This document shows positions 1-64,000 of a DNA stretch of 64,000 nucleotides, piece after piece; positions within the stretch are counted from its first letter, which is position 1, and each line of letters begins with the position of its first letter. The notes beneath the pieces are model-generated. The model saw nothing but the letters and a program-made list of their open reading frames with translations, made no database searches and was not told the origin of the DNA. Source of the stretch: a virus; IMG/VR virus record IMGVR_UViG_3300032782_000010, positions 1-64,000 of that record; one strand, 5' to 3'. Both the position numbers and the translations under genes were made by a program.

Positions 1-2
1 GC

Positions 3-692
3 GCGAAGATAACGACGAGAGAGTGGAGCGATGCTCTGAACTTCGGGCTCTCGCTCGGGCTGAGTATCTCGCGCGTCGACGAGCTCGTACGCGCGAAGTT
101 TAACGCGAAGCTGCGCGAGCTCAAGCGGTCGCAACTAGACGAGCTCCGCGCGTTCTTAAGCTCGAGCTCCGGCGAGTCCAGGTCGAGTGCAGCGAGCCAG
201 AAAGTCCCAGAAAGCTCTAACGAACGTTCTCTAGCTTCCGAGTCGTCTATTAGCCCTGAGACGTCTGGTTGCGCTCCAGAACGAGCTGGTTGCGATACCA
301 AAGCGACCGTAGACGACGGCTCGGCCGAGCGTCGAGGGCCTGTCGAGCGTAGCGTCGGCGGCTTTATTCGGCGCGTCGTCGAAGAGCCACCTCCGACACT
401 AGTGAGAGACTCGACCGGAAACATCGTCAACACTCATGTCGTCGACGCGTCGACTCCTCTCGTCGTCTCTCCTGGATCTATCCCCGAGTCTGCTAACGTC
501 ACGGTCGCGCCACCGCCTACGGTCGTCGACGAGAAGATAACGAGCTCGGAGTGGACGAAGCTCTTAAACGTCGGGCTCTACGCCGGGAAGACGATCGACG
601 GAATCGACGCACTCGTGCGGGAGAAGTTCTCGTGCAGGACGCGCGACCTTCGAAAGTCTCAGTACGCCGAGGCGCTGGAGGCGATCAAGTGA
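3..692 (+). CDS. Hypothetical protein with a duplicated ~50-residue domain (5' end missing)
   Basis: The frame is open from the window edge to its stop, so the start lies outside. The visible 229 residues contain two copies of one short, probably helical domain at about residues 2-51 and 178-228; about 21 of 51 aligned positions agree, including shared KIT, EW, LN, LVR, KF and SQ blocks. A Ser/Pro/Val-rich, probably disordered linker joins them. Similar small helical domains sit at the C-terminus of some phage DNA-annealing proteins, so a nucleic-acid adaptor is conceivable, but I do not recognise the family. A GTG inside the linker (402) opens a shorter version, which would cut off the first domain copy and is unlikely to be the real start. 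Confidence 0.75.
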   Translation, partial: AKITTREWSDALNFGLSLGLSISRVDELVRAKFNAKLRELKRSQLDELRAFLSSSSGESRSSAASQKVPESSNERSLASESSISPETSGCAPERAGCDTKATVDDGSAERRGPVERSVGGFIRRVVEEPPPTLVRDSTGNIVNTHVVDASTPLVVSPGSIPESANVTVAPPPTVVDEKITSSEWTKLLNVGLYAGKTIDGIDALVREKFSCRTRDLRKSQYAEALEAIK

Positions 693-733
693 GACCAACG
701 CCCAAGCACAAGGACCTCGAGTGGAAGGTCAGG

Positions 734-808
734 GCGGGACAGGGCTCAAAGGTGAGCTGTGAACGTCCCACGTTCACGGGTTCGGTTCGATTCCGAAGTC
801 TCGCTCCA
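734..808 (+). tRNA. tRNA-Gly, anticodon CCC
   Basis: A full cloverleaf can be drawn. The 7-bp acceptor stem pairs 734-740 (GCGGGAC) with 798-804 (one G-T pair). The D stem pairs 743-746 with 755-758 around a loop holding the conserved GG (751-752). The anticodon stem pairs 760-764 with 772-776 (5 of 5), with loop 765-771 = GTCCCAC: U33, anticodon CCC at 767-769, A37. The T arm pairs 781-785 with 793-797 (5 of 5) around TTCGATT. The discriminator is T805, usual for bacterial tRNA-Gly, and CCA is encoded at 806-808. Odd points are A at position 8, C at position 14 and a 4-nt variable loop. It would read GGG codons. It sits between two plus-strand early genes. Confidence 0.9.
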
Positions 809-837
809 CTATTCGACGACCTGAAGGAGGACGCGAA

Positions 838-1053
838 GTGAAGAGAAGAAAGCCTAAGGCCTGCTCGATTAAGAGAGAGCCCGAGCCTACGAGGACGAAG
901 AACGGCGTGCTCGTCGTCGCGCGCGAGGGCGACCGGATCTTCTACCCGGTCTACGTCATCTTCGAGGGCAAGACGTCGGAGATCCTCATCCGGCTGCCGG
1001 ACGACCTCAGCGTGGAAGTCTCGAAGAAGTTCTCGAGAAAGGATGAAGTATGA
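838..1053 (+). CDS. Small basic hypothetical protein
   Basis: The product has 71 residues, with a Lys/Arg-rich start followed by a short beta-like stretch (about residues 22-55). GTG start chosen because a full Shine-Dalgarno AGGAGG (825-830) sits 7 bases upstream. It lies directly after the tRNA gene and its stop overlaps the start of the nucleotidyltransferase gene at 1050, so the two are probably translated together. No family recognised. Confidence 0.7.
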   Translation: MKRRKPKACSIKREPEPTRTKNGVLVVAREGDRIFYPVYVIFEGKTSEILIRLPDDLSVEVSKKFSRKDEV

Positions 1054-1433
1054 GCATCGGCCAGCCTCAAGGCATGCTACTGAACCTCTTCGGAGAGAAG
1101 TTGCGCGACATCTTCGGCGAAGTCGCCTACCACGTAGGCTCGTCGCTTACGACGGAGAAGACGACGCACTGGCGCGACGTCGACGTCCGTCTGATGCTCG
1201 ACGACGAGGTCTGGGACAAGCTCGAGCTCGGCGACCCGAAGAACCCTCACGGGAGCCGCAGGTGGAGGGCGCTGTGCATCGTCCTCTCAGACTACGGCCG
1301 CCACGCGACGGGGCTCCCGATAGACTTCCAGCTTCAGCAGAGGACCTACGCCAACGAGAAGTTTGGGCGTGCGAATAACTGCCAGCGCTCAGCGCTACTC
1401 GTAGTCGACGACGAAAGGAAGAAAACCCAATGA
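1050..1433 (+). CDS. Minimal nucleotidyltransferase-like protein
   Basis: The 127-residue product has the signature of the DNA polymerase beta-like minimal nucleotidyltransferases: a GSS loop near residue 30, then after about a dozen residues the metal-binding pair in DVDV (residues 43-46), and a third acidic residue in PIDFQ (about residues 92-95). The length fits a bare catalytic domain. Known members transfer NMPs to small molecules, proteins or tRNA; the substrate here cannot be told. ATG start overlaps the preceding stop. It sits in a tightly packed early operon, so a role in host takeover or tRNA/nucleotide modification is only inference. The catalytic residues all appear to be present. 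Confidence 0.7.
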   Translation: MSIGQPQGMLLNLFGEKLRDIFGEVAYHVGSSLTTEKTTHWRDVDVRLMLDDEVWDKLELGDPKNPHGSRRWRALCIVLSDYGRHATGLPIDFQLQQRTYANEKFGRANNCQRSALLVVDDERKKTQ

Positions 1434-1708
1434 TGAGAGTATTCCAAGTAACAGAGACCGAATGGTACGCGGCCGAGACGCCAAAGGCGGCGAGAGAAGA
1501 GTACGTCAAGATCGTAGGCGAGGAGGAGGCTAGAGAGCCGCTCGAGGAGTTCGGCGAGCCCGAGGAGGTGTCATACGCCGACCTCGATAGGATGACGATC
1601 ACCTCAGTAGATGATGCAGGGCATCCCACTCAGACTTTTCGTCAGGCGCTCGATGAGATCATCGCGAGCGGGGCGAAGGTAGGCTTCGTAGCTACGACAG
1701 AGTACTGA
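1430..1708 (+). CDS. Hypothetical acidic protein
   Basis: A 92-residue product rich in Glu, with no cysteine pattern or membrane segment. The start codon forms ATGA with the stop of the upstream nucleotidyltransferase gene; a second ATG follows at 1433. The C-terminal part (residues 60-92) has the look of a compact alpha/beta fold. No family recognised; coupled translation with neighbours suggests an early-operon accessory protein. Confidence 0.65.
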   Translation: MMRVFQVTETEWYAAETPKAAREEYVKIVGEEEAREPLEEFGEPEEVSYADLDRMTITSVDDAGHPTQTFRQALDEIIASGAKVGFVATTEY

Positions 1709-1725
1709 ATAAGGAGAAAAACGCC

Positions 1726-1923
1726 ATGACAGACTGGATTACCATCGAAGGAGCTCCACCCTCTCGACTTAAGTCTCTCGACCTCGCCACCTGCTTCTCC
1801 TGCTGCTCACGGACCGATGTCCGCGTAGTCGTCCTCGGGCTCGCGATCCGCGTCCCTCTCTGCCCGGCCTGCGTCGAGCTCGTCGCCGAGCCTGTCATAT
1901 TCGCTGACGGGGTTACGACATGA
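1726..1923 (+). CDS. Small zinc-ribbon-like protein
   Basis: The 65-residue product has two cysteine knuckles, CFSCC near residues 23-27 and CPAC near 45-48, spaced as in a small zinc ribbon. A clear AAGGAG lies 10 to 14 bases before the ATG. The stop overlaps the next gene (ATGA at 1920). Such proteins in phages often bind nucleic acid or partner proteins; no specific function is assignable. Confidence 0.6.
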   Translation: MTDWITIEGAPPSRLKSLDLATCFSCCSRTDVRVVVLGLAIRVPLCPACVELVAEPVIFADGVTT

Positions 1924-2168
1924 GCCCAGAAGCTCCGAGACCAGGAGCCATAAGAGTCGAGCTCGTCTGCTGCACGAAGGTGCTCCTCTCTGAGGTCGCG
2001 AACCCGAAGATCACTCAAACGTCGCTCGCGACGACGTACGCGCTAGCTCTCTGCTCTAGCGAGAAGACGGACTGGGCGAAGGTCAACGAGGCGATCGTAG
2101 CACGCTGGTCACGCTCAGGACTCGAACGCGTAAAGAAAAAAGCGTGGAAGAGGATGGAGCGAAGATGA
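1920..2168 (+). CDS. Hypothetical protein
   Basis: An 82-residue product with a basic C-terminal helix (RVKKKAWKRMERR). Start overlaps the preceding stop (ATGA) and its own stop overlaps the methyltransferase start, so it belongs to a translationally coupled string. A CC pair near residue 17 has no partner cysteine pair. No family recognised. Confidence 0.6.
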   Translation: MSPEAPRPGAIRVELVCCTKVLLSEVANPKITQTSLATTYALALCSSEKTDWAKVNEAIVARWSRSGLERVKKKAWKRMERR

Positions 2169-3169
2169 CTCCGTATTACGAGGACGCGACGGCGAAGATA
2201 TATCTGGGAGACGTTCACGACGTTCTTCGCTCTTTCGACTCGGAGAGCGTCGACTGCTGCGTGACGAGTCCGCCGTACTATGGTCTTCGCGACTACGGCG
2301 TAGAAGACCAGATAGGCCTAGAAGACTCCCCGTCCGAGTACATCGCAAAGTTGGTAGAAGTCTTTCGAGAAGTTCGTCGATTACTTAGGAACGACGGCAC
2401 CCTATGGCTCAACCTCGGCGACTCCTACTCCGGCTCTTGGGGAAACCAAGGCCGCAAGAGTACGCGTGGGACCCAGCGCGAGATAAACGGCGAGATGATC
2501 CAGCCACTCGACGACGGCCGTTACCCGAACGAGGAGACGAACACCGGCAAGGTCCCCGAAGGACTTAAGGCGAAGGACCTCATGGGCACCCCCTGGCGCG
2601 TCGCGTTCGCGCTGCAGGCCGACGGCTGGTACCTGCGAAGCGACATCATCTGGTCGAAGCCTAACCCGATGCCTGAGAGCATCACCGATAGACCTACGAA
2701 GAGCCACGAGTATATCTTTCTGATGGCAAAGAGTCAGAAATACTACTACGACGCGGCCGCTATCGCGGAGAAGTCTATAAATGCAGGAAAAACAGTCCAT
2801 CTGAAAGAAAAATCACTGAGCCGAGGGCAGGCTTCAGGAGCTAACGTACAGGCTTCAGGAAATGGACTAAAAGAATCCATATTAGTAAAAGATACTAAAA
2901 ACAAGCGCACCGTCTGGGAGGTGCCAACATCTCCTTTCCCCGAAGCCCACTTCGCCGTCTTTCCGGAAGGCCTTATCAGGCCGTGTGTTCTCGCCGGCTG
3001 TCGTCCCGGCGGCCTAGTCCTCGACCCGTTCCTAGGCTCGGGGACGACCGCGCTCGTCGCGCGCAATCTCAACTGCCGCTGCGTAGGGGTAGAGCTCAAC
3101 GAGAAGTACGTCGAGATCGCGAAGCGAAGACTCAGCCAGTCGAATCTTACGTTCGAGGAGAACCTATGA
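2165..3169 (+). CDS. Site-specific DNA methyltransferase, beta-class (N4-cytosine or N6-adenine)
   Basis: The 334-residue enzyme carries the catalytic motif TSPPYYGLRDYG near residue 35 and, at the C-terminal end, the SAM-binding motif DPFLGSGTT near residue 286. Catalytic motif before SAM motif is the beta-class arrangement. SPPY is common in N4-cytosine enzymes but also occurs in N6-adenine enzymes, so the methylated base is open. No restriction endonuclease gene is next to it, so it is probably an orphan methylase protecting phage DNA. Residues 205-245 (about 2780-2900) are AT-richer than the rest and look like an insertion in the target-recognition part. Start ATG 2165 overlaps the previous stop; a GTG at 2144 is inferior. 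Confidence 0.92.
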   Translation: MTPYYEDATAKIYLGDVHDVLRSFDSESVDCCVTSPPYYGLRDYGVEDQIGLEDSPSEYIAKLVEVFREVRRLLRNDGTLWLNLGDSYSGSWGNQGRKSTRGTQREINGEMIQPLDDGRYPNEETNTGKVPEGLKAKDLMGTPWRVAFALQADGWYLRSDIIWSKPNPMPESITDRPTKSHEYIFLMAKSQKYYYDAAAIAEKSINAGKTVHLKEKSLSRGQASGANVQASGNGLKESILVKDTKNKRTVWEVPTSPFPEAHFAVFPEGLIRPCVLAGCRPGGLVLDPFLGSGTTALVARNLNCRCVGVELNEKYVEIAKRRLSQSNLTFEENL

Positions 3170-3693
3170 GCAAGAACGAAGAGTTGTCTAACCCAATCAG
3201 TTGCCTTAACAGGGCCCGCGAGGACGAACTCGTCTTCGTCCTCGCGGGCCGCGACGAGGCCGCGCCGGACGCGATACGCGAGTGGGCTAGAAGACGCGTC
3301 AGCCTCGGGAAGAACTCTCACTCGGACAGCCAGATAGTCGAGGCGCTCGACTGCGCCAACAGGATGACGCACGAGCGCGTCCCGATCTTCTTCTTCGGCT
3401 GCCACCGCTACGCCGGACACTTTATGTGGCAGCCTGGCATGAAGACGGACGACTCGCACTTCGACAAGCTTAACCCCTGGGGCTACTCGATCGACGGCGG
3501 TCTCGTCGGGAGGCTGGAGCACAGGCGAGGCTGGACGGCGACCGGCCGCTCCGACTTCTCGATCGACAAGCGCCCAGGCTCTCACGCTACCTTTCTCGTA
3601 CGAGGCGAGCACTCGCTCGAAGACGTGAAGCTGCTCGCCAAGACGTACTTCCCGCTCGTGTACGCGCGCTGCGGCGTGGACTCGTGGTCATGA
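3166..3693 (+). CDS. Conserved-looking phage hypothetical protein
   Basis: A 175-residue product that starts with ATGA overlapping the methyltransferase stop and has GAGGAG upstream. Residues 17-60 contain a regular charged helix pattern (EDELVFVLAGRD, DAIREWARRR) reminiscent of small proteins found beside phage methylases and replication genes. No catalytic motif is visible. It may serve DNA metabolism by position only. Confidence 0.7.
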   Translation: MSKNEELSNPISCLNRAREDELVFVLAGRDEAAPDAIREWARRRVSLGKNSHSDSQIVEALDCANRMTHERVPIFFFGCHRYAGHFMWQPGMKTDDSHFDKLNPWGYSIDGGLVGRLEHRRGWTATGRSDFSIDKRPGSHATFLVRGEHSLEDVKLLAKTYFPLVYARCGVDSWS

Positions 3694-3893
3694 TCACATA
3701 TAAGTTCTACGTCGGAGCCATCGCGCGAGGCAGGTACTGGGGAGTCTGGTACCCTAGCCACCCGTACCCATCCCGGCTTCACGACTCTTTCGAGAGCGCT
3801 CGCCGCGAGCTCTTCGAGGCGCTCAAGACGTACCCGGCGCCGCCGATGCTCGACGACCTCGTTCTTCCGGCGTACAGCACTAAACGTTCGTAA
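3690..3893 (+). CDS. Small hypothetical protein
   Basis: A 67-residue product rich in aromatic residues near its start (YKFYVGAIARGRYWGVWY). The ATG at 3690 overlaps the previous stop; an in-frame GTG six bases earlier is possible. No Shine-Dalgarno is evident, so translation would depend on coupling. No family recognised. Confidence 0.55.
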   Translation: MITYKFYVGAIARGRYWGVWYPSHPYPSRLHDSFESARRELFEALKTYPAPPMLDDLVLPAYSTKRS

Positions 3894-3924
3894 AAAAAAT
3901 ATCTAAGGATGGAGTCCCACGCCC

Positions 3925-6312
3925 GTGCCTAAGAAGAGCAAGCCCGACGACGCCGCAGCGCCGACGAGTACTCCGCAAGAAAGTTCGGCTCCGCCCAAGC
4001 CAAAGAAGACGTTCGAGCCGTTAAAGCGCGAGCTCGTAAAGAACATACCAGACGAGCTCCGCGCCCTACGCCAGTGGGTCGGCTGGAAGCTAGAGTTCAA
4101 GGACGACGGAAAGGCCAACAAGCGCCCCGTCGACGCCTCGACCGGCTACTACGCGAGCACCACCGACAAGTCGAAGTACTCGACGTTCGACGTCGCGCTC
4201 GAGTCGATAGCGAAGTTCGGGCTGATGGGAGTAGGCTTCGTCTTCACCCGGGAGGATAACTACGTCGGCGTCGACCTCGACGCCTGCAGGGACAAGACGA
4301 CGGGCGAGCTCGAGTCCTGGGCCCAGCACGTCGTCGACCAGTTCGACACCTACTCGGAGGTCTCGCCGTCCGGCACCGGGATAAAGATGATCGTGCGCGG
4401 CAAGCTCCCCGGAGAAGGCAACCGCCGCGGCGCTATCGAGATGTACGAGCACGGCCGCTTCTTCACGATCACCGGCGCGATACCGACAGAGCACCCGCGC
4501 CCGATCGCCGAGCGCCAGGCCGCGATCGACGCCCTCTACCGCGAGCACATCGCCATCCAGCCGGCCGAGGCGTACCAGGCCGCGCCGCCGCCGATCGACG
4601 ACGCAGACCTCGACGCGATACGCGCGATCCCGGACAAGCAGCTGATAAGGATCGCCTCGAACGCCGCGAACGGAAAGAAGTTCAAGGACCTCTGGGACGG
4701 CTCTGCGGCCGCGTACGGCGACGACCAGTCGAGCGCCGACCTCGCGCTCTGCTCGCTCCTCGCCTTCTACACGGGCCGCGACGTCGCGCGCATCGACCGG
4801 CTCTTCCGACAGTCAGGTCTTATCCGGAAGAAGTGGGACGAGCGGCACGGCGCGCAGACGTACGGCGAGAAGACGATCGCGAAGGCGATCAGCGGCACGC
4901 GCGTCGTCTACGACCCGTCGACCCGGCTCTCGGAGCTCAACGACACCCTGAACGCCGAGATCTTCATCGAGCTCCACTCGGACGCCCTCTGCTACTGCTC
5001 GATGTGGAAGACGTGGCTCTCCTGGGAGGGCACGCACTGGAACTACCACTCCGGCGTCGAGAACTCCCGCGCGTACAACGCTACTTCCAACGTCCAGAAG
5101 TACCTCCTCGAGAAGGCCGCGGACGAGCCCGGCGAGCAGCGCAGGAAGCAGCTCCAGAAGTGGGGCGTGCAGTCGGGCGACAAGTACAAGCGCGACGCGA
5201 TGCTCTACATCGCCGCGCAGCGGAGCGACCTCCCGCCGTCGATCTTCGACCGAGACCCGATGCTCATCGCCGCCAAGAACGGCGTCGTCGACATGCGCAA
5301 GGAGTGCGGCCCGAACGAGCGCTTCCGCCCGGCGCGACGCGAGGACTACATAACGCGCTGCGCTGGCGCCAACTTCGACCTCAAGAAGGAGTGCCCCACG
5401 TTCAACAAGTTCCTCTTCGACGTCATGCAGGGCGACGACGAGATGATAAAGTACATCTGGCGCGTGATGGGATACGCGCTGACGGGCGACATACGCGAGA
5501 GGGCGTTCTTCATCCTGCACGGCGGCGGGCGAAACGGCAAGACGACGTTCCTCGAGCTGCTGATGGCGCTCGGCGGGACGTACGCACAGAAGGCCAGGTT
5601 CTCGTCGTTCCTGAAGAAGAAGAACGACGCAGGCCCGAACGACGACATCGCTCACATGGTGGGCTCGCGGATAATCGTGGCGAGCGAGGCCGAGGAGGGC
5701 GCAGCGCTCAACACCTCGCTCATCAAGGAGATGACCGGCGGAGACGCCATCCGCGCCAGGTTCCTCTACGGAAAGGAGTTCGAGTTCAGGCCAGTAGCCA
5801 AGTTCTTCTTCGCGACCAACGCCATTCCGAACATCTACGAGTCGACGGAGGCGATATGGGACAGGATCCACTGCATACCCTTCACGTACCGAATCCCGGA
5901 CGACAAGATCGACAAGATGCTGGGGCTGAAACTTCGCGAGGAGCTCGACGCGATCTTCTCGCAGGCCGTGATGTACTGCGCCATCTGGCAGGCGATCGGC
6001 AACCTGCTCCCGCCGGACAAGGTGAGGAAGAGCGTGAGTCATCTGAGAGAAGAAATGGACGTCTTCGGCGAGTGGCTAAACGAGTGCGTCGAGCCCTTCG
6101 AGACGACCAACGACGCGCTTACGAGAGTCGGCGAGACGTACAACAACTATCGCGAGTGGAACGAGAAGACCCGTGGCAAGGGCATGAAACCACGCTCGAA
6201 GATAGCTCTAGTACGCTATCTGGCAAGCCACGGGGTCAACGTCGAACCGGGCACGGATAACGTTAAGTTCTTCAAGGGGCTAGCTTTACGTCTTATAAGT
6301 CCACGGATTTGA
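3925..6312 (+). CDS. Replicative primase-helicase (Prim-Pol plus SF3/D5-like helicase)
   Basis: The 795-residue protein joins two replication activities. Residues about 30-215 match the primase-polymerase type seen in NrS-1-like and plasmid replicases: the acidic metal pair in GVDLDACRD (about 115-122), SPSGTGIKMIV (about 148-158) and EMYEHGRFFTITG (about 171-185). Residues about 430-720 form a P4/D5-type superfamily 3 helicase with Walker A GGGRNGKTTF (about 533) and a later FFFATNAIPN sensor-like stretch. It would unwind and prime phage DNA and is the only replicase in the window. GTG start with GGATGGAG 11 bases upstream. The inverted-repeat region directly after its stop is a plausible target. 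Confidence 0.9.
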   Translation: MPKKSKPDDAAAPTSTPQESSAPPKPKKTFEPLKRELVKNIPDELRALRQWVGWKLEFKDDGKANKRPVDASTGYYASTTDKSKYSTFDVALESIAKFGLMGVGFVFTREDNYVGVDLDACRDKTTGELESWAQHVVDQFDTYSEVSPSGTGIKMIVRGKLPGEGNRRGAIEMYEHGRFFTITGAIPTEHPRPIAERQAAIDALYREHIAIQPAEAYQAAPPPIDDADLDAIRAIPDKQLIRIASNAANGKKFKDLWDGSAAAYGDDQSSADLALCSLLAFYTGRDVARIDRLFRQSGLIRKKWDERHGAQTYGEKTIAKAISGTRVVYDPSTRLSELNDTLNAEIFIELHSDALCYCSMWKTWLSWEGTHWNYHSGVENSRAYNATSNVQKYLLEKAADEPGEQRRKQLQKWGVQSGDKYKRDAMLYIAAQRSDLPPSIFDRDPMLIAAKNGVVDMRKECGPNERFRPARREDYITRCAGANFDLKKECPTFNKFLFDVMQGDDEMIKYIWRVMGYALTGDIRERAFFILHGGGRNGKTTFLELLMALGGTYAQKARFSSFLKKKNDAGPNDDIAHMVGSRIIVASEAEEGAALNTSLIKEMTGGDAIRARFLYGKEFEFRPVAKFFFATNAIPNIYESTEAIWDRIHCIPFTYRIPDDKIDKMLGLKLREELDAIFSQAVMYCAIWQAIGNLLPPDKVRKSVSHLREEMDVFGEWLNECVEPFETTNDALTRVGETYNNYREWNEKTRGKGMKPRSKIALVRYLASHGVNVEPGTDNVKFFKGLALRLISPRI

Positions 6313-6422
6313 GAGAATTACCGAATTACCGATCAGGGGCTAGTTGCGTAACTCTGCTATACGCGCGCGCGGGTATGGTAAAGTTACGCAAAGTACCCAG
6401 AATGGGTAATTGGGTAATTCTC
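6313..6422 (+). repeat. Nested inverted repeats with iteron-like AATTACC copies; candidate replication origin
   Basis: Outer arms GAGAATTACCGAATTACC (6313-6330) and its near-perfect complement at 6405-6422 (17 of 18) enclose inner arms TTGCGTAACT (6344-6353) and AGTTACGCAA (6382-6391, 10 of 10). The centre is an ATAC/GTAT-flanked alternating CG run (6359-6375). The heptamer AATTACC occurs twice direct and twice inverted. It lies immediately after the primase-helicase gene and before the terminase genes. An origin or initiator-binding site is the favoured reading; a packaging or control site is possible. Confidence 0.55.
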
Positions 6423-6495
6423 GCGAAACTCGCTGGACAACTCAAAAAATCTGTGTGCTAACTAAAGCCCGTGGCACGACGGTTCTCCCAACTCA

Positions 6496-6541
6496 GAGCA
6501 GGCACGAACGCGGCGCGGACACCCGCGCTCGTGGCCTGCTC
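6496..6541. repeat. Long GC-rich stem-loop between primase-helicase and terminase genes
   Basis: Arms 6496-6513 and 6523-6541 pair almost completely (GAGCAGGC with GCCTGCTC, ACGA with TCGT, CGCGG with CCGCG, one bulge and one mismatch) around a 9-nt loop. No T-run follows, so it is not a normal Rho-independent terminator. It may be part of the origin, a packaging signal next to the small terminase gene, or an mRNA element. Confidence 0.5.
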
Positions 6542-6575
6542 GTCAGAAGTTTTGAATAACGCAGGTGATGTCTAG

Positions 6576-6953
6576 ATGGCGCGCAAGAAACAGAAACCTC
6601 GCGGCATCAGCAAGCTTCGTCTTCAAGACCCATCCATTCCAAATCCTCTCGCCCCATATCAGTTCAAGCCCGGACAGATCGCGAACCCCCTCGGACTGTC
6701 CAAGAAGCGCCGCCTCAGCGAAGCGATCGCAGATGAGGCGGCGCGTCTCGTGAAGTTGAACGAGGAGGAAGTCACTCGCGCAGGAGTGCTCGCGAAGAAG
6801 CTGCTCGATCGAGCAGAGAACGACTCGACGGAGCTCGAGCGTGTTCTCAGGATCACAGAGCCGGAGCTCGCGGCTAAAACTCTTTCCTCTGGTGTTGGAC
6901 TTTCAGTCCAGACGGAGGATGTATCGGTGGTGTTTCAGAAGATCGGCTTATAG
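6576..6953 (+). CDS. terS: Putative terminase small subunit (DUF5681-like)
   Basis: A 125-residue protein with the motif FKPGQIANPLGLSKK at about residues 30-44. This matches the PGQSGNPxGRPK-type signature of DUF5681 proteins, which commonly stand where the small terminase subunit is expected. The rest is helical, as expected for a DNA-recognising terminase partner. It immediately precedes the large subunit. The N-terminus is basic (ARKKQKPR). It would recognise the packaging site and load the large subunit. The assignment rests on motif and position. Confidence 0.7.
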   Translation: MARKKQKPRGISKLRLQDPSIPNPLAPYQFKPGQIANPLGLSKKRRLSEAIADEAARLVKLNEEEVTRAGVLAKKLLDRAENDSTELERVLRITEPELAAKTLSSGVGLSVQTEDVSVVFQKIGL

Positions 6954-7074
6954 AGGCTAAATCTTGCACCGGCTTGTTCCCAGGCTCGCCGAATCGCTCA
7001 CTATCGCGCTCGTAGCGATGGTGATTTTTTTTATCCCCGCAGCGGCCTCTACCACCGTGGACTTCGGAGGGGAG

Positions 7075-8706
7075 ATGTCAGTAGAAAAGCCCACCTCGAT
7101 TCTCGACACCCGTACGGGCGAGAGTCGGGCACAGAAGTTTGCTGCGATCCTGAAGCGCGAAGACGAAGATGCGCTAGCGAAGCGCAAGGCGTTTAACGCG
7201 CTCACCGACGCCGAGAAGCTCCAACTAAAGTACAGCTGGGAGTTCTGGGCTCGTCCGAACCAGTTTCTTCCGGACTCTTCACACAACTGGCAGACATGGC
7301 TCATCATGGCGGGTCGAGGATTCGGGAAGACGCGCACCGGCGCAGAGGCGGTCAGGAAGTGGGCGAAGAAGGACACCCTCGTCAACATCATCGCTCCGAC
7401 GGCGGACGACGCTCGGGACGTATGCATCGAGGGCGAGAGCGGGATACTCGCGATCTGCCCGAACGGAGAGCGGCCGGAGTATGTTCCGTCTAAGCGTAGA
7501 CTGGAATGGCCCAACGGGGCTATCTCGATGATATTCACCGCCGACGAGCCCGAGCGTCTCCGCGGAAAGCAGCACAAGAAGCTCTGGTGCGACGAGCTCG
7601 CCGCGTGGCGTTACTGCGAAGACGCGTGGGACCAGGCTCAGCTCGGTCTTCGGCTCGGCGGCGACCCGCAAGCGATCGTCACGACGACTCCTAAGCCCAT
7701 CAAGCAGGTGCGTGACCTAGTGGCGGACCCGACGACGTTCCTCACTCGAGGCACGTCGTACGAGAATCGCCTCAACCTGGCGAAGGCGTTCTACGCGCGT
7801 ATCATCACGAAGTACGAGGGCACTCGACTCGGTCGTCAGGAGTTGAACGCCGAGCTCCTCGAGGACCGTCCCGGCGCACTGTGGACTCACGCCCTTATCG
7901 ACGAGAATCGCATCAAGAATCCTGACGTATTCTGGAAGGACATATATCCGAAGCTCGTCAGGATCGTGACCGCGGTGGACCCGGCCGTAAGCTCGAACGA
8001 GGACAGCGACGAGACGGGTATCGTCAGCGTCGGGATGGACGACCAGAACCCGGCGCACTTCTATCCGTTCGACGATCGCAGCGACATCTACACCCCTGAC
8101 GGGTGGGCTAAGGCCGCGGCCGCGGCGTACTGGGGCTACAAGAGCGATCGAGTCGTCGGCGAGGTGAATAATGGCGGCGAGATGGTCGAGTCGACGCTTC
8201 GGCACGTCAACGAGAACATCAGCTACACGGCGGTTCACGCGTCACGAGGCAAGATTACGCGCGCGGAGCCGATCAGCGCTCTCTACGAGCAGAAGCGCGT
8301 TCATCACGTCGGCGCTCTACCCCAGATGGAAGATCAGATGTGCGACTACGATCCGGTGACTGCGACTTTCTCGCCAGACCGCATGGACGCTCTCGTCTGG
8401 GCGATCACCGAGCTGAGCGAAGGCCTGACGACTCTAGGCTTCGTCGAGTATCTTAAGGGCGGCAAGGCGGAGGAGGAGTTGAAACAGATATCTAAGGTCT
8501 CTCGAGCGACAACTCTCGCCAAGCCTGAGGTTGCGGACGCCGCGCCGCGGTGCCCGGCGTGCGAGAGCGCCGTGATTCAAGATATTCCTGGGGGCGAGAA
8601 GAAGTGCGTCGCGTGCGGTAAGCAGTTTCGGCTGGGCGAAGCTCCGCCGGTCGTCGCTCCTGCTTCGCGAGCCGACTACCTTCTCGAGAGGAGCAATCAC
8701 CGGTGA
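7075..8706 (+). CDS. terL: Terminase large subunit with C-terminal zinc ribbon
   Basis: The 543-residue DNA packaging motor has Walker A in AGRGFGKTRTG (about residues 79-89), Walker B LWCDEL near 171 and a TTTPKP coupling motif near 202. RNase-H-like nuclease acids sit in VDPAVS (about 300) and PDRMDALVW (about 433-441). The last 60 residues add a CPAC...CVAC zinc ribbon, an extra tail beyond the usual domain. Start ATG 7075 was chosen because GGAGGGG directly precedes it. The same frame is open back to 6964 but would add an odd hydrophobic, signal-like segment that is not expected on a terminase. It pairs with the small subunit upstream. Confidence 0.93.
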   Translation: MSVEKPTSILDTRTGESRAQKFAAILKREDEDALAKRKAFNALTDAEKLQLKYSWEFWARPNQFLPDSSHNWQTWLIMAGRGFGKTRTGAEAVRKWAKKDTLVNIIAPTADDARDVCIEGESGILAICPNGERPEYVPSKRRLEWPNGAISMIFTADEPERLRGKQHKKLWCDELAAWRYCEDAWDQAQLGLRLGGDPQAIVTTTPKPIKQVRDLVADPTTFLTRGTSYENRLNLAKAFYARIITKYEGTRLGRQELNAELLEDRPGALWTHALIDENRIKNPDVFWKDIYPKLVRIVTAVDPAVSSNEDSDETGIVSVGMDDQNPAHFYPFDDRSDIYTPDGWAKAAAAAYWGYKSDRVVGEVNNGGEMVESTLRHVNENISYTAVHASRGKITRAEPISALYEQKRVHHVGALPQMEDQMCDYDPVTATFSPDRMDALVWAITELSEGLTTLGFVEYLKGGKAEEELKQISKVSRATTLAKPEVADAAPRCPACESAVIQDIPGGEKKCVACGKQFRLGEAPPVVAPASRADYLLERSNHR

Positions 8707-8891
8707 GGGATTACGTCATGGAAGTTTTGCTACGGCGCTGCGGGGCGCGCGAGTGGCGGACGGCGATCAAGAAGAGCTCTAAGGCTATTGACTTGTCTCA
8801 CCGGGTGGAGCAGCCAGATACGAGCATCCGTCGAGAGCCTTCGGAGACGAGAGTTGAGAACTGGGTCAGGTGGCACGGAGGTCGATACTAA
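8703..8891 (+). CDS. Small hypothetical protein
   Basis: A 62-residue basic product. Its GTG forms GTGA with the terminase stop and AGGAG lies about 11 bases upstream, which supports translation. No motif recognised. It ends just before the first of the exported-protein genes. Confidence 0.45.
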   Translation: MRDYVMEVLLRRCGAREWRTAIKKSSKAIDLSHRVEQPDTSIRREPSETRVENWVRWHGGRY

Positions 8892-8892
8892 C

Positions 8893-9804
8893 ATGAGCTT
8901 CAAGCTGGATGGTCGAGCGGGAATGTCTTCACTCTCACGCTCCAAGCGTAGGCTGATTCCAACGCTAACCTTTCGGCTGATCGCTTGCTTTCTCCTGGCG
9001 CTGGCTTCGGCTGGTGCCGGGAGAGCGCAGGCACCTGCCACGGTCGCGGTCGCTGACACGCTATTCGCGCCGGGTGGCAGCCCGGCTACTGGTACGTTGA
9101 CGGTCACGAGCGCTATCACGATGACGACGAACGACGGATACGTCGTCCCGGCTGGGACGAAGACGGTGGCGATCATCGGCCCTACTGGTCAGTTCTCGGT
9201 CTCTCTTGCTCCGAATATCGGCGCGGCCCCGATGGGCACTTACTACTACGCGGACTATGTCACTTCGACGTCGCGCTACCGCGAGACGTGGGTGGTTCCT
9301 CAGTCTTCGACCACGCTGAGGCTTACTGACGTTCGCGTCGTCTGGAACAACATCCCCGTTCCGAACGTTCAGATACCTGCGAGTCAGTTCAAGCCACCGG
9401 TGAACTTCTTCAATAACTGCGTCATGCGCTGGACGGTTCTCGGGTGGTACTGCTCGACCGACAACCTCGGGAGCGTGTCTCTCGACCTCGAGCTTCCTAC
9501 GCCCGCTGATACGGGTAAGTTTCAGTGGAAGCCGAAGAACGCGCTCACCATTACGCGCCTGTCGTGTGATACGGACCAGGGCAGCGTCGATCTGAACCTC
9601 GAGCTTCGGACCGAAGCTAGCCCGAACTCCTCCGGCACGGCGATGCTCTCCACTCCTCTGACGTGCGGGCCTAACACCACGGCGTCAACTTTGACTTTCG
9701 CGGTCAGCGTAGTACCGAGCTCGACACCGGTCGCTCTTTCGATCGTAAGTGTCAGCGGTTCGCCTCTGATCGTGAGGATTCATACGGACTATCAGTTAAA
9801 TTGA
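8893..9804 (+). CDS. Secreted beta-rich hypothetical protein with Sec signal peptide
   Basis: 303 residues. Residues 11-45 form a Sec signal: basic SRSKRR region, hydrophobic LIACFLLALASAGAG core and an RAQA cleavage-like end. The mature part is Thr/Ser/Val-rich and predicted beta, with cysteines that could pair outside the cytoplasm. A second in-frame ATG at 8923 would start directly at the signal and is an equally good start; GGAGG lies about 11 bases before 8893. It is the first of seven consecutive genes with export signals between terminase and portal. It could be a surface protein of the infected cell or a secreted virion component; sequence does not decide. Confidence 0.7.
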   Translation: MSFKLDGRAGMSSLSRSKRRLIPTLTFRLIACFLLALASAGAGRAQAPATVAVADTLFAPGGSPATGTLTVTSAITMTTNDGYVVPAGTKTVAIIGPTGQFSVSLAPNIGAAPMGTYYYADYVTSTSRYRETWVVPQSSTTLRLTDVRVVWNNIPVPNVQIPASQFKPPVNFFNNCVMRWTVLGWYCSTDNLGSVSLDLELPTPADTGKFQWKPKNALTITRLSCDTDQGSVDLNLELRTEASPNSSGTAMLSTPLTCGPNTTASTLTFAVSVVPSSTPVALSIVSVSGSPLIVRIHTDYQLN

Positions 9805-9823
9805 AAAAGGAGAACTGTTTTTT

Positions 9824-10516
9824 ATGAACAAGAACGTAAAACTCTTCCTTCGGTGGTTCGGGCTCGGCAGCGGCGTGCTAGCGATCGCGGTCATCCCTAT
9901 TCTCGGTCTCACCCAGGCTGAGCACCTGAAGACCGTGAGCGCCGCGTCGACGAAGGTCGGTCGAGGTGCGCCTATTCAGGAGCGGACGGTCGCCCTGAAC
10001 ATGGTGAACGTGACTACTCGTCACTGCCAGAAGTATTCTCGCCAAACGCAGACAAAAAATGGCGATCAATACGTATGGACTTACGAGATAGACGCAAACG
10101 CTTGTGCTCAGGATTCATCGACGATCTTCTACTCGCACACCGATCACAACCTTCGAACCAATGCCGGCAGTGATGCACAGTCTTCGCAGATGGGCAACAC
10201 TTCGACTCAGGCCGCTTCGTGCAATTACATCGCATTGACCAACGATGCGACCGCTCCGTCCGCTACAGATACCACGCTGACGAGCGAGATTAGCACCAAC
10301 GGCCTCGGCCGCGCGCAGGGCACCTACGCGCACACGACCGGGACAGCCTCGTTCACCGTGCAGAAGGTCTTCAGCGCGACCGGCACGCAGGCTAGCCAGA
10401 AGACGGGCCTGTTCAACGCGAGCTCGTCCGGCACTCTCTGCTTCGAGAACACGTACACCCAGGTCACGGTGAACAACGGCGACACGCTGACCGTGACGTG
10501 GACGATCAACATCTAA
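9824..10516 (+). CDS. Secreted or membrane-anchored beta-rich hypothetical protein
   Basis: 230 residues with an N-terminal hydrophobic segment (about residues 12-30, SGVLAIAVIPILGL) after a Lys/Arg-rich start, acting as a signal peptide or anchor. The exported part is Ser/Thr/Asn-rich, beta-like, with a few cysteines. AAAGGAG lies about 13 bases upstream of the ATG, spaced by a T-run. It directly follows the first secreted gene. No family recognised. Confidence 0.65.
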   Translation: MNKNVKLFLRWFGLGSGVLAIAVIPILGLTQAEHLKTVSAASTKVGRGAPIQERTVALNMVNVTTRHCQKYSRQTQTKNGDQYVWTYEIDANACAQDSSTIFYSHTDHNLRTNAGSDAQSSQMGNTSTQAASCNYIALTNDATAPSATDTTLTSEISTNGLGRAQGTYAHTTGTASFTVQKVFSATGTQASQKTGLFNASSSGTLCFENTYTQVTVNNGDTLTVTWTINI

Positions 10517-10681
10517 GAGTCTTGGGGGAAAGAGCGGCCTGGCTGGGTCACAGCCCCCTTCGCCAGGAGATGAGTCCAGATAATCTCGAGAGACTGCCGG
10601 ACTAGCTTAAGGGACTCCCCGGCACCAAAAGAAGGTTCTCGAGAAGCCCTGAGTAGGATCGGAGACGACGAGAAACATTGC
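10517..10681 (+). other. Structured intergenic region (several hairpins)
   Basis: 165 bases without a gene. CCTGGC/GCCAGG, TGCCGG/CCGGCA and the near-palindrome GGTTCTCGAGAAGCC can all pair, and CTCGAGA occurs twice. I could not fit it to a known ribozyme, intron or riboswitch. It forms the leader of the SLTT-repeat gene, whose Shine-Dalgarno is weak, so a translational control element is possible. Confidence 0.4.
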
Positions 10682-12877
10682 GTGAGCTGGTACTCCAAGT
10701 CGCGGTGGTTGGCAGCAGCAATCTTCTTCTTGCTGCTGCCGTTCGTCGTTTTCTCCCAGACGAAGATCAGGCTGCACGACGCGGCGTCGGACGTCTCGGG
10801 CTACAAGAAGGCGGACCTGGCTCTTGGCCCTTCGAACACCACGGCGGTGACCAACACTCAGGCGAGCGGCACGGACATCCAGGTGACGAAGACCGGCGGC
10901 GGCTCGACGGTCGCCTGGATAACTCAGCCGTTTCAGACGGCGGTGACGATCTCGGGGACGGTGACGTGCAACATCTACGCGGGCGAGTCAGCGACGTCGG
11001 CGAACGCAGCGCTGCGCTGTCGTCTGTACAAGTACTCCGGTGGCTCGGAGGGCTCGACGTTCATGACGGCGAACATGTCGACCGAGCTCTCGACGTCGAC
11101 TACGACGGTTCGGAACTGGACTGGCTCGCCGACGAGCACGAGCTTCGCCGCTGGCGATCGCCTCGTCATCAAGCTCTTTCTCGAGAACTGCGCGACGAGC
11201 GGCTGTCCGACCGGGACGATGGCAGGATCTCAAACGGTGACGGTGGGCTACGACGGCACGACGGACGGCTCGAACGCCGCGAGCTGGGTGCAGACGAACG
11301 AGAACTTGGTCTTGAGTCCTTCGCCTTCGGTCTCCCTCACGACGAGCGATTCATGCGTGACGTCAACTTGCCGAGCCGCATCGCCGATCGACACGGTGAT
11401 CGGTTCGGATTCGGTCGCCGCAACGAAGGGATCTTCAAATACCGTAACACCGTCAGAAAGTTTGACGACCAGCGATTCGGCCCGCGCAACGACGTTCAAA
11501 TCTGGTGCTGTCTCGGAAAGTCTTACTACCACGTCTTCTGTGATTACGGCGGCGGGTTTCGTCAAGTCGCCCACCGAGTCGCTGACCACGACGTCTTCGT
11601 GCGCTACGGCTATTTGTCGACCGATAGGGGTGATAGATACGGTCATTGGCTTGGACTCGGTGGCGGCGAGTCATGGATACTTTACCGCCGTGTCGGAGTC
11701 GCTGACGACGAGCGCGTCCGGGAGCGGGTCGACCTCGACCTCGAAGAACGCGAGCGTGTCGGAGTCGCTGACGACGAGCGCGTCGTGCTCTGCGTCTACC
11801 TGCCGCCCGGTGCCGATCATCGAGACGGTGCTGAGCTCGGACTCCGTTATAACTGGTCACAACTTCAGCATCCCGATCACTCAGAACTTAAGTACTCAGG
11901 ACAACGTCAGCGGAAGGATCGCGAGCATATCTATCTCCGAGAGTCTGAGCACGTCGAGCTCGGCGACGGCCGTAAAGAACAACGGCGGGATAGTGGTAGA
12001 GAATCTGACGACGAGCTCTTCGGTGACGGCTACCAAGGTGGCGTCCGTATCGCTCTCAGAGAATCTAAGTACGATAGACTCCTTGCTTGCGCTACTCTGC
12101 GGCGCGATTCCGGAGAACCTGACGACCGTCGCGACGCCGGTCGTGACGGCTCAGTACAACAGAGTAGCGTCCGAGTCTCTCACGACGAGCGGGACGACGC
12201 TGACCTCGCTGGGGCTTCACGTTTCGGTATCTCAGAGCTTGACTACGACGGACTCGTCGGCGACGACGAGGTCTCTCCTGGTATCGGAGTCAGAGTCGCT
12301 CACTACGAACGACGCGGTCGCGACGTCGAACACGACGCCGAACAGCATCCACGTGAGCAACACCTTGACGACTACGGATCTAGTGACTGCGATCTCGGAC
12401 CAGTCGGTGAGCATAAACAACACGTATACTCCGACGGACGCGGTAGCTTCCCAGCTGGACGCCGCAGCGTCGGTAGCAGTGAGCATTCCTACCGTGGCGA
12501 GCGTGAACGTAGCCACGATAGCTCACTTCTCGGTGGACGTATCGGAGAGCTTAACTACGGCCGCGTCGGGATCGACGTTCTCTCAGTTCGTGAGATCGCT
12601 TACGGAGAACACCGCGACGTCGGACTTCGCGAGTCAGTTGAAGTCTCTCGGTGCGTCGGCCTCGGAGAACTTGGCTACAAGCGACGCGGTCACGGTGTCT
12701 TCTACCCATCTGCTCTTCGTCGCGGCGACGACGACTCTCCACGAGAGCGACGCCGTCGGGACGGTTTCGCCGCTAGCTGTTCAGATGGGAGAAGGGACGA
12801 GCACCCAGGACGTCGTTACGGTTACGGTCATAAGGTTTGGGACGCGGAGACGCTTCGTGATTATCGAAACACCATAG
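10682..12877 (+). CDS. Large secreted SLTT-repeat protein
   Basis: 731 residues. Signal peptide at residues 1-26 (RWLAAAIFFLLLPFVVFSQ). Residues about 27-210 form a beta-rich domain. From about 220 to 700 there are more than 15 copies of a roughly 19-residue repeat around [SE][SN]L[ST]T[ST][DS]. Three copies carry a cysteine pair (C-4-C) followed by a DTVIGSDSV-type partner, fitting disulphides formed outside the cytoplasm. Repeats like this build fibrous, surface-exposed adhesin-like proteins. GTG start chosen because it begins the signal peptide; a competing frame is open over the whole gene but encodes an Arg/Asp/Gly-rich product with no signal. The C-terminal part of the beta-helix protein at 14372 has two related repeats, so the two products may be functionally linked. 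Confidence 0.75.
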   Translation: MSWYSKSRWLAAAIFFLLLPFVVFSQTKIRLHDAASDVSGYKKADLALGPSNTTAVTNTQASGTDIQVTKTGGGSTVAWITQPFQTAVTISGTVTCNIYAGESATSANAALRCRLYKYSGGSEGSTFMTANMSTELSTSTTTVRNWTGSPTSTSFAAGDRLVIKLFLENCATSGCPTGTMAGSQTVTVGYDGTTDGSNAASWVQTNENLVLSPSPSVSLTTSDSCVTSTCRAASPIDTVIGSDSVAATKGSSNTVTPSESLTTSDSARATTFKSGAVSESLTTTSSVITAAGFVKSPTESLTTTSSCATAICRPIGVIDTVIGLDSVAASHGYFTAVSESLTTSASGSGSTSTSKNASVSESLTTSASCSASTCRPVPIIETVLSSDSVITGHNFSIPITQNLSTQDNVSGRIASISISESLSTSSSATAVKNNGGIVVENLTTSSSVTATKVASVSLSENLSTIDSLLALLCGAIPENLTTVATPVVTAQYNRVASESLTTSGTTLTSLGLHVSVSQSLTTTDSSATTRSLLVSESESLTTNDAVATSNTTPNSIHVSNTLTTTDLVTAISDQSVSINNTYTPTDAVASQLDAAASVAVSIPTVASVNVATIAHFSVDVSESLTTAASGSTFSQFVRSLTENTATSDFASQLKSLGASASENLATSDAVTVSSTHLLFVAATTTLHESDAVGTVSPLAVQMGEGTSTQDVVTVTVIRFGTRRRFVIIETP

Positions 12878-12887
12878 GAGAGATGTG

Positions 12888-13670
12888 ATGAGAAAGATTC
12901 TAAGTTCAATTCTTTGCTTGGCGTTAATGCTTGGTTTCTGTCAGGTCGCCGACCCGCAGTCTGGCTGCGTCATCCCAGCGCAGACCGCGCTCGTGAAGAC
13001 GTCAAGCTATACCGGACTCTCCACCGATGCCGGGAAAATGATTGTCTTCAATTGCTCCTCGGCATGCACTTACACGCTGCCCTCCACGCCGCAATCGCCT
13101 AACTGGACCGTGTGGGTTGTCACTGAAGGAGCTGGAACGGTCACCATCAATCCGAATGGTCTGACGATTAACAATTCTTCTTCATCCTTCGATTTGCCGA
13201 TCACGAGCGGATCCGGCGTCACGATTTCTACGGATAACACGAACTATTTCGCGCATGGTATTAGGACGACTTACCATTCATGCGATATCGCTTTTGGAAG
13301 TACAAATGCCTCATCGGCGCTCGCGAATGCCGATCTTGGACCTCAATCGCGTGTCTGTTTTGTTCCTGCGGCCGGCACAGTCATTGAAGTTCGCGTGAAC
13401 GCCGACGCGGGAACACCGAATATCATCGTGGGTCGCAATCGCGCCGGTACGGTCGTCAACCTGACCTCTTCGGCTCTAGCGACCGCCTCGTCCGGAGGGA
13501 TCGCGTGCGCCGAGACCGGGACGACCTCCGCATTTGATGCTACGACTTGCTCGGCGACGTTGCAGAACACCGGACTCAATAAGGGGGATTACATCGAAGC
13601 GGTGAGCGGTACGGCGGGTGGAACGGCGAAGTGGATGGTCGCCCACATCATCTATACGACGGTGAACTAA
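12888..13670 (+). CDS. Secreted hypothetical protein with Sec signal
   Basis: 260 residues. Signal peptide of about 24 residues (RKILSSILCLALMLGFCQV). Mature part is Ser/Thr/Asn-rich with cysteines at SGC, NCSSAC, SC and AC, fitting an extracytoplasmic beta-sandwich; residues 30-125 resemble trimeric phage-fibre-like domains in composition only. AGGAG lies 7 bases before ATG 12888; the GTG at 12885 is the alternative. The DNA is visibly AT-richer than the terminase genes. Confidence 0.65.
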   Translation: MRKILSSILCLALMLGFCQVADPQSGCVIPAQTALVKTSSYTGLSTDAGKMIVFNCSSACTYTLPSTPQSPNWTVWVVTEGAGTVTINPNGLTINNSSSSFDLPITSGSGVTISTDNTNYFAHGIRTTYHSCDIAFGSTNASSALANADLGPQSRVCFVPAAGTVIEVRVNADAGTPNIIVGRNRAGTVVNLTSSALATASSGGIACAETGTTSAFDATTCSATLQNTGLNKGDYIEAVSGTAGGTAKWMVAHIIYTTVN

Positions 13671-14375
13671 ATGTTCAGAAGACTTTTACTCTCAGCGATT
13701 CTTATTCTTTCTCAGCAAGCACGCATTCCCGGGCCTGGAGGATATAAACCATCTTCCGGAACTCTAGGTCCCGGAGCTACTTGCACCGGTCATGTCGCAG
13801 CCGGAGATGTGACTTGCATATTCAGTCCAAGTCTTAGCAGTGGCAGTATTCTTATTATCGGATGGGCTGCCGCGGGTCCTCCCACTGGATTCACCGTAAC
13901 GGGTTGCGGGGCATCGTGGGCGAGTGATACTTTTTCCCAAGATGCGAATAGATCAATAGGGACCGGTGCTTCTTCCGGAGCTTGTACCGTTACGATCCAC
14001 GTTACCGCAGGAACGGATTCACAGAAAGATGTCGCCGGGCTCGAAGTTAAGAGCAGTAGCGGAATTGACGATTCGGCTCACGGCGCTATCGCGGATCAGG
14101 GTTTTATCGCTACGCCGAATACGATCAGTTCTCCGAGCTTGACTACGACGGTTAGCAACGCCTTGGTTATTGGAATAGTTGTAGATTATAACGGAAACGG
14201 GACGACGTTCACGGCCGGTTCTCCTGCGACTATAGCGGTCCAAACGAGTCAGGCTACTAATGTCAACGTCGCGATAGAGTCCTACACGAAAGCGACTGCC
14301 GGGGCAACGCAGCCGACTTTTACTTACAACAGTAATTCTAGCTTTGCGACTGCATCGGCGGCGTTTAAACCATGA
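13671..14375 (+). CDS. Secreted hypothetical protein
   Basis: 234 residues with a short signal-like start (FRRLLLSAILILSQQA). The rest is Gly/Ser/Thr-rich, beta-like, with four to six cysteines that could pair. The ATG follows the previous stop directly and no clear Shine-Dalgarno is present, so translation probably relies on reinitiation. Its stop overlaps the start of the beta-helix gene (ATGA). No family recognised. Confidence 0.6.
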   Translation: MFRRLLLSAILILSQQARIPGPGGYKPSSGTLGPGATCTGHVAAGDVTCIFSPSLSSGSILIIGWAAAGPPTGFTVTGCGASWASDTFSQDANRSIGTGASSGACTVTIHVTAGTDSQKDVAGLEVKSSSGIDDSAHGAIADQGFIATPNTISSPSLTTTVSNALVIGIVVDYNGNGTTFTAGSPATIAVQTSQATNVNVAIESYTKATAGATQPTFTYNSNSSFATASAAFKP

Positions 14376-16417
14376 GGAAATTTTCTCTAATTGCGGCGAT
14401 TCTCTTCTTCACTCCCTTCGCTCAGGCGGCAACACATTGGGTCAGCCCGACCGGAGCCGCGGCGTATGGAAGTTGTATGGGCGCGTCTCCGCTGAGCGGA
14501 ACGAGCGCTTGTTCGCTCGGCACAGCGAATGCAAATGCTATCGCCGGAGACCTTGTTTACCTGAGGGCGGGTACTTACAGCACCGGGGTAGCGCCAACGC
14601 ACAGCGGTTCTAGTGGGAATCGAATCACTTTTCAGGAATATCCTACCGATGGCTCGCAAACGGCAATCATTTCTGGCGTCATCTATGGGATTGACCTTGA
14701 AGCTGTTTCCTATATCGTTGTGCTGAATCTGGAAATTCTCAATCCGACCGTGCATTGGGGGAACATCACCGAAGGTGCTCACCACAACGAGGTAGCTAAT
14801 TGTCTCTTCTTGGTAACCGGCACCCAAAGCGCACCGTCTTTCTTCATCGGCCCAAATTCCGATCTTCTCTTCCCTACACATAACTGGATTCACAACAACA
14901 CCTTTAGCTGGACTCCAGGGGCAAAGTCAGTTGGAACAGAAGGCGCTGGCTGTACAGACGGCGGCGGGGACGACCTAGACGTTGGACAGTCGGGCGGAAC
15001 CTACGGCAACACGACGGGCGATAACAGCAACAACAACTCGATTGAGAACAATATTTTCAACCACGCCCCTCACGCAGCGTTCGACGGATACGCCAAGTTC
15101 ACGGTATTCAGAGGGAATATAATCAATAACGAACCGTGGTCATCCGGTTGCTCAACCACGACGAACTACTCCAATACTCTCTATTCTAACTCGACTTACA
15201 ACGGGAAGTACGCTCACAGAGACGCTCAGTTCACGGAAGACTTCAATCGCGACATGACTTTCAACTTGTTCGAGGGGAATCGCTTCGGCTACGCTGGCAT
15301 CAATCAAGACAATGACGGCGCTGAGAATTTTGACCTCGCTACGGACGGCTCAATCCTTCGCTATAGTTTCTTCTACGCCTCGATGGGTTCCTGCCTTCAG
15401 TTCAAGTACACCAGAGGAGGTGGCGTAGGTGGAGGCGGAAATGGTGGAACCTACAACCGTACTTACAACAACACTTTCTATGATTGCGGAATTGGCTGGC
15501 CCCCTGCCGTGCTGGCAGTCGGAAGTGGCTGCAACACTAGCTCATGTCCATTTGCCGCGGTAGCCATCTCAAACTACATCGGCGGCTCATCCGGCTCGGC
15601 GCAGGGCAATGTAGTAAAGAACAACCTCATCTATGAGCCGGATTCGCTTGGTCTCGCTACCTATCATGCCGATGCGATTGACCATAGTCCGGGAGGCTCT
15701 AGCCCTCCCTTCTCCCCTACTATTTCATGGACTGAATTTGCATCCGCCACAAACAACTGGTGTACTCAAGCGCAAACTTCTGGCGGCGCTTGTTCGGCTA
15801 CTGGGAATCCCTTGTTCACAAATCCCGATATTACAACGCCATCCAGCATAACACTTCCAGACTTATCTCTTCAATCAGGCTCACCTGCCATCAATGGCGG
15901 AACATGGCTCACCACAGCGACAAACTCAGGTTCTAGCTCAACGACTCTAACTGTTGCTGACGCGCAATACTTCCAGGACGGAACTTGGGGGAGCGACCTT
16001 GCGAGGTTATCTGCTGGCCTTGGAGGAACATTCCAGCCGGATTGCATCGCTATCACGACGGTTACGAATACGGTCTGCATCGCCTCTATCACTTATGGAA
16101 CATACAATGCTCCTGCGGGAACGGTCGCACTTGCCTCGCCTATGACTTGGAGCAGTGGGGCGCATATCTGGCTCTACAAGAAGTCTGACGGTTCAGTCGT
16201 GCTTGCCGGCGCGGCTCCGGATTATGGTGCGAGTGAGTTTACCGGTAGCGGTGCTAATCAGAACGGAAGTTGTATGGAGAATCTGACGACGACAGCAGCC
16301 GCGTCCACTCAGCGGGCGCTCCACGTTAATCCTTCTGAGATTTTGACGACGACATCTTCGATTTCTGGAACAAGTGGTCACCAAAATCTCTTCGCGTGTC
16401 ACCCGGCGACACCATAA
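14372..16417 (+). CDS. Secreted right-handed beta-helix protein with C-terminal SLTT-type repeats
   Basis: 681 residues. Signal peptide at residues 1-19 (LIAAILFFTPFAQA). Residues about 20-480 read as a parallel beta-helix: an early segment typical of right-handed-helix proteins (ITFQEYP), then many Asn-rich rungs (NNSIENNIF, NNTFYDCG, NNLIYEP). This fold is found in polysaccharide lyases and phage tailspikes. I see no defined lyase catalytic set. The last 50 residues contain two ENLTTTAAA/EILTTTSSI repeats like those of the protein at 10682. A tailspike would not need a signal peptide, so a role at the host surface is likely. Confidence 0.75.
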   Translation: MRKFSLIAAILFFTPFAQAATHWVSPTGAAAYGSCMGASPLSGTSACSLGTANANAIAGDLVYLRAGTYSTGVAPTHSGSSGNRITFQEYPTDGSQTAIISGVIYGIDLEAVSYIVVLNLEILNPTVHWGNITEGAHHNEVANCLFLVTGTQSAPSFFIGPNSDLLFPTHNWIHNNTFSWTPGAKSVGTEGAGCTDGGGDDLDVGQSGGTYGNTTGDNSNNNSIENNIFNHAPHAAFDGYAKFTVFRGNIINNEPWSSGCSTTTNYSNTLYSNSTYNGKYAHRDAQFTEDFNRDMTFNLFEGNRFGYAGINQDNDGAENFDLATDGSILRYSFFYASMGSCLQFKYTRGGGVGGGGNGGTYNRTYNNTFYDCGIGWPPAVLAVGSGCNTSSCPFAAVAISNYIGGSSGSAQGNVVKNNLIYEPDSLGLATYHADAIDHSPGGSSPPFSPTISWTEFASATNNWCTQAQTSGGACSATGNPLFTNPDITTPSSITLPDLSLQSGSPAINGGTWLTTATNSGSSSTTLTVADAQYFQDGTWGSDLARLSAGLGGTFQPDCIAITTVTNTVCIASITYGTYNAPAGTVALASPMTWSSGAHIWLYKKSDGSVVLAGAAPDYGASEFTGSGANQNGSCMENLTTTAAASTQRALHVNPSEILTTTSSISGTSGHQNLFACHPATP

Positions 16418-16427
16418 AGGAGAAGAA

Positions 16428-16898
16428 ATGAAAATATTTTACTCAACCTTGCTTCTGCTAATCGGCTTACTCTTCGCGCTCCCGAGCTTCGCGGCGAACC
16501 AGCCCGAGCTCGGCGTCATCGTGAACGACGCGAAGCCGGTGCTCGCCGGAGCTCTACCGTCGGGGACTCCGAAGACGCTCACGGTGACGCTGACGTTCGA
16601 CTTCTCTCAGTCGAACGCCTGCTCGGCGACGGTGACGACGGGGTGCGTCAAGCAGTTCAACTTCTACCTCTCGGGAGCCGGCGGCGCGAAGACGCTGCTC
16701 TTCTCGATCCCCGCGCCCTCGGGCGCGTCGACTCTCCAGACCCTGACGGTTACGAGCCCCACCGTGAGCTTGGCGCTCGGGAACAACACGATCCTGGCCA
16801 CGGTGGCTACGCCTGACCCGTTGGAGTCCTCGGCTCTTAGCGTGGTGGTTCCGGTCCCGCCTAATCCGCTGATCTCGTGCACGATAACGCCTAACTAG
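16428..16898 (+). CDS. Secreted Ig-like hypothetical protein
   Basis: 156 residues. Signal peptide of about 22 residues (STLLLLIGLLFALPSFA-A). The mature part has regular beta strands (TLTVTLTFDFS, TLTVTSPTVSL) and cysteines at SNAC, TTGC and ISC, fitting one Ig-like domain with a disulphide. AAAGGAGAAG precedes the ATG closely. It closes the block of exported proteins. No family recognised. Confidence 0.65.
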   Translation: MKIFYSTLLLLIGLLFALPSFAANQPELGVIVNDAKPVLAGALPSGTPKTLTVTLTFDFSQSNACSATVTTGCVKQFNFYLSGAGGAKTLLFSIPAPSGASTLQTLTVTSPTVSLALGNNTILATVATPDPLESSALSVVVPVPPNPLISCTITPN

Positions 16899-16915
16899 GC
16901 GGTGGAGGAATTACG

Positions 16916-17287
16916 ATGGACCCAGCTTCTGCTCAAGACCTGGTCATCTCGCAGGTGACGTACTCGACGCTCGCGGTCATGGCGCTGCAGTGGCTGAAGA
17001 GGTCTCGGTTTGCGCCGTTCATCACCTTCGAGACCGACGCGCTCAACAAGATGGTCGCGGCGTTCTTCGCGGCGATGACCGCGGTCGGGATTCACGCTCA
17101 GTACGACAGCGTGGCGCATACGCTGATGATCACTAACATCACCTTCATGGCGGTGGCGCACGGCGTCTGGCACTTCGTTCAGAGCTTCTCGTTCCAGGAA
17201 CTTATCTACCACGGCGTTCTTAAGCCGAATCCGGCTCCGGTCGTAGTTGCTCCCGTCGCGCCGGTGGTAAAGGAAGAGGGTAAGTGA
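16916..17287 (+). CDS. Small multi-span membrane protein
   Basis: 123 residues with hydrophobic segments at about residues 15-30, 45-62 and 72-90 and an Ala/Pro/Val-rich C-terminal tail ending in charged residues. Size and topology fit a holin, but a holin would be expected near the endolysin at 42.6 kb, so this is open. GGAGG lies upstream of the ATG. Its stop overlaps the next gene (GTGA). Confidence 0.6.
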   Translation: MDPASAQDLVISQVTYSTLAVMALQWLKRSRFAPFITFETDALNKMVAAFFAAMTAVGIHAQYDSVAHTLMITNITFMAVAHGVWHFVQSFSFQELIYHGVLKPNPAPVVVAPVAPVVKEEGK

Positions 17288-17637
17288 TCGTCTACTGGCT
17301 AAAGCGGCTAGCGGTTTATCTTCTTCGACTCGTGCGCTCGCCCAAGAACGGCGAGCTCGCGTTCGTCGACCCGAACGAGAAGTGTCCGTGCTGCGGAGCT
17401 CGCGACGGCCACCTGCGCTGCGTGAGCGTGACCAATAATCAGCTCGGCTGCCAGCACACGTGCAACGTCTGCGGGTGCCGCTGGCTCGTAAAACCGGTGG
17501 TCGCGCTGACCTCGACGTGGGCCCAGCCGGGAGTAGCGAGAACGACGGTGGAGGAGAAGGAAGATCGTGCGCCGCTGCGCCTGTTGATTCCGCCCGCGGC
17601 GGACGCGGCAGTAGAGGAGAGAGCAAAGGCTAGCTGA
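17284..17637 (+). CDS. Zinc-ribbon protein with basic amphipathic N-terminus
   Basis: 117 residues. CPCC near residue 34 and CNVCGC near residue 60 form a four-cysteine zinc site. The first 17 residues (IVYWLKRLAVYLLRLVR) look like a membrane-binding amphipathic helix. It overlaps both neighbours (GTGA before; TGATG into the portal gene), so it is co-translated with the portal. Function unknown. Confidence 0.6.
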   Translation: MIVYWLKRLAVYLLRLVRSPKNGELAFVDPNEKCPCCGARDGHLRCVSVTNNQLGCQHTCNVCGCRWLVKPVVALTSTWAQPGVARTTVEEKEDRAPLRLLIPPAADAAVEERAKAS

Positions 17638-20084
17638 TGGCACCGAACAACAGTATCGTTATTCGCCCGATGACCGGAGCCGCCGCGGTCCTCGACCGCC
17701 TGACGCAGCCGCTCTACGAAGCGCCGGAGACGGAGATCCGGGGGCTCGACCCGGCTCAGTGGGCGTCGCCTCTCCAGCCGATCAAGCCGATAGGCGGGCC
17801 GAATGCTGAGCCGCAGGCCTTTCAGCTCTGGGCGGGCCAGAACCTCATCTACACGCCTCGGCCGGACGCGGACCTCTCGGCGGCTGACCTGAAGGCCTTC
17901 GCGAGCTACCCACTGGCCCGGCTCTGCATCGAGAACATCAAGGATATCGTCTGCGAGGCGCCTTGGGAGATCCAGCTGAAGAGCCAGCCTGGCGAGACGA
18001 AGGCTCAGGCGGCGAAGCGCGCGAAGGGTAACGAGGACCTGCTCAAGCTTAATCGGTTCTTCGAGCACCCGGACCGCGAGCACTTCTGGGACGAGTGGCT
18101 GCGGCTGGTGATCGAGGACCTCCTCGTCGGCGATTACGTGTCGATCTTGATACGCAAGACTTTCGGCGGGCAGCTCGTCGAGACGCCTCCGATCCGCGGA
18201 GAGATGATCACGCGGTACGTGGACGCGAACGGGTGGACGCCGCTTGCTCCGGACCCGGCCTACGCTCAGCTCTGGTGGGGAATCCCGCGGGTCGACCTCT
18301 CGACGGACCAGCTCGTCTACAAGCCGCGGAACATCGTTCCGCGGAACACGATGGCGTCGCAGCTCTACGGCATGAGCCAGACCGAGCAGCTCGCGCCCGA
18401 GATCGAGATCGGCATACAGCGGCTCGCGTTCGTCCTCGCCTACTACACCGAGGGGTCGGTGCCGGGCGTCGTGCAGGTAGTACCGAAGGGAACGCCGCCG
18501 GACAAGATCGAGGAGGCGATGAAGTGGATGAACTCAGAGCTCGCCGGCAACCTCGCGAAGCGCCGGCAGTGGCGTCTCGTCCAGGGCTTCAACGAGCCGG
18601 GCAAGGCTGACCAGATCGAGTTTACGAAGGAGGCGCTGCTCTCCGACCCGTACGACGAGAAGCACATGCGCACGCTCGCGTTCGGCTACGGAGTCAGCCC
18701 TCAACGACTGATGAAGCAGATGAACCGCGCGTCGTCCGAGCAGGCCGACGACGCTGCCGAGGTCGAGGGCGTTCGTCCTATCCTCGGCTACGTTCGCAAC
18801 CTCGTCAACGAGATCATCCAGCGGCGCGCGGGCTACACCGAGTTTGAGCTGAAGATTGCTCCGCAGGATGAGCCGGACGCTCAGAAGCAGGCCGAGACGC
18901 TGACGACGTACGTCAAGAGCTCGGTGCTTCGGCCAAACGAGGCGCGCGAGAAGCTGGGCGAGGACCCGGACCCGGCCCCCGCGGCGAACGAACTCGGCGT
19001 GGTCACCGGCACCGGCTTCGTCACGCTCTCGCAGCAGCAGGAGCTCCACGAGGCGGCGCTCGAGACGCAGGCCGCGACCGCGGAGGCTCAGCGTAACCCG
19101 AAACCGGCGGTGGGTGCTCCTCAGGGGGACGGGAAGGCAGGCGCAGCTGGAGAGTCTTCAGGGGGAGCGAAGAAGGAGCCAACCTCCGGTGACGATACGG
19201 CGAAGCTCATGAAGGGGCTGCTTCACGTGGTTCGTAACCACGAGCTCAGGAAGACCAAGAAGGTTCAGCCGCACGGCGTAGTGAAGGCGAAGATCCACCC
19301 TGGCAGGCTGACGACCGAGTCGATCGTTGCGAAGCACGAGCTCGAGCGCGTCGCGCAGAATCGTCTGCGGCGCATGGGCCGGATCGCGACGCGGGTTCTG
19401 AGAAAGAGAGTCGGTATCGCGACGAAGGCGAGCGCGGACGAGAACGCGGCGCTGCAGGAGATCCTCGACGAGCTCTCGGCCGAATGGCTGGCGCTCGCGG
19501 AGGAGGCTCGCGGTCCGATCGAGGACGCCTCGACGTCCGGCGCGGAGCTCGGCACGCTCCAGCTCGATATCACGGACGACGACCTCATCGCGAAGGTGAA
19601 CGCGCAGGCCTCGGCCTGGGCCGCCGACCGGGCCGCGGAGCTCGTAGGCATGAAGCGAACGTCGAACGGGGACCTCGTCGCTAACCCGGACGCGAAGTGG
19701 GCGATCACCGACACGACGCGCGACAAGCTCCGGGAGATAATCGCGGACGTCTTCGAGATGGAAGCGCCGACGCTCGCGGATATCGAGCAGCGGATCATAG
19801 ACGCCGGCATCTTCGACGACCAGCGCGCGACGATGATCGCGCGAACGGAGGTCGCTCGCGCTCAGTCGCAGGCGAACCTGATGTCGTGGCGCGAGTCCGG
19901 CCTGGTCCTCAAGGTCAGCTGGCAGGTCTCGGCGGACCACGAGATAGACGACATCTGCGACGACAACGAGGACGAGTCGCCGTACGAGCTCGACAGCATT
20001 CCGGAGCACCCGGCGCACCCGAACTGCGAGTGCGTCATCACGCTCGAGCAGCTCAAGGGCGAGCCGGATGGGAGCGAGGAGTAA
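17637..20084 (+). CDS. Portal protein fused to a MuF-like head morphogenesis domain
   Basis: 815 residues. Residues about 60-480 are portal-like (SPP1/HK97-type): LCIENIKDIVC, LVGDYVSILIR, GMSQTEQLAPEIE, FGVSPQRLMKQ-type segments. A linker at about 480-530 is Gly/Ala-rich. Residues about 540-815 form a Mu F-like domain ending in ARTEVARAQSQANLMSW, then DICDDNED and HPAHPNCECVI, the usual C/H/P signature. The portal is the DNA gate and packaging nucleus; MuF domains are carried into the head as minor proteins. Usually these are two genes. No stop, shift or internal Shine-Dalgarno separates them here, so a true fusion is likely. Confidence 0.9.
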   Translation: MAPNNSIVIRPMTGAAAVLDRLTQPLYEAPETEIRGLDPAQWASPLQPIKPIGGPNAEPQAFQLWAGQNLIYTPRPDADLSAADLKAFASYPLARLCIENIKDIVCEAPWEIQLKSQPGETKAQAAKRAKGNEDLLKLNRFFEHPDREHFWDEWLRLVIEDLLVGDYVSILIRKTFGGQLVETPPIRGEMITRYVDANGWTPLAPDPAYAQLWWGIPRVDLSTDQLVYKPRNIVPRNTMASQLYGMSQTEQLAPEIEIGIQRLAFVLAYYTEGSVPGVVQVVPKGTPPDKIEEAMKWMNSELAGNLAKRRQWRLVQGFNEPGKADQIEFTKEALLSDPYDEKHMRTLAFGYGVSPQRLMKQMNRASSEQADDAAEVEGVRPILGYVRNLVNEIIQRRAGYTEFELKIAPQDEPDAQKQAETLTTYVKSSVLRPNEAREKLGEDPDPAPAANELGVVTGTGFVTLSQQQELHEAALETQAATAEAQRNPKPAVGAPQGDGKAGAAGESSGGAKKEPTSGDDTAKLMKGLLHVVRNHELRKTKKVQPHGVVKAKIHPGRLTTESIVAKHELERVAQNRLRRMGRIATRVLRKRVGIATKASADENAALQEILDELSAEWLALAEEARGPIEDASTSGAELGTLQLDITDDDLIAKVNAQASAWAADRAAELVGMKRTSNGDLVANPDAKWAITDTTRDKLREIIADVFEMEAPTLADIEQRIIDAGIFDDQRATMIARTEVARAQSQANLMSWRESGLVLKVSWQVSADHEIDDICDDNEDESPYELDSIPEHPAHPNCECVITLEQLKGEPDGSEE

Positions 20085-20087
20085 GTT

Positions 20088-20432
20088 ATGACGAAAGAAG
20101 TGGAAGTCTTAAACACTCAAGGCGCGGATGCGACGAAGAACCCATTCGTTAAGGAGCTCCACTCTCCGGAGAGTAAGCTTCCGGTGGCCATAGAGGTTGT
20201 TCTTGCTAAGCCGGCTCAGCACGACGCGTACCAGTTTGCCGGGAATATTGACGATCGTTTTAGCTTCGGAATGGATAGCTCGTCTACAGCGAGATCGCTT
20301 CGTGAGATCGCAGATAAGATCGAGAACGGGGAATATCTTGTACAGTCCGGATATGTGCTGACATACGCCATGCTAGATGAATATCCGATGTCGGTCGTTC
20401 AGCTTAAGTTTCACGCGAAGAGGGTGAAGTAA
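20088..20432 (+). CDS. Hypothetical protein in the head gene cluster
   Basis: 114 residues between portal-MuF and protease genes. The product ends in regular helices and strands (ARSLREIADKIENGEYLVQ) and has no cysteine motif. Position suggests a head-assembly accessory. No family recognised. Confidence 0.6.
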   Translation: MTKEVEVLNTQGADATKNPFVKELHSPESKLPVAIEVVLAKPAQHDAYQFAGNIDDRFSFGMDSSSTARSLREIADKIENGEYLVQSGYVLTYAMLDEYPMSVVQLKFHAKRVK

Positions 20433-20436
20433 ATCC

Positions 20437-22116
20437 ATGGCCAAGAAGAAGCGGATCAGCGCGGTCGTAGGTCGGCTGAAGGGCGAGACGACGATGACGG
20501 TGCAGACCGTGATCTTCTCGCCGAAGAGCGCGTGGACGGTCGACGAGGCGAAGACCTGGCTGACGGATCACGACTTCAAGGCGGGCACGCCGGACGAGAC
20601 CGAGACGAGCTACCGGTTCCGGCAGCGCGACCCGGGCGACTTCAAGCCGTCGAGCTTCAGGACGATCGCGCTCAAGGGGAAGAGGAAGAGCGAAGGCGCG
20701 GCGGAGAAGTTCTCTCAGGAAGAGGTCAGCTACACCACGTTCGCGGCGAACCAGGCTACGAGCTGCGAGCGGTGCGAGCACTTCGATAAGAACAACGCCT
20801 GCTCGCTCGTCGAGGGCGTCATCGCGGCGACGGGGTGGTGCGAAGAGTTTGAACCGGTCAACAAGGAGGAAAAAGTGAGCAAGGCGATGCTTAAGAAGTT
20901 CATTCCCTTCGCCAAGGTCGATGAGAAGAAGCGTGAGGTCTGGGGCATCGTCACGGCGGAGGTTCCTGACAAGGAAGACGAGGTGTGCGACTACGAGGGA
21001 TCGAAGCCGTACTACCAGGCTCTCGTCAGCGAGATGTCGAAGGCGACCGACGGGCGAAACCTCTTCCCGCTGCGAGCGATGCACCAGCTCGACGCCGTGG
21101 GCAAGGGGATCGGCATCGAGTTTCGCGACGACGAGAAGGCGATCTTCATGGGGTTCAAGGTCGTCGACGACGACGCCTGGAACAAGGTCGTCGAGAACGT
21201 CTACACCGGCTTCTCGCAGGGCGGCTCGATCGTCGGCGACGTCGTGCCCGACCCGACGTACAAGGGCTGCGTTCGCTACGTCGCGCGCCCGAGCGAGGCG
21301 AGCTTGGTCGACAACCCCTGCCTCGGCGTGGCTCACTTCACGTACGTGAAGGCCGACGGCGCTGTAGAGCTTCGTAAGTTTTCCAACACCAAGGTGGGCG
21401 TCGTCGTCTCTCGCGACCAGCTCAACAAGCTTACGGAGGACGTTCGACTGCTGAAGGCTCAGGTGGGGAAGACGACGATCGCGACCGGGAAGCTAAAGAC
21501 GGTCGCTGGGGAGACGCTCCCGGCTGCCGCGTTCGCATACGTCGGAAAGGCGGACGACCCAGCGACGTGGTTTGCACCTCTCGACTTCGAGAACGAGGCT
21601 ACGGCGAAGTATTACACACGCATGGAGCTTGTCAGGAAGAGAGAGAAGAGCTTCCTCTTCGACGACAAGCTGGATAAAGACGTTAACGCGATCGCGAAGA
21701 AGATCAAAGAACGCGTGGAGGCTAAGGCGAAGAGCCTCGGTCTCGACCCGGCGGCGGAGCGAAGCCGCTGCGCGTTCGTTCAAGGTTTCGTTCGGAAGCG
21801 CGCGAGGGTGGCGGTTAACCGGTACGCGCGGAGGACGAAGGACGTAGGTCACTCGCTCACGTTTCTGGATGACAATCTCGGGAAGCTCGCCAAGGGGATG
21901 TACGACGCCGGGCGGCTCGCGTGCTTCATCCAGGAGCTGAGCTACATCCTCTACGGCTCAGTCGCCGAGGAGGAGTGGGAGAAGGACGAGGCTTCGGCGG
22001 TCCCGGAGATGCTCGAGGAGAACATCAACGGCCTGCTGGACTCTCTGATAGTGATGGTCGGCGAGGAGGCGCAGGAGCTGAGGGACGACCTCTCGGCTCG
22101 CGTTCGACCCGCCTGA
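20437..22116 (+). CDS. Prohead protease (XkdF-like) with N-terminal HiPIP-like cysteine module
   Basis: 559 residues in three parts. Residues 25-90 form a conserved phage module (FSPKSAWTVDEAKTWL and a basic stretch). Residues about 109-136 carry CERCEHF...C...GWCEEF, the four-cysteine HiPIP-like pattern seen in several phage head proteins. Residues about 150-310 are the XkdF-type serine protease, with His in AMHQLDA (about 215) and Ser in EASLVDNPC (about 288). The C-terminal third is helical and may act as scaffold. An internal GTG at 20875 has a perfect AAGGAGG and starts at MSKAMLKKFIPF, exactly where stand-alone proteases begin, so a second shorter product is plausible. Confidence 0.82.
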   Translation: MAKKKRISAVVGRLKGETTMTVQTVIFSPKSAWTVDEAKTWLTDHDFKAGTPDETETSYRFRQRDPGDFKPSSFRTIALKGKRKSEGAAEKFSQEEVSYTTFAANQATSCERCEHFDKNNACSLVEGVIAATGWCEEFEPVNKEEKVSKAMLKKFIPFAKVDEKKREVWGIVTAEVPDKEDEVCDYEGSKPYYQALVSEMSKATDGRNLFPLRAMHQLDAVGKGIGIEFRDDEKAIFMGFKVVDDDAWNKVVENVYTGFSQGGSIVGDVVPDPTYKGCVRYVARPSEASLVDNPCLGVAHFTYVKADGAVELRKFSNTKVGVVVSRDQLNKLTEDVRLLKAQVGKTTIATGKLKTVAGETLPAAAFAYVGKADDPATWFAPLDFENEATAKYYTRMELVRKREKSFLFDDKLDKDVNAIAKKIKERVEAKAKSLGLDPAAERSRCAFVQGFVRKRARVAVNRYARRTKDVGHSLTFLDDNLGKLAKGMYDAGRLACFIQELSYILYGSVAEEEWEKDEASAVPEMLEENINGLLDSLIVMVGEEAQELRDDLSARVRPA

Positions 22117-22163
22117 AAAAGCATCTACCCGGTTGCGGTTGAAAGTATCCAGTCGGAGGTTTT

Positions 22164-22769
22164 ATGAAGAAGTTTGAGACAGTTCTTGATCTGCTGAAAG
22201 CGGGCGGGCTTCACGGTCACTTTCAGAAGGCGGCGGATCACCACGCGGCGATGGCGAAGGCTCACGGTGAGCACGCCGCGTTCGTGAAGGCGAAGGCCGA
22301 CGCGATGTCGGACGACGACGCGCACAAGGCCTACTTCGGGAAAGCGGCGGAGTGCCACGCGGCCCTGGAGAAGCTTCACAAGGCTCACGCGGACCACCAC
22401 GCGGCGATGGCGGACAACACCGACGCCGACAAGGCGGACGCTCCGGCGGACGCGACCAAGGCTGCGGGAGCGGGAGACTCGGCGACGATCGCGGCGACCG
22501 CGGACATGGGCGGCTTCATGCGTGAGACGATGAAGGCGGCGATGGAAGAGCTGAAGAGCGATCCCGGTTTCAAGGAGACGTTCAAGAAGATGATCGCCGA
22601 CGAGGCGAAGAAGATGCTGAGCGGCACTGTGATCCCCGATCACGTCAAGAGCGCGGTTGACCCGGCGACGAACCCGAACCTCAAGCTGGTGCCGCGTCCT
22701 GGCGGCCCGTCTACTGAGGACGCCGGACCTAAGGTCCCGCTGCAGCACGCTCACCTCGTCGAGGAGTAA
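22164..22769 (+). CDS. Putative capsid scaffold, His/Ala-rich
   Basis: 201 residues. The first half is a set of helical repeats rich in His, Ala and Lys (HFQKAADHHAAMAKAHGEHA, CHAALEKLHKAHADHHAAMA) that could form coiled coil; the second half is acidic and basic helices ending in LVEE. Position between protease and major capsid protein fits a scaffold or capsid assembly chaperone. No direct family match is claimed. Confidence 0.6.
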   Translation: MKKFETVLDLLKAGGLHGHFQKAADHHAAMAKAHGEHAAFVKAKADAMSDDDAHKAYFGKAAECHAALEKLHKAHADHHAAMADNTDADKADAPADATKAAGAGDSATIAATADMGGFMRETMKAAMEELKSDPGFKETFKKMIADEAKKMLSGTVIPDHVKSAVDPATNPNLKLVPRPGGPSTEDAGPKVPLQHAHLVEE

Positions 22770-22779
22770 AGCTTCTAGC

Positions 22780-22810
22780 TTTCGCTCCCGGTCGAGCGAA
22801 ACCAATTTTT
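22780..22810 (+). terminator. Terminator-like hairpin before the major capsid gene
   Basis: TTTCGCTC (22780-22787) pairs 8 of 8 with GAGCGAAA (22794-22801) around loop CCGGTC, followed by CCAATTTTT. This is a Rho-independent terminator or attenuator shape in the 66-base gap before the capsid gene, so it may set the ratio of scaffold to capsid message. Confidence 0.55.
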
Positions 22811-22835
22811 GATGTCTTGTGGAGACGGAACTCTT

Positions 22836-24827
22836 ATGAAGATTAACCAAGAAACTTACGCCCTCGCGAGAAGCTACGCGACGAAGAGTATGAAGAAGAT
22901 CGTCTCGGACCCGGAGATCGACAAGCTGATGTCGAGAGCTTATCCGAAGACGCTCGGCGGCGAGATCGATGCCAAGGACTGGTCCCTCGATCATCCTCTC
23001 GTCAAGTCCGTAGGCCGCGTAATCATCAAGAGGCAGTACGACGAGCTGCAGAAGGCGGGCATCACGACCGCGCTGGGCTTTAACTTCTTCGACCTGCGCG
23101 GCCCCGCGTACTTCATCTTCCCGCTGTTAACCCCCTTCATCCAGATGATCGCGAAGGCCGGCAAGGTCAACGCGGGCGTCGGCACGGCGGCGAACTGGAA
23201 GGCGACTCGCAACCCGAACAGCGGCTACACCTACGCTGGTGTCCTGGAAGGCCAGCGCAACCAGATCTCGACCCCGGACGAGGTGAACTACCTCGCGACG
23301 TACAAGGAGCTCGGCCAGGAAGGCGCCTCGACCTTCACCGGGCAGTTCGCGGGCGAAGGCTACACCGACAACATGGCGGACGAGCACTTCCGAAACCTGG
23401 CGCGCGTCCGGCTGCACGAGGAGATGTTCACCCTCAACGGCAACGCCGGTCCGTCGACGATCAACGCGCTGCCCACCGGCAACCTGGGCTACTCGCTCGG
23501 GACCCCGACGACCGCCGGCTCCTTCGGCTCGCTCGTTCCTACGCCCACCTCGACGCTCGCGACCGGGACCGGTCCGCTCGTCACCGGCTCGAACATCGTC
23601 GTGGCGGTGGTAGCCATCACGCCGTTCGGAATGAACCCCGGAGGCCAGGCTGGCTACGCGAAGCCGCCCTCGGTGGCCAACGGCCTGACCACCAACTACA
23701 CCCGGACTAACGCCGACGGCTCTCAGACGAACGTCGCCTGCGGCCTCAGCGCGATCTCGAACGTGCAGGCGCTCGTCACGACGAACGCCACCGCCCAGTT
23801 CGTGAACGTCTCCGTCCCCGCCGTAAAAGGCGCCGTGGCCTACGCGTGGTTCTGGGGAGTAAACGTCGCCGCCGCTCTCGCGAACTGCAAGCTCGGCGCG
23901 ATCACGTCGGCTCCTAGCTACCAGATCACCAACGTCGCGTCCGGAACCCAGCTCGGTAACGCCGCGGGGCTCTCGGTCGACAACAGCTACCAGCCGACCG
24001 ACTTCGACGGCCTGATGACGTACTGCTTCACGCAGGGTCTCGTCACCGACATGAACGGCGGCTCGCTGACTCCTGGCGGCAACGGTCTCGTCAAGGAGAT
24101 CGAGGCCGACCTCGCTTATATGTGGAACAACTTCCAGGCGCAGCCCGACGCGATCTGGGCCTCCGCCGACTCGCGCACCGCTCTCGACCAAGCGATCCTC
24201 TCGAGCAGCGGCTCTGGCCCGAACGCCTTCATCTTCAGCTACGACAAGGCGGGGCAGAATAGTGGCATCACCGGCGGCTACGCGGTGAGCGGCTACAAGT
24301 CGAAGTACTCGATCAACCCCGAGGGCGGGAACGTCATCCCGATTCGCATCCACCCGATGCTGCCCTCCGGCACCCTCTTCTACGACATAAACACCAACCC
24401 GTACGCCCACAGCCGGGTTCCGGCCGTGCGTCAGTTCCTGCTCCAGCGCGACTACTACTCGATCGAGTGGCCCGTCACGACGCGGCAGTGGACCTTCGGC
24501 ACGTACATTCACGAGGTTCTCGCGCACTACATGCCGTGGATCACGGCGGTTCGCACCGGCGTCGGGCCGTTCGTCGCTCCGTGCTGGCTCGCCGCGGCGG
24601 TCTACGGAGAAGACTTCGAGACCGGGCCGCGCGTCGGCCTCGTCCGGCGGTGGCTCGTCGAGGACTGGGAGAAGACCGGTCCGCTTGCGAAGCTGGTCAT
24701 GGGCCTCTACCGGCGCTACGGCCAGCAGGCCGCGGCGATCGTCTCGCGCTCGAAGGCGCTCACGGCGCTGGTTCGCCGTGGCTTCGACCGCGTGCTCGCG
24801 AAGGCGGAGGCGAAGTACGGGCGCTAG
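22836..24827 (+). CDS. Major capsid protein with inserted domain and C-terminal CFI-box-like domain
   Basis: 663 residues, much longer than a typical HK97-fold capsid protein. Residues 1-225 and 390-575 read as the capsid core (GPAYFIFPLLTPFIQMIAK, DADSRTALDQA-type helix, FYDINTNPYAHSR). Residues about 230-385 are a Thr/Ala/Val-rich beta insertion, likely an Ig-like surface domain. Residues about 581-663 begin CWLAAAVYG and continue with VRRWL and LVMGLYRRYG; this fits the bacterial CFI-box C-terminal domain, which I have not met on a capsid protein. Start ATG 22836 has GGAG upstream; TTG 22809 and ATG 22812 are alternatives. Assignment rests on position, length and fold-like segments. Confidence 0.8.
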   Translation: MKINQETYALARSYATKSMKKIVSDPEIDKLMSRAYPKTLGGEIDAKDWSLDHPLVKSVGRVIIKRQYDELQKAGITTALGFNFFDLRGPAYFIFPLLTPFIQMIAKAGKVNAGVGTAANWKATRNPNSGYTYAGVLEGQRNQISTPDEVNYLATYKELGQEGASTFTGQFAGEGYTDNMADEHFRNLARVRLHEEMFTLNGNAGPSTINALPTGNLGYSLGTPTTAGSFGSLVPTPTSTLATGTGPLVTGSNIVVAVVAITPFGMNPGGQAGYAKPPSVANGLTTNYTRTNADGSQTNVACGLSAISNVQALVTTNATAQFVNVSVPAVKGAVAYAWFWGVNVAAALANCKLGAITSAPSYQITNVASGTQLGNAAGLSVDNSYQPTDFDGLMTYCFTQGLVTDMNGGSLTPGGNGLVKEIEADLAYMWNNFQAQPDAIWASADSRTALDQAILSSSGSGPNAFIFSYDKAGQNSGITGGYAVSGYKSKYSINPEGGNVIPIRIHPMLPSGTLFYDINTNPYAHSRVPAVRQFLLQRDYYSIEWPVTTRQWTFGTYIHEVLAHYMPWITAVRTGVGPFVAPCWLAAAVYGEDFETGPRVGLVRRWLVEDWEKTGPLAKLVMGLYRRYGQQAAAIVSRSKALTALVRRGFDRVLAKAEAKYGR

Positions 24828-24876
24828 TGTAGTCGTCTTCCCACGTCTCGACTGAGACGGTCCTGACGGACGAGGG

Positions 24877-24905
24877 TCGCGCATTCGGGGAAACGCGAAA
24901 TTTTT
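24877..24905 (+). terminator. Weak Rho-independent terminator after the capsid gene
   Basis: TCGCG (24877-24881) pairs with CGCGA (24894-24898), followed by AATTTTT. A second hairpin, CGTCTC/GAGACG at 24844-24859, lies just upstream. The stem is short, so partial termination after the abundant capsid message is the likely effect. Confidence 0.4.
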
Positions 24906-24923
24906 AAGAACGGAGGAGAACTC

Positions 24924-25163
24924 ATGGCTAAACCAGGAAGCGGCTCTCACGTACCGACGTCCGGTCAGAACACTCAGCTCGCCTCGCTGAAGGCGACGCT
25001 GGACACGGCGGCGGCGACGCTGACGTCAGCTCAGTCCTCGCTCGTCACGGCGCAGAACTCTTACAACGCCGCGCTGAAAGCTTACAAGGACTACCAGCAC
25101 TACATCAACGGCGGCGGGATAAAGCCGAACGTTCTCGACGAAGGGTCTCAGGACGCGCTGTAA
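24924..25163 (+). CDS. Small coiled-coil protein next to capsid gene
   Basis: 79 residues. The middle (residues 20-55) is an Ala/Thr/Ser heptad-like helix (LKATLDTAAATLTSAQSSLV). GGAGGAG lies just upstream of the ATG. It could be a head decoration or stabilising protein by position. No family recognised. Confidence 0.55.
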   Translation: MAKPGSGSHVPTSGQNTQLASLKATLDTAAATLTSAQSSLVTAQNSYNAALKAYKDYQHYINGGGIKPNVLDEGSQDAL

Positions 25164-25192
25164 AAACCAGAAAGGAACCCGGTCACTCTCAG

Positions 25193-26209
25193 ATGAAGAT
25201 CGCAATATTTTATCCCAAGAACCTCTACGCATCCTGGTACGCGCTCGGCGGGTATCGCACGACGCTCGAGCGCCTCGGCTACGACGTTACTGACTGCCCG
25301 TTTCCGGGAAACCAGGTGGCGAACACCGAGGAGCTGAAGAAGGTCTACCCGTCTCTCGAGAAGCTCGCCGAGCACGACCTGATCATCAGCTTCTTTCACG
25401 AGTACTCTCAGCCCTGGCTCTCGCGGCTCTACGACCTCGAAGGCTGGCAGCGGCTTATGGAGAAGGTCCCCGTCGTCGCGCGCTTCGACGAGTCGATGGA
25501 CCGCCGGGACCTCGCGCTGCCGGACCGAGTGCCGGAGCTCAAGCAGTGGGCAAAGTTCTTCTCGTTCCCTGCGACGCAGGACGCGGCGAAGTACGGCGGC
25601 GTGTTTCACCCATTCGGCGCTGATACTACCATCTTCAAGCCGAACTATCTTCAGCACCGGCCGAAGAAGTACGACGTTGGTTTCATCGGCTCGCTCTACC
25701 CTTCGCGACAGGATTATCTTCGTCGGCTGACGGAGCACGTTCCGGTGACGGTGGGGTCGGTCGTGGTTCAGGACCTCGGCGGGATCGTCGAGCGGGCCTC
25801 GACGGAGCTCCTTGCCGAGAACTATCGCCAGATCAAAATCTTCTTCTGCCTGCCGCCGCTCTCGCGCCTGATCGTCTGCAAGGTCTTCGAGATTCTCGCG
25901 TGCGGAACGTTCGTCATGTACCCGAAGCTGCCGTGGGGCGAGCGCGATAACATGAAAATTTTCGAGGACGGCAAGGACCTCGTCTACTACGACCCTGGCT
26001 ACCTCGGCAAGAACGTCAAGCAGATCGAGCACTACCTGAAGGACGAGAGCGAACGAGAGACGATCGCCGCCTCGGGCTGCCGAAAGGTTCACGAGAATTA
26101 CTCGCTCGACTGGCTCTGTGATGAGCTCGTAAAGATGAAGGACTGGACCGTCGATCATCCTTTGTCGAAGGTCGTTACTTTTAGCAAGGAGCCGGCGATC
26201 CCGGCCTGA
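25193..26209 (+). CDS. Glycosyltransferase, GT-B type (CgeB-like)
   Basis: 338 residues. The N-terminal half begins MKIAIFYPKN and has an acceptor-binding Rossmann look. The C-terminal half carries the donor-binding stretch KVFEILACGTFVM (about residues 227-240), typical of GT-B glycosyltransferases of the CgeB group, followed by ENYSLDWLCDELV near the end. It would add a sugar from an activated donor, in the cytoplasm. First gene of a five-member sugar cassette between capsid and connector genes. Leader contains GAACCCGGTCA, also present before 32390. Confidence 0.8.
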   Translation: MKIAIFYPKNLYASWYALGGYRTTLERLGYDVTDCPFPGNQVANTEELKKVYPSLEKLAEHDLIISFFHEYSQPWLSRLYDLEGWQRLMEKVPVVARFDESMDRRDLALPDRVPELKQWAKFFSFPATQDAAKYGGVFHPFGADTTIFKPNYLQHRPKKYDVGFIGSLYPSRQDYLRRLTEHVPVTVGSVVVQDLGGIVERASTELLAENYRQIKIFFCLPPLSRLIVCKVFEILACGTFVMYPKLPWGERDNMKIFEDGKDLVYYDPGYLGKNVKQIEHYLKDESERETIAASGCRKVHENYSLDWLCDELVKMKDWTVDHPLSKVVTFSKEPAIPA

Positions 26210-26220
26210 GGAGAAAGAGA

Positions 26221-26553
26221 ATGCAGAATCAAAACATAACGATGACAGGGTCCTCCATCCCCGTCAAGGCGACGTGCCAGTCCGAGGCGTTCGAGTTCTA
26301 CTGCGCGGCGCACACGTTCACCTTCCAGTACGCTATCCGTCTTGATGAGCAGCCGACTCCTCAGCCAGGCGAAGTCGCGAAGACGACGGTCGGCGACGCG
26401 TCGAGCGCGGAGGCCTACGCGGCTACGCTCTTCAAGTTCATCGCCGAGAGCGCGAAGGGTAAGCCGTGGAACGTCGGCGACACGATCGGCTACCTTAACG
26501 GGACGAACGCCGACGTGGTCGTCTGCCGGCCTCGGCGCGCGGGAGGAAACTGA
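26221..26553 (+). CDS. Hypothetical protein inside the sugar cassette
   Basis: 110 residues, beta-like, with GGAG before the ATG. Its stop overlaps the next gene (ATGA at 26550). Cysteines at residues 19, 28 and 100 do not form a clear metal site. It may be a small structural protein displaced into the cassette. No family recognised. Confidence 0.55.
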   Translation: MQNQNITMTGSSIPVKATCQSEAFEFYCAAHTFTFQYAIRLDEQPTPQPGEVAKTTVGDASSAEAYAATLFKFIAESAKGKPWNVGDTIGYLNGTNADVVVCRPRRAGGN

Positions 26554-27113
26554 TGCGGCTCTACGAGAAGCTTCCGACGTGCGAACGATCGTTCAAGCGC
26601 TTCGTTCTGCGCGAGGGCCACGGGGTCGAGCACGAGGTCGGGGCGCTGCTCTACGCCGTCGTGCGCTTGCTCAAGCCGGACGTCTGCTTCGAGTCGGGGC
26701 TCTTCATCGGCGACTCGGCGGAGTGGATTGGGAAGGCGCTCGCCGACAACGGTTACGGGCACCTTCACACCTGCGACGTCGACGCGAACCGGATCGAGCC
26801 GGGCCGGATGCGCCTGATGAGCTACCCGGTGACCGTGCACCACTGCCGCGGCGAGGAGCTGCTCGCGAAGCTGACCGCTGACGGCGCGCAGCTCGACTTC
26901 GCCCACGTGGACTCGGGGAGCCAGCAGGAGCGAAAGGCGGAGCTGCTCTCGCTCGACGAGACGAAGATCACGCCGCTCGGCGTCGTGGCGTTCCACGACG
27001 CGTGCATCGGCTACGAGGAGCTCTACCCGGCGATGGCCGAGGCGCGAACGAACTGGCCGCACCTGGTGTTCCCGTCGCTGATCGGGGTCGCGATATTTCA
27101 GAGGCCGGAATGA
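26553..27113 (+). CDS. Class I SAM-dependent methyltransferase-like protein
   Basis: 186 residues. Residues 45-60 (CFESGLFIGDSAEWIGKAL) resemble the glycine loop of a Rossmann methyltransferase, followed by the acidic CDVDANR near 75 and DFAHVDSGSQQERK near 115. VVAFHDACIG near 147 matches the Methyltransf_24-type ending, common in sugar and cell-surface methylation. The usual GxGxG is imperfect (SGLFIGD). It lies between glycosyltransferases, so a sugar is the likely substrate. Confidence 0.65.
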   Translation: MRLYEKLPTCERSFKRFVLREGHGVEHEVGALLYAVVRLLKPDVCFESGLFIGDSAEWIGKALADNGYGHLHTCDVDANRIEPGRMRLMSYPVTVHHCRGEELLAKLTADGAQLDFAHVDSGSQQERKAELLSLDETKITPLGVVAFHDACIGYEELYPAMAEARTNWPHLVFPSLIGVAIFQRPE

Positions 27114-27676
27114 AGTGGCAGATCTTAACCCTGACGCAGCCTTCGCGCAAGTGGTACCTCGCGAGGCTCGTGAACACACTCAAGGCTCAGCTGAGAGACC
27201 TCTGCGGGGAGGTCGCGCACGTCGTGACGATGCACCAGATAGGGAAGACGGTGGGCGAGAGCCGGCAGGCGATGGTCGAGAACGCGGTCGCGGACTACGT
27301 CAGCTTCGTAGACGACGATGACCTCGTCTCGTGGGACTACGTCAGCTCGATCTTTCCGCTGCTCGATGGTCGCGACCTCGTGGGGTTCCAGCTCCAGATG
27401 TACGTCGACGGCGTAAAGTTGAAGCCTACTTATCACAACCCCGAGCTCTCTTGCTGGAGCGAGGACGAGAAGGCGTACTACCGCGACATCTCTCACCTCA
27501 GCCCGATCCGAAGAGAGCTCGCGCGCAGGGTTAAGTTTGACGGCGGCTTCGGCGAGGACGAGCGCTGGGCGGCCCAGGTGAGGGAGAAGAGCTTGGTGAA
27601 GACGTACGGGTATGTCGATAAGGTCCTGTACCACTATTACTATCGGTCGGTGAAGAACGACGGGGTGAGAGCGTGA
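27110..27676 (+). CDS. Glycosyltransferase-like protein, GT-A type
   Basis: 188 residues, short for a GT2 enzyme. Residues 49-72 (SRQAMVENAVADYVSFVDDDD) match the GT-A core with its DxD metal site, and LSPIRRELARRVKFD with GGFGEDERWA near 150 match the acceptor end with a catalytic-type acidic residue. ATG overlaps the preceding stop. It probably transfers one sugar in the same pathway as its neighbours. Confidence 0.72.
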   Translation: MKWQILTLTQPSRKWYLARLVNTLKAQLRDLCGEVAHVVTMHQIGKTVGESRQAMVENAVADYVSFVDDDDLVSWDYVSSIFPLLDGRDLVGFQLQMYVDGVKLKPTYHNPELSCWSEDEKAYYRDISHLSPIRRELARRVKFDGGFGEDERWAAQVREKSLVKTYGYVDKVLYHYYYRSVKNDGVRA

Positions 27677-28920
27677 CGAGAATTTCGGTCTGCGGTCTGG
27701 GGAAGCTGGGGTCGCCGATCGCGGCGGTCTTCGCCGTGTCGGACGTCTCGGTGATGGGCTACGACACTGACGTCAGGAAGGTGGAGCTGCTGAGCCGGCG
27801 TCGCCCCCCGGTGGACGAGCCGCAGCTCGCGGAGTATTTAGCTTTACCAGAGGTGAGGAAGAACCTGCGCGCGTCGGCGTTCGTTGCTGACGCGGTTCGC
27901 TCCTCGGAGGCGACGCTCTTCGTTACCCCGACGCCATCACTCGCGGACGGGAGCTTCGACCACACTCTCCTCCTGACGGCGATCTCGACGGTGGCGCGCG
28001 AGGTGAGTCACCAGTATCGGAACGACCACCTGTTTATCATAAACTCGACTACGGTTCCTGGATTTATGCGAGGGACGGTCGAGCCCACGCTGCGACGTCT
28101 TCTTCACCCGCTGTCGTTTCACCTCGCCTACAAGCCGGAGTTCATCGCTCTCGGCACGGTGATTCGCGACCTTCACAACCCTGACCTGCTCCTGATAGGA
28201 AGCGAGCGCGAGGAGACGCACGAGCGCGTCGAGAGCCTCTACCGGGAGATGCTGCTTATCGACAGCCCGGCGAAGAGAGTGTCGCTCACCGAGGCCGAGC
28301 TCGCGAAGATTTCGCTAAACTGCGCGGTGACGATGAAGATCAGCTTCGCGAACCAGGTCGGGCTGGTCGCTCAGAAGCTCGGCGCTGATCCAGCGAAGGT
28401 TCTCGACGCGGTCGGCGAGGACAAGAGGGTGGGACACGGCGCGCTGCGCCCTGGCCTGCCGTTCGGCGGCCCGTGCTTTCCGCGTGACAACCGAATGTTC
28501 CAGTACGTGGCCGGTCAGGTAGGAGAGCGCGCTCCTCTCTCCGAGGCGACCGATACGATGAATCGACGAACGTTACGATTAGTCGCCGACGGTCTTCCTC
28601 CTACGGGTGACGTCGGCATCCTGGGACTGAGCTACAAGCCAGGGACGTCGTTCACCGAGGAGTCTCCGGGCATGTGGTGGCGCCAGGCGCTGCTCAGCCG
28701 TGGCCGTCGGGTGAAGACGCACGACGTCGCCGCGCCGCACACGCACACGGTGGAAGAGGTCCTCGCCTGCCCGATCGTCATCGTGGCGACGGCGTGGGAG
28801 GAGTACAAGAGCTTGGCGGTGAGCGAGAGCACGTTCCTCGTCGATCCGATGGGGGTGCTGAGGCCCGCCGCCGAGATGGTCGCGTTAAGATCCTTACCGG
28901 TCGAGGAGGTAGTGCATTGA
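27673..28920 (+). CDS. UDP-glucose/GDP-mannose dehydrogenase family protein
   Basis: 415 residues. NAD-binding loop GLGKLGSPIA at residues 8-17, ITPTPS-type motif FVTPTPS near 83, the central helix ELAKISLNCAVTMKISFAN near 213 and the catalytic cysteine in FGGPCFPRDNRMF near 268. C-terminal UDP-binding domain from about 310 (GILGLSYKPGT). The enzyme oxidises the C6 of a nucleotide sugar to a uronic acid, giving a donor for the neighbouring glycosyltransferases. GTG start overlaps the previous stop. The gene is intact by length and motifs. Confidence 0.9.
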   Translation: MTRISVCGLGKLGSPIAAVFAVSDVSVMGYDTDVRKVELLSRRRPPVDEPQLAEYLALPEVRKNLRASAFVADAVRSSEATLFVTPTPSLADGSFDHTLLLTAISTVAREVSHQYRNDHLFIINSTTVPGFMRGTVEPTLRRLLHPLSFHLAYKPEFIALGTVIRDLHNPDLLLIGSEREETHERVESLYREMLLIDSPAKRVSLTEAELAKISLNCAVTMKISFANQVGLVAQKLGADPAKVLDAVGEDKRVGHGALRPGLPFGGPCFPRDNRMFQYVAGQVGERAPLSEATDTMNRRTLRLVADGLPPTGDVGILGLSYKPGTSFTEESPGMWWRQALLSRGRRVKTHDVAAPHTHTVEEVLACPIVIVATAWEEYKSLAVSESTFLVDPMGVLRPAAEMVALRSLPVEEVVH

Positions 28921-29699
28921 GCATCAAGGGAAAGAGCTTGGCGGTGCTGACTCCGATGTACGGCGGCACCTGCATGAATAACTACTTCAGCTCCATGATG
29001 GTGCTGAAGGAGGGAGTGCTGCGCTTCGGTATTCCGCACTCGTTCCTGTCGGTCTACAACGAGTCGCTTATCACCCGCGCGCGGAACCGACTCGCGGACT
29101 CGTTCTTGAAGGAGCACGAGCACACCCACGCGGCGTTCATCGACTCGGACATCGGCTTCGACCCGCGAGACCTGCTCGCGATCTTGGAGATGGACCTCGA
29201 CATCGTCGGGCTTCCGTGCTCGAAGAAGACGATCAGGTGGGACAAGGTCCAGCGCGCCGTGCGGCGCGATCCCCAGCGGGAGCTGACGCCCGAGCAGATG
29301 TCGCACATCGGCAGCGAGTGCGTCTTCAACTTCGCGCCGAGGGTCGGGGAGTGGCAGATCAACCTGGGCGAGCCCCAGGAGGTCGAGACCTGCGGCACCG
29401 GCATCTTGGTAGTTCGCCGCGAGGTGTTTCTCAAGTTCATGGAGAGCTTCCCCGAGAGGTGGTACGAGGGTCGCGGGGACGTCGCGGCGCTGCCCGGCCC
29501 GATTCACGACTTCTTTCGCGCTGGCGTCAACCCGGACACGCACGACTACGACTCGGAGGACTACTGGTTCTGCAAGGAGGCTCGGTCGCTGGGCTTCAAG
29601 GTGTGGGTCTGCCCGTGGGCGAAGACGTCTCACATGGGCAGCTACGTCTACCACGCGAACCTGCCGGCGACGGCGTCGCTGGTAGGCAGCTTGACGTGA
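28917..29699 (+). CDS. Glycosyltransferase-like protein, GT-A type
   Basis: 260 residues. Starts with TTG in TTGA overlap, with GAGGAGGT about 8 bases upstream. Residues 42-75 (RARNRLADSFL, AAFIDSDIGFDPRDLL) fit a GT-A fold with DSD as the metal-binding motif. TGILVVRREVF near 160 and EDYWFCKEARSLGFKVW near 210 match the acceptor side of phage and bacterial relatives. Last gene of the cassette. Confidence 0.72.
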   Translation: MSIKGKSLAVLTPMYGGTCMNNYFSSMMVLKEGVLRFGIPHSFLSVYNESLITRARNRLADSFLKEHEHTHAAFIDSDIGFDPRDLLAILEMDLDIVGLPCSKKTIRWDKVQRAVRRDPQRELTPEQMSHIGSECVFNFAPRVGEWQINLGEPQEVETCGTGILVVRREVFLKFMESFPERWYEGRGDVAALPGPIHDFFRAGVNPDTHDYDSEDYWFCKEARSLGFKVWVCPWAKTSHMGSYVYHANLPATASLVGSLT

Positions 29700-29705
29700 C
29701 CTTTA

Positions 29706-29777
29706 GGCGAGCCCTTCCGACCGGGTGGGGTTCGCCGGAGAACGTGGTGGTGAAGTCAGGGGCCCAGCTTCACCACC
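29706..29777. repeat. Two strong stem-loops between sugar cassette and connector genes
   Basis: GGCGAGCCC (29706-29714) pairs with GGGTTCGCC (29728-29736), with one G-T pair. GGTGGTGAAG (29746-29755) pairs 10 of 10 with CTTCACCACC (29768-29777). No T-run follows either. They may block readthrough, stabilise the downstream mRNA or mark the insertion joint of the cassette. Confidence 0.5.
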
Positions 29778-29800
29778 GCGATTAGGAAAAGGAAGACGAG

Positions 29801-30481
29801 ATGACGATGAACACCGACGGGACGGACTCGATAGACCTCACGACTCTCGGCGCAGTGAAGAGTTGGCTTGAGATCGACGACACTAATAAAGAGCCGGACA
29901 CGGACATCCAGGACGTGATAACCGGCTTCAGCCAGTACGTCCTGAACCAGTGTGGCGTCGTCTCTTTCAGCAGTCTCTCGGCCTTCGTCGAGACGCGCGA
30001 CGGGAACGGAAACGACACGATGTTCACCCGGAATCGCCCCATCGTGAACGTCTCCGCCGTGGTGGTGAACGGCGTTCAGGTTCCTCCGGCGGGAGACTGG
30101 CCGTCTTACGGCTACTACGTCGCTGATGACAAGAAGTCGATCAGGATTCGCGGCACCGGACCGGTGAGCGGCTCGAGGTCGATGTTCGGCGGGCTCTATT
30201 CGCCTCGGTCGTCCTTCTTTCGATCGCGTGGGTTCGACGTCGGCCAGGCTAACGTAACTCTCAGCTACCTGGCCGGATTCATCAAGGTCCCTGCTGATCT
30301 CGAGCTCAGGTGCCGACAGGCGTGCGCCATAAACTACCGGAGGCGGCAGACGCTCGACATGGCGTCGAAGTCGGTCTCGGCCGGAGGAACGACGGGCACC
30401 ACGCGCTTCCGGGACTGGGAGATCCCTCCGGAGTGCCAGACCGTTATCGACTTCTACTCTCGGCTGGCGGTGGTAGGATGA
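29801..30481 (+). CDS. Head-tail connector protein (gp6-like)
   Basis: 226 residues. Starts with LTTLGAVKSWLEID near residue 13, the usual N-terminus of DUF-type head-completion adaptors, then an internal beta domain and a C-terminal helix pair (LELRCRQACAINYRRRQTLDM) that packs against the portal ring. It would form the adaptor ring under the portal. Downstream neighbour is the gp10-like neck protein, the expected order. Confidence 0.72.
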   Translation: MTMNTDGTDSIDLTTLGAVKSWLEIDDTNKEPDTDIQDVITGFSQYVLNQCGVVSFSSLSAFVETRDGNGNDTMFTRNRPIVNVSAVVVNGVQVPPAGDWPSYGYYVADDKKSIRIRGTGPVSGSRSMFGGLYSPRSSFFRSRGFDVGQANVTLSYLAGFIKVPADLELRCRQACAINYRRRQTLDMASKSVSAGGTTGTTRFRDWEIPPECQTVIDFYSRLAVVG

Positions 30482-31047
30482 TTCGTTTCTCCTTCAACGG
30501 CAGCGACAAGAGAGTGGCTCTCGCCCTGCGGGAGAGAGGCCAGAAGCTCGTCGCGGCGCTGCGCGAGGCTCTCGACCTCTCGATGCTCGAGCTGGTGCGA
30601 CGGATTCAGGAGAAGCTCTCCGGGGAAGTCTTGCACCAGCGAAGCGGCAAGCTGATCGGCTCGGTCCATAAGGAGACTACCGCGGTCGCCGGAACACAGA
30701 TCATCGGCAGGGTCACGGCCGCTGGAGGCCCGGCGTGGTACGGTAGGGTTCACGAGTTCGGTGGCACGCGGGCGTACGACATCTACCCCGTCAAGAAGAG
30801 AGCGCTTGCGTTCATGGCGGGCGGGGGTGTTAACAGCCGCAGCTTCTACTTCAAGCAGGGCTCGCGTCGAGGCAGCCTGCGCCCGAAGATGTACGGCAAG
30901 TTCGCCGAGGCGGGAGGCGTCGTGGTAAAATCGGTTCATCACCCGCCGCTGCCTCGGAGGTCGTTCATGGCGACGTCGCAGGAGGAGCTTCGCGGTAAGA
31001 TCAAGAGCAACTTGCTGGAAGCGGCGGCGAAGGCGCTGAGAGGCTAA
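30478..31047 (+). CDS. HK97 gp10-like neck / tail-completion protein
   Basis: 189 residues. Residues 20-45 are a long helix (EALDLSMLELVRRIQEKL); RSGKLIGSVHKE near 56 and YGRVHEFGGTRAYDI near 88 are the hallmark segments of HK97 gp10-like proteins, where SGxLxxS and VHEFGG recur. It helps join head and tail. ATGA overlap with the connector gene. Confidence 0.85.
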   Translation: MIRFSFNGSDKRVALALRERGQKLVAALREALDLSMLELVRRIQEKLSGEVLHQRSGKLIGSVHKETTAVAGTQIIGRVTAAGGPAWYGRVHEFGGTRAYDIYPVKKRALAFMAGGGVNSRSFYFKQGSRRGSLRPKMYGKFAEAGGVVVKSVHHPPLPRRSFMATSQEELRGKIKSNLLEAAAKALRG

Positions 31048-31050
31048 AAG

Positions 31051-31539
31051 ATGATAGCGATCGACTTCGAGAGCCCAAACTATCTGGAGGTGGTCTTCGC
31101 GGCGCTCTTCGCGAAGCTGAAGACGGCGAAGTTCGGCGGGAGCATCGTCGTCAAGTCTTTTCAGAGAGCCGTCCAGCCTCCGGACCAGATCGACGCGGCG
31201 AACCAGCCCGCGCTGCTGCTCATCGAAGGTCTACTGGGGGAGTCGCAGGAGGGGCTCTTCGGCCCGGCGAAGTGGCACCTCGGGGCGTTCGCCGTCGTCT
31301 ACCTTCGAGCGGACGGCTCGAGCGCCTCTCAGCAGCAGGTGAGCCCGGCGACGCAGGCGAACTGGATAACTTGGGGAATCGCGCTCGCGCTCGGCGTGAC
31401 GTATCCTCCTTACCAGAAGCAGACTCTCGACGGCCTCGTCTATCACTGCTGGGTGGACGGCCAAGTGAGCGTGGAGGTGGTCGACCAGCAGGTCGTCGTC
31501 GTCGTGCCGATTAGCCTGCTGCTCGGCCCCGTCGGGTGA
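31051..31539 (+). CDS. Putative tail terminator / tail completion protein
   Basis: 162 residues. An alpha/beta small protein (VVFAALFAKLKTA near residue 14; LLLIEGLLG near 54; FAVVYLRAD near 75) in the position where siphovirus tail terminators lie, directly before the tail tube gene. It would cap the tail tube. Assignment mainly from gene order. Confidence 0.65.
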   Translation: MIAIDFESPNYLEVVFAALFAKLKTAKFGGSIVVKSFQRAVQPPDQIDAANQPALLLIEGLLGESQEGLFGPAKWHLGAFAVVYLRADGSSASQQQVSPATQANWITWGIALALGVTYPPYQKQTLDGLVYHCWVDGQVSVEVVDQQVVVVVPISLLLGPVG

Positions 31540-31602
31540 AAAAAGATTATTTGGAAGCTAGCTCCGGTCAGCTAGGGGAAGAGTCGCTAGGAGGAAATAG
31601 GA

Positions 31603-32367
31603 ATGGCTAACATCCAGTTTGGGACGGGCGTTCTCTTCGGCAACCCGGTTCTCGGAAACCTGCCGGCGAGCCCCACGCCCTACAAGTTTGGCGTCCTGCA
31701 GGAAGTCACCGTGGACTTCAAGGCCGACCTGAAGAAGCTATTCGGGCAGAGGCAGTTTCCGGTGGCTACGGCGCGCGGCAAGATCGAAGTTACTATCAAG
31801 GGCAAGATCGCGGCGACCGACATCAGCATGCTCAACCAGCTCTACTTCGCTCAGGTTCAGAGCCAGGGCTACAACCTCATGGTCGACGGCGAGGCTCAGA
31901 CCGCGAGCTCGAACGCCGTCAGCGTTCTTCACACCCCGATCGTCGAGGACTGGGGCCTGATCTACTCCGGGACCGGCCAGGCGTTCATCAAGGACTCGTC
32001 GAACGCCGCGGTGGCCGTCACGGTGGCGGGTCACTACACCGGGCCGAACCTCGTCAGCGGAAAGTATACGCTTAACTCCGCGGACAACAACGCGCTGGTG
32101 AAGGTCTCCTACACCTACTTCAACAACGTGACCACGGGAGCGACGATCACGCTGGCGAACCAGCTGATGGGCTACGCGCCGGAGCTCTCCGCCTTCCTCT
32201 ACAACCAGTTCCGGAACAAGTACCTCGCCCTGGAGCTGAACGACGTCACTCTCGGCGGCCTCTCGATCCCGACGAAGCTCGAGGACTTCTGGATGCTCGA
32301 CTTCGACGGTTCGGCGAACGTGGACGCGAGCGACAATCTGGGCAAGATCATGGCGGATCTAATCTAA
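31603..32367 (+). CDS. Major tail tube protein
   Basis: 254 residues, beta-rich, with the tube-like segments FGVLQEVTVDFKADLKKLFG, KIEVTIKGKI and LELNDVTLGGLSIP. GGAGG lies just upstream of the ATG. Position between terminator and tail chaperones is canonical. It polymerises into the tail tube around the tape measure. The leader has a short CTAGCT/AGCTAG hairpin. Confidence 0.8.
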   Translation: MANIQFGTGVLFGNPVLGNLPASPTPYKFGVLQEVTVDFKADLKKLFGQRQFPVATARGKIEVTIKGKIAATDISMLNQLYFAQVQSQGYNLMVDGEAQTASSNAVSVLHTPIVEDWGLIYSGTGQAFIKDSSNAAVAVTVAGHYTGPNLVSGKYTLNSADNNALVKVSYTYFNNVTTGATITLANQLMGYAPELSAFLYNQFRNKYLALELNDVTLGGLSIPTKLEDFWMLDFDGSANVDASDNLGKIMADLI

Positions 32368-32389
32368 AGAAAAGGAGAACCCGGTCATC

Positions 32390-32731
32390 ATGGCAGACGA
32401 GGTGAAGTACGAAGGAACGAAGGTCAAGCTCGGCGGGGTGGAGTACGTCGTCCCGTCGCTAAGCGTGAAGCAGGCGCGAGCTCTCTGGGGTGACATCCTG
32501 TCGATGGACGAGGGGATCACGAAGGAGAACCTGCCGGACAAGTATGCGGCGATGCTTAAGGTGATTCACGCGGCGCTGACGAGGAACTACCCGGACGTCA
32601 AGCTCGAGGAGATCGAGGAGCACGTCGACGTGGCGAACATCCGTGACCTGGTTCGCATCGTCTGCGGTCGCTCCGGGGTTGGCGCTCCGCAGGGGCCTCA
32701 GCCGGTCGCGGCGGCGCCAGCGGCCGCTTAG
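32390..32731 (+). CDS. Tail assembly chaperone, short product (lambda G analogue)
   Basis: 113 residues, acidic and helical, with LSVKQARALWGDIL near residue 26 and an Ala/Pro tail. It stands between tail tube and tape measure. Its frame ends at 32731, but a -1 frame beginning inside it continues for over 300 bases without any start codon, which is the G/G-T arrangement. GAACCCGGTCA and AAAGGAG lie just upstream of the ATG. Confidence 0.82.
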   Translation: MADEVKYEGTKVKLGGVEYVVPSLSVKQARALWGDILSMDEGITKENLPDKYAAMLKVIHAALTRNYPDVKLEEIEEHVDVANIRDLVRIVCGRSGVGAPQGPQPVAAAPAAA

Positions 32732-33054
32732 TCAACTGGCCCGCGATATACGGGGCCATCGTAACGCAGACCGGCTGGACGTTCGAGTACGTTGACGACC
32801 TGGAGCTAGCGAGAGCACTCGAGCTGCTGGCTTACCTAAACGGCGGGCGAGAAGAAGATAGAAAGATACAGGTTCCGAGGTCGCCATCTGAGTGGTCTCC
32901 GGAGAGCGTCACCGAGGAGGCGAACGAGGCGGCGCTCGCGACGTTCGGGATGATGCCGGGAGTGACGAGAGGTACGCTGGGCGAGCGCGAGCGGGACCTG
33001 ATTAAGTGGGCGGAGGAGGAGCTTAAGCGTGGCGGGAAACGACACCCTTCTTGA
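32647..33054 (+). CDS. Tail assembly chaperone extension reached by -1 frameshift (lambda T analogue)
   Basis: The frame one base back is open from 32647 to 33054. From 32734 it encodes NWPAIYGAIVTQTGWT, then a YVDDLELARALELLAYL helix, the classical signature of the frameshifted chaperone extension. No ATG, GTG or TTG precedes that part in this frame, so a -1 shift within 32647-32731 is required. G-runs at 32675-32678 and 32692-32695 are the best slip candidates; neither is a perfect heptamer. The extension overlaps the tape-measure start. The long product would bind the tape measure during tube assembly. Confidence 0.8.
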   Translation, partial: PGSHRLRSLRGWRSAGASAGRGGASGRLVNWPAIYGAIVTQTGWTFEYVDDLELARALELLAYLNGGREEDRKIQVPRSPSEWSPESVTEEANEAALATFGMMPGVTRGTLGERERDLIKWAEEELKRGGKRHPS

Positions 33055-34987
33055 AGCTGGGGCGGTAATCGACACCTCTCAGGCTACCACCGGCTTGAAA
33101 CAGCTCGCGGCGGACACGGAGTCTACGGCGAGCTCGATGACGAAGTCGTTCCAGCGCGTCGGAGCCGAGTCCGAGAGCGCAATGCGCCGCGTCGGCGGGC
33201 ACGAGGCGACCGAGGCGCGTCACGCGATTCACGGCCTGGGCGAAGAGATCGGCATTCACGTTCCTCGCTTCATCCAGTCCTTCGTCTCGGGGCTAGGCGG
33301 CGTCGCGCCGGTTCTCGCGGCGGCGTTCACCCCGATCGCTATTTTCGGTTTGTTAGAAGTTCTTGCGGAGATTCCAGAAAAGATTCGCGAGGGAGTAGAT
33401 GCGCTCGTAGGCTGGGACGAGGAGGCGAAGAAGGCGTACGGCGACGCGCTTAAGGCGAACGTCGAGCTTCAAGTCAAGCAGGAAGAGCTGAACGAGAAGC
33501 TGAGAGAAACGCAGCTTATCGGGGCGACCGGTCTAGGAAAGTATAGCCTGGAGCTGAACATCCTAGGGCAGAACCTTCAGGACAAGGGTACGCTTCTCGT
33601 CGAGTTTAACCGGCGTATCAAGGAGGCTCAGGCCGAGGTGGAAGAGCTCTCGAAGCCGTCCACCTTCACGTCGACGTGGGGTTCGATCCCGATCCCTGAG
33701 AAGTTCACCGGGTGGCTGACGGGAACGAACGAGCAGATCAAGGAGGCGAAGCAGAACCTCGAAGCTCTTCAGGCGGCGGCGAAGTCTCTCCAGGACGCCA
33801 TCCAGTTTAAGACCCCGGTGGCCAAGAGCACCGCCAAGGCTGAGCAGGCTAAGGCCGACAAGGAGCTGAACGAGAAGACGTACGACGAGGGCGTCGAGCT
33901 GATGCACCGCACCGCTACGGAAGACCAGCGGATGATCGACGAGCGCATCCGAGGCGAGCAGGAGGCGGAGCGCGCGATCGACGCGCTCATCAACGCGCAG
34001 TCGGACGAGACGATCAAGGGGATTGTGGAGCGGGAGACGGCGGAGAGAAAGTTCGTCGAGGACCGAAAGAGGGACGAGCTCGAGACGGCCCTCGCTGGCA
34101 AGGACGCGGAGAAGGCTCGGGTCGAGAACGAGCTAAGAATTGGCACCATCACCTCCGGCGTCGCGCGCGACCAGCTCGTTCGGCTCGACGAGGAGAAGCT
34201 CCAGCTCGAGCTCGCGTACCTGAACGAGCGGCAGGCGGCGATCACGGCGCGCATGAGCGGCGAGTCCGACGCGCTCTACGCGCGAGACCTCGCGGAGCTC
34301 TCGCGGATCGAGTCCGAGAAGGTGAAGGTGACGAACGAGGCGAACTCGGCGATCGTCGCCGACGAGAACCGAACGTCCGTCGCCATGATGAAGGCCTGGC
34401 AGTCCGTTACGGTGATGCTGCAGCGGGGCGTCGACTCGATGATCGAGGGTGTGCTGCGCGGAACGAAGACGATCGGTCAGGCTTTCGAGGAGATGGCCGG
34501 GGATATGATCATCGCGATGCTCGAGGCGTTCGCGAGGATGCTCGTCGCCCAGCTCGTCTACACGGCCACGGCCGGAGCGGTCGACAAGGAGCACTCGATC
34601 GCGAGCATCCTGCGCAGCGCCTACCAGGCGGCGGCTCACGTCTACGCTGAGGTCCCTTTTCCGTTCAACCTCGTCGCCGCGCCCGCCGTGTTCGCGCTCG
34701 TCGCCGCTTCGGCGGCGGGGCTGCCCTCCGCCGGCTCTGGCGCGCTCCTCGCGAACGACGGGCCGATCTACGCTCACCGCGAGGAGATGGTGCTGCCGCC
34801 TAACTTGAGCCGCGGAGTTCAGAGCATGATAAACCAAGGCGGCGCTCCGGCCGGAGGTGGGCCTACGATTTACTTCTCGCCTCAGATCAGCGCGATCGAC
34901 GCTCGCGGAGTCGCGCAAGTTCTTGAGGGTCAGATGGACACGCTCGTCAGCATCCTCGGGCGGGCGCGACGGGAGAACCGATTTTGA
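33029..34987 (+). CDS. Tape measure protein
   Basis: 652 residues. GTG start inside the end of the chaperone extension, with GGAGGAGG about 9 bases upstream. Long charged coiled-coil regions (about residues 130-480) surround hydrophobic segments near 90-110 and 560-600. It sets tail length; using the usual relation of about 1.5 angstrom per residue, the tail would be near 100 nm. No lytic-transglycosylase or peptidase domain is apparent. Confidence 0.88.
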   Translation: MAGNDTLLEAGAVIDTSQATTGLKQLAADTESTASSMTKSFQRVGAESESAMRRVGGHEATEARHAIHGLGEEIGIHVPRFIQSFVSGLGGVAPVLAAAFTPIAIFGLLEVLAEIPEKIREGVDALVGWDEEAKKAYGDALKANVELQVKQEELNEKLRETQLIGATGLGKYSLELNILGQNLQDKGTLLVEFNRRIKEAQAEVEELSKPSTFTSTWGSIPIPEKFTGWLTGTNEQIKEAKQNLEALQAAAKSLQDAIQFKTPVAKSTAKAEQAKADKELNEKTYDEGVELMHRTATEDQRMIDERIRGEQEAERAIDALINAQSDETIKGIVERETAERKFVEDRKRDELETALAGKDAEKARVENELRIGTITSGVARDQLVRLDEEKLQLELAYLNERQAAITARMSGESDALYARDLAELSRIESEKVKVTNEANSAIVADENRTSVAMMKAWQSVTVMLQRGVDSMIEGVLRGTKTIGQAFEEMAGDMIIAMLEAFARMLVAQLVYTATAGAVDKEHSIASILRSAYQAAAHVYAEVPFPFNLVAAPAVFALVAASAAGLPSAGSGALLANDGPIYAHREEMVLPPNLSRGVQSMINQGGAPAGGGPTIYFSPQISAIDARGVAQVLEGQMDTLVSILGRARRENRF

Positions 34988-36093
34988 GCAACCTGATCTG
35001 GACGCCGCCTAACTACCTCGCGTGGAGTGTGTTCAAGAGCCCGGAGATGTCGACTCTCGTCCAGAAGGCCGTGAGTGGCAAGACGACGCGTGCTCAGCTC
35101 TACGCGACGCCGATCTGGAACTATAAGCTCAAGTGGGAGCTGCTGAGAAACAGCGGCAGCGCCTCGCCGACGAGCCTCAACAGCCTCATCGACTTCTTCC
35201 TCTCGCGCGGGGGCGCGTACGACTCGTTCCTCTACGCCGACCCGGACGACAACGCGGTGACGGACCAGCTTATCGGCTACGGCGACGGGGTAACGACTCA
35301 GTTCCAGCTCCTCTATCAGAAGGCTGGCGCCGCCGCTCAGGCCGCAGGAGGATTCTACGAGCTCGTCCAGAATCCTAATGTCGTCTCGGCGGTGAAGATA
35401 AACGGATCGGCGCAGGCTGCGTTCTCATATGCAATCGGGACGGAGAACCAGTTGCTCTATTCTCAAGACTTCTCTAATGCTTTTTGGTCGAAGAATGCGC
35501 TTGCGATCACGGCGAACAGTACCGCCGCTCCTGACGGGACGACCACTGCGGATACACTTGCGTCGTCAGGTGACGGCTATGCGACTCAGCTTGTTACAGG
35601 AATTGCAGCGGGAGAGCTCGTCACATTCTCCGTTTATCTCAAGGCTGTCTCCGGAACGCCTACGATAAAGATATTCTTGAATAGCGCCTTCGCTGGAGGA
35701 TGGCTTACCGGGCCGTTTACGTCCTGCGCGCTTAACTCCACATGGCAGAGATTTTCCGTAACAGCTCCGATGTCGGCGCTTCCGGGAATATCCGGAATGA
35801 TGGCGATGGTAGGTGGCGCGAACAGTATACCAAATGGAGTCTCCGTGTATGCTTGGGGCGCGCAACTTGAAAGATTCCCTGCGGCGAGCGGGTATCTCGC
35901 GACCATAACCGACCAGGTGAAGCCGCTCGGCATGATAACGTTCGGTACGGCTCCGGGACTCAACCTTCCTGTTACGGCGAGCTTCAGTTTCTATTATCGG
36001 CTCCGATTCAAAAACGACCTGAACGAGTTCGAGCAGTTTATGAAGAACCTCTGGCAGCTCCAGCAGCTCGAGCTCGTAAGCGAGACCCTATGA
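34984..36093 (+). CDS. Distal tail protein (DUF2460-like) with inserted carbohydrate-binding-like domain
   Basis: 369 residues. Residues 1-145 (YKLKWELLR, GAYDSFLYADPDDN) and 305-369 (SFSFYYRLRFKNDLNEFEQF) form a DUF2460-type distal tail protein, split by an insert at about 150-303. The insert starts NQLLYSQDFSNAFWSKN, then APDGTTTADTLA, TFSVYLKAV and YAWGAQLE, a jelly-roll-like module known as an add-on in phage structural proteins. The insert DNA (about 35430-35890) is AT-richer than its flanks. TTG start in TTGA overlap with the tape measure. Confidence 0.8.
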   Translation: MSNLIWTPPNYLAWSVFKSPEMSTLVQKAVSGKTTRAQLYATPIWNYKLKWELLRNSGSASPTSLNSLIDFFLSRGGAYDSFLYADPDDNAVTDQLIGYGDGVTTQFQLLYQKAGAAAQAAGGFYELVQNPNVVSAVKINGSAQAAFSYAIGTENQLLYSQDFSNAFWSKNALAITANSTAAPDGTTTADTLASSGDGYATQLVTGIAAGELVTFSVYLKAVSGTPTIKIFLNSAFAGGWLTGPFTSCALNSTWQRFSVTAPMSALPGISGMMAMVGGANSIPNGVSVYAWGAQLERFPAASGYLATITDQVKPLGMITFGTAPGLNLPVTASFSFYYRLRFKNDLNEFEQFMKNLWQLQQLELVSETL

Positions 36094-37457
36094 GATCGCT
36101 CGACCCTAACTTGCTAGCTCTTCTTCAAGGTCGACGGAACTTCTTCACCGCGGATCTTTTCACCATCCAGCCTCCGTCGCCGGCTTTTTCTCAACCACTG
36201 TTTCTGACGAGCTGCGATCGAGACATTCTCTATCCTGCGAATCTCCTTCTCGCCTCCGAAGACTTCTCCGACCCAGCGTGGTTCGCGAGTAACACCGGGG
36301 CTTCTGACCCAGTGGTCACGCCGAACTTTACGACGGCTCCTGACGGGACAAACACGGCCGACAAGATCGCTTTCCCTGACTGCACCGGTGGTGTGTTCAA
36401 CGCCGCGCTGGCGCAAGACGTATTTTTTGGTGCGCCTGTTCAGCCTGGTTTGACGATGTTCACTTTTTCTTGCTGGGTTAAGACTGACACAACCGGAGTT
36501 CTTCGCATTGGGATGGATAGTTCGCTCAGGCCAAATCTATCGGAAGCGCCGGTCGCAAATCTTACGAACAAATGGCAATTTGTGAGAGCAAGCGGACTTG
36601 AGGGAGGAGATATTGGAGCAGGTTTCTATAGCGACAGTATGCCGGCGATAAATATCTACGTCTGGGGCGCTCAGCTTAACTTTGGCCCGGGCGTTTCGCC
36701 TTACGCGAAGAACGACGGCGCGAGCAACCTCGCGCGCTGGAGCTCCAGGTTCGTCAAGGCGACCCGCGGCCGGCTGAAGTGGAGCGTAGGCCTGACGGTC
36801 GATACGCTCGACATGACTCTCGACGCTAACCCTAACGTCCTGCAGGATGGCGTCCCTATCCTGAAGCAGTTCCAGCGGGGCTACTTCGACGGGGCGCGCT
36901 TCCAGTACGATCGTCTCTACGGGACGGCCTACGGCCAGTGGGTCGGCGCGCTCACGCTCTTCACCGGGAACATCGCGGACATTAAGAACGTAGGTCGAAC
37001 GCGCTGCGCTCTCACCGTGCGCTCGAGGCTCGAGCTCCTTAACAACTCTCTTCCGAGAGTTCTCTTCCAGCCTTCCTGCCGCTGGACGCTCTTCGACGAC
37101 GGCTGCACTCTCGACAAGGAGACGTACGCTATAAACCTGACCTACGTCGCTTCGGGGTCGGACGTCCTGACGCTGAAGTCGAACGCCACCCAGTCCGACG
37201 GGTACTTCTCCCTCGGGACGATCACCTTCACGAGTGGTGAGAACGCGGGCCTGAGCGCCACGGTGAAGCAGTACGCTCACTCCGGCGGGACGTTTATCAT
37301 AAACAAGCCCTTCCCCTACCCGATCGCGAACGGCGACGCCTTCACGGCCTACCCTGGCTGCGACAGGACGCAGACCGCCTGCGGTCCGGCGAAGTTCAAC
37401 AACCTGGTAAACTTCGGAGGGTTCCCTTACATCCCGGTCCCGGAGGCGGCGTTTTGA
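36090..37457 (+). CDS. Tail protein (DUF2163-like) with a homologous inserted domain
   Basis: 455 residues. Residues 1-42 and 205-455 are DUF2163-like (TADLFTIQ at the start; RFVKATRGRLKWSVGLTVD, DMTLD, then a C-terminal part with CRWTLFDDGCTL and ACGPAKFNN). The segment at about 45-203 is a second copy of the module in the upstream protein: LLLASEDFSDPAWF, APDGTNTADKI, TFSCWVKTD, YVWGAQLNF. DUF2163 proteins form the hub or base of GTA-type tails. Insert DNA is again AT-richer. ATGA overlap with the upstream gene. Confidence 0.8.
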   Translation: MRSLDPNLLALLQGRRNFFTADLFTIQPPSPAFSQPLFLTSCDRDILYPANLLLASEDFSDPAWFASNTGASDPVVTPNFTTAPDGTNTADKIAFPDCTGGVFNAALAQDVFFGAPVQPGLTMFTFSCWVKTDTTGVLRIGMDSSLRPNLSEAPVANLTNKWQFVRASGLEGGDIGAGFYSDSMPAINIYVWGAQLNFGPGVSPYAKNDGASNLARWSSRFVKATRGRLKWSVGLTVDTLDMTLDANPNVLQDGVPILKQFQRGYFDGARFQYDRLYGTAYGQWVGALTLFTGNIADIKNVGRTRCALTVRSRLELLNNSLPRVLFQPSCRWTLFDDGCTLDKETYAINLTYVASGSDVLTLKSNATQSDGYFSLGTITFTSGENAGLSATVKQYAHSGGTFIINKPFPYPIANGDAFTAYPGCDRTQTACGPAKFNNLVNFGGFPYIPVPEAAF

Positions 37458-38020
37458 TCCTGACCATTCATTGCGACATCTGCGGGAGAGAGTGCGACCC
37501 GCCAACGCCGGAGCAGGTCGAGAGGAGCAAGGACTCCCTGGCTGGAAACCGCAGGCCGAGGCTGGCCTGCGAGGGAACGTGCTACCAGCGAGCACGCGTG
37601 CTCGAGGAGGCGGAGACCTGGCTGAGGACTCCGTTTCACCACGAGGCGCGCGTCAAGGGGGCCGGGGTCGACTGCGCGATGCTCCTCGCCGAGGTCTATG
37701 AGCGCGTGGGACTGATTCCTCGTCAGAGCCCCGATCACTACTCGGCGCAGTGGCATCTCCACCGCGACGACGAGAAGTACCTCCCGTGGATACTCGCGAA
37801 CGCGGTCGAGACTCACTCCGCGCCGAGCCCTGGCGACATCGTCATGTTCAAGATAGGACGCGCGTGGTCTCACGCAGGAATCGTCCTTAGCTGGCCGTTG
37901 ATAATTCACGCGTGGTTCCAGACGGGGGTGGAGACGAACGACGCGTCTCTCGACCCGCTGCGGACGTACCCGCGTCGGTTCTTCACGCTCAAGGCTTGGC
38001 TGGAAGGCGGTGAGGAGTGA
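37454..38020 (+). CDS. NlpC/P60-like tail peptidase with N-terminal cysteine knuckle
   Basis: 188 residues. Catalytic Cys in KGAGVDCAMLLAEVY (about 73), His in WSHAGIVLS (about 138) and a following HAW give an NlpC/P60 set, as in GTA gp14-like tail peptidases that cut peptidoglycan during DNA entry. The first 25 residues carry CDICGREC, a possible zinc knuckle unusual for the family. TTG start, TTGA overlap. Confidence 0.85.
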   Translation: MILTIHCDICGRECDPPTPEQVERSKDSLAGNRRPRLACEGTCYQRARVLEEAETWLRTPFHHEARVKGAGVDCAMLLAEVYERVGLIPRQSPDHYSAQWHLHRDDEKYLPWILANAVETHSAPSPGDIVMFKIGRAWSHAGIVLSWPLIIHAWFQTGVETNDASLDPLRTYPRRFFTLKAWLEGGEE

Positions 38021-41000
38021 GCGGCCTTTTCGGGAGAACGAACGCCATTCAGAGCTCGAAGCTCAAGGGGCTCTCCGCTCAGACGAGCGTCTACGGAGCC
38101 GTCTTGCCTCTGGGGTACGGTCGCTTCCGTCTCTCCGGAAACATGATCTGGTACGGCGACTTCACGGCGACGAAGCAGAAGGCGCAGGGCGGCAAGGGCG
38201 GGATGTTCGGCGGCGGCGGCAAGGGCGGCGGCGTCTCGTACGAGTACTCCGCGGCGGTGCTGCTCGCTCTCTGCGTCGGCGGCTCTTCGCTGAAACTCTT
38301 CAACGTCTACGACTCGGCGGGGCAGGTCGAGCTTACGGTCACCGTGGAGACGTTCACGGTCCCTGGCGGCGGCGGGTCTCACACCGTAGCTCACAGCGGC
38401 TCGACGGTCTTCTACGGCGATCACGGCGTTACGCGCGGCGACTCCTACTCCGTCCCGACGAACGACTACGGGAACCCCGCCGGGTCCGGAACGCTGACCG
38501 GCACTCAGCAGACGCCGATGGCGACGGTGGTCGCCTCGCCTGAAGCCGGCCAGTACACCGTCTCGAGTTCCGGAACGTACGCCTTCTCGGCGGCGGATGC
38601 CGGGAAGGTGATGACGATCACCTACGCGTGGGCGGCCCCCACCGCGGCGGGGACGTCGGGGCAGCCGATCACGGTCGCTCAGCTCACGTTCCTCAAGGGG
38701 ACTCTCGGGCAGTCGCCCTGGAGCTACCTGAGCACGAACCACCCGACCGAGGCCCTCGGCTACACCCAGGTCGCCGCCGTCGCATCGCCGAAGATGGACC
38801 TCGGCGGCTCGGGGGCGCTGCCAAACTTGAGCTTCGAGATCGGCGGCCTGCTGCCGTTCGGCGGCGGGATCGTCGACTCGAATCCGCGCGACGTCATCGT
38901 GGACGCGCTGACGAGCACGACCTACGGCGTCAGCTTCCCGGCGGCGGAGATCGGCGACCTCTCGAACTACTCCGACTTCTGCGTCGCGAACGGCCTGTTC
39001 ATGAGCCCGGTCTTCGACAGCGATCGCCCGGCGGCCGACTGGCTGAAGGACATAATCGACGCGACGGTGAGCGAGGCGTTCATCTCGCAGGGAGTTCTGA
39101 AGATAGTTCCGTACGGCGACACGAGCGCAGTGGCGTTCGGCGCGACGTACCAGCCGCAGACCGCTCCGGTCGTCGACCTGAACGATGACGACTTTCTCTA
39201 CGACGCGGGCGAGGACCCGGTCCGAATAACTCGCCCGACGATCGCCGACGTGTTCACTAACGTTAGGGTCGAGTACCTCGAACGAGCGAACCGTTACAAC
39301 CCCACCGTGGTCGAGGAGTTCGACCAGAACGCGATCGAGACGTACCGTCCGCGTCAGACGTCGCCGACGTCGATGCACTTCTACACGACGCAGGCGGCGT
39401 CCCAGCAGGCCGCGAACATGATCCTCAAGCGGCAGATCTACGTCAGAAACCAGTACGGCTTCAAGATCGACATGCGCTACCCCTACCTCGAGCAGATGGA
39501 CCTCGTCACGCTGACTGACACGAACCTCGGGCTCGACAAGACCCCGGTGAGGCTGCTGAGCATCTCGGAGGACGGGAACGGGAAGCTTGACTGCGTGGCC
39601 GAGGAGTTCCCCTGGGGGACCGCCGCGCCTACCCTCTACCCGAAGGAGTCGCCCGCGCCGTTCGTCCCCGCGTCCGATAACGACCCCGGCAACGTCAACA
39701 CGCCGATCATGTTCGAGGCGCTCTCGCGTCTGAACAACCAGATCGGTCACGCCATCTACATGGGCGTCTCCGGCTCGGACCCGGACTGGGGCGGCTGCTC
39801 GGTCTGGGTCTCCACCGACGGGACGACGTACGAGAAGGTGGACACGTTCTTCTCGAAGTCGCGGATGGGAACTCTCACCGCGACGCTAGCCTCCCACGCC
39901 GACCCGGACACGACGAACACGCTGAGCGTGGACCTGACCGAGTCGTCCGGGGAGCTCTTCTCCGGGAGCTCGGCCGACGCGAACGCCTTCCGAACTCTCT
40001 GCTACGTCGGCGGCGCGACGAACGAGCTCATCAGCTACCAGGACGCGACTCTCACGAGCGCATTTCACTATAACCTTGGAACTTTGCTGCGCCGCGGCGT
40101 TGCGGGATCGCCGATAGGCTCTCACGCCTCGGGGTCGCCGTTCCTGCGGCTCGACGACAACGTCTTCTCGTACGACTACGACCCGACGCTCATCGGGACG
40201 ACGCTTCACTTCAAGTTCACAAGCTTCAACCTCGTCGGGCAGCGCGAGCAGTCGCTCGCCGACGTTACCGACTACACGATCGCGGTGACCGGAGCTTCGC
40301 TCGGGCTCCTCACCCCAGCCCACGTGACGTACCGCCCGACGACGAACCCGCTGACAGCTCATGACGCCGGGTCGAACGCGACGATCAACGTCGCGTCGTT
40401 CCCGATGCGCGTCCCGGGCATCACCGACATCAACCTGAACAGCGGCGCGATCACCGGGCTCTCGTACAACACCCTCTACTACGTCTATTACGACGACCCC
40501 AACTTCTTCGGAGGGGCGGTGACGTACGTCGCCACGACGACGAAGGAGACAGCTCTCAACGGTGCGGGAAGGTTCTTCGTCGGCTCGATCACGACGCCTC
40601 GCGCAGGAGGCTCAGACACTACCGGAAACAATGACGGCGGGAGCGGGGCGCAGCTAGGCATGGTTAACGTGTTCGGGTTTCAGGTGACGGGGAGCTCCGC
40701 CAGCGGCGGGGCTACGATCTCTAACTCGGGTAACATCGTCGACGGGAGCGACTCGAGCTTCTGCGACTTGACGATAAACACCGGCATCGGCTCTAACTGC
40801 TTCGTCCTGCTGGGCAACGCCTCGTCCGTCCAGAGGGCCTTCTCGTCCTTGAAGGTGAAGATCGCCGTCCAGATCACGCAGAACAACGCTGCCCCGAACG
40901 GAACGACCAGCAACAGCTTCTTCGACGTCCTGTACCCTGACGGGGTTGGTGGGTTGGCGTCTCAGAGAGTCTTGGGGCCTCTCGTCTACAACGCTGGCGT

Positions 41001-41151
41001 CGTGGCGTTTCAGGTTCTCGAAGCCGTGATCCCGCCTACGACTAACTTGTCTCAGATTCAAGTGACGCTCCAGAACGCCGTAAGCTCTAACATAACTTCG
41101 GGAGGTATCGTTCTGAGAGTTTTCGGAGCGTGGATCGAGGGGATCGAATGA
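38017..41151 (+). CDS. Tail tip / host-specificity protein (J-like)
   Basis: 1044 residues. N-terminal ring-like part has VYGAVLPLGYGRFRLSGN and a Gly/Lys-rich stretch. Residues about 290-540 contain the J/gp15-type core (DVIVDALTSTTYGVSFPAAE, ADWLKDIIDATVSEAF, VRVEYLERANRYN, RNQYGFKIDMRYPYLEQM). The remaining half has fibronectin-like beta domains and a variable tip that starts about residue 880 and would bind the host. GTG start with GAGGAG adjacent. It closes the tail module. Confidence 0.85.
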   Translation: MSGLFGRTNAIQSSKLKGLSAQTSVYGAVLPLGYGRFRLSGNMIWYGDFTATKQKAQGGKGGMFGGGGKGGGVSYEYSAAVLLALCVGGSSLKLFNVYDSAGQVELTVTVETFTVPGGGGSHTVAHSGSTVFYGDHGVTRGDSYSVPTNDYGNPAGSGTLTGTQQTPMATVVASPEAGQYTVSSSGTYAFSAADAGKVMTITYAWAAPTAAGTSGQPITVAQLTFLKGTLGQSPWSYLSTNHPTEALGYTQVAAVASPKMDLGGSGALPNLSFEIGGLLPFGGGIVDSNPRDVIVDALTSTTYGVSFPAAEIGDLSNYSDFCVANGLFMSPVFDSDRPAADWLKDIIDATVSEAFISQGVLKIVPYGDTSAVAFGATYQPQTAPVVDLNDDDFLYDAGEDPVRITRPTIADVFTNVRVEYLERANRYNPTVVEEFDQNAIETYRPRQTSPTSMHFYTTQAASQQAANMILKRQIYVRNQYGFKIDMRYPYLEQMDLVTLTDTNLGLDKTPVRLLSISEDGNGKLDCVAEEFPWGTAAPTLYPKESPAPFVPASDNDPGNVNTPIMFEALSRLNNQIGHAIYMGVSGSDPDWGGCSVWVSTDGTTYEKVDTFFSKSRMGTLTATLASHADPDTTNTLSVDLTESSGELFSGSSADANAFRTLCYVGGATNELISYQDATLTSAFHYNLGTLLRRGVAGSPIGSHASGSPFLRLDDNVFSYDYDPTLIGTTLHFKFTSFNLVGQREQSLADVTDYTIAVTGASLGLLTPAHVTYRPTTNPLTAHDAGSNATINVASFPMRVPGITDINLNSGAITGLSYNTLYYVYYDDPNFFGGAVTYVATTTKETALNGAGRFFVGSITTPRAGGSDTTGNNDGGSGAQLGMVNVFGFQVTGSSASGGATISNSGNIVDGSDSSFCDLTINTGIGSNCFVLLGNASSVQRAFSSLKVKIAVQITQNNAAPNGTTSNSFFDVLYPDGVGGLASQRVLGPLVYNAGVVAFQVLEAVIPPTTNLSQIQVTLQNAVSSNITSGGIVLRVFGAWIEGIE

Positions 41152-41417
41152 AGAAGCTGAAGACGATAGTTCACGGCGACCTGAGAGTCGTCGTGGAGGT
41201 GACGGCCTCCGACGACGTGACGCACCACTGCCTCGACCTCGCGGCGACGTGCGGCGAGACGACGCGGCGCTCGAGGCTGACGCAGCACCCGAACCCGGAC
41301 CGCGCGATCGAGCACCTCGAGAGCGACGTCGACAAGCTCGCGGAGAGACTCGCGCGCGAGGCGGCTGGCCACGAGCGCGCGCGGCTGCTGAAGAAGGCGT
41401 ACCTGGAGGGCGAGTGA
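41148..41417 (+). CDS. Small helical hypothetical protein
   Basis: 89 residues, ATGA overlap with the tail tip gene. The second half (residues 50-89) is a charged helix (AIEHLESDVDKLAERLAREA) with coiled-coil character. Cysteines at TCGET do not form a site alone. It leads into the lysis region; function unknown. Confidence 0.6.
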   Translation: MKKLKTIVHGDLRVVVEVTASDDVTHHCLDLAATCGETTRRSRLTQHPNPDRAIEHLESDVDKLAERLAREAAGHERARLLKKAYLEGE

Positions 41418-41797
41418 TACTTCTTCTCGTCACGATCTTTCGCTACGACATGACGCTGGCGGCCGTCCTCTACTTCCAGGTTCAGGAGGCGGCGTGGGCC
41501 GAGATCATCTCGTTCTTGATCGGCATCGCGATAAGCACCCTCATCTCCGTGGGCGTCTACAAGGAGAGGATCAGTACGCTCGGCAAGCAGCTCGCAGCGC
41601 TGGAAGACACCGCGCGCCGGGAGCGTGGGGCCCTCGAGAGGAAGCTCGGCGACGAGCGGGAGGACCGCGAGCGACAGCTGAGAGAGATAGCCAACGCGCA
41701 GGAGGCGAAGGTGAATCTTCTTAACCAGAACATCATGACGCTGACGAGAGACATCGGCGTACTGAGCGGCAGGATACTGAACGGAGGCAAGACATGA
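41414..41797 (+). CDS. Membrane-anchored coiled-coil protein (i-spanin-like candidate)
   Basis: 127 residues. A transmembrane segment at about residues 28-48 (IISFLIGIAISTLISVGVY), a possible earlier hydrophobic stretch, then a long coiled coil (residues 52-115, ERISTLGKQLAALEDTARRE and on). One membrane anchor plus periplasmic coiled coil is the i-spanin plan, and the gene lies two genes before a multi-span membrane protein and the endolysin. GTG start (GTGA) with GGAGGG upstream; an ATG at 41450 would keep the second segment only. Confidence 0.6.
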   Translation: MILLLVTIFRYDMTLAAVLYFQVQEAAWAEIISFLIGIAISTLISVGVYKERISTLGKQLAALEDTARRERGALERKLGDEREDRERQLREIANAQEAKVNLLNQNIMTLTRDIGVLSGRILNGGKT

Positions 41798-41961
41798 GCG
41801 GAACCGGAGGGCCACACGGCGTGGTGCTGACGTACGAGAACGTCCACGTCACGATAACGGACAACGTCATCGTCGTCACGACTCACACGCCCGTAGGCGT
41901 CGTGAAGATCGTCAAGATAAGCCAGAAGACCGGCGTGGTGATCGAAGAAGAGAAGGAGTGA
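41794..41961 (+). CDS. Tiny beta-rich hypothetical protein
   Basis: 55 residues, mostly beta (GVVLTYENVHVTITDNVIVV, TPVGVVKIVKI). ATGA overlap with the spanin-like gene and TGATG overlap with the membrane protein that follows, ACGGAGG upstream. Coupling on both sides makes it a real gene. Function unknown. Confidence 0.6.
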   Translation: MSGTGGPHGVVLTYENVHVTITDNVIVVTTHTPVGVVKIVKISQKTGVVIEEEKE

Positions 41962-42611
41962 TGCCCGACTGGCTCTACACCACCGTGCCGCTCCTCTGCG
42001 CGACCGCCTACGCGGTCGCGTGGCGCCAGCGACTGGAGCTTCGCTTCTACTTCGTCGCCCAACTCCTCGCCGAGATCGTCCTCGAGGTCGCGCACCGCTT
42101 CTGGCTGCCGTATACGTCCACGACGTACGGAGCTCTCTACGCCGGGATGACGGCGCTGATCCTGCTCGCGTCGCAGCTCTACGTCTGGGACCAGCTCGAG
42201 GTCGTCCGCGGCGAGGTTCGCGCTCGGCGCGTCTGGGCCCTAGCCGCCGTCTTCGCCAGTGGTCCGGTCGCGATCGCGTACTTCGACCTGGCGAAGCCGC
42301 TCCGCTACTACAACTGGGTCTACCTCGCCGAGGCGTTCGTCCTCGTCTTCCAGGCGAGCGCGCTGGCGCAGATCTGCAAGAACCTCTTCGGCGTCTATCG
42401 GCGCGTCTCGCTCGTCTTCGTGATGCTCTGGCTCGCCCTCGCCGGGTTTCGTCTCGGCTTCAACCTTCACCTGCCGGACGTTAGCTGGGTTCGGCTCAAC
42501 GACCTCGTCCCTTACGCCATCGTCGTCGTCGGGTTCCTGACGATCGGCGAGATACTTCACCGCTACGAGAGGAGCCTGCGATGGACAACGCCAGCGCGAC
42601 GCGGCTCGTAG
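41961..42611 (+). CDS. Multi-span membrane protein (possible holin)
   Basis: 216 residues with about six hydrophobic segments (for example LYTTVPLLCATAYAVAW, ALYAGMTALILLASQLYV, VWALAAVFASGPVAIAYF, VYLAEAFVLVFQASALA, YAIVVVGFLTIGEIL). It overlaps the endolysin start by 31 bases. Position suggests a holin or a holin-associated protein, although six segments is large for a holin. GTG 41958 is an alternative start. Confidence 0.6.
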   Translation: MPDWLYTTVPLLCATAYAVAWRQRLELRFYFVAQLLAEIVLEVAHRFWLPYTSTTYGALYAGMTALILLASQLYVWDQLEVVRGEVRARRVWALAAVFASGPVAIAYFDLAKPLRYYNWVYLAEAFVLVFQASALAQICKNLFGVYRRVSLVFVMLWLALAGFRLGFNLHLPDVSWVRLNDLVPYAIVVVGFLTIGEILHRYERSLRWTTPARRGS

Positions 42612-43114
42612 GCTGCCACCCGGTCGTGCTCGATCGTCTAAGCCTGCTCGAGCAGCGTCTCGACTTCGAGCTCGAGGTCGTCCAGGGGAAGCGAACGTTC
42701 AACCTCCAGTCGGCGTTCTACGCCAGAGGGCGGGAGTCTCTCGAGGTCGTCAACGAGCTCTACCAGGCCGTAGGGCTCGCGCCGCTCACGCCTGAGGAGA
42801 ACCTTCGAACGGTGACTAAGGCTCGAGCCGGGTTCGGCTGGCACGAGTACGGGCTAGCGATCGACGTCGCGCCGTTCGACGAGAACCATAAGCTCGACTG
42901 GGACGTAGCTCACCCGAGGTGGCAACAGCTTCTCTCGGCCGCTACGATCGTAGGATTCGCCGAGGGCGCGGCGTGGCGCACGTTCCCCGACAACCCGCAC
43001 CTCTACCCTTCGGAGCTCCCATCTTCCCCGGACGACGCCGTTCGCTACGCGTGGAAGAGCGGCGGGCTCGACGCGGTGTGGCGTCACGTCGCCGAAGAGT
43101 ATAAGCTGTCGTGA
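42581..43114 (+). CDS. Endolysin, M15-family peptidoglycan peptidase
   Basis: 177 residues. The metal ligands of the VanY/Ply500-type M15 family are visible: His in GFGWHEYGLAIDVAPF (about residues 86-101), the Asp of AIDV, and the final His in NPHL (about 138). The upstream part FNLQSAFYARGRESLE matches the conserved start of this family. It would cut peptide cross-links or stem peptides in the cell wall. No signal peptide, so export needs a holin. AGGAG precedes the ATG. The catalytic domain stands alone with no cell-wall-binding domain. Confidence 0.88.
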   Translation: MDNASATRLVGCHPVVLDRLSLLEQRLDFELEVVQGKRTFNLQSAFYARGRESLEVVNELYQAVGLAPLTPEENLRTVTKARAGFGWHEYGLAIDVAPFDENHKLDWDVAHPRWQQLLSAATIVGFAEGAAWRTFPDNPHLYPSELPSSPDDAVRYAWKSGGLDAVWRHVAEEYKLS

Positions 43115-43179
43115 CGAAAAAGGTTTTCGCCGCCGGGCCGCCAGTCAGAGGGCTCAGCGGGAAGGAGAAAGGAAACAAG

Positions 43180-43800
43180 ATGAGATCAGGAAACAAGACT
43201 AGATCACTAAGTCGTAGAAGTTTCATGGGGCTCTCGACCTCCGGCCTGCTAGCACTCGCGGCGTCCGGCGGGGCGATGATCTTCCAGGCAGGCTGCAGCG
43301 TGTTCGACTCGATCGTCGCATACGTCGGCGTCGGCCTCTCGGCGGTCGTCGCCGTCGCGAACCTCCTCGCTGGCAGTGGCGTGACGAGCGTCGGAAGCGG
43401 GGAGGCGATCTCCGCGGTGGTCGACCTGATCAAGAAGGCGTTCGCGGACGTGCAGGTGGCGATCGCTCAATACGAGGGAGCTCCGGCGGACCAGAAGGCG
43501 ACGCTCAAGCAGAAGGTCGCGACGGCGCTCCAGGCGGTGGCCGACGAGATCCAGAAGTTCTGGTCCGACCTCGCCATCCCCGACCCCAAGCTGGGCGACC
43601 TAGTCCACGGCCTGCTCGGGATAGTCCTCTCGACGCTCGCCGGGTTCGCAGCCCAGCTCCCCGCTCCGGTGTCTACGCCTAAGGCGGCCGTCCTGAAGAA
43701 GCGTGTGGTCTTCTCGCCGAAGAAGCGCTCGGTCGCGAAGTTCCGCGACGACTTCAACAAGCTGCTCGAGCAGGGCGGCTACTCCAGCTATAAGATATAA
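43180..43800 (+). CDS. Tat-type lipoprotein
   Basis: 206 residues. The start has a twin-arginine motif SRRSFMGLS near residue 10, a hydrophobic stretch, and a lipobox ending FQAGC (Cys about residue 38). This is a Tat-exported lipoprotein, rare in phages. The mature part is helical (AVVDLIKKAFADVQVAIAQY) with a basic C-terminal tail. It follows the endolysin and might act in the outer membrane, as an o-spanin, or in superinfection exclusion. ATG 43180 has AAGGAGAAAGG upstream; GTG 43111 overlaps the endolysin stop and would lengthen the N-region. Confidence 0.75.
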   Translation: MRSGNKTRSLSRRSFMGLSTSGLLALAASGGAMIFQAGCSVFDSIVAYVGVGLSAVVAVANLLAGSGVTSVGSGEAISAVVDLIKKAFADVQVAIAQYEGAPADQKATLKQKVATALQAVADEIQKFWSDLAIPDPKLGDLVHGLLGIVLSTLAGFAAQLPAPVSTPKAAVLKKRVVFSPKKRSVAKFRDDFNKLLEQGGYSSYKI

Positions 43801-43809
43801 ACTCTATTC

Positions 43810-43844
43810 TCCGGTGCGGGCTCTCTCGAAGAGCTCGCACCGGA
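43810..43844 (+). repeat. 15-bp stem-loop before the papain-like peptidase gene
   Basis: TCCGGTGCG (43810-43818) pairs with CGCACCGGA (43836-43844), continued by a G-T pair and GCTCT/AGAGC around loop CTCGA. It fills the gap to the next gene. No T-run follows, so it is more likely an mRNA stability or processing element. Confidence 0.5.
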
Positions 43845-43867
43845 CTCTCTCGCCATAAAGGAGAACC

Positions 43868-44608
43868 ATGAAGCTAGGAAAGTTGCCGCCTAAGTTCCAC
43901 CCGAAGACGCTCCTGCTCGAGAAGTACACCACGCCGACGGCGCTCCCTCCGCCGCCCAAGAAGACATACTGGGAGTACAAGGTGCGCCCTGACTCGTGGC
44001 CGATGTACGCCAACGACCGCATCGGCGACTGCACGGTCGCGGCGATCGCGCACATGATCCAGAACTTCACCGCGCACTCCGGCGGGATGGTCACGCCGCT
44101 AGAGGACGAGGTCGTCTCGACGTACTCGCACCTTAGCGGCTACGACCCTAAGACTGGCGCGAACGACAACGGCCTCGCGATCGTCGACGTCCTGAACTTC
44201 TGGCGAACCACCGGGCTCTCCGGCTCGAGGATCGTCGGCTGGGCGAAGGTGGACCACACGAGCCTCGACGCTGTCCGCCAGGCTATCTGGCTATTCGGCG
44301 GAGTGGACGTAGGAGCCAACCTGCCGCTCAACTCCGAGAGCCAGTTCGAGAACCGCGAGGTCTGGCACGTCGACTCGAGAAACGACGACCCTATCGGCGG
44401 CCACTCGTTCCCGCTCTTCGGCTACGGGAGGGACGGCTTCACGGGGAACACGTGGGGGCAGCTCCAGTCGATGCTCGTCAGCTGGTTCGAGAAGTACGTC
44501 GACGAGGCGTACGCCGTCGTCACGCCGGACTGGATAGTTCGCGCGACGAGCCTCTCGCCGTCCGGTCTGAACCTGGACGAACTCCTTCGCGACCTCTCGA
44601 TGGTCTGA
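43868..44608 (+). CDS. Papain-like (C1-fold) cysteine peptidase-like protein
   Basis: 246 residues. Cys in RIGDCTVAAIAHMIQ (about residue 56), His in GGHSFPLFGYGRDG (about 178) and Asn in GNTWGQ (about 191) give the Cys-His-Asn order of C1-like peptidases. Their typical GxCxAFA is changed to GDCTVAA. No signal peptide. It is the last plus-strand late gene before the terminator. Role might be cleavage of a host or virion protein, or an inactive binding module. GGAGAACC lies directly before the ATG. Confidence 0.7.
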   Translation: MKLGKLPPKFHPKTLLLEKYTTPTALPPPPKKTYWEYKVRPDSWPMYANDRIGDCTVAAIAHMIQNFTAHSGGMVTPLEDEVVSTYSHLSGYDPKTGANDNGLAIVDVLNFWRTTGLSGSRIVGWAKVDHTSLDAVRQAIWLFGGVDVGANLPLNSESQFENREVWHVDSRNDDPIGGHSFPLFGYGRDGFTGNTWGQLQSMLVSWFEKYVDEAYAVVTPDWIVRATSLSPSGLNLDELLRDLSMV

Positions 44609-44627
44609 GAAACTTAACCCCGGACGC

Positions 44628-44664
44628 AAAAAAGGCGCGCCTCGAGAAGAGACGCGCCTTTTTA
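44628..44664. terminator. Bidirectional Rho-independent terminator
   Basis: GGCGCG (44634-44639) pairs with CGCGCC (44653-44658), with further CTC/GAG pairing inside. A-run 44628-44633 on the left and T-run 44659-44663 on the right give a U-tract on either strand. It lies between convergent late (+) and early (-) genes. Confidence 0.9.
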
Positions 44665-44688
44665 TTTCAGAAGCCGCCTTTATTTTTC

Positions 44689-45165
44689 TTACCAGAAGCC
44701 GCCGGGAAGCTTCGACGTACACCTCTCCGTGCCCTTAGGGTCGATAGTAGAGTTGCACGCCGCGAGCTGAGCGTGGTCGGCGATCGCACCCGCCATCCAC
44801 GCTCTTCCGGTCCATCTCACCCACCGACGAGAGCTCCTCTCGGTGAGGTAGAACGTCAGCGTCTGCGCTGCGAAGAACGCGGCGTTCACGCCGACCTGCC
44901 GCGACGTCGACGGGTGCCTTCCCAGGAGCGGGTTCAGCTCTACGCCGCCTCGCTCTATAAGCGAGCGAGTAGTGAGTATGTCGGCCGACTTCGCCGCGGC
45001 GAGCAGACCGACGCCGATGAAGAACGTACGACGGTCTATGGTGTGGCGACGTACTACGTCGACCCGGACCGCGTCTAGCTTAGCAACGGGAGCGTCTGGA
45101 AGCGCATCCGCGCGTGCGAGAACGGGGACGAGTAAAAGACTAAGGATTAGTATGCTGAGTCTCAC
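44689..45165 (-). CDS. Exported LPDAP-motif membrane protein, paralogue of the protein at 57187
   Basis: 158 residues. Signal-like start (ILILSLLLVPVLARA), then DALPDAPVAKLDA, a hydrophobic segment (RTFFIGVGLLAAAKSADIL) and LNPLLGRHPS near residue 80. The protein at 57187-57957 has the same order: LPDAP, a membrane segment, ESNPLLGSHPS and a C-terminal N-rich end. Proteins with this plan are common in Acidobacteriota, so both may be host-derived morons. GTG start with AGGAG upstream, overlapping the stop of the upstream gene. Confidence 0.68.
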   Translation of the reverse strand: MRLSILILSLLLVPVLARADALPDAPVAKLDAVRVDVVRRHTIDRRTFFIGVGLLAAAKSADILTTRSLIERGGVELNPLLGRHPSTSRQVGVNAAFFAAQTLTFYLTERSSRRWVRWTGRAWMAGAIADHAQLAACNSTIDPKGTERCTSKLPGGFW

Positions 45166-45383
45166 TGGAGCTCCTTTCTGAGCAGCTCCTCTACGGGCTG
45201 CGAGTCGTCGCTGATAAAGAGGAGCTCGTCTGCGATGTGCGACTTTACGATCGCGACGCGCTCTACCTCGGGCATCCTTCGAATGCGCTTCTCGAGGACG
45301 TTCGTCTCCTCCGTAGTCTCGTGGTCGAAGACGACGAAGCGTGGCATCGAGCCTCTGAGCTTCACGACGAGCAGGGCTTTCAT
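45162..45383 (-). CDS. Small hypothetical protein
   Basis: 73 residues (MKALLVVKLRGS at the start, RFVVFDHETTEETN near 20), alpha/beta pattern. ATG 45383 overlaps the previous stop (ATGA) and the end overlaps the next gene (GTGA). Part of a tightly coupled minus-strand series. Confidence 0.55.
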   Translation of the reverse strand: MKALLVVKLRGSMPRFVVFDHETTEETNVLEKRIRRMPEVERVAIVKSHIADELLFISDDSQPVEELLRKELQ

Positions 45384-45562
45384 CTCTTCTTCTTCCTCTC
45401 GTAGACGCTCTCGTATATTATGTGGGCCCTGAGTATGCGCATCGCGTTGAGAAAAGAGTACGTCCCGCCGCGAAGCGGAAGCAGGAAGAGCTCGCGGAGG
45501 ACGCACGTGCGGCCGAGCCTCTCGCGAGTGTCTATGACCATAAACGGCGGCTTGATCCTCAT
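45380..45562 (-). CDS. Small hypothetical protein, tandem paralogue of the next upstream gene
   Basis: 60 residues. Compared with the protein of 45559-45738 it shares MR[IV][KR]xPF, V[IV]DT, R.LF..PL.G..YS.L..M and a basic end. ATG 45562 overlaps the upstream stop. The pair arose by duplication; function unknown. Confidence 0.58.
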   Translation of the reverse strand: MRIKPPFMVIDTRERLGRTCVLRELFLLPLRGGTYSFLNAMRILRAHIIYESVYERKKKR

Positions 45563-45738
45563 CGTCTTGGCCTCCTCTTTGGAGGACGAAGAAAGCCCTC
45601 CTCTACGAACACGCACATCGACTCGAGCATCGAGTATCGCTTGCCCAGTAGCGGGCATATGAAGAGTCTGCGAACCCACTTGTGCATGTTCGGTATCGTC
45701 TTGGTGTCGACTACGGCGAACGGAGCTCTTACTCTCAT
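45559..45738 (-). CDS. Small hypothetical protein, tandem paralogue
   Basis: 59 residues (MRVRAPFAVVDTK at the start, RRLFICPLLGKRYSMLESM in the middle). It is related to the following gene (45380-45562). The start overlaps the FkbM-like gene's stop (ATGA). The duplicated pair are small, basic-ended proteins that may act together or as alternatives. Confidence 0.58.
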   Translation of the reverse strand: MRVRAPFAVVDTKTIPNMHKWVRRLFICPLLGKRYSMLESMCVFVEEGFLRPPKRRPRR

Positions 45739-46613
45739 GTGATCGACCTCTGGAAGCCGACGTGATACTTCGGCTCCCACGAGTCGAAGCAGGCGTGGCA
45801 GAGCGTCCGCGCCTTATAGCCGAGCGTCTTCGCGCCGCACCCGCAGCAGAAACTGCCGAACATCAGCTCGTAGTCCCAGGCGGTGCTCGAAGAAGACACC
45901 TGCCTCACCCAGCTCCCGCAGCTCGTCCAGCCGTGAGACCAGCGCGGACGTATCACCGGGATGAATCCGGCCGACTCGATCTTCGCGACGACAGCCTCCG
46001 CCTTCGAGACCCAGTCCTTGCCTATCTTGTGGAAGTCGACGATCAGCGCCCGTATCCCGGGCTGGACTATCGGGTAGTCGTACTCCGCGCCCTCGACGTC
46101 TATCTTGACGACTGTGGCCTCCCGGACGGCCTCGACGTACGATACGGCCGGGACGGTGATGGGGTCCTTGGCCCTGGACGCGACGATCGAGTTGGAGACG
46201 CCAGTCTTGCGCGATAGATAGAAGTCCACGCTCTCTCGCGCGTCGCCGGTCACCGCGACGTTCGCGAGCTCCAGGTTCCTGCAGCTCGCGGCGTTCTTCT
46301 GGAGGACCGAGAACGAGAACGGCGTAGGCTCGTACGCGACGACGCGACGCACCGGGAAGCGCGCGCAGCGGAGCGCGTACGTTCCGACGTACGCGCCGAC
46401 GTCGACCACGAAGTCCGAGTGCCGCAGCTCGATCGACGAGCACTCGCGCATCGACGTGACGAACGGCTCTCGGACCCCGTCCGAGATCACCAGGTGGCCG
46501 CCGGGGACGCCGGCGCCTCTGTGAAATACGGTCGTCAGCTCGAGCTTCTGCCTGCGCTCGTACTTCTTCTTCGGCGCCTTCTCGACGACGAAGAGCTTCT
46601 CTTGTGTTCCCAT
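45735..46613 (-). CDS. FkbM-type SAM-dependent methyltransferase with C-terminal zinc-binding end
   Basis: 292 residues. FVVDVGAYVGTYAL (about 68-81), VVAYEPTPFSFSVLQKN (about 90-106) and VVKIDVEGAEYDYP (about 168-181) are the three landmarks of FkbM methyltransferases, which methylate hydroxyls on sugars or lipids. The C-terminal part has CCGCG and CHAC, a likely zinc site. It starts after GAGGAGAGAACC. It may modify host or phage surface sugars and complements the glycosylation cassette. Confidence 0.8.
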   Translation of the reverse strand: MGTQEKLFVVEKAPKKKYERRQKLELTTVFHRGAGVPGGHLVISDGVREPFVTSMRECSSIELRHSDFVVDVGAYVGTYALRCARFPVRRVVAYEPTPFSFSVLQKNAASCRNLELANVAVTGDARESVDFYLSRKTGVSNSIVASRAKDPITVPAVSYVEAVREATVVKIDVEGAEYDYPIVQPGIRALIVDFHKIGKDWVSKAEAVVAKIESAGFIPVIRPRWSHGWTSCGSWVRQVSSSSTAWDYELMFGSFCCGCGAKTLGYKARTLCHACFDSWEPKYHVGFQRSIT

Positions 46614-46704
46614 CGGTTCTCTCCTCTCGCTCGGGCTTGGGACCGAGACCTGCGCATTACGGCGAGACGCGTGACCGGCCCGCCGCCCTCTGCTTTTCTT
46701 CGTC

Positions 46705-47400
46705 CTACGCCTTCTTCTCCGGCGCGTCCGAGACCTTCACGAACCGCTTCTTCGCGAGCAAGCTCAGGTGGTCGCGCATGAGACGGGGGAAGTCCTTCTT
46801 GTCCGTCTTGAGCTGCCCGTCCGCCTTTACGGCGGCCGCGACCTGCTCGACCGTCGACGGCTTCGCGAGCTTCTTCAGCGCGCGAAAGACGAGCACGGTG
46901 TGTGACTTGACCTCCTTGTCCGCGACCTGCTCGCTGAACTTCTCGCTCACGTTCGCCGTCGCGACCTCGTAGAGCTTGTCAGCGAGGATCGCGCGAACGC
47001 GAACCTTCGGCTGGGCCTTCGTCTTCTTGCTGCTGTTCGACATGTCGTTCTCCTCTTTTTGATTTTGGTACGAGTGTCTAGCGACGTCGTGCCGCGTACC
47101 GTCCGGCACGACCATCGTCTCGATGCTCCAGTGCTGCACTCCGGTGGGCGATGAGATCGGTATCTCCCTCCCGTCGCCGGTCCGTATGGTACGCTCTACG
47201 CGGTCGAGCAGCATGATCGTCGCCGAGCAGCTGCCGATGCTTATGACGTACCCCTTCCGGACGCGCCCCGTAGTCTCGAGCAGAAGTCCGAACCCGTCGC
47301 CCTCTCGGAGCGTACGGATAGGGACCTCGTTCTTCTGCGTGAACTCCACGGTCTCCGCCAGAGCGGTCGCGACCGTGGCTACTGCCTCAGGTTCTGACAT
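46705..47400 (-). CDS. Early protein of two joined modules with an internal start
   Basis: 231 residues. Module one (residues 1-118) has beta-like GFGLLLETTGRVRKGYVISIG and a nonpolar core. Module two starts at MSNSSKKTKAQPK (residue 120; ATG 47043) with AGGAG 8 bases upstream inside the coding frame, so a separate 112-residue product from 46705-47043 is likely too. Module two is Lys-rich with a winged-helix-like C-terminus (FPRLMRDHLSLLAKKRFVKVS), consistent with DNA binding. A hammerhead ribozyme (47423-47479) fills the leader. Confidence 0.68.
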   Translation of the reverse strand: MSEPEAVATVATALAETVEFTQKNEVPIRTLREGDGFGLLLETTGRVRKGYVISIGSCSATIMLLDRVERTIRTGDGREIPISSPTGVQHWSIETMVVPDGTRHDVARHSYQNQKEENDMSNSSKKTKAQPKVRVRAILADKLYEVATANVSEKFSEQVADKEVKSHTVLVFRALKKLAKPSTVEQVAAAVKADGQLKTDKKDFPRLMRDHLSLLAKKRFVKVSDAPEKKA

Positions 47401-47422
47401 CGACTTGGTTCTCCCTTCTTTC

Positions 47423-47479
47423 GGTCTCGTCAGTGAGCGTCTCACGCTCAGACGGCGGGTGGATCCCGCCGTTTCGACC
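47423..47479 (-). ncRNA. Type II hammerhead ribozyme (copy 1)
   Basis: Read on the minus strand from 47479 to 47423: stem II 3' strand GGTC, GAAA, stem III CGGCGGG/CCCGCCG (7 bp, loop ATCCA), TC (cleavage after the C, complement of 47451), stem I TGAGCGT/ACGCTCA (7 bp, loop GAG), CTGACGA, stem II 5' strand GACC. All invariant core bases are present, the cleavage triplet is GUC, and the closing G10.1-C11.1 pair is kept. It begins at the stop codon of the upstream DUF932-like gene and ends 22 bases before the start of the 47400 gene. Confidence 0.92.
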
Positions 47480-48636
47480 TACTCTACGACCGTCATCGCG
47501 CCGCCGGCGAAGTCTTGAAGCTCGAGCTTCCGGCGCTCGTCGCTCGTCTCGTTCGCCAGCCAGGAGAGCGCGTTCGACCAGCGCCAAGCGGTCTGGCCCG
47601 CCGGGAGCAGCTCGACGTCGGCCGACGAGAACTTCTCGACGACCTTCTCGCCCTCCTCCTTGTTGAGGTGCTTCTTGACCCACGTCGTGATCGCGCTCGG
47701 CGCGATCTTCTCTTCGTTCGCTCGCTTGACCATCGCGAGGTAGCGGTTGACGGCGTCAGAGCCGAGTACGTTCTTCGTCACGTCGTTGACGGCCGAGGCC
47801 ATCGCCTTGGTGTCGAGCTCGTACGTCTGCGTGCTGAACTGGACGTTGTCCGGCAGCCGCTTCCCGAGGTGGACCTGAGAGAGAACGTCCTCGGTCGTCG
47901 CCAGGTTGGTGCACCACATGCGCTCGACGAAGCCGTTGACGGCCAGCTTCCCGTCGCCGTAGTCGGAGTCGCGTATCTCGGCGCCGAACGCCATGATCTC
48001 GCCGGGGAACGGCTCGAAGACGTACGGCAGGATGGCGCGAAGGTGGATCTTGGTCTGGAGCGCGAAGCCGTCTATCGGACGGGCGCCGAACTCCTGGATG
48101 CCCTTGATGAACGCCTCGAGCACCGGGCGCGAGTCGAGTCGACGATACTTGTCGCTCAGGAAGCCGCGGAGCTCGCCGCGTACGCTGCGGAGCAGGAAGC
48201 GGTCGCCGTTGAGGTGCGAGTAGACCTCGTTGAAGAAGTGCGCGACGAGCTTCGCGCCCCACTCGCCGCGAGAGCGGAGCTCGCTCACTACCGTGCCGAG
48301 GTTGCGGATACCGGCGCGGCCGGCGACCTGCGCTAGCGCGTGGTCGTGAACCTGGAGCTGCTGCTTGTCGGGGGTGATAGCGACCAGGCCGCGTTGGTTC
48401 GGCTCGAGCACTACGCCCGGTGCCCGCGCTGCGAAGAAGGCGCCGTTCGCCTCGAAGTGTAGCGCTCGGCCGAGCGCTACCTGGTCGGCGGGGATGTCCC
48501 TCTCTACCTGCTCGATCACGTTAGCGACTCGAGAGACGCTCCCGTGGATGCGCTCTTCGAGCCTCTTCCGGAACGTCTCTGCGGCTTCTCCTACTGCGAC
48601 GTCGTACGGACGCTCGTCGTGGTGTGTCATCGTCAT
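47479..48636 (-). CDS. DUF932-like phage/plasmid protein
   Basis: 385 residues. Segments typical of DUF932 proteins are visible: FLLRSVRGELRGFLSDKYR near 135-155, SRPVLEAFIKGI, and FVERMWCTNLATT near 230. These proteins are common in phages and plasmids and are often named after a possible ssDNA or replication role, but no activity is established. ATG 48636 was chosen because AAGGAGAACC lies just upstream; an open extension to 48753 would run through the ribozyme and is not a coding start. Its stop overlaps the next ribozyme. Confidence 0.8.
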   Translation of the reverse strand: MTMTHHDERPYDVAVGEAAETFRKRLEERIHGSVSRVANVIEQVERDIPADQVALGRALHFEANGAFFAARAPGVVLEPNQRGLVAITPDKQQLQVHDHALAQVAGRAGIRNLGTVVSELRSRGEWGAKLVAHFFNEVYSHLNGDRFLLRSVRGELRGFLSDKYRRLDSRPVLEAFIKGIQEFGARPIDGFALQTKIHLRAILPYVFEPFPGEIMAFGAEIRDSDYGDGKLAVNGFVERMWCTNLATTEDVLSQVHLGKRLPDNVQFSTQTYELDTKAMASAVNDVTKNVLGSDAVNRYLAMVKRANEEKIAPSAITTWVKKHLNKEEGEKVVEKFSSADVELLPAGQTAWRWSNALSWLANETSDERRKLELQDFAGGAMTVVE

Positions 48637-48672
48637 TTTGGTTCTCCTTCGAGCCTCGCGAGGCTCGTTCTC

Positions 48673-48732
48673 AGTCTCATCAGGCCGAGTGATACTCGGC
48701 GACGAGCGTCGACGTCGACGCTCGTTTCGACT
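48673..48732 (-). ncRNA. Type II hammerhead ribozyme (copy 2)
   Basis: Read on the minus strand from 48732 to 48673: AGTC, GAAA, a 22-nt self-complementary stem III (48724-48703, CGAGCGTC arm), TC (cleavage after the complement of 48701), stem I GCCGAGT/ACTCGGC (7 bp, loop ATC), CTGATGA, GACT. The core uses CUGAUGA, the standard form. It lies in the leader of the DUF932-like gene, and the start codon is about 37 bases further on. Confidence 0.93.
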
Positions 48733-48771
48733 TAGCGGGGGAGCATAAGGCACCTCCGTGAAAAAAAAATA

Positions 48772-48978
48772 TCAGCGAGCGCCGTGAGTTCCGTGCCCGG
48801 TAGGGCAGCAATCGCGGCAGAGCTCGGCGTATGGAGGAGAGAGTCTCTCGCTCTCTCCCGGCCCGTATGGGCGGCAGCAGTCAGGACAACGCATCAGCGT
48901 CGACGTTCCGGGGTTCGTCTTCGTCGGAAAGTCCGACCTCCCGCACTTGGCGCAACGTATATATCTAACGTTAGGCAC
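48772..48978 (-). CDS. Small multi-zinc-finger protein
   Basis: 68 residues. Three cysteine pairs or triplets: CAKC (9-12), CPDCC (31-35) and CRDCC (53-57), which could bind one or two zinc ions. GTG start; it overlaps the end of the upstream gene by eight bases. Early-operon position fits a host-takeover or nucleic-acid-binding role. No family recognised. Confidence 0.6.
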   Translation of the reverse strand: MPNVRYIRCAKCGRSDFPTKTNPGTSTLMRCPDCCRPYGPGESERLSPPYAELCRDCCPTGHGTHGAR

Positions 48979-49219
48979 GGGCGAGCCTCTCGATGCTCAT
49001 AGAGTGAGCAACCGAATCCACACTCACGTGCTCGTACGAGAGTCCGTCGCCCACGGTGAGGAACGTCACCTCGAGGTCCTTCATCCCGTGGTCGTACTCG
49101 AGCACGTGGTCGAGCTTCGTCGCGAGCGCGTCGCCGTCGACCGTCTCCGGCGCGAGCATGCCGACCACTGCGACTTTCCCGGTCCTGATATTTCGCACAG
49201 AAAACCATGCTTGTGTCAT
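48971..49219 (-). CDS. First gene of the minus-strand operon, small hypothetical protein
   Basis: 82 residues, alpha/beta pattern (AWFSVRNIRTGKVAVVG, GDALATKLDHVLEYDHG). GGGAG precedes the ATG. The gene follows a long structured leader that includes a hammerhead ribozyme. Being first behind the divergent promoter it is likely among the earliest expressed. No family recognised. Confidence 0.6.
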   Translation of the reverse strand: MTQAWFSVRNIRTGKVAVVGMLAPETVDGDALATKLDHVLEYDHGMKDLEVTFLTVGDGLSYEHVSVDSVAHSMSIERLARA

Positions 49220-49235
49220 CTTTGTTTCTCCCTTC

Positions 49236-49306
49236 GATCTCGTCAGTCGCCGCGTAACGGCGAGACGCTCGAGCTCGCGAGAACTTCGCGAGTGAGCGTT
49301 TCGATC
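49236..49306 (-). ncRNA. Type II hammerhead ribozyme (copy 3)
   Basis: Read on the minus strand from 49306 to 49236: GATC, GAAA, a long stem III made of CGCTC/GAGCG and an inner CTCGCGA/TCGCGAG part separated by a small internal loop, TC (cleavage after the complement of 49264), stem I TCGCCG/CGGCGA (6 bp, loop TTACG), CTGACGA, GATC. The core and G10.1-C11.1 pair are intact. It sits in the 5' leader of the first minus-strand gene, 16 bases before the start codon. Confidence 0.92.
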
Positions 49307-49522
49307 TTGAATCTTTCTCGACGAGCGCCTAAGCTCTCGTCTCGCACCGAAGTTCAGCCTTACGGCCTCTCTCTTCGGTCTTGAGCTCTCCTGTCGGCGG
49401 CTACTTGAGGAATCTCCGTTTCGCGATCTACTTCGGAGCTTGCATTCCCGTGGGGCTTATCCCACTCGGCGCTGACCGCCAGGAACTCCCGTAACTCCAC
49501 TTGGCCCGTACTGCTATAAAGG
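49307..49522 (-). other. Long structured 5' leader of the minus-strand operon
   Basis: No gene. If transcription starts near 49516, this is the upstream part of a leader of about 300 bases. It contains ACCGAAG/CTTCGGT (49346-49352 with 49373-49379), ACGAG/CTCGT (49321-49340) and GTGGG/CCCAC (49450-49465). No known riboswitch was recognised. Confidence 0.45.
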
Positions 49523-49552
49523 ATAATACTATTAACGATATTGCGATGTCCA
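49523..49552 (-). promoter_or_regulatory. Sigma70-like promoter for the minus-strand operon
   Basis: On the minus strand, -35 TGGACA (complement of 49547-49552) and -10 TATTAT (complement of 49523-49528) with an 18-bp spacer, in an AT-rich gap. It would start transcription about 300 bases before the 49219 start codon. Confidence 0.6.
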
Positions 49553-49616
49553 CTACTATTTTAGTGCGCATAAGTGCTTAAAAACGCTATAGTTACGAGA
49601 TATTTACAAATAGAGC

Positions 49617-49646
49617 TTCCAATGCTGTTAAAACTATAGCTAGAAT
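49617..49646 (+). promoter_or_regulatory. Candidate promoter for the plus-strand early genes
   Basis: TTCCAA (49617-49622) and TAGAAT (49641-49646) with an 18-bp spacer. The start would fall near 49653, only a few bases before the ATG at 49657, and no Shine-Dalgarno is present, so the first message may be leaderless. The -35 match is weak. Confidence 0.45.
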
Positions 49647-49656
49647 ACGTCTCGCC

Positions 49657-50040
49657 ATGGCGAAGACGACCAACGCGCTGGAAACGACGAGCTCGAGACC
49701 AGCCTCGTCACGCGCAAGCGACGCGCGCTCATATCGCGCAGGTGCGTTGGGAGTCAACTGGTGGAGAACGAAGAAGAGGTGCCACGACTGCCCGTTCAAC
49801 GACCACGGCGAGGGGCTGGCCCTCAGGAAGTCTCTCGCGCGAGGTCGCTGGAAGCAGATAGTCGACAACCTCCGAAGTGAAGGTCACTTTCCCTGCCACA
49901 ACACAGTAGAGTACGACGACGAGGGCGAAGCGATTCGCAAGAGTGGAGTCTTGTGCTCAGGCGCGATCGAGTGGCAGGTGAAGAACAACGGTCAGCCAGG
50001 GCAACTAGCGCGAATCATGGAAAGATTGGATAGCAGATGA
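49657..50040 (+). CDS. Cysteine-rich phage protein (DUF6283-like)
   Basis: 127 residues. CHDCPF near residue 42, FPCHNT near 80 and CSGA near 99 give the spaced cysteine and histidine pattern of DUF6283-type phage proteins. A metal site is likely. ATG lies at the head of the plus-strand early block and has no Shine-Dalgarno. ATGA joins it to the next gene. Confidence 0.72.
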   Translation: MAKTTNALETTSSRPASSRASDARSYRAGALGVNWWRTKKRCHDCPFNDHGEGLALRKSLARGRWKQIVDNLRSEGHFPCHNTVEYDDEGEAIRKSGVLCSGAIEWQVKNNGQPGQLARIMERLDSR

Positions 50041-50621
50041 GAGACTCGCAGCGAACTCGGGCTCAGAGCGCACACGACGCGACGCGCGTCGCGATAGCGA
50101 CGACTTCGTACTCGAAGTTCGAGAACCCGTTCGAGGCGTCGCAGACGTTTCTCGACCGCGTGACGCGCTCTCGCTGGTTCATCAACCGCTTCCGCGAGAA
50201 GGCGAGCCTCGGCTTCGTAATTAAACCGCTCGAGACGAATGCGAACGTCATCCGCCTGAGCTGGTCGTGGGAGTCTATCGCCATACGGCGAACGAGGTAC
50301 AAGACGTGTCTCTTCCCCGTACTCTTCATGCCCACGTGGGAGCTAGACGAGCTGACGATACTCCACGTCGTCGCTCACGCGCTGACGTCGAACGAGCACA
50401 CCAGGGAGTGGGCGAAGACGTTCTTGAGACTCACCGCCCACGTACTCGGACGCGAGAGCGCGACGACGCTGCGCGAGAACTTCAGGAGGCATCGCGTACG
50501 GTGGTACCCGAAGCGCACGCTCTCGAGCGACGAGCTCGCTCGGCTGAGAGCGAGGGCGAAGGCGGTGCTCGTTCCGTTTCGCGAGAGGCCGGAGATAGAG
50601 TACGGCGGAGGTGGCGCGTGA
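50037..50621 (+). CDS. SprT-like metallohydrolase relative, probably inactive
   Basis: 194 residues. ILHVVAHAL (about 107-115) and, fifteen residues on, HTREWAKTFLRL match the H..AH...H-x-x-(E/W)F arrangement of phage SprT-like putative metallohydrolases. But the usual HExxH reads HVVAH: the catalytic Glu is replaced by Val. Zinc binding may survive without hydrolysis. ATGA overlap upstream. Confidence 0.7.
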   Translation: MRDSQRTRAQSAHDATRVAIATTSYSKFENPFEASQTFLDRVTRSRWFINRFREKASLGFVIKPLETNANVIRLSWSWESIAIRRTRYKTCLFPVLFMPTWELDELTILHVVAHALTSNEHTREWAKTFLRLTAHVLGRESATTLRENFRRHRVRWYPKRTLSSDELARLRARAKAVLVPFRERPEIEYGGGGA

Positions 50622-50743
50622 TCGTAGATTGCGACGACGTAGATGAGCTCGAGGCGGCCGCCGACGCGTATGACGCGCTCGTCCGCGGAGACTTCTACGA
50701 GCGCCACGAGAAGGCGCTGGAAGATTTAAGAGAGAAAAAGTGA
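50618..50743 (+). CDS. Tiny acidic protein
   Basis: 41 residues, Asp/Glu-rich (DCDDVDELEAAADAYDALV), helical. GTG start with GGAGGTGG just upstream, and stop overlapping the SNF2 helicase start. Real by coupling on both sides. Acidic mini-proteins of phages often mimic DNA or bind host enzymes; not shown here. Confidence 0.55.
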   Translation: MIVDCDDVDELEAAADAYDALVRGDFYERHEKALEDLREKK

Positions 50744-52296
50744 TCGAGATAAACCAGTCCCGCTTCCGTTCGCCGCGCCCATTCAAGCACCAGCTCGAGG
50801 GCGTACGAGCGCTCGTTCGCCATAAGGCGTTCTTCCTTGGCGACGCTCCTCGCACGTGCAAGTCTCGCCAGGTCGTCGACGCGGCCTGCGTGCTCTTCGA
50901 CGCCGGCGAGATCGACCTGGTACTAGTGGTCTGCCCGGTCGCGGCTCGCATCGTCTGGGGCGACAAGAAGCTAGGTCAGGTGAGGCTCTACTCGTGGGTC
51001 AAGAACAGGGTCCACGAGTTTCACGCTCGCCCGAGAGACCTCTGGGAGGACGAGACGGACCAGTCGAAGAGCCTCTACGCCGACCAGAAAGATAGGCTGC
51101 AGTGGGTCGTGACGAACTACGACTTCATACGGAGCGAGAAGAACCTCAGACTGCTCGTCGAGCGTCTGGCGGCCTACCAGAGGCCGATGCTCGTACTCGA
51201 CGAGTCGAGCGCGATAGGGAATCAGGCGTCGCTCCAGTCGAAGGCGATCGCCTCCCTGAGGAAGCTCTGCTTGCGCGTCGTCATGCTAAACGGGACGCCC
51301 GGCGACCCGCCGAAGCTGTGGTCTCAGTTCAACATACTCGACGACGTCCTCTCGAGGCGCTACAAGACGTTCACGTCGTTTCGGTGGCGCTACGCGACGT
51401 GGGATAAGACTGGGACGATGCGTCCAGTGAAGGGCAAGAACGGTCAGAAGGGCGGCATGAAGCTCGTTCATACGCAGGTCGGCTGGAAGGACCTCGACAA
51501 GCTCTCGAGGATACTCTCGCCGTACTGCCTGCGCCGCGAACGCAAGGACTGCCCCGAGCTACGAAACATACCGATCTCTTACGACCTCAAGGAGGTGGCG
51601 CTCGACAGGGCGACGTGGAAGTGGTACCAGCAGCTGAAGCGCGAGGCGATAATCGAGCTCTCGAAGACGGAAGTCTACATGTCGACCAACGCCGGAGTCA
51701 GGCTCATGCGTCTAGCCCAGCTGACGAGCGGCCACCTCGGCGGGTTCGAGGACCCAGAGAACGCCGTACGAGACCTCTCGAGCGAGAAGCTCGAGTTCAC
51801 GCTCGAGCTCCTGTGCAACTCGACGGCTACGAACTTTATCGTCTGGTGCCGCTGGACGCGCGAGCGCGAGCGTCTCTCGAGACTGCTCGCCGCCGACGGC
51901 TTCGTCGTCTACCAGCTCTACGGCGGACAGAGGCGAGACGAGCGGCGCGAGGCCGAGATGATCTTCGCCGACGGCGGCGCTCACCTCGAGCAGGATGGCC
52001 GACGAAGGGTGATGGTCGCTCAGCCTGCTGCTGGTGGGATAGCGCTCGACATGAGTGCGGCGAGCGAGGTCTACCGTCTCTCGAACGACTACAGCTTGAA
52101 GACGCTCGAGCAGAGCGACGACCGGCCGCTCGGTCCGGCCCAGAAGGCCGACGTGGTACTGTACACGGACGTTCTAGCTACGGGCCCGGACGGGCAACGA
52201 ACGATAGACCATATAGTAGTCACCGCCCTGAGAGAGAAGAGGAGTCTAGCCCGGATGACGGTCTCTGAGTGGAGGAAGGAACTCGAGGATGAGTAG
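50740..52296 (+). CDS. SNF2-family (SF2) helicase/ATPase with altered P-loop
   Basis: 518 residues. Q-like start FKHQLEGV (about 16), motif I GDAPRTCKSRQVV (about 35-47), motif Ia-like CPVAARIVW, motif II LVLDESSAIGN (about 150), motif III VVMLNGTPGDPP (about 184), and C-terminal motifs FIVWCRWTRE, MVAQPAAGG and EQSDDRPLGP (motif VI). Usual P-loops read GxxRTGKS; here the central Gly of GKS is Cys (RTCKS), which may weaken ATP binding. It likely remodels protein-DNA complexes during replication or transcription. Confidence 0.85.
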   Translation: MIEINQSRFRSPRPFKHQLEGVRALVRHKAFFLGDAPRTCKSRQVVDAACVLFDAGEIDLVLVVCPVAARIVWGDKKLGQVRLYSWVKNRVHEFHARPRDLWEDETDQSKSLYADQKDRLQWVVTNYDFIRSEKNLRLLVERLAAYQRPMLVLDESSAIGNQASLQSKAIASLRKLCLRVVMLNGTPGDPPKLWSQFNILDDVLSRRYKTFTSFRWRYATWDKTGTMRPVKGKNGQKGGMKLVHTQVGWKDLDKLSRILSPYCLRRERKDCPELRNIPISYDLKEVALDRATWKWYQQLKREAIIELSKTEVYMSTNAGVRLMRLAQLTSGHLGGFEDPENAVRDLSSEKLEFTLELLCNSTATNFIVWCRWTRERERLSRLLAADGFVVYQLYGGQRRDERREAEMIFADGGAHLEQDGRRRVMVAQPAAGGIALDMSAASEVYRLSNDYSLKTLEQSDDRPLGPAQKADVVLYTDVLATGPDGQRTIDHIVVTALREKRSLARMTVSEWRKELEDE

Positions 52297-52498
52297 AGAG
52301 AAGAAGATACGCTGCGTCTGCGGGATGCGAATCACGACGTGGCAGCAGCCGTTTCACGAGAGGAGCACGTGGCACAGGAACTGGGAGCTCATCCGGCGCT
52401 GCGTCGAGGCCGGCATGAACAACGCCCAGATCGCTGGCGCCATCGGGGCGTCGAGCGCGTACGTCAGCACCAGGCTGCGCCAGATGAACAAGAAGTAG
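52289..52498 (+). CDS. Small zinc-and-HTH DNA-binding protein
   Basis: 69 residues. CVCGMRI near residue 9 with histidines at FHERSTWHRNW (about 22-32) may form a zinc finger. Residues 35-67 form a helix-turn-helix (VEAGMNNAQIAGAIGASSAYV). ATG overlaps the helicase end. A likely regulator of early genes. Confidence 0.68.
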   Translation: MSREKKIRCVCGMRITTWQQPFHERSTWHRNWELIRRCVEAGMNNAQIAGAIGASSAYVSTRLRQMNKK

Positions 52499-52507
52499 GA
52501 GCTAACG

Positions 52508-53065
52508 ATGACGAAGAGAGAGAAGAAGGACCTGAAGAGAAAGCTGCCGAAGTTTCGTCAGGAAGAGGGCTGGCAGCGCGAGATCGACGACGCGAAGCGC
52601 GCGATACTCGGGCTGAAGAAGAGCCAGAGCGTCGACGACGCGAACGTCGCGAACGCGAACGTCGCGAGGCTCTCCAGAAAGGTCGTCTCGTCGATGGTCG
52701 CGAAGAAGGACCTCGAGCGGGAGCTTCACATCGTCAATACCGACCTCGAGGCGCTCAACCAGATCATGGCGAGCATACTCGATGGCGCGGAGCAGGAGAG
52801 CGTGAAGCTCTCTAGCGGCGTCACGATCTACCTGAAGCGCACCGTCTATCCTACGATCGTCGACAAGTCGAGGTTCTTCGCGTACCTCAAGCGCTCGCTC
52901 TCGAAGGAGGAGCTCTTCGGTATGCTCAGCGTCCACCCCTCGACGTTCAAGAGCTTCGTGACGGAGCTGCTCGAGAACGGGCACGACGACCCGCCGGGGA
53001 CTAAGGTCTTCACCAAGGTCTCGGCAGGCTGTCTCGGCATAGGCAAGCTCATAGGAGGTGAGTGA
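52508..53065 (+). CDS. Coiled-coil early phage protein
   Basis: 185 residues. Residues 1-90 are a long charged helix pair; the C-terminal part (YLKRTVYPTIVDKSRFFAYL, TFKSFVTELLENGHD) is a compact domain seen in several phage early proteins of unknown function that follow helicases. TGATG joins it to the next gene. Confidence 0.65.
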   Translation: MTKREKKDLKRKLPKFRQEEGWQREIDDAKRAILGLKKSQSVDDANVANANVARLSRKVVSSMVAKKDLERELHIVNTDLEALNQIMASILDGAEQESVKLSSGVTIYLKRTVYPTIVDKSRFFAYLKRSLSKEELFGMLSVHPSTFKSFVTELLENGHDDPPGTKVFTKVSAGCLGIGKLIGGE

Positions 53066-53547
53066 TGGCAGGATGGTGGCGCGAGCTGAGGAACTACTGG
53101 AGAGCCAGGCCGGTGCCAGACGACGGGTGCTACTGCGGCGCGTGCAGCGAAGCGAGGATCGTCGCTAAGCTGAATCTCGTCTTGACGGTCATCTACCAAG
53201 GTCACGCGGCGGTAGATAAAATCGCGTGCGCTATTACGAACATCCAGAACGCGATCGGGGCGTTCAGAAAGGAGGTGCTAGATAAGATGTCAGAACAAGG
53301 AGACGCGATTCAGCAGGAGCTAACTACTCTCGAGCAGAAGGTGGCGGCGGCGAAGGCGTCGTCCGACAAGATCGTCGCGGACGTGGAGGCGCTCATCGCG
53401 AAGGTCAACGCCGGCGGCGGAGTCACGGCCGACGAGCTGAGCGCGATCATCGGTCACGCTCAGGCGATCGGGGGCGTAGTCGACACGATCGCGACGCAGG
53501 AGACGGCGGCGGACGCTACGGCGAACCCGCCTACGCCGGGTCAGTAG
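53065..53547 (+). CDS. Coiled-coil protein with N-terminal cysteine cluster
   Basis: 160 residues. CYCGAC near residue 23 and a long Ala/Lys/Glu heptad helix (residues 60-125, for example LTTLEQKVAAAKASSDKIVA). AGGAGGTGAG precedes the ATG. Composition resembles a structural or host-interaction protein; function not assignable. Confidence 0.6.
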   Translation: MAGWWRELRNYWRARPVPDDGCYCGACSEARIVAKLNLVLTVIYQGHAAVDKIACAITNIQNAIGAFRKEVLDKMSEQGDAIQQELTTLEQKVAAAKASSDKIVADVEALIAKVNAGGGVTADELSAIIGHAQAIGGVVDTIATQETAADATANPPTPGQ

Positions 53548-53562
53548 ATGTAGAATCACCGA

Positions 53563-53582
53563 GGGGCGGCGGCGACCGCCCC
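53563..53582 (+). repeat. GC-rich hairpin just before a Shine-Dalgarno
   Basis: GGGGCGG pairs 7 of 7 with CCGCCCC around CGGCGA, followed by an A-run and AAGGAG before the GTG at 53606. It is another of the hairpins in spaced junctions. Confidence 0.5.
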
Positions 53583-53605
53583 GAGAAAAAAAAGGAGAGA
53601 CCGTC

Positions 53606-53878
53606 GTGTCCAACAAGAAGACGAAGAGAAAGAAGGTCGGGAAGGGCAAGAAGAAGGTTCGCAGGCCGAAGCGCCGCTCTATCGCTAAGGACCTTAACGA
53701 GACGAAGAACACCGTGATAATGGAGCCGCCGAAGGGCGACGAGCTCGTCGAAGAGCTGAGCCAAGAAGCTGGCGAAGAGCCGGCAGAGGAGACGTCCGAC
53801 GAGGAAACTTTCGTTGACTCCGACGACGAAGACTTGAGAAAGCTCGCCGGAGACCGTCCTCCAGAGAGCGAGCTCTGA
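53606..53878 (+). CDS. Basic-acidic bipartite protein
   Basis: 90 residues. Residues 1-30 are Lys/Arg-rich (KKTKRKKVGKGKKKVRRPKR), residues 40-90 are strongly acidic. Such a split charge suggests a nucleic-acid-associated, disordered protein. GTG start with AAGGAG upstream. No family recognised. Confidence 0.6.
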   Translation: MSNKKTKRKKVGKGKKKVRRPKRRSIAKDLNETKNTVIMEPPKGDELVEELSQEAGEEPAEETSDEETFVDSDDEDLRKLAGDRPPESEL

Positions 53879-53883
53879 GCGCC

Positions 53884-54129
53884 ATGTCGCTCGTAGAGAA
53901 CAAGACGTTCCAGTCGATGCTCGAGGAGCTCGCCGCCGAGGGCGCGTGTCGCGTCGTCGACAGGCGCGACGCTTCGACGCGGTCGCGACTCCACGCTCAT
54001 AACTGCTCGGTGTGCGGCCTGCTCAGGACGTGCTCTCAGGAGCCGTGCGAGTTTCGCGGGCGCGAGGGGCAAGACAACTCCGCAGGGTGGACGTGCTACG
54101 CCTGCGACGACGCGAGCGCGCTCACGTGA
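53884..54129 (+). CDS. Small zinc-finger-like protein
   Basis: 81 residues. CSVC (41-44), CSQEPC (50-55) and CYAC (71-74) give a six-cysteine metal site with His at 37 and 39. Stop overlaps the next gene (GTGA). Function unknown. Confidence 0.58.
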   Translation: MSLVENKTFQSMLEELAAEGACRVVDRRDASTRSRLHAHNCSVCGLLRTCSQEPCEFRGREGQDNSAGWTCYACDDASALT

Positions 54130-54236
54130 GTCGCTCGAGCGCGACGACCAGCTGGCGAGATACGGCGAGCGCGCTCCTCGTCGTCGCCGGCATAGTCCTG
54201 GTCTCGTTCCTGATATTCATATTCTCACCCAGGTGA
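54126..54236 (+). CDS. 36-residue single-span membrane protein
   Basis: One hydrophobic segment (SALLVVAGIVLVSFLIFIF) with a charged start and RSS/PR ends. GTG start in GTGA overlap. It is too short to carry a catalytic domain, typical of phage regulators of membrane proteins. Confidence 0.55.
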   Translation: MSRSSATTSWRDTASALLVVAGIVLVSFLIFIFSPR

Positions 54237-54292
54237 GTCAACAAGGCAATCGCGCGCCGGGAAGCGCGACGCAAGAAGAAGAGGGAGAACCA

Positions 54293-55342
54293 ATGAGTAA
54301 AGAACCACCAAGAAAGCCAGTCCAGCAGCAGCAGCGTCCGGCGCAACGTCCGGCTCCTGCTCAGCAGCAGCGTCCGGCGCAGACCCAGAGCAGGCCGGCG
54401 GGCGCAGTCGTCAAGCACGAGCCTCAGGCCCAGCAGGTACAGAAGTACAAGCTCCCAGACTATCTCAGGCCGAAGGGCGGAGTCATAATGGGCGGCGAGG
54501 AGGTCTCGAGTCGCGACATCGTCCAGCCGCGGATAACGATCTGCCAGTCGAACTCTCCGCAGAGGAAGCAGAGCAGCGACAAGTACATCGACGGGCTGCA
54601 GGAGGCCGACTACTTCAACACGCTAGGCTTTCGCTACGGACCTACGCTGCTCGTCGTCCCCGTCTTCTTCTTCACGAGCAACATCAGGTTCATGGACTAC
54701 GAGGAGGGCGGCGGCATACTCTGTCAGGCTCAGGACGGCAAGAACGGGTTCGGCGACCCGGGCGGCGAGTGCATGCGCTGCTCGATCGGGCCGATACTCG
54801 GGTGGAGCGACGACGGTAAGGGAAAGCGTCGGCCGCCGGAGTGCACGGAGTTCAAGAACTACGCCTGCATCGTCGTCCCGCGCGACCGCATGCCGTCGAC
54901 CGAGGACGTCGCCGTCTTCTCGATGAAGACGACCGGCATCGCCCAGTCGAAGCAGTGGACGTCGAAGCTGCTCACTGCGAAGATGCACTACTGGTCTCGC
55001 ATCTGGGAGCTGTCGACCGTCGAGAAGACGAACGAGAAGGACCAGTCGTGGTTCTCGCCCGTGGTAAAGCTCTACGACGGCGAGCGCGTGCCGGCGTCGA
55101 TCGCCGACAAGAGCATCCCGCCGTACTTCGTGAACGAAGAGATGCATCGGATCGGCCACGAGTCGTATCAGGCCGTGATGGACCTGCGCAAGCAGGGCAA
55201 GCTCAAGGTCGACGTCAGCGACCTCGCCGAGGAGCAGGTGCGCGAGCCGGGCGCCGACGAGCACATCGACGGAGAAGTCGTCGACGCCGAGACGTTCGAC
55301 CCCGAGCAGATCGAGGAGAACGAACGGAGGCGTGGCCGGTAG
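54293..55342 (+). CDS. Large phage-conserved early protein with Gln/Pro-rich head (ssDNA-binding candidate)
   Basis: 349 residues. Gln/Pro/Arg-rich first 45 residues, then a compact body (LPDYLRPKGGVIMGGEEVSS, DIVQPRITICQSNSPQRK, FNTLGFRYGPTLLVVPVFF, ILCQAQDG and CMRCSIG...C). The body matches in style a family of phage proteins near replication genes sometimes suspected to bind ssDNA; cysteines suggest a zinc site. C-terminus is acidic. ATG 54293 has AGGGAGAACC; GTG 54233 would extend by 20 residues. Confidence 0.6.
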   Translation: MSKEPPRKPVQQQQRPAQRPAPAQQQRPAQTQSRPAGAVVKHEPQAQQVQKYKLPDYLRPKGGVIMGGEEVSSRDIVQPRITICQSNSPQRKQSSDKYIDGLQEADYFNTLGFRYGPTLLVVPVFFFTSNIRFMDYEEGGGILCQAQDGKNGFGDPGGECMRCSIGPILGWSDDGKGKRRPPECTEFKNYACIVVPRDRMPSTEDVAVFSMKTTGIAQSKQWTSKLLTAKMHYWSRIWELSTVEKTNEKDQSWFSPVVKLYDGERVPASIADKSIPPYFVNEEMHRIGHESYQAVMDLRKQGKLKVDVSDLAEEQVREPGADEHIDGEVVDAETFDPEQIEENERRRGR

Positions 55343-55352
55343 GCTAGAAGAA

Positions 55353-55449
55353 GGCGAGCGAAGTCGCTCGCCTGGGACGTCGAAGAGGAGTCTTCTCGTC
55401 AGGAAGCGAACAGGCCGAGCGCTCTCTCTCGGCCATCTTCTTCGACGTC
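55353..55449 (+). other. Multi-hairpin intergenic region
   Basis: GGCGAGCG/CGCTCGCC (55353-55360 with 55365-55372), an 11-bp long-range pair GACGTCGAAGA/TCTTCGACGTC (55376-55386 with 55439-55449) and inside it GGCCGAG/CTCGGCC (55413-55419 with 55428-55434). The order resembles a structured RNA with a closing stem and an internal hairpin. Not a hammerhead. Function unknown. Confidence 0.5.
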
Positions 55450-55466
55450 GCAGAGGAGCGACTTAT

Positions 55467-55658
55467 ATGAGGGTGACGTTCGAGATAACGAGCAAGGAGA
55501 TCGAGGGGCTCCTCTTGGGATACGTCCTAGAGAAGCTAGGTCCTGGCGCGAAGATAGAGAAGAGTGACCTGAAGATTCTTGTCCGCTCAAAGCAGAACTA
55601 TCGAAATAACGAGTGGGAGAAGGGCGAGCTTAGCGTGAAGTTCGACGGTGACGTATGA
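55467..55658 (+). CDS. Small hypothetical protein
   Basis: 63 residues (MRVTFEITSKEIEGLLLGYV), alpha/beta. GAGGAG precedes the ATG, while the earlier open part runs through the hairpins and is not coding. ATGA joins it to the next gene. Confidence 0.6.
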   Translation: MRVTFEITSKEIEGLLLGYVLEKLGPGAKIEKSDLKILVRSKQNYRNNEWEKGELSVKFDGDV

Positions 55659-55840
55659 CGTTCGAGATGCTGCAGCAGGTACTCATGACCCATAAGCTGC
55701 TTCACGAGTTCTCAGTCGTAGGAGCGGGGCCGCAGACGAAGCTCGTCGGCGTCAAGTGCTCGTGCGGAGCGCCTTTTCTTCGCGACGAGCAGTGGGCGAG
55801 ACACGTAGCAGAGATCATAGTGATGGAGGGCAGCGAGTGA
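55655..55840 (+). CDS. Small hypothetical protein with CxCG motif
   Basis: 61 residues. CSCGAPF near residue 35 and a following WARHVAE give the look of the small C-x-C-G...H phage proteins. ATGA and GTGA overlaps on both sides. Function unknown. Confidence 0.6.
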   Translation: MTFEMLQQVLMTHKLLHEFSVVGAGPQTKLVGVKCSCGAPFLRDEQWARHVAEIIVMEGSE

Positions 55841-56109
55841 GCGTTAACCTGGGAGAGCTCGAGAAGTTGCTCGAGAACGCCGAGAAGCAGAAGAAGACGA
55901 TCTACTTCGTCAACGACCAGACGTTCAAAGAGATAATGATACTGACGCAGCTACGGATAATCGAGCTGCTGGAGAAGCTAGTCGATGGAAAACACGATAC
56001 AGTGCCCGAAGTGCAAGGCGAAGATACAGCTCACCGAGGCGGTGGTAGCCCAGGTGAGAGAGGAGCTGGAGCAGCAGCACGCCGAGGCCCTCGTCAGGGC
56101 CAGGGCTGA
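55837..56109 (+). CDS. Small helical protein overlapping the DUF2130 gene
   Basis: 90 residues. Residues 1-50 form charged helices (LEKLLENAEKQKKTIYF, EIMILTQLRIIELLEKL). The remaining part overlaps the next gene by about 125 bases and is low-complexity, so the true functional part may be only the first 50 residues. Confidence 0.5.
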   Translation: MSVNLGELEKLLENAEKQKKTIYFVNDQTFKEIMILTQLRIIELLEKLVDGKHDTVPEVQGEDTAHRGGGSPGERGAGAAARRGPRQGQG

Positions 56110-57169
56110 GGTCGAGGCGTCGGCTAGCCAGAAGTACGCGCGAGAGCTCGCGCGCGTCAACAGAGAGGCTAGCGTCGCCAGCCAGGAGGCCGTACGGCTG
56201 GCTAACGACCGCGTCGCGCAGGCAGAGGCCGAGAAGCTGGAGCTCAACGCCAAGCTGGGCGCTGCGCAGCGCGACCAGGCCGAGGCTCTCAGGATGAAGC
56301 GCGAGCTCGAAGACTCTAAGCGCGAGCTCGACCTGACGATCGAGCGCCGGGTCGCCGAGGAGAAGACTAGCATCCAGACGGCTGCGCGTCGCGAGGCGGA
56401 GAAGGACTTACGGCTCGACCTCTCAGAGCGCGACCTGCTAATCTCGTCGCTCAACGACCGCATCGCGGACCTCCAGCAGAAGGTCACTCAGGGCTCGCAG
56501 CAGCTTCAGGGCGAGGTGCTCGAGCTCGACGTCGAGGCGACGCTACGCGCGGAGTTCCCGCTCGACGAAACGACTCCGGTGCCTAAGGGCGTTCACGGCG
56601 GGGACATCGTTCACCACGTTCACAACCAGAGCCGCGTACGTTGCGGCGCGATCCTCCTCGAGGTCAAGCGGACGAAGAACTTCGGCGGCGACTGGCTGGT
56701 TAAGCTCAGGAACGACACGCGCGAGGCGAAGGCCGACGTCTCGCTGCTTATAACGCAGGTTCTCCCCGAGGGCGTCGAGACGTTCGGTCTCGTCGAGAAC
56801 GTCTGGGTCGCTTCGCCTAAGTACCTCGTCCCACTCGTCGCGTGCCTGCGACGTACGTTAATCGAGCTGCGCGCGGCGCGCGCGGCGGCCGACGGTCAGG
56901 CGGACAAGGCGATGCTCGTCTACAACTACCTCACGGGGGCGGGGTTCCGGCACCGGGTCGAGGCGCTCGTCGAGCGCTACGGCGAGCTCCGCGACGACCT
57001 CGAGCGCGAGCAGAAGATGATGGTGAAGCAGTGGGCGAAACGCGCCGAGACTCTTCGCCAGGTGATGGATACCACGGTGGGTCTCTACGGAGACCTGCAG
57101 GGGATAGCCGGAAAGTCCCTCGCGGACGCGCCGAGCCTCGAGCTCCCGGCGCTTCCAGAGATTCGGTAA
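55985..57169 (+). CDS. DUF2130 protein (zinc ribbon, coiled coil, PD-(D/E)XK nuclease-like domain)
   Basis: 394 residues. CPKCKAKI (8-15) is a one-knuckle zinc ribbon, followed by a long coiled coil (about 20-165). From about 170 the DUF2130 core has GEVLELDVEATL, GGDIVHHVH and AILLEVKRTKNFGGDW, which gives the Glu/Asp...EVK catalytic pattern of PD-(D/E)XK nucleases. Such proteins are known from bacteria but their targets are not. In a phage it may degrade host or rival DNA or act in recombination. The start lies inside the preceding gene. Confidence 0.78.
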   Translation: MENTIQCPKCKAKIQLTEAVVAQVREELEQQHAEALVRARAEVEASASQKYARELARVNREASVASQEAVRLANDRVAQAEAEKLELNAKLGAAQRDQAEALRMKRELEDSKRELDLTIERRVAEEKTSIQTAARREAEKDLRLDLSERDLLISSLNDRIADLQQKVTQGSQQLQGEVLELDVEATLRAEFPLDETTPVPKGVHGGDIVHHVHNQSRVRCGAILLEVKRTKNFGGDWLVKLRNDTREAKADVSLLITQVLPEGVETFGLVENVWVASPKYLVPLVACLRRTLIELRAARAAADGQADKAMLVYNYLTGAGFRHRVEALVERYGELRDDLEREQKMMVKQWAKRAETLRQVMDTTVGLYGDLQGIAGKSLADAPSLELPALPEIR

Positions 57170-57186
57170 AAGGAGAAAAAAACGAC

Positions 57187-57957
57187 ATGTCGATACTCTC
57201 AGCCCTCTTCTCGTCACGACCAGTCTTCCTCGTAAGCTTCTTGCTCCTGTTTCTCGTCTTCCTCGCCGACGCAATCCTCTGCGTCCGCGCTGAGCGGCGC
57301 GTAGGGCGCAGGTGGTGGCTACGACTCCCGCTCGGCGGGTTCGTCGCGCTCGCCAAGTTCGGTCTCCGCATCGTAGTTCTCACCCTATTCTTCTTCATGT
57401 TCGCGGTCATGGCACAGGGGCAGGGCGTCATCATCGCGCCGCAGTACCCGCCTCTCCCTGACGCCCCCGTGCCTAAGCCTGCCGCGAGCGAGCCGTTCGC
57501 GCCGAACAAGGAGAAGTGCTCGACGCACGACCGGCAACTCAAGAAGCCTTGGACCTGGCTCGAGTCCAACATGTGCGACGCTGACTACCAGGCCTGGGTG
57601 AGGCCGCGCTTAGGCGATCGCTGGTACAAGGACAAGACGTGGTGGGCCGGTGAGACGCTCGGCGTTCTCCTGCCTCTCGCACTCGACGCCGACTCGACGA
57701 TCAGGAACCAGAGCCAGGGCTGCATCGAGAGCAACCCGCTACTTGGCTCTCACCCGTCGAACGCAAAGATAATCGGGGTGACCGTCGTCGGAGCAGGAAT
57801 CCAGACGACGCTCTACTGGCTCTCGTACCGGCTCTCGCACAACGACCCGTCGCGAACGTGGCGCATCATCGGGCAGCTCGGTGTCCCCGCGGCCGTGTGG
57901 TCGACCAACGGACGGTCGGCGATAAACAACTACCAGCTTCACTGTGGTGGAAGATGA
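57187..57957 (+). CDS. LPDAP-motif membrane protein, paralogue of the protein at 44689
   Basis: 256 residues. Three hydrophobic segments: about 12-32, 48-75 and 185-200. PPLPDAPVPKPAA (about 95-107) and ESNPLLGSHPS (about 178-188) match the minus-strand protein. Cysteines in the exported part. Starts after an A-rich AAAGGAG. Likely of host origin, exported or membrane-bound. Confidence 0.68.
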   Translation: MSILSALFSSRPVFLVSFLLLFLVFLADAILCVRAERRVGRRWWLRLPLGGFVALAKFGLRIVVLTLFFFMFAVMAQGQGVIIAPQYPPLPDAPVPKPAASEPFAPNKEKCSTHDRQLKKPWTWLESNMCDADYQAWVRPRLGDRWYKDKTWWAGETLGVLLPLALDADSTIRNQSQGCIESNPLLGSHPSNAKIIGVTVVGAGIQTTLYWLSYRLSHNDPSRTWRIIGQLGVPAAVWSTNGRSAINNYQLHCGGR

Positions 57958-58163
57958 TGAAGATGATCGAAGAGAGAATAGCCGCAACGAGAAGCGCGAT
58001 CGACGCGATCGAGAAAGATCCCTCCGAGATCAATGTCAGGCTTTTTTTAGCAAGAGGCGGGGAGCTAGCCGCCGCAGTCCTGAGTTCTATCGGCGTCAGA
58101 GGGTCAGTTACGTCGACAACCACCGTAAAGAGCGAACACGATTCTTCGCGTGATATACGATGA
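57954..58163 (+). CDS. Small helical protein
   Basis: 69 residues with charged helices (MKMIEERIAATRSAIDAIE) and a hydrophobic stretch (LAAAVLSSIGV). ATGA overlap upstream and TGATG-type joint to the next gene. Function unknown. Confidence 0.55.
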   Translation: MMKMIEERIAATRSAIDAIEKDPSEINVRLFLARGGELAAAVLSSIGVRGSVTSTTTVKSEHDSSRDIR

Positions 58164-58435
58164 TGACGCGCCTTCCCATCTCGATCCGCCTGCTCCCCGA
58201 CCGGCACTGCCTCGGCGGGTGCGCCGCGCCGATGTTCGTCGAGGAGCGGACTGGGCTCTGCCTCGACCACTTTCACCTCTACCTGCTGACGCGCGACCGT
58301 GTCTCGAAGCTCGAGACGACCGCCGCAGAGAAGTTCACAAAGAGCGTCAACGACCTGCTCTCGCTCGACTCCGAGCAGGTCGAGGAGGCGACCGGGTGGC
58401 GGAAGCTGCTTCAGGGGAGGAAGAAGGGCTTATGA
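58160..58435 (+). CDS. Small zinc-type protein
   Basis: 91 residues. RHCLGGCAAP (16-25) with LCLDHFH (33-39) may bind zinc (CxxxC...C...H). The rest is a charged helix. ATGA overlaps. Function unknown. Confidence 0.55.
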   Translation: MMTRLPISIRLLPDRHCLGGCAAPMFVEERTGLCLDHFHLYLLTRDRVSKLETTAAEKFTKSVNDLLSLDSEQVEEATGWRKLLQGRKKGL

Positions 58436-58599
58436 AAACTCAGATCAAGATATTCAGCGGCTTCAGCCGAGAGACTGTCGAGAAGAACGCTAATGAGTTT
58501 ATGGCAACCGTGAAAGTCACTAGCGTCCTATTTCGTACTACGTTCTGCAGCTTCGAGATGAACACCACGGTGCTGATCGTGTACGAGGTGGCGGCGTGA
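58432..58599 (+). CDS. Small alpha/beta protein
   Basis: 55 residues (MKTQIKIFSGFSRETVEKNA, TTVLIVYEVAA). It resembles the small phage proteins with one helix and a few strands that follow many early genes. AGGGG and GGAGG upstream. Overlaps both neighbours. Confidence 0.6.
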   Translation: MKTQIKIFSGFSRETVEKNANEFMATVKVTSVLFRTTFCSFEMNTTVLIVYEVAA

Positions 58600-58784
58600 T
58601 GCAAGACTACGAGCGTGACCTCAAGATAGAACGAATCGAGAAGCATCTCGAGAAGATCGCCGCGAACACTCGAGGCCCGAGCCTCACGGCGTCTATCACC
58701 GCCGTCTTCACGGTGCTCATATTTTTAAAGCTAAGCGACATCCTGATCATCCTCACCTGGATAAAGGAGCACTGGAAACTATGA
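58599..58784 (+). CDS. Single-span membrane protein
   Basis: 61 residues, charged helix (residues 3-25) then a hydrophobic segment (TAVFTVLIFLKLSDILIIL) and a short basic end. Could act as an antiholin-like or regulator protein. Start from TGATG joint. Confidence 0.58.
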   Translation: MQDYERDLKIERIEKHLEKIAANTRGPSLTASITAVFTVLIFLKLSDILIILTWIKEHWKL

Positions 58785-59191
58785 ACGACCGAATCAAGAC
58801 GACGCCTATCAGCTACCGCGAGCTGAGGCCGTGCGCCTCGTGCGGCGGAGCTCTCGGGATAATCTTCCACGAGGTGACGACGAAGCTCTGCGTCGTCAAC
58901 CGCGGAGCCGTGGGCCGAACGCTGTCGCTCGCGAGCTACTTCGGTAGCGGACGGCCCACCGGCGCGGGCTTCGCGCTCGCTCAGGCGATGGGGCCGGACG
59001 GCGACAAGGCCGCGGACCGTTCGGAGGACCCAGCGACGACCGACCGTATCTTCCTCTGCAACGACTGCTTTCACGGCGTTCGTCTCAAACCAGGTGAGAC
59101 TCGAGCGTTGGGACTTATCGTCGCGGCGTCGCGCGAGAAGGAGGAAAGAGATGGAGAACAAGCTCGAGCCAACGACTCGTTACGAGCGTGA
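58781..59191 (+). CDS. Cysteine-knuckle protein
   Basis: 136 residues with CASCGG (18-23) and CNDCFHG (93-99) forming a likely zinc ribbon around a Gly-rich loop. ATGA start. The tail overlaps the MazG-like gene by 41 bases. Confidence 0.6.
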   Translation: MNDRIKTTPISYRELRPCASCGGALGIIFHEVTTKLCVVNRGAVGRTLSLASYFGSGRPTGAGFALAQAMGPDGDKAADRSEDPATTDRIFLCNDCFHGVRLKPGETRALGLIVAASREKEERDGEQARANDSLRA

Positions 59192-59483
59192 GCTGATCGA
59201 CAACCTGCAGGAGGAGCTCGCGGAGCTCGTCGCGATCGCCTCGAAGGTGAAGCGCTTCGGCGTCGACAGCGACAACCGCGGGAAGATGGACTACACGAAC
59301 AAGCACCTTCTGACGATGGAGATGGCCGACGTCCAGGTGATGCTCGACCTCGTCAAGCGCTACTACGAGATCGAAGCGACGTACTTGGCTAACTGCATGG
59401 ACATAAAGGTCGACAGTCTGCGTCGGTACTCGAGCCTCTATCCGGTGCTGACGAGAAGTGGCGAGGTGGGTCGTGAGAAATAA
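59151..59483 (+). CDS. MazG-like nucleotide pyrophosphohydrolase
   Basis: 110 residues. LQEELAELVAIASKVKRFG (about 18-36) gives the ExxE pair with a following helix, and LTMEMADVQVML (about 53-64) gives the ExxD pair, the metal-binding set of all-alpha NTP pyrophosphatases. Phage members hydrolyse dNTP/NTP or alarmones; the substrate here is unknown. GAAGGAGG precedes the ATG. Confidence 0.75.
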   Translation: MENKLEPTTRYERELIDNLQEELAELVAIASKVKRFGVDSDNRGKMDYTNKHLLTMEMADVQVMLDLVKRYYEIEATYLANCMDIKVDSLRRYSSLYPVLTRSGEVGREK

Positions 59484-59853
59484 CAGGATGTCGGAGAACA
59501 TCGTCGTCCCGCTCGCGAAGATAGTTGAGATGCTAGGCGGCCTGTGCCCCGCGTGCATGGACGAGCTCAGGCGAAGGCTCGACGAGGCGAGCGTCAACCT
59601 CGTCAGGACCAACGACACCAGACTCCAGAAGGTGCTCGACGACGTGTCGCGGGAGACGGGAGTGCACGTTCTCGATATCGTCTCGCGGCGCATCGCCCCT
59701 TCGATCGTCGACGCGCGAAGGCTGGTGGCACGAAGAGCGAAGGGCATGGGGTACTCGTTCCCAGAGATAGGCAGGCTGCTCGATAGGCACCACGCCACGA
59801 TAATCAATCTCATATACTACCCAGGGAGAAAGACCGTGAAGGAGGCGTCGTGA
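59473..59853 (+). CDS. DnaA-domain-IV-like DNA-binding protein
   Basis: 126 residues. Residues about 60-120 match the helix-turn-helix domain IV of DnaA: VHVLDIVSRR, ARRLVARRAKGMGYSFPEIG and LLDRHHATIINLIYY correspond to the SxRR, RQxAMYLxR, LSLxxIGRxLG.RDHTTV parts. The N-terminal half has CPAC and coiled coil. It has no ATPase domain. It could bind DnaA boxes of host or phage origin. GTG 59473 forms an overlap; ATG 59488 is the alternative. Confidence 0.78.
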   Translation: MRNNRMSENIVVPLAKIVEMLGGLCPACMDELRRRLDEASVNLVRTNDTRLQKVLDDVSRETGVHVLDIVSRRIAPSIVDARRLVARRAKGMGYSFPEIGRLLDRHHATIINLIYYPGRKTVKEAS

Positions 59854-60410
59854 GAAGATATCTGGACTTCGCATTACGATTTATGAGTAGCAAGCACGTT
59901 AGGAGAGCGCTGTGGGCGATCGTAGTCACCGTCTTCCTACTCGACGTCTTCTCGTTCGCGCTATTTCTCGAGAAGAAGAAGGGCAAGCCGGCTTACCGAG
60001 GAGAAGACAACGGGCTCACCGTGCCGTTCACGTCGAAGGTGCCATCATCACTCGAGTGCCCGACCTGCCCGACGAGCCGACCGCCGGACGCTACGGTGAT
60101 CCCCAAGTCCGCGGTCGTCACGAGCATAACCTCGCACCCCACGACCACGCTCTTCTCGTACCCGGACGAGGTCTACCTCCTGACGAACGGGGGCTACGCG
60201 CTCGTCTACCACGCTAACAAGCGGACGGGGATGGGCGAGACGACGGTCTTCCGCGGCGACCTGCAGTACAAGTCTTGCTTTCCGAACTCGTCGAGCGCGA
60301 ACGACCAGACCTGCCAGGAAGCTAGCCGGATCGTGAAGCTCTGGGAGCCCAGCACGTCGAGCGTGAAGGTGGAGAAGGAAGTGATAAGAACGAAGGATGA
60401 AAAAGAATGA
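59850..60410 (+). CDS. Membrane-anchored extracytoplasmic protein
   Basis: 186 residues. One anchor (AIVVTVFLLDVFSFALFL, about 22-40), then an exported part with CPTC and two more cysteines. GTG start with GGAGG. Function unknown; it ends the GC-rich early block. Confidence 0.6.
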   Translation: MRRYLDFALRFMSSKHVRRALWAIVVTVFLLDVFSFALFLEKKKGKPAYRGEDNGLTVPFTSKVPSSLECPTCPTSRPPDATVIPKSAVVTSITSHPTTTLFSYPDEVYLLTNGGYALVYHANKRTGMGETTVFRGDLQYKSCFPNSSSANDQTCQEASRIVKLWEPSTSSVKVEKEVIRTKDEKE

Positions 60411-60469
60411 AGCGAATTGGAAAGATTAGCGTCGGGCAGCCAGCCCCAGGCGGGGAGAGAGGAATAACG

Positions 60470-60727
60470 ATGAGCGATACAGATGTATTGAAATCCTTTG
60501 ACGCGCAAGATTGGGCGAGAGAATTTACGCGAATCGCCGCCTCAAAAGGAATCGTGGTTGACGAGGATTGGATGGCTACATGGTTCGCCAATGCCTTAAT
60601 GCGTGGATACGATGAGCATCGCTGGCAGTCCAAAGAGTATAGGCGCACCATCAACCGGATACTTTTCCCTTGGTGGCATTGGAAACATTGGAGCGCAACG
60701 CGCCGCGAGAAAGGTCAAAGCAGATGA
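60470..60727 (+). CDS. Small hypothetical protein with RREKGQSR end module
   Basis: 85 residues, acidic helix followed by an aromatic stretch (FPWWHWKHW). It ends with RREKGQSR, encoded by a 24-nt repeat (60700-60723). Start ATG 60470 has GAGAGGAATAACG. The next start overlaps its stop (ATGA). Confidence 0.6.
   Translation: MSDTDVLKSFDAQDWAREFTRIAASKGIVVDEDWMATWFANALMRGYDEHRWQSKEYRRTINRILFPWWHWKHWSATRREKGQSR
60700..60723 (+). repeat. 24-nt gene-end repeat (copy 1 of 3)
   Basis: Starts GCGCCGCGAG and ends AAAGCAG; also at 61824-61847 (identical) and 62104-62127 (one base different). It encodes RREKGQSR at gene ends and leads into the next ATG each time. Confidence 0.8.
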
Positions 60728-60915
60728 AGAAACTAGTCGCGTGGTTGACAAATGGTAGACCAATGACGCGAATCGCTTATTGTTTTATGGATTGCGTAGA
60801 AAAGAAACCTGTTTATTTCTGGCGCGATTTCTACGGAAGAAACTGGCTCGCCACATCAAAGTGGGGATGGTTTCGCGTCGAGCCTATCCACGGTCCTGAG
60901 ATTTGGAGCAAGTGA
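60724..60915 (+). CDS. Small Trp/aromatic-rich hypothetical protein
   Basis: 63 residues with many Trp and Phe (VYFWRDFYGRNWLATSKWGW). ATGA with the previous gene, TGATG into the next. Codon use is AT-richer than in genes left of 60400. Confidence 0.55.
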   Translation: MKKLVAWLTNGRPMTRIAYCFMDCVEKKPVYFWRDFYGRNWLATSKWGWFRVEPIHGPEIWSK

Positions 60916-60945
60916 TGACCCCAGAGGAACTGAGGGAACGGGCGC
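60915..60945 (+). repeat. 31-nt gene-start repeat (copy 1 of 3)
   Basis: Begins ATGACCCCAGAGG; also at 62060-62090 (identical) and 62316-62346 (one change). It encodes MTPEELRERA and defines the starts of three genes. Confidence 0.8.
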
Positions 60946-61229
60946 AAAAGTTAGACAGATCTTTTATTGTGGGATTTGCTGCTGCTGTTGCCGCCGTCGC
61001 AAGAGAGTACGGGAGTCCAAACAACATGGAACCATATATGGAAAGAGTAATCACAGAAAAAGCTGAATTAGATGACAAAATCAGCAAGTTGGAAAATTTC
61101 ATCTTTCGCAGTGGAGGAAAGTGGTTCGATGTTCACGACGCCGAAAGGCTTCGTATGGTAAAGCAGTACTGTCATATGCGGGATTACTCCACAATCCTTG
61201 GTGAACGTATTGCCAATTTCAAGTCGTAA
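60915..61229 (+). CDS. Hypothetical protein with MTPEELRERA start module
   Basis: 104 residues. The first 31 nt are shared with 62060 and, with one change, 62316. After the module comes a helical stretch (VAREYGSPNNMEPYM) and a Lys/Asp-rich tail. No family recognised. Confidence 0.6.
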   Translation: MTPEELRERAQKLDRSFIVGFAAAVAAVAREYGSPNNMEPYMERVITEKAELDDKISKLENFIFRSGGKWFDVHDAERLRMVKQYCHMRDYSTILGERIANFKS

Positions 61230-61272
61230 GCCAGGGCAAGGCAGCGGCGGAGAGGTATAGAAAGGGCTGAAC

Positions 61273-61464
61273 ATGGTTCCACTGTGTCTAAAATGTCTTA
61301 GTCGTATGATTCCCTGTCACGATAGTGAATGGCTGGATTGCCCGAAACGCTGCGTACTTGGAGCGGCAGCCGAAGATTGTTTGTATCCGCAACTTATAGG
61401 AGGCAATGATGAACCCAGAAACAAATCAGTTCGAGCAACTCCCCGCGAACGTGCAAGCCCCTGA
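61273..61464 (+). CDS. Small cysteine-rich hypothetical protein
   Basis: 63 residues with CLKC, C, CPKRC and C in the first 36 positions, fitting a zinc site. The tail overlaps the start of the next gene by about 58 bases, so the last 20 residues may be incidental. Confidence 0.45.
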   Translation: MVPLCLKCLSRMIPCHDSEWLDCPKRCVLGAAAEDCLYPQLIGGNDEPRNKSVRATPRERASP

Positions 61465-61600
61465 AGGCTGGATAGAATTCGCCATCGGGGAAGAGGTCAC
61501 GGTGAAAAATTACCGCTTCAAGATTAAGCGGGTTTCAGCCCAAAGACTTGTGTTAGAACCTCTAGGCGCAATTTGCACGGCAACGAATAGCAAAAAGTGA
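61406..61600 (+). CDS. Small hypothetical protein
   Basis: 64 residues (NQFEQLPANVQAPEGW, VTVKNYRFKIKRVSAQR). ATAGGAGG gives a strong ribosome site for ATG 61406 or 61409. Beta-like. No family recognised. Confidence 0.6.
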   Translation: MMNPETNQFEQLPANVQAPEGWIEFAIGEEVTVKNYRFKIKRVSAQRLVLEPLGAICTATNSKK

Positions 61601-61656
61601 CGGGCGGGCTCGGTACGGGGAAGCCAGGGCCAGCCTCAAGCGGAAAGAGAGGAAAT

Positions 61657-61854
61657 GTGTCATACGCGATAAAGGTAATTGACAAAGAGAATGATGAGGA
61701 AGGTTTTGTGTGCGATGGAATGAGCGACACGCCGACACGCTACTCATCTAAGCGAAAGGCTCAAGAGTTCGCGGAGTTTATGCGAATTGGCATGGAAGAG
61801 AAGATCATTGTTGTGCCGTACCCGCGCCGCGAGAAAGGTCAAAGCAGACTATGA
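61657..61854 (+). CDS. Small hypothetical protein with RREKGQSR end module
   Basis: 65 residues (YAIKVIDKENDEEGFV, RKAQEFAEFM). Ends in RREKGQSRL from the repeat at 61824-61847. GTG start after GAGAGGAAAT. Overlaps the next gene (ATGA). Confidence 0.58.
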   Translation: MSYAIKVIDKENDEEGFVCDGMSDTPTRYSSKRKAQEFAEFMRIGMEEKIIVVPYPRREKGQSRL

Positions 61855-62060
61855 GCAAGAAAACGCTAAGCATCGAGCAATGTGAGAATGGCTACATCCT
61901 ACGCGAAGAACATACATTCGCTTCTCGCACAGTTGTTTACAAGGAATTAGCTGATTTGTTCGGAGAACTTCTTTTGCGGTTTGAGGGCAGGTGTCCGTCC
62001 TTTGGCGGTAATTCATACGGCGAAGTAGCGATATTTCGAGTAAAGGAAAAAGGCAAGTGA
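61851..62060 (+). CDS. Small hypothetical protein
   Basis: 69 residues, alpha/beta (LSIEQCENGYILREEH, ELADLFGELLLRFEG). ATGA start; stop shared with the start of the mini-gene (TGATG). Function unknown. Confidence 0.55.
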   Translation: MSKKTLSIEQCENGYILREEHTFASRTVVYKELADLFGELLLRFEGRCPSFGGNSYGEVAIFRVKEKGK

Positions 62061-62131
62061 TGACCCCAGAGGAACTGAGGGAACGGGCGCTGGCGTACCA
62101 TGAGCGCCGCGAGAAAGGTAAAAGCAGATGA
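62060..62131 (+). CDS. 23-residue mini-gene joining both repeated modules
   Basis: It encodes MTPEELRERA, four residues, then RREKGKSR and stop: the start module of 60915 and 62316 fused to the end module of 60727 and 61854. It overlaps both neighbours. Probably a leftover of gene shuffling; may still be translated. Confidence 0.5.
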   Translation: MTPEELRERALAYHERREKGKSR

Positions 62132-62319
62132 GCGAGCCTTTTGAGGAAATTATTCCTGAAAGTGATGCTTGGCATGTCTGCGGTTGCGGTTGCACTCGCG
62201 CTGAGCACGATGAAGTTACGGGGAAATGCCTTTATTGTTTTGAGGATGATTGTGGCGGCTTTGAATATGATGAAGAAGCGACAGTCATTGCTGCCACAGA
62301 AATAGAGGATTTGCCATGA
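62128..62319 (+). CDS. Small zinc-type acidic protein
   Basis: 63 residues. CGCGCTRAEHD (18-28) and CLYC (35-38) with CG near 44 suggest zinc binding. Acidic. ATGA overlaps on both sides. Confidence 0.55.
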   Translation: MSEPFEEIIPESDAWHVCGCGCTRAEHDEVTGKCLYCFEDDCGGFEYDEEATVIAATEIEDLP

Positions 62320-62585
62320 CCCCAGAGGAACTGAAGGAACGGGCGCAGAAATGGCGCGAGCAAGCATTGGGGAAGTTCGGCGAAGAAACAGACCCTTTGA
62401 TTGACCGCTCATTGGCTGATTTGCTCGAACAAGTAGCTGCGGAAGCGCGGCTTGATGAGCACGACGCAGTTTGCGCGAAGGTGAGCGTTATCCATGACGG
62501 GTACCAAAAGCTGACAAAGGGATGCTGCGAGCAATATCCCTGTCCGCGTCGAAAAGCGCTGGCAAAACAAAGCGGGAGGGGCTGA
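62316..62585 (+). CDS. Hypothetical protein with MTPEELKERA start module
   Basis: 89 residues. The first module matches 60915 and 62060. A helical part (LIDRSLADLLEQVAAEARL) and a CCEQYPC end follow. ATGA overlap upstream, TGATG downstream. Confidence 0.58.
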   Translation: MTPEELKERAQKWREQALGKFGEETDPLIDRSLADLLEQVAAEARLDEHDAVCAKVSVIHDGYQKLTKGCCEQYPCPRRKALAKQSGRG

Positions 62586-62758
62586 TGAGCGATACCACTA
62601 AAGCAAGCCTGCGCATAGTCACACCAGAGCAATTTCAGCAAGGATATTTTGCCTTGGAAAACGGAATTATCACCAACAAAAAATATGTTCCACTGAAGAA
62701 ACTTGCTGATGGGAATTGGGTAGTCCAAGAACCACTTCGCAAGGAGGCTAGGCAGTGA
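62585..62758 (+). CDS. Small hypothetical protein
   Basis: 57 residues, starts MSDTTKASLRIVTPEQFQQ. Beta-like. Overlaps both neighbours; the stop lies inside the GTGA of 62755. Confidence 0.52.
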   Translation: MSDTTKASLRIVTPEQFQQGYFALENGIITNKKYVPLKKLADGNWVVQEPLRKEARQ

Positions 62759-62787
62759 CCGACCTTAGAAAACAGGTGGAGGGGCTG
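62755..62787 (+). repeat. 33-nt gene-start repeat (copy 1 of 2)
   Basis: Nearly identical at 63224-63256 (GTG against ATG start). It encodes MTDLRKQVEGL. Confidence 0.8.
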
Positions 62788-62952
62788 GTGAACAAGCAGC
62801 GATTTGAAGCGTTCATAACAATCGACTTGGGCGATAGCGGGGAATGGTCGGCGGGAGATTTGCAGCGAACTATCCAGCATGAACTAGGCGATTGCACTGA
62901 AGTGGTTGTCAAGCCTCTTGCCGAACCAGTCGAGGCGGGAGCGGGGAAATGA
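62755..62952 (+). CDS. Hypothetical protein with MTDLRKQVEGL start and AEPVEAGAG end modules
   Basis: 65 residues. The first 11 residues are shared with the gene at 63224 (33 nt nearly identical) and the LAEPVEAGAG end with an internal block of the same gene. Between lies AFITIDLGDSGEW. GTG start, GTGA overlap. Confidence 0.58.
   Translation: MTDLRKQVEGLVNKQRFEAFITIDLGDSGEWSAGDLQRTIQHELGDCTEVVVKPLAEPVEAGAGK
62917..62946 (+). repeat. 30-nt module-end repeat (copy 1 of 2)
   Basis: Identical at 63374-63403. It encodes LAEPVEAGAG, at a gene end here and inside a longer gene in the second copy. Confidence 0.8.
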
Positions 62953-63227
62953 GCGATAGTCGCACGGATGGAGAAATGATTCATCTTAGTCCATTGCAAC
63001 CGTTGACCAGAACGGCTCTGCATAATTATAGCGACAAGTGGGGCTATGACGAATGGCTAGGAGACCGTACTTGGATTGCGGCGGAAAAATTTGCTTGGCT
63101 TATAGCCCTATTGAAATTAGAAGAAGACAAAGAGGAACTGTTTCCTCATGGAAAGTGGGCAACGATTCAGCATATGGAAAAACTCTTAGAGGAATGCTTG
63201 AAAGAGTATAGGAGTGTACGCCGATGA
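62949..63227 (+). CDS. Small hypothetical protein
   Basis: 92 residues, helical and Trp-rich (WGYDEWLGDRTWIAAEKFAW), acidic middle (LKLEEDKEELFP). ATGA start, overlapping on both sides. No family recognised. Confidence 0.55.
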   Translation: MSDSRTDGEMIHLSPLQPLTRTALHNYSDKWGYDEWLGDRTWIAAEKFAWLIALLKLEEDKEELFPHGKWATIQHMEKLLEECLKEYRSVRR

Positions 63228-64000
63228 CCGACCTTAGAAAACAGGTGGAGGGGCTGCGAGAACTGAGCAAGAAGTGGCGAAATTATAAGCCAACTCCCTA
63301 CGAGCGAGAAGCACAGCCAACTGGTTATATTCGAGACACCTATACAGCTTGCGCCGACGAACTCGACGCCCTTCTTGCCGAACCAGTCGAGGCGGGAGCG
63401 GGGCAGCTAGTCATAGAGAAAATCATTGCTGAGTTTCGAGAGTTGGCCGATGCCAAGGAACATGAATTTGAAACCGACCCAGAAGTTTACGATGATTCGT
63501 TTGAAACCTTGCGCTACTGCGCCAACGTAATCGAGGCACGGCTGGAAGGAAGTACACTGCCACTCGGCGGGGATTGGATTAAAACGCAGGCAGCTAAGAA
63601 CATAAAAGCACAAAAGAAACACGAAGAAACCATGATTTCGGCTTCTTTACTAGAGAATCTTGTCCTTAAAAATTGCGATTGGAAAGAAATTGCCAGAGTT
63701 CTTTCAGTGGGCCGCGAGGAGCTGCCCATCCCCCAACGCGCACGCGACTTCGAGGCAGGCTTTCAGACGGGAGTGAAGAAGCAGGCGGCGCAGCAGGCAC
63801 TAACAAGCAAACAAGCTGAAGATATTCACCGCATTATCGAGCGCCACTCAACCGATGTTGTGGATTACGAATTTGCGGCAGATGACATTTCCGCTTACCT
63901 GTACGGTGGAATTGTGCGCGAGGAGCCGCCAGTATATGGAGCGCTGGCCATCTGCCAAAAGTGCAATCGCTCAATGCGCTGTCCTCACTGCGAACCGGAT
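63224..64000 (+). CDS. Multi-module hypothetical protein (3' end outside window)
   Basis: 259 residues visible and still open at the window end. The first part repeats MTDLRKQVEGL, followed by CADELDALLAEPVEAGAG (an exact DNA repeat of 62917-62946) and a related RYCANVIEARL block. A final CQKC...CPHC zinc pattern lies near residues 248-257. It looks like several of the small-gene modules joined into one longer gene. Confidence 0.65.
   Translation, partial: MTDLRKQVEGLRELSKKWRNYKPTPYEREAQPTGYIRDTYTACADELDALLAEPVEAGAGQLVIEKIIAEFRELADAKEHEFETDPEVYDDSFETLRYCANVIEARLEGSTLPLGGDWIKTQAAKNIKAQKKHEETMISASLLENLVLKNCDWKEIARVLSVGREELPIPQRARDFEAGFQTGVKKQAAQQALTSKQAEDIHRIIERHSTDVVDYEFAADDISAYLYGGIVREEPPVYGALAICQKCNRSMRCPHCEPD

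Follow-up and report, generated by a model that had tools for sequence, protein, structure and literature searches.

Gene Content of a Minus-Strand Phage Operon

We analyzed a window of 64,000 nucleotides (positions 1 to 64,000 of IMG/VR record IMGVR_UViG_3300032782_000010), taken from a 65,929-base contig of an uncultured virus that carries a phage portal gene. On the minus strand of this window, a gene series comprises an 82-aa ORF (48971..49219, ATG at 49219), a 68-aa cysteine-rich (CxxC) ORF (48772..48978), a 385-aa gene of phrog_1362, a family of unknown function (47479..48636), a 231-aa gene (46705..47400) and a 292-aa FkbM-type methyltransferase gene (45735..46613). Apart from the methyltransferase gene, the operon consists of small genes or ones without a known function, and no family match was obtained for the 82-aa, 68-aa and 231-aa products. 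The only promoter-like sequence of the region (TGGACA-18-TATTAT, minus strand, 49523..49552) is a match to the consensus only; on this basis the operon would start upstream of the first ribozyme described below. At the end of the gene series, a GC-rich hairpin followed by a T run (minus strand, 44629..44663) was absent from the terminator scan, yet it looks like an intrinsic terminator and probably ends the operon.

A search for related loci with the phrog_1362 protein found no relative, and tblastn with the same protein reached distant phages only. Among the fetched loci, a homolog of a window operon gene was encoded by L196 only, at 22% identity. Within the 231-aa frame we observed an internal Shine-Dalgarno-ATG (at KEEND-MSNSSKK), because of which this frame may yield two products. 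Right after the 68-aa frame lies a run of nine T residues (48769-48761, minus strand) with no obvious hairpin before it, a possible site of termination or slippage.

Three Type II Hammerheads and a Twister-P5 Ribozyme in Gene Leaders

The same strand contains three hammerhead motifs with one order of parts: a stem II strand, GAA, a closed stem III bounded by A15.1-U16.1, C17, a closed 17-nt stem I, CUGANGA and the second stem II strand. In all three, stems I and III are closed and stem II is open, which is the type II permutation. All three have CUGANGA, GAAA with A15.1-U16.1, and H17 at the three-way junction, with C as H17 in each case.

Hammerhead 1 (49306-49236) lies in the operon leader ahead of the 82-aa ORF, downstream of the promoter-like match and with no stop codon adjoining. 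Its stem II is GAUC/GAUC, stem III is extended, the stem I loop reads GUUACGC, C17 is at 49264 and the core CUGACGA at 49246-49240. The leader at 49560-49311 showed no unusual fold (z = -0.74). Hammerhead 2 (48732-48673) follows the 68-aa ORF, beginning about 40 nt past its stop, and occupies the leader of the phrog_1362 gene; it has stem II AGUC/GACU, a stem III of 10 bp, C17 at 48701 and the core CUGAUGA at 48683-48677. Between the phrog_1362 and 231-aa genes, hammerhead 3 (47479-47423) has stem II GGUC/GACC, a stem III of 8 bp, C17 at 47451 and the core CUGACGA at 47433-47427. Its first G is the final base of the TAG of the upstream gene, and a Shine-Dalgarno sequence and ATG follow within about 25 nt.

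Just ahead of hammerhead 2 we noted a four-codon frame (ATG CTC CCC CGC TAA, 48746-48732, minus strand) with a strong Shine-Dalgarno sequence of its own (GGAGGTG), the TAA of which overlaps stem II. It is a possible leader peptide. Such short leader frames are not general, being found at 4 of 359 elements.

For each of the three elements, the minimum-free-energy fold is exactly the hammerhead (z = -1.95, -3.66 and -3.58), while the copies differ from one another in every stem. We also searched the window with a covariance model, R1, built from 59 aligned elements that all come from other phages, with no window element included. It matched precisely the three hammerheads, with 56.6, 50.3 and 58.3 bits for hammerheads 1 to 3 and E values of 6e-14 to 1e-11. 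A plus-strand core match at 11702 was rejected, having minimal 4-bp stems and long spans and not being found by R1.

The gene series continues with a ribozyme of another class. A Twister-P5 motif at 46694-46631 (minus strand) scores 49.2 bits with Rfam RF02684 (gathering cut-off 37.6), covering model positions 1-58, and is a full-length member. It lies between the 231-aa and methyltransferase genes, beginning 10 nt past the upstream TAG and ending 17 nt ahead of the FkbM ATG, and its placement matches that of the hammerheads: stop, ribozyme, Shine-Dalgarno, start. The gap after the FkbM gene contains no ribozyme, so the operon gaps are not all occupied.

A preliminary description of this DNA had proposed the three hammerheads, their stem II pairs and cuts after the C at 49264, 48701 and 47451. 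The elements are present with complete cores, the pairs were confirmed and the cut positions follow from the sequence. Its series of three stands as far as the hammerheads are concerned but is incomplete, the Twister-P5 element that continues it having been overlooked.

The Hammerhead Subfamily Lies Below Rfam Thresholds

At the gathering cut-offs of Rfam release 15, no hammerhead was called in the window. Permissive searches gave Hammerhead_3 as the best window matches, at 19.9 and 16.3 bits, below the cut-off of 48.5. The Hammerhead_II model RF02276 (gathering 37 bits) did not reach its threshold on any of the three elements, and at a loose threshold it returned unrelated sub-threshold places only, none of them a window hammerhead. 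All hammerheads in 13 related loci were likewise missed by Rfam. The preliminary description had named the Hammerhead_II search as a check that could refute the elements. Taken formally, the empty result at gathering counts against them, but it is misleading, because the Rfam models do not fit this hammerhead subfamily. RF02276 describes the same core and type II permutation and detects the Streptomyces phage arrays described below, whereas the window elements and the hammerheads of the 13 related loci stay below its threshold.

Relatives of the Window Hammerheads Show Extensive Covariation

Related elements are common in IMG/VR, which was scanned with three exact patterns, one per stem II variant; viral loci were drawn from the matches listed. 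In the 3.10 Mb of these loci, a scan that ignored stem II counted 428 complete elements, whereas 9.30 Mb of shuffles yielded a single one, which excludes chance. Stem II has at least 3 bp in 78 of 92 unique elements outside the search patterns, with many different sequences. One pattern run on bacterial genomes, a far larger collection, gave at least 44 elements. A match to a Christensenellales locus (L505) was discarded, its score of 17.2 bits being marginal.

In the 59-element alignment, 98.5% of the cells are paired and double changes number 325, compared to 94 in shuffles. All three stems covary in sequence among these phage relatives, and the invariant positions are all hammerhead catalytic bases. 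The earlier proposal that these motifs are catalytic RNAs under selection is thus strongly supported by covariation across many phages.

The subfamily has further common features. Stem I is a 17-nt hairpin with the loop GUNANGC in 300 of 375 unique viral elements, and the base before stem II is A in 88% of the elements. Where position 2 of loop I is U, the base 5' of stem II is A (277 of 277); where it is A, that base is T or C (23 of 23). The association has no exception, its Fisher value of 6.5e-35 is inflated by relatedness, and the A type occurs in 15 contigs. All three window hammerheads are of the U/A type. This covariation is consistent with loop I directly touching the flank of stem II. 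Four-base stem III loops are GNRA or UNCG in 156 of 230 cases, a stability beyond catalytic need, which in our reading reflects selective pressure for a sturdy 3' hairpin.

Two variations on this plan were also observed. As a second tertiary solution, one locus (L477, G008) carries a series of near-identical hammerheads with an apparent pseudoknot between loop I and the tail (UGAGC/GCUCA). Another group, 27 of 375 elements (e.g., L034, L101, L122, L148 and L235 of L004-L351), has NUCAG in the tail that follows stem II, a sequence able to base-pair with the catalytic CUGAN; its N covaries with N7 (T-A 19, C-G 6, T-G 2) without mismatch. This pairing could represent an off-state or a 5' hairpin formed after cleavage. 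In the window elements, no pseudoknot between loop I and the 3' tail was seen by eye. With a stem II of just 4 bp and no recognizable classical pseudoknot of loop I with the tail, these elements could be slow to cleave at low magnesium.

Ribozymes Occupy the Gaps Between Phage Genes

The placement of the window elements recurs in other phages. An upstream stop codon ends -4 to +2 nt from stem II in 207 of the 284 viral elements that have an upstream frame, and 60 of these share exactly one base between stop codon and stem II. Any stop trinucleotide is found at that spot in 319 of 375 elements versus 387 of 1496 control positions. The next start codon is mostly 9-39 nt downstream, with a Shine-Dalgarno-like sequence in 287 of 329 cases. 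Genes downstream of viral hammerheads encode a median of 95 aa and are mostly of unknown function. Ribozymes sit between co-directional genes, with a stop close upstream and a start close downstream. In the window, this layout is directly intergenic for hammerhead 3 and the twister, whereas hammerhead 2 lies further from the preceding gene and hammerhead 1 in the leader.

Whole-record searches revealed up to 12 hammerheads per record in the order gene-ribozyme-gene, with near-identical copies in some arrays (L472, L477). A hammerhead consensus search of cultured phages led to five Streptomyces phages (L500-L504), in which the hammerheads lie within one gene block and none is annotated in the records shown. 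Rfam Hammerhead_II matches number 7 in Amethyst, 10 in Marav, 11 in Issmi, 8 in Daudau and 11 in Salutena (47 in total). With Rfam and R1 matches combined, a hammerhead occupies 45 of the 54 gaps of at least 55 nt in these blocks. The gene-by-gene arrays and this occupancy lend support to the serial processing system that the preliminary description had suggested.

Twister-P5 elements form parallel series of up to 15 per phage record, with 15 (L484/G073), 9 (L482/G071) and 8 (L493/G082) in single records. A stop upstream and a start downstream accompany 27 of the 33 non-edge copies, and in 11 of 28 cases the stop codon and the ribozyme overlap by one base (+1 overlap). None of 50 hammerhead-bearing records contained a Twister-P5 element, and R1 gave 1 marginal match in 19 Twister-P5 records; the mix of both classes in the window operon is therefore unusual among the records examined. 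A BLAST search of cultured phages with the twister consensus yielded partial, weak matches only.

A Proposed Model of Operon Punctuation by Self-Cleaving Ribozymes

With a probability of about 0.8, we propose that the window operon is punctuated by self-cleaving ribozymes that would split its polycistronic phage mRNA. One minus-strand transcript of about 49.5 to 44.6 kb would carry a ribozyme ahead of four genes, three hammerheads and one Twister-P5. Each ribozyme would fold upon transcription and cut the RNA in the gap between two genes, so that the second gene keeps a Shine-Dalgarno sequence and start codon of its own. Hammerheads cleave after H17. Since H17 sits between closed stem III and closed stem I, both new ends would be hairpins: the upstream message would end in the stem III hairpin with a 2',3'-cyclic phosphate, and the downstream message would begin with the stem I hairpin and a 5'-OH. 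The hairpin ends may protect and uncouple the messages, allowing separate making, translation and decay per gene. We hold this last step with less confidence than the cleavage, as it derives from geometry and tetraloop choice only.

The punctuation model draws on the RNA structures and how they covary, on the order of the genes and on the reappearance of this arrangement in other phages; from these we infer cleavage in infected cells. The mixed hammerhead/Twister-P5 operon suggests that cleavage itself is the trait under selection. In many phages, serial ribozymes probably divide a single long message into separate ones with hairpin ends. We also lean, with distinctly more reserve than for the window operon, towards a wider statement: in many phages, an interchangeable type II hammerhead or Twister-P5 would punctuate operons as a general rule, joined to every stop and preceding every start, and would cut the transcript into single-gene messages whose ends are protected by their own hairpins. 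Much of this punctuation would have been overlooked, because one subfamily scores below the Rfam thresholds.

Two other roles for cleavage are live alternatives. A ribosome terminating at a stop codon that overlaps stem II would mask GAAA along with the 5' strand of that stem, and cutting would then occur only once upstream translation slackens. The stop codons that touch or overlap stem II, the one-base overlap of Twister-P5 elements and the four-codon frame at hammerhead 2 would all suit such gating by translation. The compact intergenic spacing of phages alone would explain the stop-flush position, however, and with hammerhead 1 lacking an adjoining stop and short leader frames so rare, we regard gating as unlikely. 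Cleavage could instead lower expression, through 5' decay or loss of a protective leader and perhaps under the control of a ligand or of folding, because the 5'-OH product of the glmS ribozyme in Bacillus is degraded faster. All elements do sit in gene leaders, and the tail-CUGAN hairpin of the 27 elements mentioned above would switch the ribozyme off; that hairpin is missing from all three window elements, no aptamer-like domain is attached, and the downstream Shine-Dalgarno sequence is mostly retained. Ribozymes before nearly every array gene also suit constitutive processing better than gene-specific control, and we consider attenuation quite improbable.

Readings without a catalytic role in gene expression fare much worse. 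Hammerheads are common in mobile elements (PMC3088659) and some arrays hold near-identical copies, as expected if the motifs were mobile or selfish remnants with hammerhead structure and no part in phage gene expression. Against this, the window copies differ in every stem, there are no common flanks, the register with stop and start codons is fixed, and an unrelated ribozyme class takes the same position, which makes such an origin very improbable. Least credible of all is an incidental hammerhead likeness of RNase III sites or transcription-termination signals. The early mRNA of T7 shows that host RNase III cutting at intergenic hairpins has a similar outcome, but every invariant position here is a hammerhead catalytic base, stem II and the loop contacts covary, and complete elements hardly arise in shuffled sequence.

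Comparison with Known Systems

The role of bacterial and phage hammerheads has been open since their discovery. A single function for these ribozymes is indicated by their position relative to stop and start codons, by the array size and by two unrelated classes taking the same place, and it can be tested in the cultured Streptomyces phages, which carry 7-11 elements each. A large group of hammerheads, defined by a covarying tertiary contact, is missed by current annotation.

Type II hammerheads were described by Perreault et al. in 2011, together with clusters that flank prophage genes and a proposed processing into single-gene mRNAs; their figure labels hammerheads of types I, II and III (PMC3088659). 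A triple hammerhead around ardA in an Agrobacterium tumefaciens prophage cleaves in vitro and in E. coli (PMC3088659). Multiple hammerheads as a processing system, as put forward in the preliminary description, are hence supported but not novel, since the same idea and a cleaving triple were published then. As in those clusters, several hammerheads flank individual phage genes here. The present arrays differ in reaching 12 per record, in their stop-codon-flush position and in the twister within the same series. A loop I to 3' tail pseudoknot is the majority feature of type II hammerheads (PMC3088659), whereas the present subfamily combines a fixed 17-nt stem I with a stem II of 4 bp and, apparently in place of that pseudoknot, a contact between loop I and the flank.

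We regard as probably new the mixed hammerhead/twister operon, the subfamily below the Rfam thresholds, the stop-codon-flush placement and the arrays in cultured phages. In the open-licence papers searched we did not find described the array sizes, the stop-codon register or a subfamily with the covarying contact, nor parallel Twister-P5 arrays, a mixed operon or testable cultured phages.

In an early polycistronic transcript of the haloviruses HF1 and HF2, the HHphage hammerhead precedes a start codon by 13 nt, and the mapped 5' end of this transcript falls within three nt of the cleavage site (PMC3088659). Unlike the window series, HHphage occurs singly, has insertions in its core and belongs to an archaeal virus. 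Theta ribozymes of gut phages are self-cleaving and used in phage RNA processing, but they are an HDV-like class and were proposed for tRNA 3' trailers rather than mRNA (PMC10879173). Self-cleaving ribozymes have further been reported, in work cited in PMC10085705, to be enriched in each other's vicinity and close to genes of Mu-like phages.

The punctuation model also has a counterpart among protein-based systems, and that counterpart differs from the window operon in using a host protein enzyme instead of built-in ribozymes. In the T7 early operon, intergenic cuts by host RNase III give single-gene messages with hairpin ends. If the model holds, the phage arrays would be an RNA-only counterpart to the RNase III processing of T7.
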